Position numbers and translations under genes: made by a program. A stretch of 30,976 bases of DNA from a virus. The notes below the pieces were generated by a model, which did not search any database, was not told the DNA's origin, and saw only the letters and a program-made list of their open reading frames with translations. Shown piece after piece: positions 1-30,976 of the stretch (position 1 is the first letter of the stretch; each line of letters begins with the position of its first letter). The stretch lies in IMG/VR virus record IMGVR_UViG_3300046167_000587, positions 1-30,976 of that record; one strand, given 5' to 3'.

Positions 1-431
1 GTACGTAGTATATTTTTCAAATATCAACCCATACCCCTATCTATATATATAAATATTTATATACATAGTTATTGTGTTATGTATGTATGAATGAAAAAAA
101 ATATATATACATATAAGTTTTTTATAATAAAGATATATATATACCTGTATATTTAAACTAATAAATTTATATGTATATAAATAATTATATATATAAAATG
201 AAAGTTTTATTTTATGTAAATTAAATAATTAAAATATATAAGGGCCTATATATGTATATTAAATGTATTGTAAGCTCATATTAAGCGATCTAATGTACTA
301 TAATATTTATTTGGTATACTTATATAGGTAGAGTAATTATATTGCGTTAAACAGGCCGTAAATAAGTAAGTATTATTTAAGCTGTCCAAATAAGCGATCC
401 AGGTAAGCTGTCCAGTAAAACAATAAGGCAC
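1..431. other. AT-rich non-coding region, possible origin or control region
   Basis: No credible gene is seen here. The first 250 bases are almost pure A/T with many TATATA runs, which would melt easily. From about 270 the composition changes and short repeats beginning TAAGC appear, ending in the ordered iteron array at 378-416. The combination of an easily melted tract beside short direct repeats is typical of phage replication origins, but it is also compatible with a transcriptional control region. The right end abuts the terminator of the leftward early operon. Origin function is inference only. Confidence 0.45.
378..416 (+). repeat. three tandem 13-bp iteron-like repeats
   Basis: Three copies of the 10-mer TAAGC(TG/GA)TCC start at 378, 391 and 404, exactly 13 bases apart (TAAGCTGTCC, TAAGCGATCC, TAAGCTGTCC), each followed by A. 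A fourth related copy, TAAGCGATCT, lies at 282-291. Regular spacing of slightly more than one helical turn is the hallmark of protein-binding iterons. The likely binder is unknown; the phage's DnaA-like protein is one candidate, though the sequence is not a canonical DnaA box. Confidence 0.6.
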
Positions 432-460
432 AAAAAAAACCGCATCGAATAGATACGGCT
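432..460 (-). terminator. Rho-independent terminator of leftward early operon
   Basis: Read on the minus strand, a 7-bp stem (CCGTATC with GATGCGG, one G-U pair) closes a 5-base loop and is followed directly by eight U residues. It sits about 20 bases beyond the stop codon of the last minus-strand early gene, exactly where the 2519-to-481 operon should end. Confidence 0.85.
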
Positions 461-480
461 TTCATTGTTTGTTTGGTTTG

Positions 481-711
481 TTATTTTTTTAAGTAGTTTA
501 TAAAGTTGTTAAGTTGTTCGCCTTCTTGGAGGCACTTTGTTACGTTTTGTTTCATTACTTCATCGTATTCATCATTAGTTAATGGATAATTAAATAAATC
601 ACATATTTCGTCAATTATGCAATCCCCATATTCGGGGCTATTATACTTCATTAAAATTTCCCTCAGATCATTATGAAGTAGATCTATTTTGTTATTTTCT
701 GTTGTTTCCAT
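481..711 (-). CDS. hypothetical small acidic protein (76 aa)
   Basis: I do not recognise this protein. It is 76 residues, acidic, with a predicted helical N-terminal half and a Cys-Ile-Ile-Asp-Glu stretch followed by a Leu/Tyr-rich segment; no membrane segment or catalytic motif is visible. It is the last gene of the leftward early operon, five bases after the next gene upstream, and ends just before a strong terminator. Its stop codon overlaps a copy of the A-rich motif AACAAACCAAAC that also occurs in both divergent early leaders. Small early phage genes in such positions often modify the host, but nothing in the sequence shows a function. Confidence 0.65.
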   Translation of the reverse strand: METTENNKIDLLHNDLREILMKYNSPEYGDCIIDEICDLFNYPLTNDEYDEVMKQNVTKCLQEGEQLNNFINYLKK

Positions 712-715
712 ATCG

Positions 716-1075
716 TTATGCTTTTTTAAGTTTATGAAATTGACGTGTGTTAAATAAATATATATAATAGTGATCTAGGTTAATCGCTTCCGGAAAACGT
801 GTGCCAATATAGTGCATCGGATTAATTTCGGCCTGTCTTATAAACTGGTTACGTGTGAGCATATGCTTGAAGGGATACCGCTTTATTTCTACACCTTCGC
901 ATATGTGGGCCGTAATTACTTTTGTTTGTTCGTGTACGGCAAATTCGAGAGCCTTTATATAAGTACTGAATTTATAGGTTATTTGCTTTACTCTAGATCC
1001 AAATAAACCTTTTACCTTTTGATCCTGTTTTATAGTGTAGTATAAAACTTTTTCTTTGTTAACTGGTAGCTTCAT
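716..1075 (-). CDS. hypothetical protein (119 aa)
   Basis: Unrecognised soluble protein of 119 residues, basic (many Lys, Arg and His) and rich in Tyr and Phe. There is no signal peptide or membrane segment. The C-terminal half contains a Gln-Ala-Glu-Ile-Asn-Pro-Met-His-Tyr-Ile-Gly stretch that could be a helix plus loop. It lies between the GP88-like gene and the 76-aa gene with short gaps on both sides, so it is probably co-transcribed from the 2576-2606 promoter. The opposite-strand open frame inside it is a shadow. Function cannot be assigned. Confidence 0.65.
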   Translation of the reverse strand: MKLPVNKEKVLYYTIKQDQKVKGLFGSRVKQITYKFSTYIKALEFAVHEQTKVITAHICEGVEIKRYPFKHMLTRNQFIRQAEINPMHYIGTRFPEAINLDHYYIYLFNTRQFHKLKKA

Positions 1076-1089
1076 TTTTTTACGTTTTT

Positions 1090-1746
1090 TTAGTGTATTA
1101 ATAATCCTACTTTTTTGTTCTCTGTAATCGCAAATAGATCATTTTCGGATGCATTTATATAGCCTTCGCTTTTTAACTGGTCAAGGCTGTTGAATATTTT
1201 CGCGTGTCGATCTTTGTTAAGATCTATTAAATTATCGTTTTTAGATCCAAGTGAATAAATTAAGATTAAATTACTAGGAATAAGCCCGGCAACTGGATCA
1301 AATAATTTTTTGCTTTTAGTGTAGGCATAAAACGTGATCGAAGGAAATTGATTTATAATTTCGAACCAGTCACGTATATATGTATGATTATAAAAGTCGC
1401 CCGAATCGTGAATGCGAATGTGTGATGCTTTCCTACGTTTTATAGACTCTATTAATTTTGCTTTGAATAGATCGCTATCACGTGTTAACAAATAACGTCT
1501 CTCATATGCTTTCTTTGTATTGTTCCAAATGTAAGAACCTTTTGAAGCATAACAGAAGGCTACACATTCCTTCGCAAATGGGCAGGTGATGCGACCTGTC
1601 GAATGGCTTTTATAAGCGGTAATACCAAAGTTGTATAAACGTATTTTGTTCTCTTTTGACGTTTTCCTCATTTTGCCGTTTTGGGTTAAGATCTTATCAA
1701 AAGTAAGTTCGTTAATTTCAGCGGTTGTAATTTCAAGTTTTTTCAT
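1090..1746 (-). CDS. GP88-family phage protein (Cys-rich, radical-SAM-like signature)
   Basis: A 218-residue protein matching the phage gene product 88 family seen in mycobacteriophages and many others, whose function is unknown. The signature is visible: a cysteine cluster at C55, C61 and C65 inside CPFAKECVAFCYA, then RIHDSGDF at residues 111-118, then a Tyr-Ile-x-x-Trp helix and a Phe-Tyr-Ala-Tyr-Thr-Lys-Ser strand. The related Gp37/Gp68 phage family has a radical-SAM-like Cys cluster, and the SGDF segment resembles an SAM/cluster-proximal loop. The spacing here (CX5CX3C) differs from the classical CX3CX2C, so a metal or Fe-S cluster is plausible but not shown. It sits in the leftward early operon with small unknown genes, consistent with an accessory rather than structural role. 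Confidence 0.8.
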   Translation of the reverse strand: MKKLEITTAEINELTFDKILTQNGKMRKTSKENKIRLYNFGITAYKSHSTGRITCPFAKECVAFCYASKGSYIWNNTKKAYERRYLLTRDSDLFKAKLIESIKRRKASHIRIHDSGDFYNHTYIRDWFEIINQFPSITFYAYTKSKKLFDPVAGLIPSNLILIYSLGSKNDNLIDLNKDRHAKIFNSLDQLKSEGYINASENDLFAITENKKVGLLIH

Positions 1747-1764
1747 TTTGTTTGTTTTTTTTGG

Positions 1765-1977
1765 TTATGAATATATTTTGTCCTCCAGTTCGGCGATGTC
1801 TTCACAGCTGAAATTATCGTAAATACATTCGGTTATATCGATCCAATTGCCGGTTTTTTTGTCTGTAAAAATAAATTCAGTCTCTTCGAATTCGCCATTG
1901 TAATAAATTCCGTTAATATCTAAACTATATGTTTTTTTGTGGATCGTATGTGTTTTAATTGTCTTTACTGGATTCAT
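1765..1977 (-). CDS. hypothetical protein (70 aa)
   Basis: Unrecognised 70-residue acidic protein. The sequence alternates short hydrophobic and polar residues in a way that suggests a small beta-rich fold (KTYSLDINGIYYNGEF, then a Phe-Ile-Phe-Thr-Asp strand) followed by an acidic helix (Asn-Phe-Ser-Cys-Glu-Asp-Ile-Ala-Glu-Leu-Glu). It is in the leftward early operon, 18 bases upstream of the GP88-family gene and four bases downstream of a small membrane protein gene. No function can be assigned. Confidence 0.6.
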   Translation of the reverse strand: MNPVKTIKTHTIHKKTYSLDINGIYYNGEFEETEFIFTDKKTGNWIDITECIYDNFSCEDIAELEDKIYS

Positions 1978-1981
1978 AGTG

Positions 1982-2167
1982 TTATTTTTTAGTTGTTAAT
2001 TTTTCGTCATATTGAATCGCATCTTGTAAAACTAGGTACAGAGCAAAAATACCGAAGGGCATTAAATAAAGGGCGGCCTTGTTACCAGTTGCAGTAAATA
2101 AGATTAAAATAATAAGATTTAATAAAATCAAAATTGTAATGGCGAAGTTGTAGGTTAATTTTGTCAT
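1982..2167 (-). CDS. small membrane protein with two predicted TM helices (61 aa)
   Basis: A 61-residue protein with two clear hydrophobic segments, at about residues 8-26 (Ile/Leu-rich) and 31-48, separated by a short Thr-Gly-Asn-Lys turn, and a charged C-terminal tail. The topology is a helical hairpin in the inner membrane. It belongs to the leftward early operon. Two-helix early membrane proteins in phages can act in superinfection exclusion or membrane modification, but this one has no recognisable family, so that is only a possibility. It is not next to the lysis-type genes, which argues against a holin role. Confidence 0.6.
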   Translation of the reverse strand: MTKLTYNFAITILILLNLIILILFTATGNKAALYLMPFGIFALYLVLQDAIQYDEKLTTKK

Positions 2168-2198
2168 AACGTTTTTTTTAGTTGGTTACTTTTTAATA

Positions 2199-2519
2199 CT
2201 AGTTATTTTTTAATAGTTGTTTGAAGGCCTTTAATATAATTCGAAGCTCATAAGCTAGGGCCGGACGTCCGATAAGATCGCAATCCTGGTTATTTACATT
2301 ATATCGCTTCGCAAATTGATAATTGTGATCAAATTTAGATGCATCGATATATACAAATTGATTTTTCACTTTTATCGGGCCGTCTAAAATAATGTAACTA
2401 TACATAGTTGATCCGGCATAAGTTCCGGCATAAGTATTCGAATTATTTACGGCCGGTAAAAGCTCATTTATTTCATTAATCATCCTAGTGATAGCGATCG
2501 GGAATTTTTTTGTTGTCAT
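2199..2519 (-). CDS. hypothetical protein (106 aa), first gene of leftward early operon
   Basis: An unrecognised 106-residue basic protein, rich in Tyr and Asn, with no membrane segment. The N-terminal part contains a helix (Met-Ile-Asn-Glu-Ile-Asn-Glu-Leu-Leu) and the middle has several short strands ending in YIDASKFDHNYQF. The C-terminus is a Lys/Leu-rich amphipathic helix. It is the promoter-proximal gene of the minus-strand early operon: the Bacteroidetes-like promoter at 2576-2606 should start transcripts near 2570, giving a leader of about 50 bases that contains the AAACAAACCAAAC motif. Confidence 0.65.
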   Translation of the reverse strand: MTTKKFPIAITRMINEINELLPAVNNSNTYAGTYAGSTMYSYIILDGPIKVKNQFVYIDASKFDHNYQFAKRYNVNNQDCDLIGRPALAYELRIILKAFKQLLKNN

Positions 2520-2543
2520 AATTAAGTATTTAAGTTGTTAAAT

Positions 2544-2556
2544 GTTTGGTTTGTTT
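2544..2556 (-). promoter_or_regulatory. A-rich leader motif shared by both early transcripts
   Basis: The 13-mer AAACAAACCAAAC lies in the leader of the minus-strand early transcript, and the same 13-mer immediately precedes the start of the first plus-strand early gene (about 3060-3072). A 12-base match occurs again at 471-482. Bacteroidetes mRNAs lack Shine-Dalgarno pairing and use A-rich leaders, so a translation-enhancing role is likely, but exact duplication is suggestive of a shared element. Confidence 0.5.
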
Positions 2557-2575
2557 CCTAGCGGTTGATTTTGTG

Positions 2576-2606
2576 TAAATATAATAAATTATAAACAAGT
2601 TGCAAA
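2576..2606 (-). promoter_or_regulatory. Bacteroidetes-type promoter for leftward early operon
   Basis: On the minus strand, TTTG (2603-2606) is followed after exactly 19 bases by TATATTTA (2576-2583). The Bacteroidetes vegetative consensus is TTTG or TTG, 19-21 bases, TAnnTTTG; only the last base of the -7 box differs. It lies 57 bases or more upstream of the 2519 start codon and is oriented into that operon. Confidence 0.65.
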
Positions 2607-2895
2607 CAATAATACAAAACTTTTAAAGGGCCTTAATGTACGTGTGTACGCGAATACAAATTAATATTATAATAAACAAATTTTTTTATACAAATATTTT
2701 TAGCTCGATCCGGCCCAAATATATATAAAGCTATATAGTTTGCTTAATTAGTCGCAAGGTATATATCTAGATAGTTGACTATTTTATTACATAAGTTTCA
2801 ACATATATAGTTATATAACTACTTTAGTTTTTAAAAACTGATATACTTACTTAATTACATATTGTAATACTTAGATATATACATATATAAAAACC

Positions 2896-2932
2896 TCGAT
2901 ACGATAGGGGAGACCCTCCCCTACTCTATCGA
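2896..2932. terminator. strong hairpin flanked by A and T runs, bidirectional terminator or structural element
   Basis: An inner 8-bp perfect stem (TAGGGGAG with CTCCCCTA, 3-base loop) is extended, across a 3-by-3 internal loop, by a 6-bp outer stem (TCGATA with TATCGA). It is preceded by five A and followed by CTTTTTC, so it resembles a bidirectional Rho-independent terminator. However, no gene reads into it from either side, since both flanking promoters point away. It may insulate the control region or be an origin or packaging structure. Confidence 0.6.
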
Positions 2933-2975
2933 CTTTTTCGACTCAATCTGGATTTTATCGAAATTATTCTCTATT

Positions 2976-2991
2976 TAATACGCACGTATTA
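2976..2991. promoter_or_regulatory. palindromic operator candidate
   Basis: A perfect inverted repeat, TAATACG-CA-CGTATTA, ends 16 bases upstream of the -33 element of the rightward early promoter. Its size and position fit a dimeric activator or repressor site. No obvious repressor gene is present in the window, so the binder is unknown. Confidence 0.45.
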
Positions 2992-3007
2992 TTTTCTAGG
3001 AGAAATG

Positions 3008-3038
3008 TTTGAATAAGTATTTTTTTTTAATATATTTG
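3008..3038 (+). promoter_or_regulatory. Bacteroidetes-type promoter for replication operon
   Basis: TTTG at 3008-3011 is followed after exactly 19 bases by TATATTTG at 3031-3038, a perfect match to the Bacteroidetes vegetative promoter. Transcription would start near 3044, about 30 bases before the first gene of the plus-strand operon. Confidence 0.8.
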
Positions 3039-3073
3039 TGAACAACAAATGTTAATTCTAAACAAACCAAACT

Positions 3074-3352
3074 ATGAATTACTTTCAAAAAATAAAACTA
3101 TTACAGACTTCAAAAGACATTATAAAGAATTCTTATAATTTAAATTATAAAGAAAATATTTTTGATGTTGATGTCGAATACGCATATTACCCTGATAAAT
3201 ACAAGGGTAGTAACCCACCTAAAGTACGTTTCGTACTACATACAGACAAGGGTAAGGCTATACACTATAAGGACTGTCCGAAGCATTATATAGACTTTGT
3301 TCAGGCCATCATTAAGGCTGCCTACGAAGTAGATTGTAAACTACTAAGCTAG
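3074..3352 (+). CDS. hypothetical protein (92 aa), first gene of replication operon
   Basis: An unrecognised 92-residue basic protein. The N-terminal part is helical (Gln-Lys-Ile-Lys-Leu-Leu-Gln). The middle looks like two beta strands around YKGSNPPKVRFVLHTDKG, and the C-terminus is an Ala/Ile helix with two cysteines. No membrane segment is seen. It starts about 30 bases after a perfect early promoter and is preceded directly by the A-rich motif AAACAAACCAAAC. As the first product of the replication transcript it may be a regulator or host-takeover factor, but no motif proves this. Confidence 0.65.
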   Translation: MNYFQKIKLLQTSKDIIKNSYNLNYKENIFDVDVEYAYYPDKYKGSNPPKVRFVLHTDKGKAIHYKDCPKHYIDFVQAIIKAAYEVDCKLLS

Positions 3353-3442
3353 AAAGTGAAAGTTTCATTTTTGTAAGTTTTATTTTTCCTTAAAACATAC
3401 CACCCCTGTTACTAACAAGTAAACTTTAAACAACTATATATT

Positions 3443-3982
3443 ATGAATGGACATTGGAAAAAGCAATTCAATTACGATTATCTAGGATCGTACTCTTTAG
3501 ATGGAAAAAAAGAAGCGGTGGTTACTATCACCAAACTAGACACGGACAAAGTAACTGGACAACAAGGCAGAAAGGAAGACTGCTTTGTGGTTTACTTTAA
3601 GGAGTTCGACAAACCGATGATACTTAATCGAACCAATGCGAAGGCAATCGAGAAGGTGTGCGGGAGCGGTTTAGTTGAGAATTGGGTAGGCACACAAGTA
3701 ACTCTTTATGTAGAGCAAGGAGTCAAGGCTTTTGGCGAGGTGGTAGATGCTCTCAGGATCAGAGATAAAAAGCCTACTAGACAAAAGATGACTAAGGAGG
3801 TTGAGACAAGTATGCTCGATGCAATTAAATCAGGTAAAGGAGCTCAAGTTGAACAGGCTCTAATTAAGTATGATATGACTAGTTCTAGTCTACAACGGAT
3901 TAACGATGCATTATTGTCTGATAAAGACATAAAAGACTCTAGGTTTAAGAAGGCTGCTAATGCAATACCACCGATAGAATAA
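3443..3982 (+). CDS. OB-fold-like phage protein upstream of RecE-like exonuclease
   Basis: A 179-residue protein in the slot where phage recombination modules carry a single-strand annealing or ssDNA-binding partner of the exonuclease. The first 110 residues have alternating beta-strand patterns (AVVTITKLDTDKV, CFVVYFKEFDKPMIL, then Val-Thr-Leu-Tyr-Val-Glu) that suggest an OB fold. A helical, Lys-rich C-terminal region of about 70 residues follows. I do not recognise a RecT, Red-beta or Sak signature. The next start codon overlaps its stop (TAATG), so translation is probably coupled. The nucleic-acid-binding role is inferred from the fold pattern and position. Confidence 0.55.
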   Translation: MNGHWKKQFNYDYLGSYSLDGKKEAVVTITKLDTDKVTGQQGRKEDCFVVYFKEFDKPMILNRTNAKAIEKVCGSGLVENWVGTQVTLYVEQGVKAFGEVVDALRIRDKKPTRQKMTKEVETSMLDAIKSGKGAQVEQALIKYDMTSSSLQRINDALLSDKDIKDSRFKKAANAIPPIE

Positions 3983-4134
3983 TGATGTTGTTAGTTATTG
4001 TAGCGTGGGTTTTAGTGGTAGCCAATGCACCTTGGTGGATTTGGTTATGCTTCACGATACACATTATTGGTGGTTTTGTAGCTTGGGTGTTTAACTACGA
4101 CTTCAATAAACTAAACGAAAAATTTAACGAGTAG
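3982..4134 (+). CDS. small two-TM membrane protein (50 aa)
   Basis: This 50-codon frame starts at the TAATG overlap with the preceding gene and stops four bases before the exonuclease gene, filling an otherwise empty gap in the operon exactly. The product has two hydrophobic segments, about residues 2-15 and 18-37 (Trp-rich, with an Asn-Ala-Pro turn between them), and a short charged Asn/Lys-rich tail. It has an alternative start at the second Met codon. The tight packing supports it as a real gene; function is unknown. Confidence 0.55.
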   Translation: MMLLVIVAWVLVVANAPWWIWLCFTIHIIGGFVAWVFNYDFNKLNEKFNE

Positions 4135-4137
4135 ACT

Positions 4138-4914
4138 ATGAAAACATTTAACACAGACGAGGAATACTACGGGGATTACGAGTATGTCACAAATTCTCAG
4201 TTGGGCTATATTAAGAAGTCACCTGCTTACTATTGGAAGATGCGTAACGGAGGTAGCTTAGACACACCTGCGTTAAGGTTTGGTGCTTTAGTACACACAC
4301 TTATATTAGAACCGGAGAAGTACCAAGAAAACTTTGTGGTGTTTAATCCTGATGACAGGCCTGAGAAGGACAAGGGTATGACTAGTAAGTTAAATAGAGC
4401 TTGGAGAGTAAGATTGGAAGAGGAATGTGCAGATGGTCGTAAGTATCTTATGACAATGGATCAGTACAACTTAGCAATTAAACTTAGAAACAAGTTACTT
4501 AGTTGTCCCGATGTAAAGGCGATACTAGACAATTGTGAGACAGAAGTACCTAAGTGTTGGGTTGACTTTAACACTATGACTAAGTGCAAAGGGAAAGCAG
4601 ATATAGTTGTAGATAATGGCGATGTATTGGTAGATATTAAGACAACCGGTAAAAACGTTTCTGAATTTAGAAAAAGTGCTTACAGGTATGGATATAACAG
4701 ACAGGCTGCATTCTATATGGATGGCTTTAACGCAAAGGAATTTGTATTTATTGTAATCGAGTCTAATGCACCACATCAAATTGGTATCTTTAGGTGTTCT
4801 GATATGTTTATCGATTCAGGTAGGCAAGAATATATTGAGCTCTTAGAGAAGAAAAGAAAATATTGTGAAACACAAACAAAAGCAAATAACCATATAATTC
4901 ACGAAGAACTATGA
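4138..4914 (+). CDS. RecE-like 5'-3' exonuclease (PD-(D/E)XK, DUF3799 type)
   Basis: A 258-residue protein matching the C-terminal nuclease domain of RecE/exonuclease VIII-type phage proteins. These resect double-stranded ends to leave 3' overhangs for annealing during replication and recombination. The family landmarks are all visible: an N-terminal SQLGYIKKSPAYYW helix, GALVHTLILEP with H53, the acidic residue D155 in KGKADIV, the DIKTT core with D166 and K168, and the Tyr-x-x-Gln helix with Q189. The length is normal for the free-standing form. It is in the replication operon, after an OB-like protein and a tiny membrane protein, and overlaps the next gene by four bases (ATGA). Confidence 0.88.
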   Translation: MKTFNTDEEYYGDYEYVTNSQLGYIKKSPAYYWKMRNGGSLDTPALRFGALVHTLILEPEKYQENFVVFNPDDRPEKDKGMTSKLNRAWRVRLEEECADGRKYLMTMDQYNLAIKLRNKLLSCPDVKAILDNCETEVPKCWVDFNTMTKCKGKADIVVDNGDVLVDIKTTGKNVSEFRKSAYRYGYNRQAAFYMDGFNAKEFVFIVIESNAPHQIGIFRCSDMFIDSGRQEYIELLEKKRKYCETQTKANNHIIHEEL

Positions 4915-5324
4915 GAAGAAAGGAAGCTACCCCTTACGGCAAAAGAAGACTTAAAGAGGGTTTAAGTATTGTTACCAAGTTTTGGAACGTAACAAATGAA
5001 GAGGTGTTGGGTAAGTCTAGACATCGTCACATTATGAATGCTAGACATTCTCTAAGGTTTTACTTGACTATGAGTAGAGATTTACCTTTAGCAGAAATAG
5101 CTTGTTTAACTAATGGTGACCATTCAGTTATCATCCACTCAAAAAAAATGTTTGAGACTTTATGTTTATACGATCCTGACTTCAGGCAAATGCAAAGCAT
5201 CTTTATCGGTGAAGTAAAGCACGAGCATAAAGTAAGTAGGACAGTTAAGATAGAGGAGATATTAATTTCCGGGTTACCAATTAGAGAGAAACGACTAAAA
5301 ATAGAGGGGCTTTATGAAAATTGA
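4911..5324 (+). CDS. stand-alone DnaA domain IV-like DNA-binding protein
   Basis: A 137-residue protein whose residues 25-82 resemble the C-terminal DNA-binding domain of the initiator DnaA: the SRHRHIMNARHSLRFYL helix, then a helix with LAEIACL, then NGDHSVIIHSKK, equivalent to the DnaA signature that contacts the 9-mer box. The AAA+ ATPase and N-terminal domains are absent, and the C-terminal 50 residues are unlike DnaA. A protein of this kind could bind the phage origin or compete with host DnaA. The next gene product in order of role, a loader-like protein and a DnaB-like helicase, support an initiation function. It overlaps the flanking genes by four and eleven bases, so it is tightly coupled. 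Confidence 0.8.
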   Translation: MRRKEATPYGKRRLKEGLSIVTKFWNVTNEEVLGKSRHRHIMNARHSLRFYLTMSRDLPLAEIACLTNGDHSVIIHSKKMFETLCLYDPDFRQMQSIFIGEVKHEHKVSRTVKIEEILISGLPIREKRLKIEGLYEN

Positions 5325-5571
5325 TAGATTAGATGTGGCACACGAAGAAATCACAGAGAATTGTGATGAATACATTGTAATATCTGCTGAAAACAGAATT
5401 GACGATGATGGCTTTGACCCTATGGAAGAGTTGGTAACTAGGGCATATGTCAGAACCGATGGAGAAATTCTTAAACAAATATTAATAGACGAGATGCAAA
5501 ACTCGAAAAAATTTGCTAACTTCGTTGAAGAAGTTGTTAACGAGTATAATCAATTAAATTCTGAATTATGA
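5314..5571 (+). CDS. hypothetical acidic protein (85 aa)
   Basis: Unrecognised, strongly acidic 85-residue protein with no membrane segment. It has an N-terminal half with an EYIVISAEN strand and a Pro-Met-Glu-Glu-Leu helix, and a C-terminal helical half (ILIDEMQNSKKFANFVEEV). It overlaps the DnaA-like gene by 11 bases at its start and the SSB-like gene by 4 bases at its end, so it is translated as part of the replication operon. Its position suggests an accessory replication role, but no motif supports one. Confidence 0.65.
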   Translation: MKIDRLDVAHEEITENCDEYIVISAENRIDDDGFDPMEELVTRAYVRTDGEILKQILIDEMQNSKKFANFVEEVVNEYNQLNSEL

Positions 5572-5921
5572 GTAACTTACAAATTACTGGAGCAATCACA
5601 AAAATTACAGACGTGATTGAAGGGACGTCAAAAGCAGGAAAGTCTTGGAAAAAACTAGGCTTTGTTGTTCAAACCGCAAGTGAATATCCTAAAGATGTAT
5701 TCTTTAGTGTGTTCGGAGAAGAGAAGGTAGAGAACTTTCTAAAGTACAATAAGGTGGGGCAAACAGTAGATGTTAGCTTTAACGTAGAGTCTAGAGAATA
5801 CAACGATAGATTCTATACTGACCTACAGGCTTGGAAAGTGTTTACGAATGCAAGTAAAGAAGAAGCTAGTGTTGCAGCTCCAACTGAGGAGTTCCATAAA
5901 GCGGATGATTTACCATTTTAA
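5568..5921 (+). CDS. DUF3127-family SSB-like protein
   Basis: A 117-residue protein resembling the Bacteroidetes DUF3127 family, which is related to single-stranded-DNA-binding proteins. Residues 1-90 show the OB-fold strand order: TGAITKITDVIEG, a WKKLGFVVQT strand, DVFFSVFG, GQTVDVSFNVESRE and FYTDLQAWKVF. The C-terminus is a disordered acidic tail ending DDLPF, equivalent to the SSB tip that recruits replication and repair partners. It is probably the phage SSB that coats DNA during replication. It overlaps the previous gene by four bases and is followed by a hairpin that may attenuate the transcript. Confidence 0.85.
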   Translation: MSNLQITGAITKITDVIEGTSKAGKSWKKLGFVVQTASEYPKDVFFSVFGEEKVENFLKYNKVGQTVDVSFNVESREYNDRFYTDLQAWKVFTNASKEEASVAAPTEEFHKADDLPF

Positions 5922-5926
5922 TATTG

Positions 5927-5960
5927 GAGGGGTGTAAAAGCCCCTCTCTTATTTCTTTTT
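5927..5960 (+). terminator. hairpin and T-rich tract after SSB-like gene, probable attenuator
   Basis: A 6-bp GC-rich stem (GAGGGG with CCCCTC, 8-base loop) begins six bases after the SSB-like stop codon and is followed by TCTTATTTCTTTTT. The U-tract is interrupted, so read-through into the helicase genes is expected. No Bacteroidetes-type promoter is visible before the next gene, which supports partial rather than full termination. Confidence 0.6.
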
Positions 5961-5985
5961 AAAATTAACCAAACTAAATTAAGAA

Positions 5986-6606
5986 ATGATGGCTAAACGA
6001 TTTACCGATACACAAAAATGGACAGAAGATTGGTATTTAGATCTTCCAATAGTTTACAAAATATTTTGGATTTACATTTGCGATAATTGTAATCACGCAG
6101 GTGTATACAAACCAAACAAAAGAGTCTTTGAATTACTTGTGGGTCAGAAGATAGACTTAGAGAAGTTTTTAGAAGGTATAAATAGAGACAAAGAAAGAAT
6201 TATAAAGTTAGCAAATGGTAGGTGGTATCTGACAGGATTTATAGAGTTTCAGTACGGAACAAATTTAAATCCTAACAACAGGGTACACCGATCTATATTA
6301 AAGTTGCTAAACGAGAATGACCTTAATTGGGAAGGCAAAGAACTACAACCCGAAGTAATTAAGGCAATAAGTAATACTGCTAAACCTAGTTCCATCACCG
6401 AGGCTATAGCCTACTTCGAGTCGAAAGGTAGCAATAAAAAGGAGGCTGAGAAGTTTTACTACTTTTATGAATCTAATGGTTGGAAAGTTGGTAAAAATCC
6501 AATGAAAGAATGGAAAATGGCTGCTTCGGGATGGATCTCTAGGAATAAAAAAGAACAACAAGATCCGGGATATTTAGGCGGCCAACTTAAAGCTATGAAA
6601 GGCTAA
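5986..6606 (+). CDS. phage replication protein, replisome organiser / helicase loader-like
   Basis: A 206-residue protein with the layout of small phage replisome organisers. The N-terminal region (about residues 1-110) has the winged-helix-like pattern of DnaD/O-type proteins, with FTDTQKWTEDWYLDLP, a Trp-rich helix and a GRWYLTGFIEFQYG strand. A C-terminal domain (about 135-200) carries YYFYESNGWKVGKNPMKEWK, a segment common in DnaD-like and helicase-loader proteins. It is followed directly by a DnaB-like helicase gene, with a TAATG overlap, which is the expected partner. Two adjacent start codons are possible (5986 or 5989). The role is inferred from fold pattern and position. Confidence 0.72.
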   Translation: MMAKRFTDTQKWTEDWYLDLPIVYKIFWIYICDNCNHAGVYKPNKRVFELLVGQKIDLEKFLEGINRDKERIIKLANGRWYLTGFIEFQYGTNLNPNNRVHRSILKLLNENDLNWEGKELQPEVIKAISNTAKPSSITEAIAYFESKGSNKKEAEKFYYFYESNGWKVGKNPMKEWKMAASGWISRNKKEQQDPGYLGGQLKAMKG

Positions 6607-7529
6607 TGAGTTTATACAGAGTAACCTCTAAGCAAGAGGTTGTAGAGTATTGTAAAGGTATATATCGTAATGGTTATACTAAGGGTGACTCTACAGGTAT
6701 TAACCCATTAGACCCACACTACACATTTCGTAAAGGTGAACTTACCATTATGACTGGTTTTGCTAATATTGGTAAAACAACTACACAATTATTTCTTATG
6801 ATTATGGCATCTAAGCTATATGGCTATAGATGGCTAATGTATTGTCCGGAGAATGAACCTGTAGGGGATTTGATGATAGACATCGCAGAGATGTATTGCG
6901 GTAAAACTGCTGACAAAGAATTTGGTGACAGAGTAAATCAAGACCAGTATCTTGAAGCTATTAATTGGGCTTACAACCATTTTACTGTACTTACCTTTGA
7001 AGAGACTCCAACAGTTGAAGATGTTTTGGGTGCATTTGAAGACTATATGCAAGTAGAACAATTTGATGGAGTTTCTCTAGATCCACTTAATGATTTAAGG
7101 TCAGCTCAAAAGCAATCTAAGTATGAATACTATTATGATGCGCTAAGTAATATTAGAAGGTTTATAAAGAAGCACAATATAATGTTCTACTTAGTAGTTC
7201 ATCCCGGTACTGCTGCAAACAGAAAACGAAACGAAGATGGTACTCGACCTGCTCCGAATATGAGTGATGTAGAGTTTGGTGCTATGTTCGGTAACAGGGC
7301 GGATAACTTCCTTGTGTTTCACAGAAACCCACAGAGTGATAAGTGGAACGTAACTGAGATTCACGTACAAAAGATTAAGTTTCAGAAACTTGTCGGAGTT
7401 CCTACACCTGAGATAGACCCTATTAATTTGTTTTATTCGTATAAAAAACGTAGATTCGAATATCTCAATGAAAATGGTAGTCTAGTAGACCCATTAGATA
7501 AAGCAAGAAGAACTAACCAAACATTTTAA
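6606..7529 (+). CDS. DnaB-like replicative helicase (RecA-fold ATPase domain only)
   Basis: A 307-residue protein with a RecA-fold ATPase domain as in DnaB C-terminal, Twinkle and RadA-type enzymes. Walker A is GFANIGKTT at residues 51-59, a catalytic-glutamate strand is MYCPENE at about 79-84, Walker B is FDGVSLDPL at about 153-161, and a later VVHP strand matches the sensor/Q-loop region near residue 198. The N-terminal primase-binding domain of DnaB is absent, so this is a short helicase core; length is about two thirds of DnaB. Its start overlaps the stop of the loader-like gene (TAATG). It is the likely replicative helicase of the phage; it could alternatively be a RadA-like branch-migration ATPase. 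Confidence 0.8.
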   Translation: MSLYRVTSKQEVVEYCKGIYRNGYTKGDSTGINPLDPHYTFRKGELTIMTGFANIGKTTTQLFLMIMASKLYGYRWLMYCPENEPVGDLMIDIAEMYCGKTADKEFGDRVNQDQYLEAINWAYNHFTVLTFEETPTVEDVLGAFEDYMQVEQFDGVSLDPLNDLRSAQKQSKYEYYYDALSNIRRFIKKHNIMFYLVVHPGTAANRKRNEDGTRPAPNMSDVEFGAMFGNRADNFLVFHRNPQSDKWNVTEIHVQKIKFQKLVGVPTPEIDPINLFYSYKKRRFEYLNENGSLVDPLDKARRTNQTF

Positions 7530-7531
7530 TT

Positions 7532-7831
7532 ATGAGCCAACTAAAAAAAGATTTTAAGAAAGTAAAATATGTGGGGTGGGAAAGTACATACACCCCTCAC
7601 GTTGATAGAGAGAAAAGAACAATGCAATATATTGTAATTTGGGATAAAGATGATCAACGTGGTTCTTTTGAATTATATGATGAAGAAAGCGGAGGAGAAG
7701 ATTACTACGGAGAAGGTGGTTTATGGTTTGAAGGTAATGAACTTGTTGATTATGATGGTGTGTTTGAAATAGACGAGGAAGTAGTAAAATGCCTTAAGGA
7801 TTGGGGGGCTGATGTAAGTTATGTTGAATAA
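7532..7831 (+). CDS. hypothetical acidic protein (99 aa)
   Basis: Unrecognised 99-residue protein, strongly acidic and Tyr/Trp-rich. The pattern is beta-rich: MQYIVIWDKDDQRGSFELYD, then a Gly/Glu-rich loop, then a GLWFEGNELVDYDG segment and a C-terminal helix ending in a Trp-Gly-Ala-Asp turn. It starts two bases after the helicase stop and is overlapped by the next open frame. It is co-transcribed with the replication genes; no catalytic motif or membrane segment is visible. Confidence 0.65.
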   Translation: MSQLKKDFKKVKYVGWESTYTPHVDREKRTMQYIVIWDKDDQRGSFELYDEESGGEDYYGEGGLWFEGNELVDYDGVFEIDEEVVKCLKDWGADVSYVE

Positions 7832-7832
7832 T

Positions 7833-8078
7833 ATGAACAAACTAGAAGAAATACTTGAGTTTTGGGAGGATGAGGATTTACTTATTGCTGATGGTTTTGA
7901 TGACGCTGTAATAGGTATTTGTCACCATTCACAAAGGTTAATTTACTCATACCAAAAGTGCATTGATATACTTATGTCTGATGAGAATATGTCAGATATA
8001 GATGCAATGGAATATCTAGATTATAATACTATTAATTCCTATGTAGGGGATAAGACCCCTATATGGTGTATGGACTAA
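7833..8078 (+). CDS. hypothetical acidic helical protein (81 aa)
   Basis: An unrecognised acidic protein. An upstream Met codon at 7821 would overlap the previous gene by 11 bases and give 85 residues. The Met at 7833 follows the previous stop directly and begins with a natural helix (MNKLEEILEFWEDEDLL), so I prefer it. The middle contains a Cys-His-His-Ser segment and the C-terminal half is a Met-rich, Asp-rich stretch (DAMEYLDYNT). No membrane segment is visible. It is part of the plus-strand early operon; function unknown. Confidence 0.6.
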   Translation: MNKLEEILEFWEDEDLLIADGFDDAVIGICHHSQRLIYSYQKCIDILMSDENMSDIDAMEYLDYNTINSYVGDKTPIWCMD

Positions 8079-8082
8079 AGCT

Positions 8083-8418
8083 ATGGCAGACGAAATAACA
8101 ATGAAAGCAATAAACTTGCTAAGAGAGGCTGATCCTAGTATGGATGAGTTAAGTAGTCTAGATAAGTTTATAGCACATCAAGGTGAAATAATTAAAATGT
8201 ATGAGCAGTTTAAAGACCATCCTATGGCGGACAAATTAAAGCCTAGGTTGACAGTTTTTGAAGAAAGTGCTTATGCCTTTACTTACATTTACACTATGAT
8301 GAAAACGTATAAGAGAGAGAAGATGTTAGCTAGTGCTAGAGAGTTAGAAATGGCAAATGCGGTTATAGAGCTTAAGCAAGAATTAGATATATTAAACAAA
8401 CTAAATAAAGATGACTAA
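8083..8418 (+). CDS. hypothetical helical protein (111 aa)
   Basis: A 111-residue almost fully helical protein. The final 45 residues form a charged, Leu-spaced helix (EMANAVIELKQELDILN) likely to be a coiled coil. The N-terminal half has two shorter helices with a FIAHQGEIIKMYEQF segment. It has neither a nuclease motif nor a membrane segment. It overlaps the next, nuclease-like gene by eight bases, so the two are translationally coupled and could act together. I do not recognise a family. Confidence 0.65.
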   Translation: MADEITMKAINLLREADPSMDELSSLDKFIAHQGEIIKMYEQFKDHPMADKLKPRLTVFEESAYAFTYIYTMMKTYKREKMLASARELEMANAVIELKQELDILNKLNKDD

Positions 8419-8842
8419 AAAGGAGCTTGACTTGTTAGACCGGTTTGCTAGTAAGTATAAAATTGATTGTGTCCCTTCAGAGGGAAAGTATGATTTTTGG
8501 GATTTTACTTACGAGTGGGATGACAGAAAGTTCTATTGCGAAATGAAGCAAAGAAATTTTACTTTAGACTTTGCTAGGAATAAGTATAACGAAGGCATAT
8601 TACTGGAGATGCATAAGTATGAGAGAATACTAAAGCGTACCAAGAACGAAAAAGCGTCACAAGGTTTGTATCTAAACTTCTTTGATGATGATAGTGTACT
8701 TATCTACAATCTGAATAAAGTTAGTATAGATAAATGGTTTTGGAAGACTATGCCCGAAACAACTGATTTTGGTAGAAGAAATTTTATTTATAAATATATT
8801 ACGTTTTTAGACTACGATAAAGGAAAAGTTTTGTATATTTGA
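8411..8842 (+). CDS. PD-(D/E)XK nuclease-like protein (143 aa)
   Basis: A 143-residue protein that I cannot place in a named family, but with a core resembling PD-(D/E)XK nucleases. It has an N-terminal helix, a possible upstream glutamate E24, then D31 in a WDFTYEW strand, then E44-x-K46 in YCEMKQR, followed by a helix-rich stretch and late strands (VLIYNLNKV, then ITFLDYDKGKVLYI). The D-X12-E-X-K spacing and trailing Gln/Arg fit small resolvase or replication-associated nucleases of that fold. It is the last gene before the strong terminator at 8898. The nuclease role is an inference from motif spacing and could be a chance resemblance. Confidence 0.5.
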   Translation: MTKKELDLLDRFASKYKIDCVPSEGKYDFWDFTYEWDDRKFYCEMKQRNFTLDFARNKYNEGILLEMHKYERILKRTKNEKASQGLYLNFFDDDSVLIYNLNKVSIDKWFWKTMPETTDFGRRNFIYKYITFLDYDKGKVLYI

Positions 8843-8897
8843 CCTGTGTTGTGATTTAGTAGTTCATAACTTGGTTTTCATTGTTTGGTTAATTGGA

Positions 8898-8932
8898 AAA
8901 GGAGGAGTCATTTTGATTCTTCCTTTTTTTTA
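8898..8932 (+). terminator. strong Rho-independent terminator
   Basis: A 13-bp stem (AAAGGAGGAGTCA with TGATTCTTCCTTT, two G-U pairs) closes a 3-base loop and continues into a run of T. It ends the main replication transcript about 55 bases after the nuclease-like gene. Confidence 0.88.
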
Positions 8933-8942
8933 TTTACATTTG
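8912..8942 (+). promoter_or_regulatory. Bacteroidetes-type promoter embedded in terminator
   Basis: TTTG at 8912-8915 is followed after exactly 19 bases by TACATTTG at 8935-8942, a perfect consensus match. The -33 element lies in the loop and descending arm of the terminator, so termination and re-initiation are overlaid. It would drive the two small genes at 8959-9407 with a leader of about 10 bases. Confidence 0.78.
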
Positions 8943-8958
8943 AAAAAACTAAAACATT

Positions 8959-9180
8959 ATGACAAGAAAGAAACTCACACCAAGGTACAACGACAACAAG
9001 GCTATTAGAGCTAAGATAGATAAGTTGTTGCAACAGAACACATCTAACGTAGCCAATTCGGGTACAGGTAGTAAACTTGACATAGGCGATGATAGTAAGG
9101 TCAAGGAGGCTTGGGAAAGGATACAGGCCCGAATAAAAGAAATAGATCCTGTGTTTTACGATATAATTAAAGAGAGATGA
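8959..9180 (+). CDS. hypothetical basic protein (73 aa)
   Basis: Unrecognised 73-residue protein with a basic N-terminus (MTRKKLTPRYNDNKAIRAK), a polar Ser/Gly linker in the middle and a C-terminal helix containing a WERIQARIKEIDP segment. It starts right after a strong embedded promoter and its stop overlaps the start of the MazG-like gene by four bases (ATGA), forming a two-gene operon. It may be a small DNA-binding or regulatory protein, but there is no recognisable motif. Confidence 0.65.
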   Translation: MTRKKLTPRYNDNKAIRAKIDKLLQQNTSNVANSGTGSKLDIGDDSKVKEAWERIQARIKEIDPVFYDIIKER

Positions 9181-9407
9181 GTAAGATAGAAGAAAATGTG
9201 TGCTTTAAGATTTTAAAGCGTTCTCAGGTCGGTAAAGCGAAATATGGCACTACTATGGAACGACAAGATTTAAATCGCTTAGAGTGGCTAAAACACGCAC
9301 AGGAGGAAGCTATGGATTTAGCAGTCTATCTGCAAAAGTTAATAGAGCTTGAGGAGCAAAAGCCATTTACATACGAATGGAATATAACTAATGAAGGGGA
9401 CAAATAG
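9177..9407 (+). CDS. MazG-like nucleotide pyrophosphohydrolase-related protein (76 aa)
   Basis: A 76-residue all-helical protein resembling the short phage proteins related to MazG/all-alpha NTP pyrophosphohydrolases. The helix WLKHAQEEAMDLAVYLQKL (about residues 37-55) carries the EExxD metal-binding motif at residues 43-47, preceded by a KAKYGTTMERQDL segment typical of these phage forms. Family members hydrolyse (d)NTPs or regulate nucleotide pools. The protein is much shorter than full MazG and has only one clear acidic motif, so enzymatic activity is uncertain. It is the second gene of a two-gene operon and ends inside a hairpin terminator shared with the convergent late operon. Confidence 0.65.
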   Translation: MSKIEENVCFKILKRSQVGKAKYGTTMERQDLNRLEWLKHAQEEAMDLAVYLQKLIELEEQKPFTYEWNITNEGDK

Positions 9408-9413
9408 TCCCCC
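9396..9413. terminator. hairpin between converging operons
   Basis: A 6-bp stem (GGGGAC with GTCCCC, 5-base loop) overlaps the stop codon of the MazG-like gene and is followed by CTCTCCTTT on the plus strand. It is placed between the end of the rightward early operon and the end of the leftward late operon. The U-tract is poor in both directions, so termination is probably partial or assisted. Confidence 0.55.
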
Positions 9414-9419
9414 TCTCCT

Positions 9420-9560
9420 TTAACTGCCACAAGCCTCGCAATCCTCATCATCGATGCTACACGCTTCGGGTTGGTCTTTATCTTCTAAATCCTGAATCCA
9501 ACTACCGAATACATCCTCTGCTACTTCTTCGGCACTTTTACTTTGTTTTCCTTTATCCAT
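9420..9560 (-). CDS. small acidic Cys-containing protein (46 aa), last gene of late operon
   Basis: A 46-codon frame that fills the gap at the end of the minus-strand operon and overlaps the resolvase-like gene by 40 bases. The product is very acidic: an amphipathic N-terminal helix with EEVAEDVFGSWIQDLEDK, followed by a C-terminal tail ending CSIDDEDCEACGS with three cysteines close together, which could bind a metal. The overlap with the gene upstream and a stop codon next to the terminator support it. It is too short to assign; it could be a small regulator or DNA mimic, which is speculation. Confidence 0.5.
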   Translation of the reverse strand: MDKGKQSKSAEEVAEDVFGSWIQDLEDKDQPEACSIDDEDCEACGS

Positions 9561-9919
9561 TCTATTGGTACTTGTTTATCTGCCCACTTAATGTTGTGTT
9601 TCTCACACCATTGAGAGTAGGTCGTTTTACTTCCTTTAAACAACTTGTTTGTATGTCTTTGAAACACCATCCGTATATCTAAGTCGGGGTGTTGTTTGAT
9701 AACCAATAGCATCTTTTTTCTGTCTGATGCTGAAAATCTACCCTTGAGCTCCAATATAATCCCATTGGGTAGTATTACATCCGGAGTATACTTTCTTTGC
9801 TCCGAAACTTCATAGTAAAGATTTCTAGTCTCATATTCAAAGTTAACATTAAGACTATCAAGTTCACCACAAACATCCCTCTCATAACCACTTCTATATC
9901 TGTTCTTCTTTTTTCCCAT
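9521..9919 (-). CDS. T7 endonuclease I-like Holliday junction resolvase
   Basis: A 132-residue protein strongly resembling phage T7 endonuclease I (gp3), which cleaves four-way junctions and branched DNA before packaging. Matching blocks include RSGYERDV, FEYETR, KYTPDVILPNGIILELKG, SDRKKMLLVIKQHPDLDIR, CEKHNIKWADK and a Pro-x-Glu-Trp-Ile-Lys-Glu near the end. The catalytic set is conserved as E13, D47, E57 and K59. The length is close to T7's 149. Unlike in T7, the gene sits at the far end of the late operon, between an HNH gene and a tiny acidic gene, suggesting late expression to resolve replicated concatemers. Confidence 0.93.
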   Translation of the reverse strand: MGKKKNRYRSGYERDVCGELDSLNVNFEYETRNLYYEVSEQRKYTPDVILPNGIILELKGRFSASDRKKMLLVIKQHPDLDIRMVFQRHTNKLFKGSKTTYSQWCEKHNIKWADKQVPIEWIKENKVKVPKK

Positions 9920-10229
9920 CTTCAGTTTTCTTTTTCTTACTATTCTCTAACCTAGTTTTTCTATTGTGGCAAGAGTGACATAGAGACTGAAGATTATCTG
10001 AACACAATTCTTTACCGCCTTGTTTAATTGGTACAATGTGATCCACTACCTGCACACCAACTAGTTTACCTTTCTTCTCACATTCAACACAAAGAGGGTT
10101 TCTATTCACCCACCACTTACGCAACTTTCTCCAATTAGCGTTTCTATAAAACGAAGTGTCGCCTCCCCAAGATTCGTTAGTTTTCCTCCTAGGTGTTGGG
10201 TTTCTTCTTTGTTTGGGTAGTGTAGGCAA
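9894..10229 (-). CDS. HNH endonuclease
   Basis: A 111-residue HNH nuclease. It has a basic N-terminus, then C47-x-x-C50, the catalytic VDHIVP with D63 and H64, N79 in SDNLQSLC, and C84-x-x-C87-H88-N89. The two CxxC pairs form the zinc knuckle and the ββα-metal core. In many HK97-type phages such a protein sits beside the terminase and is required for packaging-site cleavage. Here it is at the opposite end of the same operon, about 19 kb downstream of the terminase, next to the resolvase. It could assist packaging or act on host or phage DNA generally; no flanking intron or homing signature is seen. Confidence 0.9.
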   Translation of the reverse strand: MPTLPKQRRNPTPRRKTNESWGGDTSFYRNANWRKLRKWWVNRNPLCVECEKKGKLVGVQVVDHIVPIKQGGKELCSDNLQSLCHSCHNRKTRLENSKKKKTEDGKKEEQI

Positions 10230-10234
10230 ATCGA

Positions 10235-10639
10235 CTAAGATATAGTTAGTTCAAATCCGTTTCCTTTGGTTGTTTCCAGTAACTCAAGGAGAGTCCTTCG
10301 AGATGCTGCAATATCCAACAAGGTGTCATTGTTGATTTTTCCAAACCTACTGCCAACAAGAATACACCCTCTTGTGTCGGTATTATAGTTTCCTTGATGA
10401 ATAAGTATGAATTTTCTATTGGGAACATCCTCTAATATAAAATGATTTTTGTATTTAGGCGATTTTCTAGGCACAACTTTATAAACACCTTTTGGAACAC
10501 AACTAACATTTCTCATATTAGCTTTCCAAGGTAACTCTAAAGTTACGCACTCAAAAACTTTCTCTAAGCCATCATACAAAGTAAGATAGCCTAGAGTCTG
10601 CTCATTTGATTCGTCTACCCTGTTAAGATAAGCCTTCAT
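10235..10639 (-). CDS. DUF5675-family protein, probable lysis enzyme
   Basis: A 134-residue protein of the DUF5675 family common in phages of Bacteroidetes and proteobacteria. The hallmark is VPNRKFILIHQGN, then DTRGCILVG, giving H81 and C92, reminiscent of the His/Cys pair of YkuD-type L,D-transpeptidases; a peptidoglycan-directed role is likely but unproven. I use the Met at 10639 because the family begins with a MKAYLNRVDE-like strand and the longer frame (to 10735) would overlap the upstream gene by about 90 bases. It is next to three small membrane proteins, so this region looks like the lysis cassette. No other endolysin is recognisable in the window. Confidence 0.75.
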   Translation of the reverse strand: MKAYLNRVDESNEQTLGYLTLYDGLEKVFECVTLELPWKANMRNVSCVPKGVYKVVPRKSPKYKNHFILEDVPNRKFILIHQGNYNTDTRGCILVGSRFGKINNDTLLDIAASRRTLLELLETTKGNGFELTIS

Positions 10640-10646
10640 CCTCCTA

Positions 10647-10913
10647 TTAATTTTTGTTAAAAATTTTATGTAATTTACTTTTATCACAACTACAGGATTT
10701 TGGTTCACCCATAAAGCAAAGCGGTAATACCGCAATTAAAGCTAGGCAAAGCGTTTCCCAAGTAATTCCGTTTGCATCTATGTTGCTTACAGAGGCTACT
10801 GCTAACACACCCGATACAGTTCTTTTCGATGACCATTTACCTTTGTGGTCTTTAAACATTTCAGGTACTATTGCGAATATACCTTTGGCTGCCATTTTAC
10901 TAAATATAGCCAT
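10647..10913 (-). CDS. small membrane protein, holin-like (88 aa)
   Basis: An 88-residue protein with a basic N-terminal part (residues 1-32), a modestly hydrophobic segment near 33-43 and a strong hydrophobic segment at 52-69 (LCLALIAVLPLCFMG). A Cys-rich, basic tail follows. Such a topology, size and position next to the DUF5675 gene are typical of phage holins or holin-like proteins, but there is no named family that I can recognise. It ends eight bases before the DUF5675 start and begins two bases after the next small gene. Confidence 0.6.
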   Translation of the reverse strand: MAIFSKMAAKGIFAIVPEMFKDHKGKWSSKRTVSGVLAVASVSNIDANGITWETLCLALIAVLPLCFMGEPKSCSCDKSKLHKIFNKN

Positions 10914-10915
10914 AA

Positions 10916-11095
10916 TTATTCTTTATCTTTTTTATCGTTGTTCTTAATAAAGAAAGCAACTAAATCATCTATCAATCCAAACACCTTGTCATCTTTTACA
11001 GATGGTGTCAACCTAACAATTACTTTAGCAGTAGCTAAAACAGATAATAATAACTCAGCTCCGTTGCTTAGTAAATAACTTAAAACTTCTTGCAT
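10916..11095 (-). CDS. small protein of lysis region (59 aa)
   Basis: A 59-codon frame immediately upstream of the holin-like gene. The N-terminal half is a hydrophobic helix (residues 5-28, with GAELLLSVLATAKVIV) and the second half is a charged region with a second weaker hydrophobic helix (40-50) and a Lys/Asp tail. Small proteins of this kind (a Lys-Val-Ile-Val-Arg-Leu-Thr-Pro-Ser motif followed by Asp-Asp-Lys) recur in flavobacterial phages next to lysis genes. It may be a holin, antiholin or spanin-like helper. Its exact spacing in the operon supports it as real. Confidence 0.6.
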   Translation of the reverse strand: MQEVLSYLLSNGAELLLSVLATAKVIVRLTPSVKDDKVFGLIDDLVAFFIKNNDKKDKE

Positions 11096-11155
11096 AACTT
11101 TTTTTTTAGTTAGTAAAGGGAAAGAAGGAAACAGGGGAAAAGGTAGCGGTAAAAC

Positions 11156-11335
11156 CTATTTCCTCCTTCCTTTACGTTTATTTTTTATTTTTATGATTTC
11201 TGCTACCCATTTGTATATACCGAATGTAACCGCTAATACAAGCGAGGTTATCTGTAGAGATTGCTCCACATCCGATAGGCTTAAACCTATTGCGGTAAAT
11301 TGTGCTATTGCTACCTCGGTTGTATTCCGATCCAT
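11156..11335 (-). CDS. small membrane protein, holin-like (59 aa)
   Basis: A 59-codon frame starting five bases after the tail-fibre stop. The product has a polar N-terminus, one clear transmembrane segment at about residues 28-46 (SLVLAVTFGIYKWVAEII) and a strongly basic C-terminus (KNKRKGRRK), so an N-out/C-in single-span orientation is predicted. This is a common architecture for phage holins and pinholins. It is the first gene of the presumed lysis cluster; about 60 purine-rich bases separate it from the next gene. Confidence 0.6.
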   Translation of the reverse strand: MDRNTTEVAIAQFTAIGLSLSDVEQSLQITSLVLAVTFGIYKWVAEIIKIKNKRKGRRK

Positions 11336-11339
11336 AGTT

Positions 11340-14300
11340 TTATTTATTTTTTAATTCGTTTAATTCTTTTCTTAATGCCTGAACCTCTGCGTTCAATTCT
11401 TTTACCGAGTTTATTAAAGCAAAAGTTAAAGCGTGAGAGTCAAAGTTATACAATTCTGTTTCTTCCTCATCTTCTTCATTTAACTTAGCGTTGTAAGTGC
11501 TAATTGTTTCAGGGAATATGTCTTTAACATCCTGTGCAATAATACCTATGTTGCCTTTTATTGAAGAATCAAATCCTGCTTTACCATTGTAATCGTAAGT
11601 CTTAGGTTCTAATTGTACTATCTCACTTAATCCTTTAGTGTATTCTTGTATATTCTCTTTAACCCTTACGTCTGAAGATATAGTCCAAGTATTACTAGAA
11701 GGTTTTGCTGCACTATTAGTACCTAAGTGTAGGTCATAACTAGGTAAAGTTTTCTTTATACCTACTTGACCGTTAGATGTAACTAAGAATGCTGTAGCCC
11801 TATTTGCTTGTAAAGGGCCTGTACCATAACCAACGCTAAATAAAAGGTGAGCTTGGTTTTGATCGTAATTATACTTACCAACAACTGTTTGACTTTGACC
11901 TGCTGCATCACCTCCTGTATTTTTTGGTATTGCCAAACCTAAACCAAATAAGAATTGGTTTTTAGAATTATCAGAACCGGGACTAGCTAAATTACCATCA
12001 CATAGAGATCCAAAAATAATACCATCATTAGACATTATTTGGTTTCCATACCCTCCAACAAACGAACCTACACCTGCACCTGCTGATCCGTCTACAAAAG
12101 TTTTGTTAATAGTATTTTCTTGCCCCATCAAAAGGGTGTTTGGTGCGTGATTAGTATTGTCAAAACCAAGAGTTAAAGACCTTGCACTATCTTGAGTTAC
12201 AGAATGACTCTGCCCCATAGCAACACCATCTATAGATTCAACTTCATTATTAGCACCAAATGCTATTGCTCTCTCTCCTGAGGCTATAGTTAAAGCTCCA
12301 AAAGCGATAGATGCAGGGCCACTTGCGGTACAAGTCCAACCACCTGCTAGAGATTGCCTACCACTGGCCACACTATTTTCACCCATAGCAACAGAATCCA
12401 AGGCAGATGCGGTAGTAGTGTTGTTTAAGGCAACTGCATAGTGACCTGAAGCGATTGTGTTACTACCTTGAGCAAAAGAATGATTACCTAAAGCACCATA
12501 TGTAGTCGTAGCAACCGGGAAATCACCAACTTGCAATTTACCATCACTATCAATTTTACCATTTGCAAACAGTATATTGTTTGTTGCATCTATTTTAAAG
12601 CTATTAGAACCATTAAAAGAGCCGTTATCATTGTATTGTATCGTTAGGTTGTTACCCACAGGTGTTCCACCTCCACCTGTTCCTGCAGATTGCTTGTACA
12701 ACTTCCCATTACTATCAATACCAACTACGTTAGTTTGTGTTGTCGTTGGTAAATTAGTAAATTCAACATTACCTCTAGCTACAAGTGTTAAAGTTTGAGC
12801 TATCGTTAACTGATTAGTAGCACTTAGGTAATTAACTCCGGTTGTTCCGGCAAAATTTCCCGATGCATCTTTATATTGCAAGTTACTAGTTACACCACCG
12901 GGAGTCCCACCACCTGTTCCTGCATTTGCTAATACGAATGCAGTTGTAGCAATTTTTGTAGAATTATCTGCTACTGGTTGAGTGTTAGCCTCGCAATCCG
13001 TTAATGTTTTATTTGTGAGAGTTTGTGTATCTGTTAATTGTACTATATCAGAATTTGTTATACTAGCAATCTTAGTAGCAGTATCCGCATTACCTGTAGT
13101 ATCTTGATTTAGTGTAGGGAAAGTACAATTAGTTAAATCCCCACTTGAGGGAGTACCTAAAGTAGGTGTGGTTAACGTAGGTGATGTTAATGTTTTGTTT
13201 GTTAAAGTTTGTGTGTCTGTTAGTTGAACTATATTAGAATTTGTTATACTAGCTATCTTAGTAGCGGTATCTGCGTTTCCTGTTACGTTACCTGTTACGT
13301 TTCCTGTTACGTTTCCTGTTACGTTACCTGTTACGTTACCAACTACTGCTCCGTTTAATTGACCTGCACTAATATCTAAAATAGTTGTTCCTTGCACGTT
13401 ATTGACATCAGCAACAATTGTTGCATCTGAACCATTAGTTCCGTTTTCTAAAATTTTAGAAGCAGTATCAGAGGCATACACATCTCCAACAATCTTAGTT
13501 GCACCTATCCAAGTGGTGGTAATCTTACCAATGTTTGGTTGATATGTTAATGTCCCTCTAGTTTTTAAACTTGCATCTGCGTCTGTTTGATTGCCAACAA
13601 ATGTTAAATAATGTAGACTATTACTAGAACTTGTAGCTACTTTTACTTTATCAGCAATATCAGCAGTACCTGTCAAGTCCCCAGTTACATCCCCTGTAAA
13701 TGTAGCGTCTGTACCATCAGTTCCGTTTTCTAAAACCTTGCTAGTACCATCACTAGCATATATATCACCATCGATTACTCCTGATACCTCTATGTTTGGT
13801 GTTGTTAGTTTTTGATCAACAACATTAAATTTAAAGTTGGGATCAGTCGATAGTTGACCATTTGTATTAAATTGAACCTCTTCAGCATCTCCTGCTGCAA
13901 AAAAGGAATCATTACCAGCGTAGCCTGGTGAAGAGACTAAAGAACCTTTTGGGTAGCCAAACCCTGAATTTTTTACTTGATCGCCAGGTTGATTACCATC
14001 TACATATATTGTTATAGTGGTGTCTCCAATTTCAAGGTCATCCTTTAAGTTTTGAATATACAAAGGGAAAGAGCCATCTTCGTGAGTAAGTGTGAATACA
14101 GCATCTTTTGGTATTCTACCCTTTAAGCCAGTCCCTCCTATATCTATAGTCGTTATGTTTGTGTCCCCTAATATTGTGGTATCTATAGTTCCAAAAGATT
14201 CGTTTTGAATAATATTGTTTATTCTCTCTGAAACTTCTTGTAGACCATTGTTAATGCACAAAACGTCACTAGCTAGTTTTTTTACTTTATCTACTGCCAT
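11340..14300 (-). CDS. tail fibre with collagen-like/YadA-like repeats and S74 chaperone domain
   Basis: A 986-residue receptor-binding fibre. The N-terminal part (about 1-140) is likely to attach to the tail. Long beta-repetitive regions follow: two copies of a VLENGT-type segment, a run of TGNV repeats, and two copies of an ADTATKIASITNS block. A YadA-head-like region has SVAMGENSVASGRQSL and IAFGALTIASGERAIAFG. The C-terminal 110 residues are a peptidase S74 intramolecular chaperone, with the SSDVRVKENI autocleavage motif, GIIAQDVKDIFPE and a terminal coiled coil (ELNAEVQALRKELNEL). The chaperone folds the trimer and then cuts itself off. It is directly downstream of the tail hub gene, as usual for a host-recognition fibre. 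Confidence 0.9.
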   Translation of the reverse strand: MAVDKVKKLASDVLCINNGLQEVSERINNIIQNESFGTIDTTILGDTNITTIDIGGTGLKGRIPKDAVFTLTHEDGSFPLYIQNLKDDLEIGDTTITIYVDGNQPGDQVKNSGFGYPKGSLVSSPGYAGNDSFFAAGDAEEVQFNTNGQLSTDPNFKFNVVDQKLTTPNIEVSGVIDGDIYASDGTSKVLENGTDGTDATFTGDVTGDLTGTADIADKVKVATSSSNSLHYLTFVGNQTDADASLKTRGTLTYQPNIGKITTTWIGATKIVGDVYASDTASKILENGTNGSDATIVADVNNVQGTTILDISAGQLNGAVVGNVTGNVTGNVTGNVTGNVTGNADTATKIASITNSNIVQLTDTQTLTNKTLTSPTLTTPTLGTPSSGDLTNCTFPTLNQDTTGNADTATKIASITNSDIVQLTDTQTLTNKTLTDCEANTQPVADNSTKIATTAFVLANAGTGGGTPGGVTSNLQYKDASGNFAGTTGVNYLSATNQLTIAQTLTLVARGNVEFTNLPTTTQTNVVGIDSNGKLYKQSAGTGGGGTPVGNNLTIQYNDNGSFNGSNSFKIDATNNILFANGKIDSDGKLQVGDFPVATTTYGALGNHSFAQGSNTIASGHYAVALNNTTTASALDSVAMGENSVASGRQSLAGGWTCTASGPASIAFGALTIASGERAIAFGANNEVESIDGVAMGQSHSVTQDSARSLTLGFDNTNHAPNTLLMGQENTINKTFVDGSAGAGVGSFVGGYGNQIMSNDGIIFGSLCDGNLASPGSDNSKNQFLFGLGLAIPKNTGGDAAGQSQTVVGKYNYDQNQAHLLFSVGYGTGPLQANRATAFLVTSNGQVGIKKTLPSYDLHLGTNSAAKPSSNTWTISSDVRVKENIQEYTKGLSEIVQLEPKTYDYNGKAGFDSSIKGNIGIIAQDVKDIFPETISTYNAKLNEEDEEETELYNFDSHALTFALINSVKELNAEVQALRKELNELKNK
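13279..13340. repeat. in-frame 12-bp tandem repeat in tail fibre gene
   Basis: Five head-to-tail copies of CCTGTTACGTT(A/T), plus a final CC, encode consecutive TGNV tetrapeptides in the fibre. Copies differ only at one synonymous base. Unit length is a multiple of three, so slippage would change shaft length without breaking the frame. Confidence 0.9.
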
Positions 14301-14302
14301 AA

Positions 14303-17242
14303 TTAATCGTCTTTTAATCTATACCATTCACCATCCATTGTAGAACTTTTAAGTTTAAGAGTTCCTCCTAAAAAAGCATAATCTTCATAATTACCATCAT
14401 CATCGATAGAATATTTAACAACTTTTATAGGGGATATGTCTTGACTAAATATTGAGCCTTGTAGTATTTGTAAAGGACTTTTTTGTAAGTCTAAATATTG
14501 ATGGGCTAATAATTGTGTAAAAGGTTTACTTATTGATGACGACACGTTTGGTTTTAAGTTATCATCTATAGGGTCATTTAAAGCATCAACTATAGAAAAT
14601 TGTGGGTCAGAAGTAGTTACACCAATCTTAACGCTACCTAAATCAAAGTTATCAGAACTATTAGGGTTTGGATTATACTCTACCACTCTAAACTCATTTG
14701 TAATTAGCGAGTTGGTTTCTTTTGCCTCTAAAGTTATAGATTGTGCTGTACATTTATATATTTTATTTAAAGCAGAAGGTGTGATAATTTGTGCGTGTTG
14801 TCTAGCTCTTTGAACTACATATTCAAAGCTATTTTCAATTTTTATATATATACTACTCGTTGCGTCTAGTTGTGGTAAACTTGTTTGAAACCTCATATCA
14901 CCTTCAGCTCTTAAAAAAGGATTTGGTGGTGGAGTGTAATTTCTACCACCTATGTCATTTCTAACAACTCTAATTATATCACCATCTCTTACTTTATACT
15001 TTTTAGAGTTTTTAATTGCACCAACCCTAGTAGATTCGTTAAACTCCTTGTCAAACAAACTATAGTGTTGCACATTTGTTGGTGGGTTTCTATCCATTCC
15101 TCTAGCAAGTTCAACACCTTTATAGCTTGACTGCCACTCTAAATCACCATCTGCATTTATAGTTAAATAATCTACACCACTAGAAGATACAGCTTTTATA
15201 AATACTGTGCTATAAAGACTCATTAATCCAGGGTGTAATGTCCAACCGTTTGGTATGTTCACATCTGCCACAGGCATTTCTTCAGAGTAGATGCTAAACC
15301 AATCCAACATATATTCTGTGTCTGCGGACATTTGACCTCCATAAGTGTAAAATTCATCATCAGGTTGAGGGTTAACCCAAGGTCTACTAAGTATTTCCTG
15401 ATCTCCTGATATATTAAATGCACTATCTACACTTGTAAATGTTGCTGAAACTGAATTTAAACTTGGTTCGTAAGTAAATACAGACCCTGCCAATAATACG
15501 TGATTAGTTTGATCTATTGTTAACGTAATATCTTCAGTTACTCTAGAAGAACCTGACGCAATACTTACATTTTTATTGTAAGGAAAATACTCAAAGTTTG
15601 TTGGGTCTAGTAAATTGTTTGGTTGTATAAACCAATATTTTCCTCTATCTTGAAACCCTGTTAAATTAAATATTTTTAAGCACTCATTAAAAACATCTTG
15701 CACTTTATATTCGAGAGGAAAGTTGGTGTTATCAGCAAAAGCTCCTTTGCAAATATAAAATTGATCAGCCATAGCCAAACCTTGTATCATACTATTTGAT
15801 TGCCAAGTCATATTGACATTCATATAGTCAGGGAACAAACCAAGCGGACTTTCAAGTGTGTTATTAGCCCGAACTTCCCTAAAAGTTCCTATAAAGTCTG
15901 TTGAATAAAAGTGTAACCCATTTTGTTCACCATTTAAACCAAAGTTATCCCTTTGTGTCCAAGTAAAGGATAGGGTAGTATAGGTTTGACCTACTGGAGA
16001 ATTTGAAGTTGTCGCAGTACCAATTGTAGTAGAATTAGCACCTCCACCATCTTTAATATATAAAGTACCTGATGATGTCTTTACAGCAACAGCCATTTGA
16101 TATTCTTGACCCGGAACAAGAGTGCTGCCATCCATTGATAAAGGTCTTCTTGTGCCTGGATCGTTTACGCAATTTATGGTAACTTCAGTTGGTTGAGTGC
16201 CTACTACATCATTATCATCTAAGTGCCAATTTCTTCTACCAGCAATAAAGCCTCCATTTTCAACTAAGTTAATGTTACCTATTTGCATTTCATCAATATA
16301 GGTAGATAGTATTGATGATAAGGTATAATTTATTTGCTTAGTGTCCTCGCTTTCAAATACTTCAAATTGTTTGTCATTAAAAAGACCATAAGAATCATTT
16401 GCGGTTAAAGTTGTAACAAAGGGGTAGTATTGGTTCTCTACAACATCAAAAGCGGTTTGCATCCATCCTGTCCATACTGTTCTTGAGGATTGAAAAAACC
16501 CTGCACTCTCGTAAACTTTTAGGATATACTCTTTAGAGTCTGAATCTAATAAATCGTAAATAAATCTTTCATCAAACTCGTGTGCTATATTTAATTGTAA
16601 TTTACACTCTGATCCTAAAAAATTTCTATTTCTAGTAGAGCCTTCACCATTCCAAGTTACTGTAACAGGTTCACCTCCAAAATCTAATTGTGACGTTGCA
16701 TAAACACTACCTTTAGTCCATTCTACCTGTTGATTTACTGCCCTACAATATGTTATATCTAATACTGTAGCACTAACAAAATTACCATTACTATCTACAT
16801 TTTCTATTTCTATACCATTAATAGACCCTGAAGCCATTGACGCAGCATCTAATGGAGTGGTAATTTGACCAACCCAAACTCCTTGATTTTGATTTGCAAA
16901 ACCACCATCTACATTTCTCCAAGCCGACCCTTTTAATCTAACTCTAAGGTCTTCGCTACTACTTAAATTAGCGGTTCTTATAGTAACTAAAAAACTAGTA
17001 TCATAAGTAAGTCTAGAACTACCGGAAGTTTTTTGTTGGATATTACCTAATGTGTCTCCAAAAGAAAACCCATAATCATTTGCAAGAATACTAGCACTCC
17101 CTGAGACTTGCCACCCATAACTAAGATAGTTCATTGATGGGGCTAGGTTAACATAATTTTTTTTAAATATATATACAAATATATAACGACCCTTTTCGTT
17201 TATAAAATAACTTTGTTTAAATTCACCATATTCTACTGACAT
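14303..17242 (-). CDS. tail hub / tip protein with two inserted jelly-roll-like domains
   Basis: A 979-residue structural protein between tape measure and fibre, the position of the siphovirus tail hub or baseplate protein. The conserved core for Bacteroidetes phages is visible at about 190-300 (GGEPVTVTWNGEG, then LQLNIAHEFDERFI, then VWTGWMQTAF and LTANDSYGLFND) and beta-rich to the C-terminus. Two segments interrupt it that look like carbohydrate-binding jelly rolls: about residues 30-166 (NLAPSMNYLSYGWQVSG, then GNIQQKTSG) and 324-460 (NLVENGGFIAGRRNW, then LVPGQEYQMAVAVKTSSG). They could bind host glycans. The enzyme-free sequence suggests a structural, adhesion role. I assign hub function from order, not from a certain family match. 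Confidence 0.7.
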   Translation of the reverse strand: MSVEYGEFKQSYFINEKGRYIFVYIFKKNYVNLAPSMNYLSYGWQVSGSASILANDYGFSFGDTLGNIQQKTSGSSRLTYDTSFLVTIRTANLSSSEDLRVRLKGSAWRNVDGGFANQNQGVWVGQITTPLDAASMASGSINGIEIENVDSNGNFVSATVLDITYCRAVNQQVEWTKGSVYATSQLDFGGEPVTVTWNGEGSTRNRNFLGSECKLQLNIAHEFDERFIYDLLDSDSKEYILKVYESAGFFQSSRTVWTGWMQTAFDVVENQYYPFVTTLTANDSYGLFNDKQFEVFESEDTKQINYTLSSILSTYIDEMQIGNINLVENGGFIAGRRNWHLDDNDVVGTQPTEVTINCVNDPGTRRPLSMDGSTLVPGQEYQMAVAVKTSSGTLYIKDGGGANSTTIGTATTSNSPVGQTYTTLSFTWTQRDNFGLNGEQNGLHFYSTDFIGTFREVRANNTLESPLGLFPDYMNVNMTWQSNSMIQGLAMADQFYICKGAFADNTNFPLEYKVQDVFNECLKIFNLTGFQDRGKYWFIQPNNLLDPTNFEYFPYNKNVSIASGSSRVTEDITLTIDQTNHVLLAGSVFTYEPSLNSVSATFTSVDSAFNISGDQEILSRPWVNPQPDDEFYTYGGQMSADTEYMLDWFSIYSEEMPVADVNIPNGWTLHPGLMSLYSTVFIKAVSSSGVDYLTINADGDLEWQSSYKGVELARGMDRNPPTNVQHYSLFDKEFNESTRVGAIKNSKKYKVRDGDIIRVVRNDIGGRNYTPPPNPFLRAEGDMRFQTSLPQLDATSSIYIKIENSFEYVVQRARQHAQIITPSALNKIYKCTAQSITLEAKETNSLITNEFRVVEYNPNPNSSDNFDLGSVKIGVTTSDPQFSIVDALNDPIDDNLKPNVSSSISKPFTQLLAHQYLDLQKSPLQILQGSIFSQDISPIKVVKYSIDDDGNYEDYAFLGGTLKLKSSTMDGEWYRLKDD

Positions 17243-17244
17243 AA

Positions 17245-17487
17245 CTACCTTTTATTTTTTCTTCTATTTGCTCTATCAAAAACTATCAACAAGTCATCAC
17301 CCGATATTCTTACATCAGGTATAACAGTTCCTCCACCGCCACCACCTAAAGCGTGGTTTGGTACAATTGTCCCACCTTGATCGGGTACAAATAATTCAGG
17401 GCCTTTTTCTCCTACTAAATAGTTTTTACCAACTTGAGGTCTACCACCACTTGCCATAGCACCATCAAATAAATCCCCACCAGTCAT
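17245..17487 (-). CDS. tape measure C-terminal domain encoded as separate frame (80 aa)
   Basis: An 80-residue frame whose core, ASGGRPQVGKNYLVGEKG, then PELFVPDQGGTIVPNHAL, is the conserved end of many phage tape measure proteins rather than an independent protein. Its ATG overlaps the tape measure stop (TAATG) and it lies in the -1 frame. A -1 slip at the TTTAAAA heptamer six bases before that stop would join it to the tape measure as one 720-residue protein. Alternatively ribosomes restart at the overlapping ATG, as appears to happen at TAATG junctions elsewhere in this genome (3982, 6606). A Gly-rich linker precedes a final basic tail. Confidence 0.75.
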   Translation of the reverse strand: MTGGDLFDGAMASGGRPQVGKNYLVGEKGPELFVPDQGGTIVPNHALGGGGGGTVIPDVRISGDDLLIVFDRANRRKNKR

Positions 17488-19415
17488 TATATTTTTAAAG
17501 TTTTGAAAAAGTCTTTACCACCGGCGGCTTTACCACCAAAAACAACAGACATTAATGCTGCTAAGATTGCAGTCTTTAAAATCATTTGTCCTAGTTGCTT
17601 TAAGTAGTCTCCAACAAAATTATCAAACTTCTCTCCAAAGCTCATTACTTTTTCCTCCATTACAGTCATACCATCAACTGTAGTCTCAACCATTTTAGTT
17701 TGCTTTGTAAACACATTAGCAAAACCACTTGAAAGTGCTTGTAATTGAGTACCTACAAATCGATCTGTAGCATTAGCCGCACCTTCGGTAGAATCATTAT
17801 ACCCCTGCGCCCACTTCATCATTTTATCGATGTTCTTTTGTATGGCTTCAGAACCCAAATCAAACTGCCCAAAGAACTCTGTAATTTCTTCGTTTTTAAA
17901 AATATCTTCTAACCCTAAAGCCTCTAAAGAGAAATCTTTTAAATCACCTTTAAAATCTTTTAATATGTCACCAAAAGACTTAAATGACAATTCTTGTGTA
18001 CTAAACAAAGGTTTTCCATTGGCATCTTTTTTAATATTACCATACTGATCAAATACTTGCTCTAAGAGATTTATATAAGGATCAATTTGTGCTGCCGACA
18101 TACCAAATGCCTTCGCACCCTTTAATAAGAATTTAGGTAAGCCACTCCCTATAAACGGAGTCATCTTTAGTAAAAGATTATTAAAGTTTATATAAGCGTA
18201 AGATGCGGCTGCACCCATAGCAATTATAGCAGAAGTTATAAGACCAACTGGGCTTAATATAACTTTTATAGCCCCTCCAATCATACCTATAACACCTAAA
18301 AGTGCAGCAGATAAAAGCAATACTGGGCCAATAGCCGCCGCCATTGCTGCAAACCTTATGACTGCTTTTTTAGACTCTGGTGATAACTCTGCAAATTTTT
18401 GTGCTAAGACTGTTAGTTTAGTTATAAATGGCACTATGTAATCAGATAGAATAGCACCAAATTCTAGTTTTAAACCCTCTATAGCTGATTGAAATAATAC
18501 AACCTTATATTCTGCTGAATCTTTAAATTTATCACCAGCTACATCTAACGCATCACCGTTAGCCATAATTGATTCAGTAAGGTCATCGATTTTGTGCCTA
18601 GAGTCGACTAGGGTAAGTGCTGTACCCATATGCTCTTTACCAAATAAGGCTATAGCTTTACTACCTCTGTTGGTTGCATTTTCTATACTATCTAAAGCAT
18701 CTTCTAAGGAAATACCTCTCTTAGTTAAGATATTCATTATGGCTGCTAATGACCTACCTGCCCTATTGGCTTGTTTACCTTGGTTTACTACCGCACCAAG
18801 CATTGCTACTGTTTGCTCTAATGTTAAACCAAAGTCTTTAGCTGGTTTAGATGCGTATGAAAGTGATGTTATTAATTTAGATACAGATAAATCAGACTCT
18901 GTTGTGGCAAGGTAAAGTGTGTTAGTAACATCAGCAGTCTCTTCTGTAGATTTTCCCCAAGCACGAAGTTGTGAAGATACTAGTCTAGCTGAAGCAGTTA
19001 AATCAGCACCAGTAACTAACGCTAAATCACTTACAGATTTAGTCATATTGATAATTGCCTGTGGCTTAAATCCTGATTTACCTATTGTAAGTTGTAGATC
19101 AGCAAATTGTTGTGCCGTAAATGCAGTAGTCCTACCTAATCTTTTAGCCTCGCTTTCAAGTGCCTCAAACTCATCTGTAGTAGCTTGAGTAATAGCACCC
19201 ACCCGAATCATTGTTGATTCAAATGTAGTAAATGTTTCAAAGGCTGATTTACCTAAAGCTACAAGGGGAGCAGTTATACCAAACGATAACATAGAACCCA
19301 TACGGGCTGCATTAGAGGCAAAGCTAGATAAGGATTTACTTGCTTTTCCTAAACCTGTTTCTAGCCCCTTTATGTTAGCGGCTACAATTATCGATATAGT
19401 CTTAATTCCCCCCAT
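17487..19415 (-). CDS. tail tape measure protein, TP901 type (642 aa)
   Basis: The tail length ruler and DNA-ejection protein. Residues about 60-260 are the TP901 core conserved in tape measures (SEAKRLGRTTAFTAQQFADL, then ASARLVSSQLRAWG and AVMLGAVVNQ-type helices). A hydrophobic region with membrane-like segments follows (around 350-410, LLLSAALLGVIGMIGG and LITSAIIAMGAAASYAY). The C-terminal third is helical. At roughly 1.5 Å per residue the tail would be on the order of 100 nm, short for a siphovirus. Its expected conserved C-terminus is encoded in the next frame, so this frame ends early; see the slippery heptamer. It overlaps the upstream chaperone frame by 14 bases. Confidence 0.92.
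   Translation of the reverse strand: MGGIKTISIIVAANIKGLETGLGKASKSLSSFASNAARMGSMLSFGITAPLVALGKSAFETFTTFESTMIRVGAITQATTDEFEALESEAKRLGRTTAFTAQQFADLQLTIGKSGFKPQAIINMTKSVSDLALVTGADLTASARLVSSQLRAWGKSTEETADVTNTLYLATTESDLSVSKLITSLSYASKPAKDFGLTLEQTVAMLGAVVNQGKQANRAGRSLAAIMNILTKRGISLEDALDSIENATNRGSKAIALFGKEHMGTALTLVDSRHKIDDLTESIMANGDALDVAGDKFKDSAEYKVVLFQSAIEGLKLEFGAILSDYIVPFITKLTVLAQKFAELSPESKKAVIRFAAMAAAIGPVLLLSAALLGVIGMIGGAIKVILSPVGLITSAIIAMGAAASYAYINFNNLLLKMTPFIGSGLPKFLLKGAKAFGMSAAQIDPYINLLEQVFDQYGNIKKDANGKPLFSTQELSFKSFGDILKDFKGDLKDFSLEALGLEDIFKNEEITEFFGQFDLGSEAIQKNIDKMMKWAQGYNDSTEGAANATDRFVGTQLQALSSGFANVFTKQTKMVETTVDGMTVMEEKVMSFGEKFDNFVGDYLKQLGQMILKTAILAALMSVVFGGKAAGGKDFFKTLKI
17493..17499 (-). other. 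candidate -1 frameshift heptamer in tape measure gene
   Basis: In the tape measure reading frame the sequence is T-TTA-AAA, a canonical X-XXY-YYZ slippery heptamer, followed by ATA and the TAA stop. Slipping by -1 leads into the frame of the 80-residue tape measure C-terminal domain without crossing another stop. No clear downstream pseudoknot is visible by eye. Confidence 0.55.
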
Positions 19416-19701
19416 TTTGCTTTTGTAATTTTATTTTTTCGTATTTTTCGATTACGGACTGAATGTGTTCTCTAGACGCTATATTGGGTTTGTTATCCCT
19501 TTTACTATCCCAAGGGAAGGGCAAAATCTCTTTAGGTTTTAACTTTTTCTTACTGTGTGGAGCTAAACTAGATTGTATTATTAATCTTGTTCGTTCCCAC
19601 CGATCTTGCATCAACTGCTCTTGATAGTTATTATAACCTAGTAGCTTATTGCTGAAGGATCGAGGGGTTAAGTCATAAAGCTCATCATAACTCAACCCCA
19701 T
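19402..19701 (-). CDS. tail assembly chaperone T domain (expressed mainly as GT fusion)
   Basis: This 99-residue frame is the equivalent of lambda T. The open frame extends upstream beyond its first Met to 19785 without a stop, so the protein is probably made as a fusion with the preceding chaperone by -1 frameshifting at GGGAAAG. The joined part reads VVEGEEVEDQVEDFTWDKL, then GLGRMGLSYDELYDLTP. The T region contains an RSFSNKLLGYNNY segment and a Lys-rich C-terminal helix likely to contact the tape measure. A free start at 19701 is possible but unnecessary. It overlaps the tape measure gene by 14 bases. Confidence 0.82.
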   Translation of the reverse strand: MGLSYDELYDLTPRSFSNKLLGYNNYQEQLMQDRWERTRLIIQSSLAPHSKKKLKPKEILPFPWDSKRDNKPNIASREHIQSVIEKYEKIKLQKQNGGN

Positions 19702-19775
19702 CCTTCCTAAACCTATTTGCTCAAGTTTATCCCAGGTAAAATCTTCAACCTGGTCTTCAACTTCCTCCCCTTCAA

Positions 19776-20075
19776 CTACTTTCCCTCGCCTTGAGGTTGG
19801 TCAATTTGAAAAGCCTCAAATATTTCGTTTATTTTAGAGAAGTCTTCATTATCTAACCACTCTTCAATATCGCTTATTTTGTGCTTAAAGGGTTCGCCAA
19901 TTTTCTTAGCACCATACTTCAAACCATAGTAAGTAATAATGCCTATGTGTTCCATTTCTGTCCCTAGCTGATTCATTTCACTTAGCTTTAAGTCACACTT
20001 ATTACAAATGTCTTTTAAAGCTAAATAACTAAATCTAATCGGTCTTTCTTGACCGCCAATGTCTACCTTTTTCAT
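19776..20075 (-). CDS. tail assembly chaperone G-like (99 aa)
   Basis: The lambda G equivalent that coats the tape measure during tail assembly. The 99-residue product starts with a beta segment (MKKVDIGGQERPIRFSYLALKDICNKC is the whole start, quoted here in part as DIGGQERPIRFSYLALKD), then helices with LSEMNQLGTEMEHIGIITYYGL, GAKKIGEPFKHKISDIEEWLD, and ends in an acidic, Gln-rich tail. It lies between the tail tube genes and the tape measure gene, as expected. Its last codons form the GGGAAAG slippery site, so a minority of ribosomes should extend it into the T domain. Confidence 0.82.
   Translation of the reverse strand: MKKVDIGGQERPIRFSYLALKDICNKCDLKLSEMNQLGTEMEHIGIITYYGLKYGAKKIGEPFKHKISDIEEWLDNEDFSKINEIFEAFQIDQPQGEGK
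19779..19785 (-). other. GGGAAAG -1 frameshift site for tail chaperone G/GT
   Basis: In the frame of the 99-residue chaperone the sequence is G-GGA-AAG, followed at once by the TAG stop. This is the same heptamer used in lambda G/GT. The -1 frame is open from here into the T domain. Frame, heptamer, stop and downstream gene all fit. Confidence 0.9.
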
Positions 20076-20091
20076 TTTTTATTAGTTAAAA

Positions 20092-20916
20092 TTAAACTTC
20101 TTGTCGAGTTAAAGTCTCTGTACCTTGGAATGTTACAGAAAAAGTTGCGTTCTCTTCAACACCAGCCTCCATTGATACACTAGTTACTTTTACATTACCT
20201 GCGTAAGCTATGTCAGTACCTCCTGTAAATCTTTCACTAAACCTAACAAATACAGAATCACCAGTTTGTAAATCGTCTAATTGATTTTGGAAATCTTCAG
20301 ACTGAGTATAATCTTGCAAAGCATCTGTAGTTATTTCAAATGATTTTAATCCTGCAAGATGTTCTGCTGCTCCACCAGAGTCTTTATTTGTAACATCTCT
20401 AGTTTCTCTATTTACGCTTATTGATGCTGATGTGCTATAACCTATTGGTATATAAGTGTTATTAGTTTCTCCATCTTGAGTAACTGCAATATCTAACTTA
20501 CTATAATCTATTATAGCACCCCAAGGAACTCCAAACCTCTCAATTTCTACTACATCATCTACTTCTCCTAAGTAAGTGCTAGTAATTGTTAATTTTGATT
20601 GGTGGTTAGTTGCATCTTCATCAGAAACAGATAACAAAATTTCAGTATATGGAAACGATCCAAGATTTTCTAAGGTATCTTTAATTCCTTGTGCATTATT
20701 TTCGCCTAAAGAATTTGAAGCACTTAAAGTTATGTCAAAATCAGCTAACTTAACACCTGAACCATTATAAAGATTCTTTATAGTTATTGCAGTCTGTGTT
20801 TGACCCTGGGCTACACCAATAGCATCATTACCATCAAAAAATATTTCCGTAATTTGAGCTTGGTTTGCCGATGCCTGTTTATAAACTAATAAATCCGATG
20901 CGTTTTTAATTGCCAT
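20092..20916 (-). CDS. major tail tube paralogue with inserted domain (274 aa)
   Basis: A TP901-1-type tail tube protein twice the length of its neighbour. Residues 1-14 and about 155-274 align with the 137-residue paralogue: an MAIKNASDLLVY start, then STSASISVNRETRD, HLAGLKSFEITTDA, VSMEAGVEENATFSVTFQGT. Between them lies an inserted region of about 135-140 residues rich in Asn, Thr, Ser and Gly (ITEIFFDGND, then LKLTITSTYLGEVDDVVE-type strands), likely a surface domain decorating the tail. Its order directly after the shorter paralogue suggests duplication and then insertion. Either it forms a mixed tube with the shorter paralogue or it is a terminal ring. Confidence 0.8.
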   Translation of the reverse strand: MAIKNASDLLVYKQASANQAQITEIFFDGNDAIGVAQGQTQTAITIKNLYNGSGVKLADFDITLSASNSLGENNAQGIKDTLENLGSFPYTEILLSVSDEDATNHQSKLTITSTYLGEVDDVVEIERFGVPWGAIIDYSKLDIAVTQDGETNNTYIPIGYSTSASISVNRETRDVTNKDSGGAAEHLAGLKSFEITTDALQDYTQSEDFQNQLDDLQTGDSVFVRFSERFTGGTDIAYAGNVKVTSVSMEAGVEENATFSVTFQGTETLTRQEV

Positions 20917-20941
20917 AATTTAATGGATTTAAAAGTTAATA

Positions 20942-21355
20942 CTATGATAAATCTCCTGTTCCTTGTAGAGTTAAAGAGTAAGTAGCGTTTTCTTCTACAC
21001 CTGCGTCTACACTACACGAAGTGATGTAAGCATCTCCTGAGTAAGTTTGACCAGCAGTACCAAAGCTAACTGTTACCTTTGCAGTTTCGGGATCAGCTAC
21101 CAACATTTGTGTGATTAAATCATCGACATTATTCCCAGTACCTGTAAAATCTACAAACCCATCTCCTGAGATTTCCCAAGATTTAAGTCCTGCTAGAGAT
21201 GTAGACCATCCCTCACTTGATTTTGTAGTAGAATCTCTCATCTCTCTTGAGATAGATAGTGATGCAGAAGTTGCGTGTAGAAGTTGTACTGCAGGTGTCC
21301 CACCAGCTCCATTTACTAATTGAACAACTACGTCTGTTGCATTTTCTATTGCCAT
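20942..21355 (-). CDS. major tail tube protein, TP901-1 type (137 aa)
   Basis: A 137-residue tail tube protein. Family features include an MAIENATDVVVQL start, LLHATSASLSISREMRDS, a Leu-Ala-Gly-Leu-Lys-Ser-Trp-Glu-Ile strand, KVTVSFGTAGQTYSGDAYI and the conserved end VEENATYSLTLQGTGDL. It has the normal length for the family and probably stacks as rings around the tape measure. It is followed by a larger paralogue that contains the same blocks. It is separated by only six bases from the tail completion gene upstream. Confidence 0.88.
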   Translation of the reverse strand: MAIENATDVVVQLVNGAGGTPAVQLLHATSASLSISREMRDSTTKSSEGWSTSLAGLKSWEISGDGFVDFTGTGNNVDDLITQMLVADPETAKVTVSFGTAGQTYSGDAYITSCSVDAGVEENATYSLTLQGTGDLS

Positions 21356-21361
21356 TTTATT

Positions 21362-22186
21362 TTAGTTTTTAATTATTAAACAATTGAAAGTTAAGTTTTT
21401 GTAGAACTTTTCGGGTGTCTTAAAATATTCGTCATCTAGATTTTCAAATCTAAACTTAGCAGTATAAGACTGCCCATCTTCGGTATATATTACCTCGTAC
21501 AAATCTAAAGCGTCTACAATTGCTTTAGCTTGATTATATGTCGTTGCATATTTATCAGCAAAACAAGATATGTTTACTGAAACATCGCAAGAATTTAAAG
21601 AACTTCCCTTAGACAAAAAATTAGATACATTTGCAATCTCATATGTAGTCGCAGGGTATTCTGTTCCTTGTGGTATTACTACAGGCGATATTTTTGCGTT
21701 TGTATCGACTGATTTTATAGTTACGCTTTTTAAAATACTAGATTGTGCGGTGTCAGAAAAAGCTACAAAATTTAAAAACATATAACCTCCAGCACCAACA
21801 GTAAATCTAAAAGACCTTTTTATATCGCCACTTTGCTCTATTGGGCCTCCGTAAATACTAGAACTATAAGGTACTTGACCAATCATTACCTGATTTGTAA
21901 ATGGTGATTCTAAGGAATATTCACACACATAAGTTCCGCCTGAATTTAGAAAAATAGACGCTGAAAGTAATGAGTCTACAGTAGAATCAGTAGATTGAAA
22001 CACTAACTTATTATCTAAGGCAGATACAAACCTAGGAGGTGTAGGAGTGCAAAACCAACCATTTGTTGTGGTAAATGGTTCAGTATTTGCAACTACTTCA
22101 GTTCCAACAAATTCCCCTTGTGCCTGTAAAAGGTCAAGTGAATTTCTTAATTTTTCGTATATTTTCTGTCCTATTACTGCAAACAT
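21362..22186 (-). CDS. tail completion protein (DUF3168/gp17-like) with inserted jelly-roll domain
   Basis: A 274-residue protein in the position of the tail terminator/completion protein. Residues 1-22 (MFAVIGQKIYEKLRNSLDLL) and about 165-274 (ISPVVIPQGTEYPATTYEI, then SCDVSVNISCFADKY, AKAIVDALDLYEVIYT and the C-terminal strands) match the DUF3168 family, whose members are normally 120-140 residues. An insert at about 24-164 interrupts the first loop and looks like a beta-sandwich or jelly roll (TEPFTTTNGWFC, FVSALDNKLVFQS, GGTYVCEYSLES, FRFTVGAGGYMFLNFVAF). It could be an outward-facing glycan-binding domain at the head-tail junction. The next gene ends one base before its start. Confidence 0.75.
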   Translation of the reverse strand: MFAVIGQKIYEKLRNSLDLLQAQGEFVGTEVVANTEPFTTTNGWFCTPTPPRFVSALDNKLVFQSTDSTVDSLLSASIFLNSGGTYVCEYSLESPFTNQVMIGQVPYSSSIYGGPIEQSGDIKRSFRFTVGAGGYMFLNFVAFSDTAQSSILKSVTIKSVDTNAKISPVVIPQGTEYPATTYEIANVSNFLSKGSSLNSCDVSVNISCFADKYATTYNQAKAIVDALDLYEVIYTEDGQSYTAKFRFENLDDEYFKTPEKFYKNLTFNCLIIKN

Positions 22187-22705
22187 CTAAAATCCTGCCT
22201 TTTTGATCATTTTATCTAGTAACCTTTCTATATCTTTTTGAGCCTGTTTAGAAATTTGGTTTCCCATTCTCTCTGCTGTGGCTTTAAATACATTAGGATA
22301 TTTAACAAGCTCTCCTGATCTATTCTTGTAACCCTTTATTTGCATTGCTGGTAAGTTTTTACTAGCACCTTTTCTCCAATAATGAGGGTTAATCTTTTTT
22401 ACCATTGGCCCAACAAACAAACCAGGTTGTTTTGACTTTCTTGCGGCTGTTATTCCAATAGTATCAGCAATCCTAGTACCATAAACATATTTTTTTGTTT
22501 TTGGGTTGTATCTTCTACCAGGGTTTTTGCTTTTAAATTTGTTTTTGTAAGCAACCTTCATACCTCTAGCTAACTTGTTAGCGGCTGGTCTTAGTGCTTT
22601 ATTTATTTCGTTTCTTGATTTTCTTGGAGTCATTCCAAGTTTCATCAAGCCATTTTTAACCTTTTGAACTCCTTTTACTTGTATGAATGTTCTTTTATTA
22701 GCCAT
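22187..22705 (-). CDS. HK97 gp10-like head-tail joining/tail completion protein
   Basis: A 172-residue, strongly basic protein of the HK97 gp10 type, which sits at the head-tail connector in many siphoviruses. The family pattern is visible: a VKGVQKVKNGLMKLG start, an ALRPAANKLARGMKVAYKN helix, a flexible basic loop, a YGTRIADTIGITAARK strand, GLFVGPMVKKINPHYWRKG, and a helical C-terminus (FKATAERMGNQISKQAQ). It lies between the head-closure gene and the tail completion gene, the usual order. It is slightly longer than typical members because of basic linker sequence in the middle. Confidence 0.8.
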   Translation of the reverse strand: MANKRTFIQVKGVQKVKNGLMKLGMTPRKSRNEINKALRPAANKLARGMKVAYKNKFKSKNPGRRYNPKTKKYVYGTRIADTIGITAARKSKQPGLFVGPMVKKINPHYWRKGASKNLPAMQIKGYKNRSGELVKYPNVFKATAERMGNQISKQAQKDIERLLDKMIKKAGF

Positions 22706-22706
22706 A

Positions 22707-23081
22707 CTAGTAAGGGTTATCTGTAGCTAAGTTTTGTTTTGTAAATATTTCAATAAACTCTTTTCGTGGGTCTATAACAAAACCTAAAATATCATAGTCT
22801 TCTCCAGTTTCCACATCTTCAATAACCCAATCAGATTTAATTAGTTTAGTAGTCTCATTGTATCTTACCGTGAATACAAATCTACCATAAGATTGTAATT
22901 GCTCACCCTCAAACTTTTCTTGAACATCCCTTAATGTTTTCACATTTTTGTTTGCCCATACCGTTGTGGTTGTAAAATTATATTTTTGAACCCCACCAAA
23001 ATCATCGTGATTTTCACCAACTGATTTTAGGTTAATTCTAATATTAAAATCACCTGCTTTTAATTTGCTTATAAATGCCAT
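22707..23081 (-). CDS. head closure / head-tail adaptor protein
   Basis: A 124-residue protein of the phage head-tail joining family (SPP1 gp16-like head closure). Its pattern is a small beta barrel: ISKLKAGDFNIRINLKS, then DDFGGVQKYNFTTTTVWANK, a helix with VKTLRDVQEKFEGEQLQS, FVFTVRYNETTKLIKSDWVI and DYDILGFVIDPRKEFIEI. This is the classic arrangement in which the protein plugs the connector after packaging. It overlaps neither neighbour, and is followed one base later by the gp10-like gene. Confidence 0.85.
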   Translation of the reverse strand: MAFISKLKAGDFNIRINLKSVGENHDDFGGVQKYNFTTTTVWANKNVKTLRDVQEKFEGEQLQSYGRFVFTVRYNETTKLIKSDWVIEDVETGEDYDILGFVIDPRKEFIEIFTKQNLATDNPY

Positions 23082-23084
23082 ATC

Positions 23085-23693
23085 CTAGTGGTAACATTTA
23101 TAAGGTTGTAGTAATATTTCAGATGCCATAGGGAAACTACGTTTTCTATCTTCTCTAAAATAATACATATCACTTACAATTAACTTAATCGCTTGTTTAA
23201 TTGCTTGTGGGACATCACTTGCATCTTCACCAAAACCTGTCTTAAAACGAAACCAAAATGCGTTACTTATATCTTTTAACAAGGTAATATTTCTATCGAA
23301 ATCACTTGTTAAATAAACTATAGTCGGATTAGAAAACCTATCTATATAGACTTCGGATGACCCTATTGAACCACCTTGTTGAATTATATAATTTACAGGC
23401 CAAGGTGAGTTTCCACCTTGATGGTTAACCATTACGCAATCAGGAAATATTAAAGAAGCCTTTTCTACAACTTTGTTAAAGTATAGGTTATACTCGTGAG
23501 TAATAAAATGTCTACCACAATAATTTTCTGCCATCTCTGTAGCAGCATCTATATATAGACCCAACAAAGTGTCTTCGTAATTTGTGTCAATACGAAGATG
23601 GTCTTTAATTTCATCGACAGTCACAACCTTAGTTGCAGGATCGTCTACTAAATATAAATCTCCTTGTTTGTTTATGTTTGGGTCTAAGTACAT
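23085..23693 (-). CDS. head-tail connector (gp6-like)
   Basis: A 202-residue protein of the phage gp6-like connector type that forms the ring below the portal. The N-terminal helical hairpin is typical: VVTVDEIKDHLRIDTNYEDT, then LLGLYIDAATEMAENYCGR, followed by a beta-rich middle segment and C-terminal helices (VPQAIKQAIKLIVSDMYYF). It is longer than short gp6 forms because of the middle beta segment. It is the first gene after the major capsid gene, on the other side of a partial terminator, and four bases upstream of the head-closure gene. Confidence 0.85.
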   Translation of the reverse strand: MYLDPNINKQGDLYLVDDPATKVVTVDEIKDHLRIDTNYEDTLLGLYIDAATEMAENYCGRHFITHEYNLYFNKVVEKASLIFPDCVMVNHQGGNSPWPVNYIIQQGGSIGSSEVYIDRFSNPTIVYLTSDFDRNITLLKDISNAFWFRFKTGFGEDASDVPQAIKQAIKLIVSDMYYFREDRKRSFPMASEILLQPYKCYH

Positions 23694-23711
23694 AGAATTA
23701 ATATTGAAAGT

Positions 23712-23740
23712 AAAGGGAAGTCCCGAAGGACTCCCTTTTT
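23712..23740 (-). terminator. hairpin after major capsid gene, probable partial terminator
   Basis: On the minus strand, a stem of 11 bp (AAAGGGA and GTCC, with one bulged base) closes a stable UUCG-type loop and is followed by TTTACTTTC. It lies 18-46 bases after the major capsid stop codon. The short T run suggests that it reduces rather than stops transcription into the connector and tail genes, so capsid mRNA would dominate, or that it protects the capsid mRNA end. Confidence 0.7.
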
Positions 23741-23757
23741 AATTTAAACTATAACTA

Positions 23758-25005
23758 TTATGCAGTTAAAGAAGTTGCTTTAACGAAACCTGCTCCGTTA
23801 GAAACACCCCAGTCCATATATTGGTTAAGAACCAATTTTGTTTGACCAGTTGCTGCTACTGTGTAAGGGTCTACCAAGATGTCTAATCCACCAAACATAC
23901 CAATGTATAATTTAGAGAAGTCACCGAAGAAGAAGTCAGCAGTACCTGTTGCCTTAGTACATCCATTAGTGAAGAATGATTTGTAACCATTTACGATTCC
24001 ACCTTGGAAACCTGCACTAACACCTGCTACTTGAGCAGCTTGTTTGATATCTTTCAATAATGCCGGGCTACAAACGTATGCCAAGTTACCTTCAAGACCA
24101 CCTGCTTCAGCTAAAGCTGCCTCTGCACTTACTAAGTCAGAGAATACAGAAGATGCATCGTATGTAGCGTCAGAGGTAATTGAACCAGTAGCTACTTCAC
24201 CTAAAGAAGTTGGAGCTCCTCCACCTGCATTTGCGGTACTAAAGATAGCTGCATCCATTTTTTGTCCTACTGCACGACCTAAGTCACGGATGATTGCTTG
24301 TTCCGCACCTGCTCCGTTTTGCATCAATAATTGCTTAGAGATGTTTACATAAGCTGCTAGACGATTTGGAGTCAATTCAACTTTTCCAAAGTTAGTTCCA
24401 CCATCTCCTGCTGCATCAATTTCATCTGCCCAACCTACAGTAGAAGCACCTGTTACAGGAATAGTAGTATTTGCAGAAAGGTTAGTAAGAATATTTGCTC
24501 CTACTTTATCAAATACAGAAGCCTCTCTCATTGCATCAGCAAAACCTAATATGTTTGTTCCTGCGATTCCTGATGCCGGTGCTTCAACTTGACTTACGTT
24601 AGCACGTTGCTCTAAGATAAAAGAAGGAATACCAAGTCCGTTGATAGAACGACCTGCGTTTCTTGCTTCATTTACTGCCTCTTCGTGCATTTCTCTTTCA
24701 ATACCATCAAGGTTTCCGTTCATAGAACCTTGGATCGCCTTAAAGAAAGAGTAGTCTCTTACTTCTGTTGGCTCGTTAACTGGTGCAGATGCTACGTTAG
24801 AAGCGATTTCTGCGTTTAGTTTTTCTTGTCTTTCAACCATTTCAATGTCTTTCTTTAATTTATCGATGCTTTCCATTTTTGCATCGTAAGATACTTGCTC
24901 GTCTTCATTTAGGTTACGAGCCTCAGTTTTACAAGTTTCAAGCATTACATTTGACTCTTCAATCAAACTTGCTCTCTCTTGACGTAATTCTACAGAATTT
25001 TTCAT
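23758..25005 (-). CDS. major capsid protein, HK97 fold
   Basis: A 415-residue HK97-type capsid protein. An N-terminal helical, charged region of about 100 residues (a Glu/Lys-rich coiled coil) is the delta/scaffold domain that the prohead protease would remove. The mature part has NVSQVEAPASGIAGTN, a GWADEIDAAGDGGTNFGKV segment, LAAYVNISKQLLMQ, the spine-helix region ERDLG-type residues AEQAIIRDLGRAVGQKMDAA, and FFGDFSKLYIGMFGGLDILV, all in the family order. It is directly downstream of the protease gene (stop and start adjacent) and followed by a partial terminator. Confidence 0.94.
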   Translation of the reverse strand: MKNSVELRQERASLIEESNVMLETCKTEARNLNEDEQVSYDAKMESIDKLKKDIEMVERQEKLNAEIASNVASAPVNEPTEVRDYSFFKAIQGSMNGNLDGIEREMHEEAVNEARNAGRSINGLGIPSFILEQRANVSQVEAPASGIAGTNILGFADAMREASVFDKVGANILTNLSANTTIPVTGASTVGWADEIDAAGDGGTNFGKVELTPNRLAAYVNISKQLLMQNGAGAEQAIIRDLGRAVGQKMDAAIFSTANAGGGAPTSLGEVATGSITSDATYDASSVFSDLVSAEAALAEAGGLEGNLAYVCSPALLKDIKQAAQVAGVSAGFQGGIVNGYKSFFTNGCTKATGTADFFFGDFSKLYIGMFGGLDILVDPYTVAATGQTKLVLNQYMDWGVSNGAGFVKATSLTA

Positions 25006-25974
25006 TTAGAGTTTACTTTTAAGTGTTAATTCATTTTGTAATAATCCGATTTTATTAAGTGTTTCTTCACTATCGCATACTTGTTCTTGCTCTACTACTT
25101 CTTCAACTTTCTCAGAAATTTCTTCTTTGATCAGTTCAAGAGTTCGTAAAGCAACATCGGTATTGGAGTAAGCCCCTACACCAACTATAGAAACATCAAA
25201 TAGTCTAGCAACTTTCTTAATGTTTCTTTTATGGACATCACCATCTTGAGTCCACTCATCATCTTCAACTGTAAAAGCAAAAGACGATTCGTACAATAAA
25301 CCTCTACGCATAAGTTCAGCGACATCGTTACCTGTAGAAGTGTTTGGTAAAGTTCCATCATATTTTAGTCCTCTCTCATCTACTGAGAGTTTAAGTGTAC
25401 CACCTTGGTTACGATCCAGGATAGCGTTCATATCGTGATTGTAAGTAAGTATCACGTTATCTTCTAATCGACCATTAAAAGCATCACGAGAGATTGTTTC
25501 TCTAAAACCTAAATCTCTACTTTCGTGGTCAAACAGAGCTGCATAACCACTAACACGATAGTCCTCAGATTCATCGTCTTTACGAACCTCGCATTTAGCA
25601 GTAAATACTCTTATTTCTTTATTGTCTTTCATATCAAAACTTTTTTCTTCTCGTTCAATCTCTTTAACTTTTTTCTTAGACCAACTAAATCCTGCGTTTC
25701 CTCCCCACAATGCCCAAGCAATTCTCCAAGCAGTCGGGCCACCATCATTCTCTTTTGCAGAGTAGTGTTTAGACTTGTTGTTCTCGTGTCGGCTAAAGAA
25801 TGAATACATTCTCTTAATCGTTGAGATTGATAAATCTCCGTTTATTATATCTCTAGCCCTAGAAACTCCAGTTGAAGTGCCGCCTCGACCATACTTTTTT
25901 CTCCATTCTAAGCCCTTACGAGCCTCTTCTCGCATTCCTGAGGTTGGAGTAGTATTTACGTCTTTTAAAGCCAT
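25006..25974 (-). CDS. prohead maturation protease (HK97 type) with N-terminal extension
   Basis: A 322-residue protein in two parts. Residues about 115-275 are the HK97 prohead serine protease: DYRVSGYAALFDHESRD, NVILTYNHD with H180, MRRGLLYESSFAF with the probable catalytic Ser at 231, and ARLFDVSIVGVGAYSNTDV. Residues 1-105 are a separate domain also seen fused to or near phage maturation proteases (EARKGLEWRKKYGRGG, then GVSRARDIINGD and RIAWALWGGNAGFSWSK). The protease should cut the scaffold domain of the neighbouring capsid protein. A C-terminal acidic tail of about 45 residues follows. It overlaps the portal gene by one base. Confidence 0.9.
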   Translation of the reverse strand: MALKDVNTTPTSGMREEARKGLEWRKKYGRGGTSTGVSRARDIINGDLSISTIKRMYSFFSRHENNKSKHYSAKENDGGPTAWRIAWALWGGNAGFSWSKKKVKEIEREEKSFDMKDNKEIRVFTAKCEVRKDDESEDYRVSGYAALFDHESRDLGFRETISRDAFNGRLEDNVILTYNHDMNAILDRNQGGTLKLSVDERGLKYDGTLPNTSTGNDVAELMRRGLLYESSFAFTVEDDEWTQDGDVHKRNIKKVARLFDVSIVGVGAYSNTDVALRTLELIKEEISEKVEEVVEQEQVCDSEETLNKIGLLQNELTLKSKL

Positions 25975-27218
25975 TATTCTTCGGTTAAATCAGTTCTAGA
26001 GGTAGCCTCACCAAGTTTATCTAAAGGCAACATATTAGATTGCATATAAACTTTTTCGCTTTGTTCACCCATCGGGTTCATATCCTCTAAAGAACGAACT
26101 TCATCCGGACTCATAACACCAATGTTTACGAGTGTTCTATAATAGTCTGCTCTACTTTTTGAGTCACCCCTTAAAAGTGCAGTAAGATTAAATTTAAAAT
26201 ATTGATAACCTCTATCCTTTGCAGGGATGAGTTTTGCATTTAATTCGCTTTCTATTCTACGAATCCAAGGTGTGATAGTGTGAACTACAAAATCTATTTG
26301 TTGTGATTCTATAGAGTTGTAACTTGACTTTGTAAGATCGTTAACCAAGTGATTGGGAACTCTAAATACCCTACAAATATCACTAACTTGATATTCTCTA
26401 GATTCTATGAATTGGGCTTGATTGTTAGGTACAGTTCTAGAAACCCAGTCCATACCTTCTTCAAGAATTGCAGTTTTACCTGCGTTTATCGTTCCTTGGT
26501 AGTTAGCACTCCAAGACTCTTTTAATCTTTTTGCAGTTTCAGGTTTTAGTGTTCCGGGGTGTTTAAGTACACCGCCCATATGTGAACCATTTTTAAACCA
26601 AGATCCTGCGTGTTTATCTAAAGCAATAGATATACCTAAAGTCTCTGCTGCTGCTTGAATAGGTGGCTTCCCAATAACACCATCAAAAGATAACCCTTTA
26701 ATGTGAATCATATTCATTGATTGCACTTTTCCAACAAATGGGTAAGGGGTATCTATGTTTTGAGTAACTTCATAATAAACTTCCCTCCCATCAGGAGATG
26801 TATAAACATCAACGTCTTTAAATTGTATTGGATGAAGGGCGATTGGTAAACCGCCTTGATTTCTTTCTATGTATGCACAGAAGTTACCATCAAATGATAA
26901 ATCAACCAAGGCTCTTTCAAAGAACATAAAAGAATTGTATAAAGGAGAGGGTTGTTCACCAATCAACTTATTCAAAGGATCGTCATTAAGTTTTATCTTT
27001 CTATTATTATCATCTTTATAATATAGACAGATGGGAAGGGAAGCTATTGTCTCAGACAAAACTCGTACACACGACCATACTGTTGCGATTCTGACCGCTT
27101 GGTCTTTTGATATTGTTTCGCCTGACGCACTTAAAGAACTGGTAATGATGGTTGAACCGAATATCGACCTAACCTCTTTATCAGTCTTGTTTTTTCTGAA
27201 AAAATCTAATAAACCCAA
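25974..27218 (-). CDS. portal protein (HK97 family)
   Basis: A 414-residue HK97-type portal. The typical blocks are present: the N-terminal region with VRIATVWSCVRVLSETIASL, PLNKLIGEQPSPLYNSFMFF, then VDLSFDGNFCAYIERNQGG, an IHIKGLSFDGVIGKPPIQAA strand, IALDKHAGSWFKNG, and the IESREYQVSDICRVFRVPNHLV, then SYNSIESQQIDFVVHTITPW helices. The protein forms the dodecameric ring through which DNA enters and leaves the capsid. It lies between the sigma-like gene and the protease gene in the late operon and overlaps the protease gene by one base. Confidence 0.94.
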   Translation of the reverse strand: MGLLDFFRKNKTDKEVRSIFGSTIITSSLSASGETISKDQAVRIATVWSCVRVLSETIASLPICLYYKDDNNRKIKLNDDPLNKLIGEQPSPLYNSFMFFERALVDLSFDGNFCAYIERNQGGLPIALHPIQFKDVDVYTSPDGREVYYEVTQNIDTPYPFVGKVQSMNMIHIKGLSFDGVIGKPPIQAAAETLGISIALDKHAGSWFKNGSHMGGVLKHPGTLKPETAKRLKESWSANYQGTINAGKTAILEEGMDWVSRTVPNNQAQFIESREYQVSDICRVFRVPNHLVNDLTKSSYNSIESQQIDFVVHTITPWIRRIESELNAKLIPAKDRGYQYFKFNLTALLRGDSKSRADYYRTLVNIGVMSPDEVRSLEDMNPMGEQSEKVYMQSNMLPLDKLGEATSRTDLTEE

Positions 27219-27271
27219 AGCTCTTTGAATAGTTATACATTAATAAATAGTAAAAAGACCAATATACTGAA

Positions 27272-27772
27272 CTACTTTTTTAGCTTATTTTTCAAATTTA
27301 TTTGAGATTTAGCTAATGTTTTGTAGATATATCGTTCTGTGACCCCTTTAATTTTGGCTATTTCTCTGATTTTAAGGTCGTATTCATACCTTAACATAAT
27401 CACATCTTTATTAAATTTGTTAGGTATATTTAACGCTTCTTGCCATATTTTATCCGCCGAAGCATCATAATCATCATATATAGGAGCATCCTTGACACCT
27501 TTGTCCCTGTATTTCTTATGAAAAGGAGAACTATTAGACAATACTTGATTAGTCGTAATCCTAGCAACGTAATATCTAAAAGAATTAGTCTCAAATAATG
27601 ATTGAATTGTCTCATCTGATTGTGTTAAAAGAATTATATTGATTTCTTGAATTAGGTCAGATACAAGATGGTAATCTTGATTCCTACCTGCAACAGATTC
27701 GCATATCTGTCGAATAATAGGTTGCTCCCTTGTTATTATTTCGTTTTTAGATAAAGAATATTTCTTTGTCAT
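27272..27772 (-). CDS. phage sigma-70-like factor (ECF-like)
   Basis: A helical 166-residue protein resembling a short sigma factor. An N-terminal region with LVSDLIQEINIILLTQSDE matches sigma region 2.1/2.2, followed by a FRYYVARITTNQV helix. The C-terminal 40 residues, with LRYEYDLKIREIAKIKGVTE and RYIYKTLAKSQINLKNKL, are a region-4-like helix-turn-helix. The longer frame (to 27826) would overlap terL by 80 bases, so I prefer the Met at 27772, giving a 26-base overlap. In Bacteroidetes phages such a gene often sits between terL and portal. It may direct late transcription; it could also be a small DNA-binding regulator. Confidence 0.65.
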   Translation of the reverse strand: MTKKYSLSKNEIITREQPIIRQICESVAGRNQDYHLVSDLIQEINIILLTQSDETIQSLFETNSFRYYVARITTNQVLSNSSPFHKKYRDKGVKDAPIYDDYDASADKIWQEALNIPNKFNKDVIMLRYEYDLKIREIAKIKGVTERYIYKTLAKSQINLKNKLKK

Positions 27773-29336
27773 CGTATGCTGATCCATCATTATCATTTTT
27801 ATTTTGCATCGCCTCAGATAAAGCAATTAAAGTAGATATTATACCATCAATTTTCTCACTACTTTTACTTTTATCAGGTTTTATATTGGATGCCGGGTCG
27901 ATTTTCAAAACTACGTTTGACATCATCCACCTAAGAACAGGGTTACCTCCGTGTCTGATTTTATTTGATAAAATAAGCGTTTCAAATTCTTTAGATGCAG
28001 GAGACATAGTTCTAAATCCTTGACCTACTGGTATCATAGGACAAATGCCTTCTTCTGTGACATCTATAACTAATTGAGACGAGTTCCATCGGTCATAACC
28101 CATCATTTTTATATCAAATAAACTAGACAATTCTCTAATTTTGTGCTTTATGTAATTGTAATCACAAACATCACCCGGAGTAAGCTCTACATAACCTTCT
28201 TCTTTCCATCTAAGATAATCTACTTTATCTCTTTCTGTTCTTATGTAAGCGTTATCTTCAGGTATAAAATTGTACAATAATAGGTCATATGTACCATCTT
28301 CTTGTGGGAATAATAGTGTGATACAAGTAACATCACGTACAGAAGCTAAATCTAAACCTGCGTAACAAGGCTTACCATACAATTCGTCTATATTTACCTC
28401 GCCATCACATTCCATAAACTGAGAATCCGTAATCCATTTGACTTCACTACTAACCCATTGATTTAAATGTAGTCTTTTAAATGTTGGTACAAAAGATGGT
28501 TCGTTTTTAGCCCTTAGAGATTGTTGCTTCATATATTCTTCAGTTATGATAGTACCATAACCCGGATTTGCTTTTTTCCAGACCTCTTCGTCAAAAATAT
28601 CATCTTCCTCATCTGCCTCATAAACTACTGCTAAGAATGTATCATCCTTAATCACACCATCAATAAGTTTCTTAGAATAATTATATAATTCTTTGCTTAT
28701 GTGGTTCTTCAAATCACCTACACCGGCAGTAGTAATACCAAGCATAAGTGGTTCTTTCCTAGCACCCATAGAAGTAAGAAGTACATCGTATAGATCCCTG
28801 TTCTTGTGAGAGTGTATCTCATCTAATAAACAACAAGACAGGTTTAGGCCGTGCTTAGTATCAGCGTCAGCAGAGATAACTTTGTAGTATGAACCTACTC
28901 TATCGTAAGTAATCGAGTCTCTGTATGTATTTGCTCTCTTTGCTAACTCCGGACTCTGTATAACCATATTTTTAGATATACTAAATGACAGTCTAGCTTG
29001 AAATTTATCTGCTGCTGCGGAAACAATTTCTGCACCCTTCTCACCATCTGAAAACAACATATACAGGGCGATACCACACATTAAGTTCGTCTTTCCGTTT
29101 TTACGTGGTATAAAGACAAAACATTGCCGATATTTTCTTAGACCAGTCTTCTTTGCCTTCCATCCAAACAATGGCCTGATAATGTCGTTCTTTTGCCACT
29201 CTTCTAGTATAAATGGCTCACCTGCTAAATCACCTTTAGTGTGTAAACAAAAAGTCTCTATAAAGTCTACCGCTCTGTTTGCAGATGCCTCATCATAGTA
29301 GTACTTCTTTTCGTTTATGTTATCTAAGTTAGTCAT
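27747..29336 (-). CDS. terminase large subunit (packaging ATPase/nuclease)
   Basis: A 529-residue TerL of the Terminase_1 type. Walker A is IPRKNGKTN at about residues 76-84, Walker B with catalytic glutamate is CLLDEIHSH at about 169-177 (D172, E173), and the coupling motif lies near LMLGITTAG. The nuclease domain has AGLDLAS with D329 and later acidic positions in YDRWNSSQ and KIDGIISTL. The length is normal. It follows terS with an 8-base overlap and overlaps the sigma-like gene. It powers DNA translocation into the prohead and cuts the concatemer. Confidence 0.95.
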   Translation of the reverse strand: MTNLDNINEKKYYYDEASANRAVDFIETFCLHTKGDLAGEPFILEEWQKNDIIRPLFGWKAKKTGLRKYRQCFVFIPRKNGKTNLMCGIALYMLFSDGEKGAEIVSAAADKFQARLSFSISKNMVIQSPELAKRANTYRDSITYDRVGSYYKVISADADTKHGLNLSCCLLDEIHSHKNRDLYDVLLTSMGARKEPLMLGITTAGVGDLKNHISKELYNYSKKLIDGVIKDDTFLAVVYEADEEDDIFDEEVWKKANPGYGTIITEEYMKQQSLRAKNEPSFVPTFKRLHLNQWVSSEVKWITDSQFMECDGEVNIDELYGKPCYAGLDLASVRDVTCITLLFPQEDGTYDLLLYNFIPEDNAYIRTERDKVDYLRWKEEGYVELTPGDVCDYNYIKHKIRELSSLFDIKMMGYDRWNSSQLVIDVTEEGICPMIPVGQGFRTMSPASKEFETLILSNKIRHGGNPVLRWMMSNVVLKIDPASNIKPDKSKSSEKIDGIISTLIALSEAMQNKNDNDGSAYDDKEIFFI

Positions 29337-29799
29337 TACTAAAGAAGTTTTCTATTTTAATATCCGGACTATTCGCCTGTTGCTCTATAGCATTCACCTT
29401 TGCCCGGCTTGATGGTGTTAAACCGAATTCTTTTAGCAACTGAAAGACTCTTACAAATGCTTGATTAGCTATGATTACTTCAGGTCTTTGTATAGACTTT
29501 GTGTGTCCTTCTCGTGATGTTACGTCTTGAGTAGGCCCTAATGTGTTTATCACTTCTTTGGCTTGTTTGTAATCGCTATAAGCATCACAAAGCAATGTCA
29601 GAGATAACTCGTCTGCCTCTGTAAGTACAGACATATTGTGTAGTAATTGGGATAACTCAATAAAAGACTTCTGCCCATCTTCTGATAGCCAAGTTGGTAC
29701 AGGTGGGATTTTTAAGGGAGGTGTTGGTTCGTTAGAGTTAGTTCTATCTGCTCTTAACGTGCCTCTTTGCTTTTTTATTTCTGTTGGTAGTCTTTTCAT
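29329..29799 (-). CDS. terminase small subunit, P27 family
   Basis: A P27-type small terminase that recognises phage DNA for packaging. The family landmarks are the basic start (MKRLPTEIKKQRGTLRADR), a Pro-rich strand (PPLKIPPVPTWLSEDG), helices with LTEADELSLTLLCDAYSDYK, and the C-terminal FGLTPSSRAKVNA motif followed by an acidic tail. I prefer the Met at 29799, where the family usually begins; an upstream Met at 29811 adds four residues. It is the first gene of the late operon and its end overlaps terL by eight bases. No host-type promoter is visible immediately upstream. Confidence 0.9.
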   Translation of the reverse strand: MKRLPTEIKKQRGTLRADRTNSNEPTPPLKIPPVPTWLSEDGQKSFIELSQLLHNMSVLTEADELSLTLLCDAYSDYKQAKEVINTLGPTQDVTSREGHTKSIQRPEVIIANQAFVRVFQLLKEFGLTPSSRAKVNAIEQQANSPDIKIENFFSND

Positions 29800-29856
29800 T
29801 TTCGTAAACATATAAAAAATTATTTATATAAAAAAATAAATTTAGTTTTAATTATA

Positions 29857-29892
29857 CTTTATCCTTATCCTTATCTTTATCTTTATCCTTAG
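29857..29892 (+). repeat. six tandem TTATCY-type hexamers
   Basis: The units from 29857 are CTTTAT, CCTTAT, CCTTAT, CTTTAT, CTTTAT and CCTTAG, equivalent to five consecutive TTATCC or TTATCT hexamers from 29859. TTATCC matches the first six bases of the DnaA box. The array is next to an A/T-only tract. It may be a binding array for the phage DnaA-like protein or a late-promoter element. Confidence 0.7.
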
Positions 29893-29932
29893 GGGTATCG
29901 TTGACCCCATCGATAGGGTATCGATGACCCCT
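29891..29932. repeat. compound inverted repeat
   Basis: AGGGGTATCG (29891-29900) pairs with CGATGACCCCT (29922-29932) apart from one bulged G, enclosing a second small dyad (ACCC with GGGT) and a central ATCGAT. No U-tract follows on the minus strand. Its TATCGA and GGGG elements resemble the hairpin at 2896-2932. It may be an operator or origin structure. Confidence 0.55.
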
Positions 29933-29993
29933 ACGTTTTATTTTATTGATTTTAAGCATTTTAACCTTTTTTTTGTGTATTTCTGCCTTTTTT

Positions 29994-30026
29994 TTTGTGT
30001 ATTTAAATAGTTATTTTGTACATTTG
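29994..30026 (+). promoter_or_regulatory. Bacteroidetes-type promoter for right-end RNA region
   Basis: TTTG at 29994-29997 is followed after 21 bases by TACATTTG at 30019-30026, a good consensus match. Transcription would start near 30032, about 65 bases before the first tRNA-like gene, and continue rightward. Confidence 0.65.
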
Positions 30027-30098
30027 TTCATCAGCAAGTGAAAAAAGGAATAGTACGACCTACTATTTAAAACATAACAAGTCGGTTATGATCCTGAA

Positions 30099-30174
30099 AG
30101 ACCCATAGTTTAAATTGGTTAAAACGACATCCAAGTCAAGATGTAGATTTCAGGTTCGAATCCTGTTGGGTCAC
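30099..30174 (+). tRNA. aberrant tRNA-like gene, GTC in an enlarged anticodon loop
   Basis: A nearly complete cloverleaf: acceptor AGACCCA with TGGGTCA (6 of 7 pairs), T8-A9, D arm GTTT/AAAC with a GG-containing loop, anticodon stem ACATC/GATGT, and T arm CAGG-TTCGAAT-CCTG. The anticodon loop is abnormal: it has eight bases (CAAGTCAA) and lacks the universal U33. If read as GTC it would be an Asp-type tRNA. The terminal acceptor pair and the outer T-stem pair are mismatched and no CCA is encoded. It could be a degenerate tRNA, a frameshifting tRNA, or a decoy. The body is convincing; translation activity is doubtful. Confidence 0.6.
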
Positions 30175-30208
30175 ACGAGAGTACCAAGCGTGAGTTGGGC
30201 ATTTAAGT

Positions 30209-30261
30209 CCTACCTTAATTAAATATAAGGGTTTAAATTTCATTAGGTAGGCAAGTTTTTT
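30209..30261 (+). terminator. hairpin with T run downstream of first tRNA-like gene
   Basis: CCTACCTTAAT (30209-30219) pairs with ATTAGGTAGG (30242-30251) with one bulged base, enclosing an inner TTAAA/TTTAA dyad. Six T begin at 30256 after a four-base spacer. It resembles a Rho-independent terminator, perhaps trimming or partly terminating the tRNA transcript. Confidence 0.55.
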
Positions 30262-30287
30262 AAATTTTCGGATTTAGAAATCAGCAC

Positions 30288-30327
30288 TTGAGGGAGGGAT
30301 ACTGTGGGGGTGTCCCTCCAATCTCAA
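30288..30327 (+). other. very stable RNA hairpin before 26-codon ORF
   Basis: GGAGGGATAC (30293-30302) pairs with GTGTCCCTCC (30310-30319; one G-U) around a 7-base loop, and TTGAG/CTCAA adds five more pairs across a 3-base bulge. No U-tract follows, so it is not a normal terminator. It ends 13 bases before an ATG and could control its translation, protect an RNA end, or be part of a non-coding RNA. Confidence 0.65.
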
Positions 30328-30340
30328 AAACATTAAAGTT

Positions 30341-30421
30341 ATGGCAGAAACTTATATCTACGCAGTCGCAATTATATTGCCGATTGGATATATATTAGCG
30401 ATGTACTTTACAACAAAGTAG
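30341..30421 (+). CDS. possible 26-aa transmembrane peptide
   Basis: A 26-codon frame starting with ATG shortly after the 30288-30327 hairpin. Its product (MAETYIYAVAIILPIGYILA, then a short tail MYFTTK) is one transmembrane helix. The stop codon lies inside the acceptor stem of the second tRNA-like gene, so processing of that RNA would cut the stop off the messenger. Evidence is limited to the clean hydrophobic product and its position. A chance frame remains possible. Confidence 0.4.
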   Translation: MAETYIYAVAIILPIGYILAMYFTTK

Positions 30422-30576
30422 GGTGTTGGAACTGGCAGACAAGCCCTCCTGTCTCGAGGGTGCAGCATAAGGGAACTCTAGGATAGTGGATTATCCATTA
30501 ACATATCACCCTTTGAGGTATATGATTATGTCCTGTTGTGAACCTCTGCGTGAAGGTTCGAGTCCTTCCCCTACTG
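30417..30576 (+). tRNA. tRNA-like gene with 91-nt insertion between anticodon and T arms
   Basis: All canonical arms are present: acceptor AGTAGGG/CCCTACT (7 perfect pairs), T8-G9, D arm TTG/CAA with a class-II-like loop GAACTGGCAGA, anticodon arm CCCTC-CTGTCTC-GAGGG (five pairs, seven-base loop, U33 present, anticodon GTC), and T arm GAAGG-TTCGAGT-CCTTC (five pairs). The discriminator is G. Between anticodon and T arms lie 91 bases (30461-30551), closed at the base by GCAG/CTGC and containing a hairpin CATAT-ACC/GGT-ATATG. Base 37 is T rather than a purine. It resembles a class II tRNA body with a greatly enlarged variable arm. Whether it is charged or matures is unknown. Confidence 0.6.
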
Positions 30577-30597
30577 CTAAATAATAAATAATTAGGT

Positions 30598-30789
30598 ATG
30601 TCAAAATTCAAGTGCAGTTTGTGTGGTGAGATAAAAGAGCTCACTAAACACAAGATTAAAGTAGTAGATGGTAAGGTGGTTTGCCCGGATGCAATGTGTT
30701 GCGAAGAGTATATGGAAAGTATAAAAGAAAATAAAGGATTCGGTGGGATTATAAAAAGACCAGGTGGAACTGTTAAAGGAAAATTTTAA
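30598..30789 (+). CDS. small zinc-ribbon-like protein (63 aa)
   Basis: A 63-residue protein with a CxxC knuckle near the N-terminus (C6, C9 in FKCSLCGEI) and further cysteines at C29, C34 and C35 (VVCPDAMCCEEY), enough to bind one zinc ion. The C-terminus is basic and Gly-rich (GFGGIIKRPGGTVKGKF), suiting nucleic-acid contact. It starts 22 bases after the second tRNA-like gene and could be made from the same transcript. Such small zinc proteins occur in many flavobacterial phages without a known function. Confidence 0.65.
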   Translation: MSKFKCSLCGEIKELTKHKIKVVDGKVVCPDAMCCEEYMESIKENKGFGGIIKRPGGTVKGKF

Positions 30790-30792
30790 ATT

Positions 30793-30879
30793 ATGTTTGA
30801 CGCACTAACTACAGTATGCTTCGGTTTGCTTATGTTCATCCTTGGATCTCTACTGATGCACATAAAAGAAAGAGACTAA
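30793..30879 (+). CDS. possible 28-aa membrane peptide
   Basis: A 28-codon frame starting three bases after the zinc-ribbon gene and stopping immediately before a strong terminator. The product is a single hydrophobic helix (TTVCFGLLMFILGSLLM) with a charged tail (HIKERD). Tight spacing between the preceding stop and the terminator supports a real gene, but its length makes chance possible. No function is suggested. Confidence 0.5.
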   Translation: MFDALTTVCFGLLMFILGSLLMHIKERD

Positions 30880-30901
30880 GCACCTTCGGGTGTTTTTTTT
30901 T
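30880..30901 (+). terminator. Rho-independent terminator with UUCG loop
   Basis: CACC-TTCG-GGTG, extended by G-U and A-U pairs at the base, is followed by nine or more T. The loop is the extra-stable UUCG tetraloop. It ends the rightward RNA and small-gene transcript. Confidence 0.9.
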
Positions 30902-30976
30902 ATATATACCTTACCAAGGAGAGGGGGTTGGCTTTACCCCAAAAGGGGGTAGGGAACTGGCGAGGTGTTTTCCTAT
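30902..30976. other. non-coding end of window
   Basis: No gene is seen. A short CCTT-ACC-AAGG dyad and an ACCCC-AAAA-GGGGGT hairpin (about 30937-30951) lie in otherwise purine-rich sequence. No repeat of the window's first bases is seen, so there is no sign of a terminal redundancy. Confidence 0.4.

What the first reader, a model, noticed from the sequence alone, without database searches (positions are those of the whole stretch)
30417..30576. tRNA-like gene with every canonical arm plus a 91-base insertion in the variable region
Acceptor, anticodon and T stems are perfect and the D loop is class-II-like, yet the element is about 160 bases long because 91 structured bases sit between anticodon and T arms. 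This is far larger than any normal variable arm and lies outside the usual intron position. The Leu/Ser-like body carries a GTC (Asp) anticodon and an unusual T37. It may be a new form of phage tRNA, an RNA decoy against tRNA-cutting defences, or a non-translational tRNA-like structure.
Basis: seen in the sequence. Interest (0 to 1): 0.75.

Follow-up and report, generated by a model that had tools for sequence, protein, structure and literature searches.

The report
Bacteroidota tRNA-like RNA with inserted domain
The odd phage tRNA is one member of a widespread, apparently uncatalogued family of tRNA-like RNAs found in Bacteroidota bacteria and their viruses, which look built to be charged with aspartate but probably not to decode messages.

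Summary
It is not a one-off. I found 103 distinct relatives in virus contigs and 112 in Bacteroidota chromosomes; a covariance model from 25 of them scores the window element 105.9 bits (E about 1e-26). All helices but one covary, including the stem inside the insert. No Rfam family matches, and nothing convincing was found in isolate phages or plasmids. The RNA combines a Leu-like class II body, the strong AspRS identity set (G73, G34-U35-C36, C38, plus G2-C71), U37 in place of the usual purine, and usually U1-A72, the pair read by GatCAB. Canonical tRNA-Asp genes usually coexist with it. Phage copies often sit in tRNA arrays with 3-9 nt spacers and usually carry a palindromic loop; cell copies stand alone, mostly opposite an Lrp/AsnC gene. 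Best reading: an aspartylatable, non-decoding tRNA-like RNA, perhaps a GatCAB substrate. Structure and family are shown; charging and function are inferred. The window copy is divergent: A1-U72, no conserved core motif, no palindrome.

The parts
30417..30577 (+). whole tRNA-like gene, A1 to C74
   Evidence: model R1 105.9 bits, E 1.1e-26
30417..30423 (+). acceptor 5' strand AGTAGGG (A1; most relatives have U1)
   Evidence: 7/7 pairs; 6 of 7 pairs with changes on both sides in the family alignment
30426..30442 (+). D arm: TTG / GAACTGGCAGA / CAA
   Evidence: helix 2 (2 of 3 pairs with changes on both sides)
30444..30460 (+). anticodon arm CCCTC CTGTCTC GAGGG; anticodon GTC 30451-30453, U37 at 30454, C38 at 30455
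30461..30551 (+). 91-nt variable region holding the inserted RNA domain
30462..30465 (+). variable-arm stem 5' strand GCAG
   Evidence: pairs with 30546-30549; helix 4, 100% of cells paired
30479..30485 (+). P2 5' strand TAGGATA
   Evidence: pairs with 30529-30535; P2 covaries at 6 of 6 pairs in the family
30486..30498 (+). hairpin A, GTGGA TTA TCCAT (window lineage; replaces the conserved GGGUUGACCAC hairpin)
   Evidence: fold
30502..30524 (+). hairpin B, CATATCACCCTTTGAGGTATATG (window lineage)
   Evidence: fold
30529..30535 (+). P2 3' strand TGTCCTG
30546..30549 (+). variable-arm stem 3' strand CTGC
30552..30568 (+). T arm GAAGG TTCGAGT CCTTC
30569..30577 (+). acceptor 3' strand CCCTACT, discriminator G73, C74
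   Evidence: all 103 phage members read GC at 73-74 without a filter on these bases; 215/215 G73 and 214/215 C74 overall, but the chromosomal set was filtered on G73

Best explanation
It is the phage copy of a Bacteroidota tRNA-like RNA that is transcribed and trimmed like a tRNA, is charged with aspartate by the host AspRS, and is kept out of ordinary decoding by its U37 (and occasional non-U33) anticodon loop and its bulky variable-arm domain. The charged RNA then serves a non-ribosomal purpose. The most specific mechanism that fits the conserved positions is that GatCAB, which reads the U1-A72 pair, converts Asp-RNA to Asn-RNA, giving a dedicated RNA for asparagine production or sensing; the chromosomal genes usually face an Lrp/AsnC-type regulator. 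Shown here: family, structure, covariation, distribution, gene context, coexistence with tRNA-Asp. Inferred: processing, aspartylation, exclusion from decoding, the GatCAB step (about 0.35 on its own) and the use of the product. The window lineage itself has A1-U72, so its copy may have lost the GatCAB step.
For: Covariation across the family. AspRS strong determinants G73, G34, U35, C36, C38 and the minor pair G2-C71 (PMC9976931) are kept: G2 215/215, C71 215/215, C38 211/215, G73 103/103 in unfiltered phage members. The searches fixed most loop bases and the chromosomal filter fixed G73, but nothing fixed G2 or C71. Hits of model R1, whose search does not fix the loop, still show GTC-U-C with few exceptions. 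U1-A72, read by bacterial GatCAB (PMC4206432): 111/112 chromosomal and 91/103 phage members. U37 where 294 of 300 canonical tRNAs on these loci have a purine. Of 15 phage records with 12-30 tRNA genes, 14 show one copy in the stretches read (in G413 the stretch did not include it), and 11 also hold a canonical tRNA-Asp; all 7 bacterial genomes tested have a canonical tRNA-Asp match. Many phage copies lie 3-9 nt from flanking tRNAs. Chromosomal copies: TAnnTTTG motif clustered 25-54 nt upstream, T-run downstream in 93/112, divergent Lrp/AsnC gene in 66 of 89. GatB in 42/42 carriers; among genomes with GlnRS, 36/36 carriers against 19/35 non-carriers have GatB, Fisher p 1.3e-6, no correction for kinship.
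Against: No expression or charging data. Bacterial tRNA-Asp has strictly conserved G1-C72, called crucial for identity (PMC9976931), and G10; the family has neither. A few members have A34 or T34, or C33 or G33. 27 of 30 carrier genomes have an asparagine-synthetase-family hit (that family includes paralogues with other roles) and all 30 have AsnRS, so no extra route to Asn is forced on them. The window lineage has A1-U72. The GatB association may only reflect kinship. Short phage forms lack the inserted core, so the core is not needed everywhere.
Confidence: 0.55

Rival explanations
1. Decoy or sink for an enzyme that binds or cuts the tRNA-Asp anticodon loop (an anticodon nuclease, a toxin, or AspRS itself). 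Phages would carry it against host defence; hosts against toxins.
For: The loop CUGUCUC differs from the usual canonical tRNA-Asp loop CUGUCAC only at position 37; one copy per phage array; tandem copies in some chromosomes; tRNA-like ends and T arm kept.
Against: Does not by itself explain U1-A72, the covarying insert core, the Lrp/AsnC neighbour or the GatB association. No link to a defence or toxin gene was looked for, so this is weak evidence.
Confidence: 0.17
2. A supernumerary tRNA-Asp used in translation, with an ornamented variable arm that the ribosome tolerates.
For: AspRS identity set, intact L-shape signals, position inside tRNA arrays.
Against: U37 throughout, C33 or G33 in some members, a variable region of up to about 130 nt with its own conserved core, and a canonical tRNA-Asp already present in all 7 bacterial genomes tested and 11 of 15 phage records.
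Confidence: 0.13
3. A dimerising structural or regulatory RNA in which the tRNA shape only supplies processing and stability; charging is irrelevant.
For: Phage members carry palindromes of 6 nt or more in the apical part of the insert in 85% of 55 distinct segments against 30% of shuffles, with many different palindromes; some are 6-nt loops such as AAGCGCGCAA that cannot close on themselves. Palindrome switching was taken as support for symmetric kissing loops in OLE and GOLLD (PMC12286853). GOLLD lies in the same records as two of the copies.
Against: Chromosomal members show no excess of palindromes (23% against 25%) and the window copy has none of 6 nt or more; does not explain the kept Asp identity positions.
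Confidence: 0.1
4. A tRNA interrupted in the variable region by a small intron that is removed.
For: Forms with a 21-26 nt variable region exist, some in relatives of the same phage.
Against: The stem at the base of the insert and P2 belong to the variable arm and covary; no Rfam intron model matches at the element; size and content vary without an evident splice junction.
Confidence: 0.04

Closest known systems
tRNA-Leu (class II)
   Same: closest canonical relative by covariance score, Leu-type D arm (GAAATTGGCAGAC), long variable arm
   Different: G73 instead of A73, GTC anticodon, U37, structured insert; tRNA-Leu genes score about 50-60 bits with model R1, members about 80-150
tRNA-Asp (GUC)
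   Same: anticodon, C38, G73, G2-C71
   Different: class II body, U1-A72 instead of G1-C72, no fixed G10, U37 instead of A37, insert; coexists with a canonical tRNA-Asp
allo-tRNA and tRNA-Sec-like RNAs (PMC7609411)
   Same: long variable arm with anticodons that do not match the body; GUC is among the allo-tRNA anticodons
   Different: allo-tRNAs have a 12-bp acceptor domain (8/4 or 9/3) and are described from Clostridia, Proteobacteria and Acidobacteria; this family is 7/5, has an inserted domain and is found in Bacteroidota
GOLLD RNA (RF02032)
   Same: phage-encoded, near tRNA arrays, palindromic kissing loops, unknown function (PMC12286853)
   Different: a different, much larger RNA; found as a separate gene in the same records as two members
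tRNA-Asn with U1-A72 and tRNA-dependent asparagine synthesis by GatCAB (PMC4206432)
   Same: G73, U1-A72 in most members
   Different: GUC not GUU anticodon, U37, and hosts that also have AsnRS

Membership tests
elongator tRNA (RF00005) | scores above the family cut-off | tested here: not met
   no match at the element up to E 10; ARAGORN misses it, though it finds 93-95 nt short forms
elongator tRNA (RF00005) | acceptor, D, anticodon and T helices | tested here: met
elongator tRNA (RF00005) | purine at 37 and U33 | tested here: not met
   U37 in the window and the family; U33 is present in the window, C33 or G33 in some relatives
elongator tRNA (RF00005) | decodes on the ribosome | not testable with these tools
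   needs experiment
tRNA-Asp | AspRS strong determinants G73, G34, U35, C36, C38 | tested here: met
   window and nearly all members
tRNA-Asp | G1-C72 and G10 | tested here: not met
   A1-U72 in the window, U1-A72 in most members; position 10 is T in the window and A, T or G in the family
tRNA-Leu | class II body with A73 | tested here: not met
   class II body yes, but G73
allo-tRNA / tRNA-Sec | 12-13 bp acceptor plus T domain | tested here: met
   the summed length is 12 bp (7 + 5), but this is also the ordinary tRNA value, so it does not discriminate; see next row
allo-tRNA / tRNA-Sec | acceptor of 8 or 9 bp (8/4, 9/3 or 8/5 form) | tested here: not met
   7/5 form
GatCAB substrate | U1-A72 | tested here: not met
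   not met in the window (A1-U72); met in 111/112 chromosomal and 91/103 phage relatives
tmRNA or group I intron | match to the Rfam model | tested here: not met
   no match at the element
the new family (model R1) | covariance-model match well above tRNA-Leu | tested here: met
   105.9 bits; canonical tRNA genes in seven genomes score 60 bits or less
the new family (model R1) | core motif GGAUAAAC - P2 - GCUAAC and the GGGUUGACCAC hairpin | tested here: not met
   window has P2 and the variable stem but GGGAACTC and GTGAAC at the core and other hairpins

The most novel reading that the evidence does not exclude
A dedicated tRNA-like RNA for tRNA-dependent asparagine synthesis or sensing: charged by AspRS through its anticodon and G73, amidated by GatCAB through U1-A72, and barred from decoding by U37 so that Asn is not put at Asp codons; taken over by phages, where it also dimerises through a palindromic kissing loop.
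Probability: 0.22. Interest if true: 0.95.

Novelty: new variant of a known kind. Interest (0 to 1): 0.8.

Why it matters
A tRNA-shaped RNA family in about a tenth of sampled Bacteroidota genomes (42 of 392) and in many of their phages appears to be absent from Rfam, and its long members escape a standard tRNA finder. If it is charged but does not decode, it would be a chromosomally encoded non-translational aminoacyl-RNA, and it would offer a testable answer to why some bacteria with both AsnRS and GlnRS keep GatCAB.

Tried and rejected
Rfam search with permissive thresholds on the window and on phage and chromosomal members: no family at the element in the window and nothing but chance-level hits elsewhere. 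BLAST against isolate phages and plasmids: no match except short T-arm/acceptor pieces (20-27 nt) with E 0.07-0.9. Single-sequence folding energy: uninformative. Papers: searches on unusual tRNAs, decoys, variable arms and Bacteroidota small RNAs showed no description of this family in the titles and abstracts returned; one review of non-canonical tRNAs was searched by term only. A conserved C74 looked special but canonical phage tRNAs on these loci usually have it too. Substitution for a missing tRNA-Asp: rejected, 11 of 15 phage records have both. Intron in the variable region: considered, no support. Absence of asparagine synthetase as an explanation: AsnA is rare in carriers (3/30) but AsnB-like hits are common (27/30), so not decisive. 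AsnRS gene 6-7 kb from the RNA in two genomes (G001, G014): not general.

Full report
Observation. The element reads exactly as described: A1 at 30417, G73 at 30576, C74 at 30577, acceptor 7/7, D stem 3 bp, anticodon and T stems 5/5, loop CTGTCTC, and 91 nt from 30461 to 30551 between the anticodon and T arms. ARAGORN and Rfam miss it. Its folding energy is not special.

Relatives. Terminase relatives of this phage hold the same gene upstream in short (93-95 nt) and long (146-161 nt) forms. Extraction with a structural filter gave 103 distinct phage and 112 distinct chromosomal members. These counts are lower bounds, and the patterns fixed most of the anticodon loop. A model of 25 members finds the window at 105.9 bits and 42 of 392 Bacteroidota genomes at E 1e-14 or better. 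The next hits in the same genomes are shorter and weaker; of the eleven checked, eight are tRNA-Leu, two tRNA-Pro and one unassigned.

Structure. All seven helices hold (98.2% of cells paired; 21 of 33 pairs changed on both sides). Six helices have changes on both sides; the small hairpin in the insert does not vary and so is neither supported nor refuted. Inside the variable arm lie a 4-bp stem, an internal loop (GGAUAAAC / GCUAAC), P2 (6 of 6 pairs with double changes) and that hairpin, GGGUUGACCAC. Phage members usually add a palindrome of 6-12 nt (85% of 55 segments against 30% of shuffles; chromosomal 23% against 25%). Several are too short to form hairpins, and by the argument used for OLE and GOLLD (PMC12286853) they suggest homodimers. 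The window copy keeps the stem and P2 but has lost the core motif and the palindrome and has two other hairpins.

Identity. AspRS in bacteria reads G73, G34, U35, C36, C38, with G10 and G2-C71 also contributing (PMC9976931). The family keeps all but G10. G2 and C71, which no filter fixed, are invariant in 215 members; G73 is invariant in the 103 phage members without a filter, while the chromosomal set was filtered on it. Model-based hits keep the loop with few exceptions: A34, T34, C33 or G33 in a handful (some rows there print the loop shifted and were re-read by eye). U37 is constant, whereas 294 of 300 canonical tRNAs on these loci have a purine. U1-A72, the GatCAB signal (PMC4206432), is present in 111/112 chromosomal and 91/103 phage members; the 12 phage exceptions, all A1-U72, include the window, and in most of them a 26-residue membrane-peptide reading frame ends inside the acceptor strand.

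Context. Phage copies often lie 3-9 nt from tRNAs on the same strand, which suggests processing as a tRNA. Of 15 records with 12-30 tRNA genes, 14 show one copy in the stretches read and 11 have a canonical tRNA-Asp. Chromosomal copies have a TAnnTTTG motif clustered 25-54 nt upstream, a T-run downstream in 93 of 112, and in 66 of 89 testable loci a divergent Lrp/AsnC gene. TAnnTTTG as the Bacteroidota promoter element is from my own knowledge. The seven bacterial genomes tested all have a canonical tRNA-Asp match.

Test of the GatCAB idea. Carriers have GatB in 42 of 42. Among genomes with GlnRS, where GatCAB is not needed for Gln-tRNA, 36 of 36 carriers and 19 of 35 non-carriers have GatB (Fisher p 1.3e-6). 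This passes a test the idea could have failed, but it is not corrected for kinship. The GatB and GlnRS comparison was chosen after the first 50 genomes had been looked at; in the 80 further genomes alone it is 10 of 10 carriers against 16 of 27 non-carriers, the same direction. AsnRS was found in 30 of 30 carriers, AsnA in 3 and AsnB-like genes in 27, so asparagine production is not forced to use this RNA.

Verdict. The family and its structure are shown. That it is aspartylated and non-decoding is inferred from conserved positions and context. The GatCAB step and asparagine role are a specific, testable proposal. For the window phage, which has A1-U72 and a divergent insert, the charging and non-decoding part still applies; the GatCAB part may not.

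Noticed in passing
window 30341-30421 (+): 26-residue membrane-like peptide frame MAETYIYAVAIILPIGYILAMYFTTK whose TAG stop is T3-A4-G5 of the tRNA-like gene; similar frames end there in about ten related loci.
   Followed up: partly
window 30099-30174 (+): Second odd tRNA with an 8-nt anticodon loop CAAGTCAA (ARAGORN: anticodon agtc); relatives have the same 8-nt loop (L002, L003, L013, L014) or a 9-nt loop (L006, L009, L011).
   Followed up: partly
L099, L101, L107, L180, L194, L100, L170 and others: Some phage members also have a hairpin inserted in the D loop; a few are palindromic, others repeat the motif TGTCTC.
   Followed up: no
L118 1-301, L123 2233-2646 and 1028-1383: GOLLD RNA in two records and a tmRNA in one of them, in the same tRNA arrays as the tRNA-like gene.
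   Followed up: no
L100 9133-9363: Group I intron match overlapping a weak tRNA match.
   Followed up: no
G001 C17 and G014 C2: AsnRS gene 6-7 kb from the tRNA-like gene in two genomes; not seen in the others compared.
   Followed up: partly
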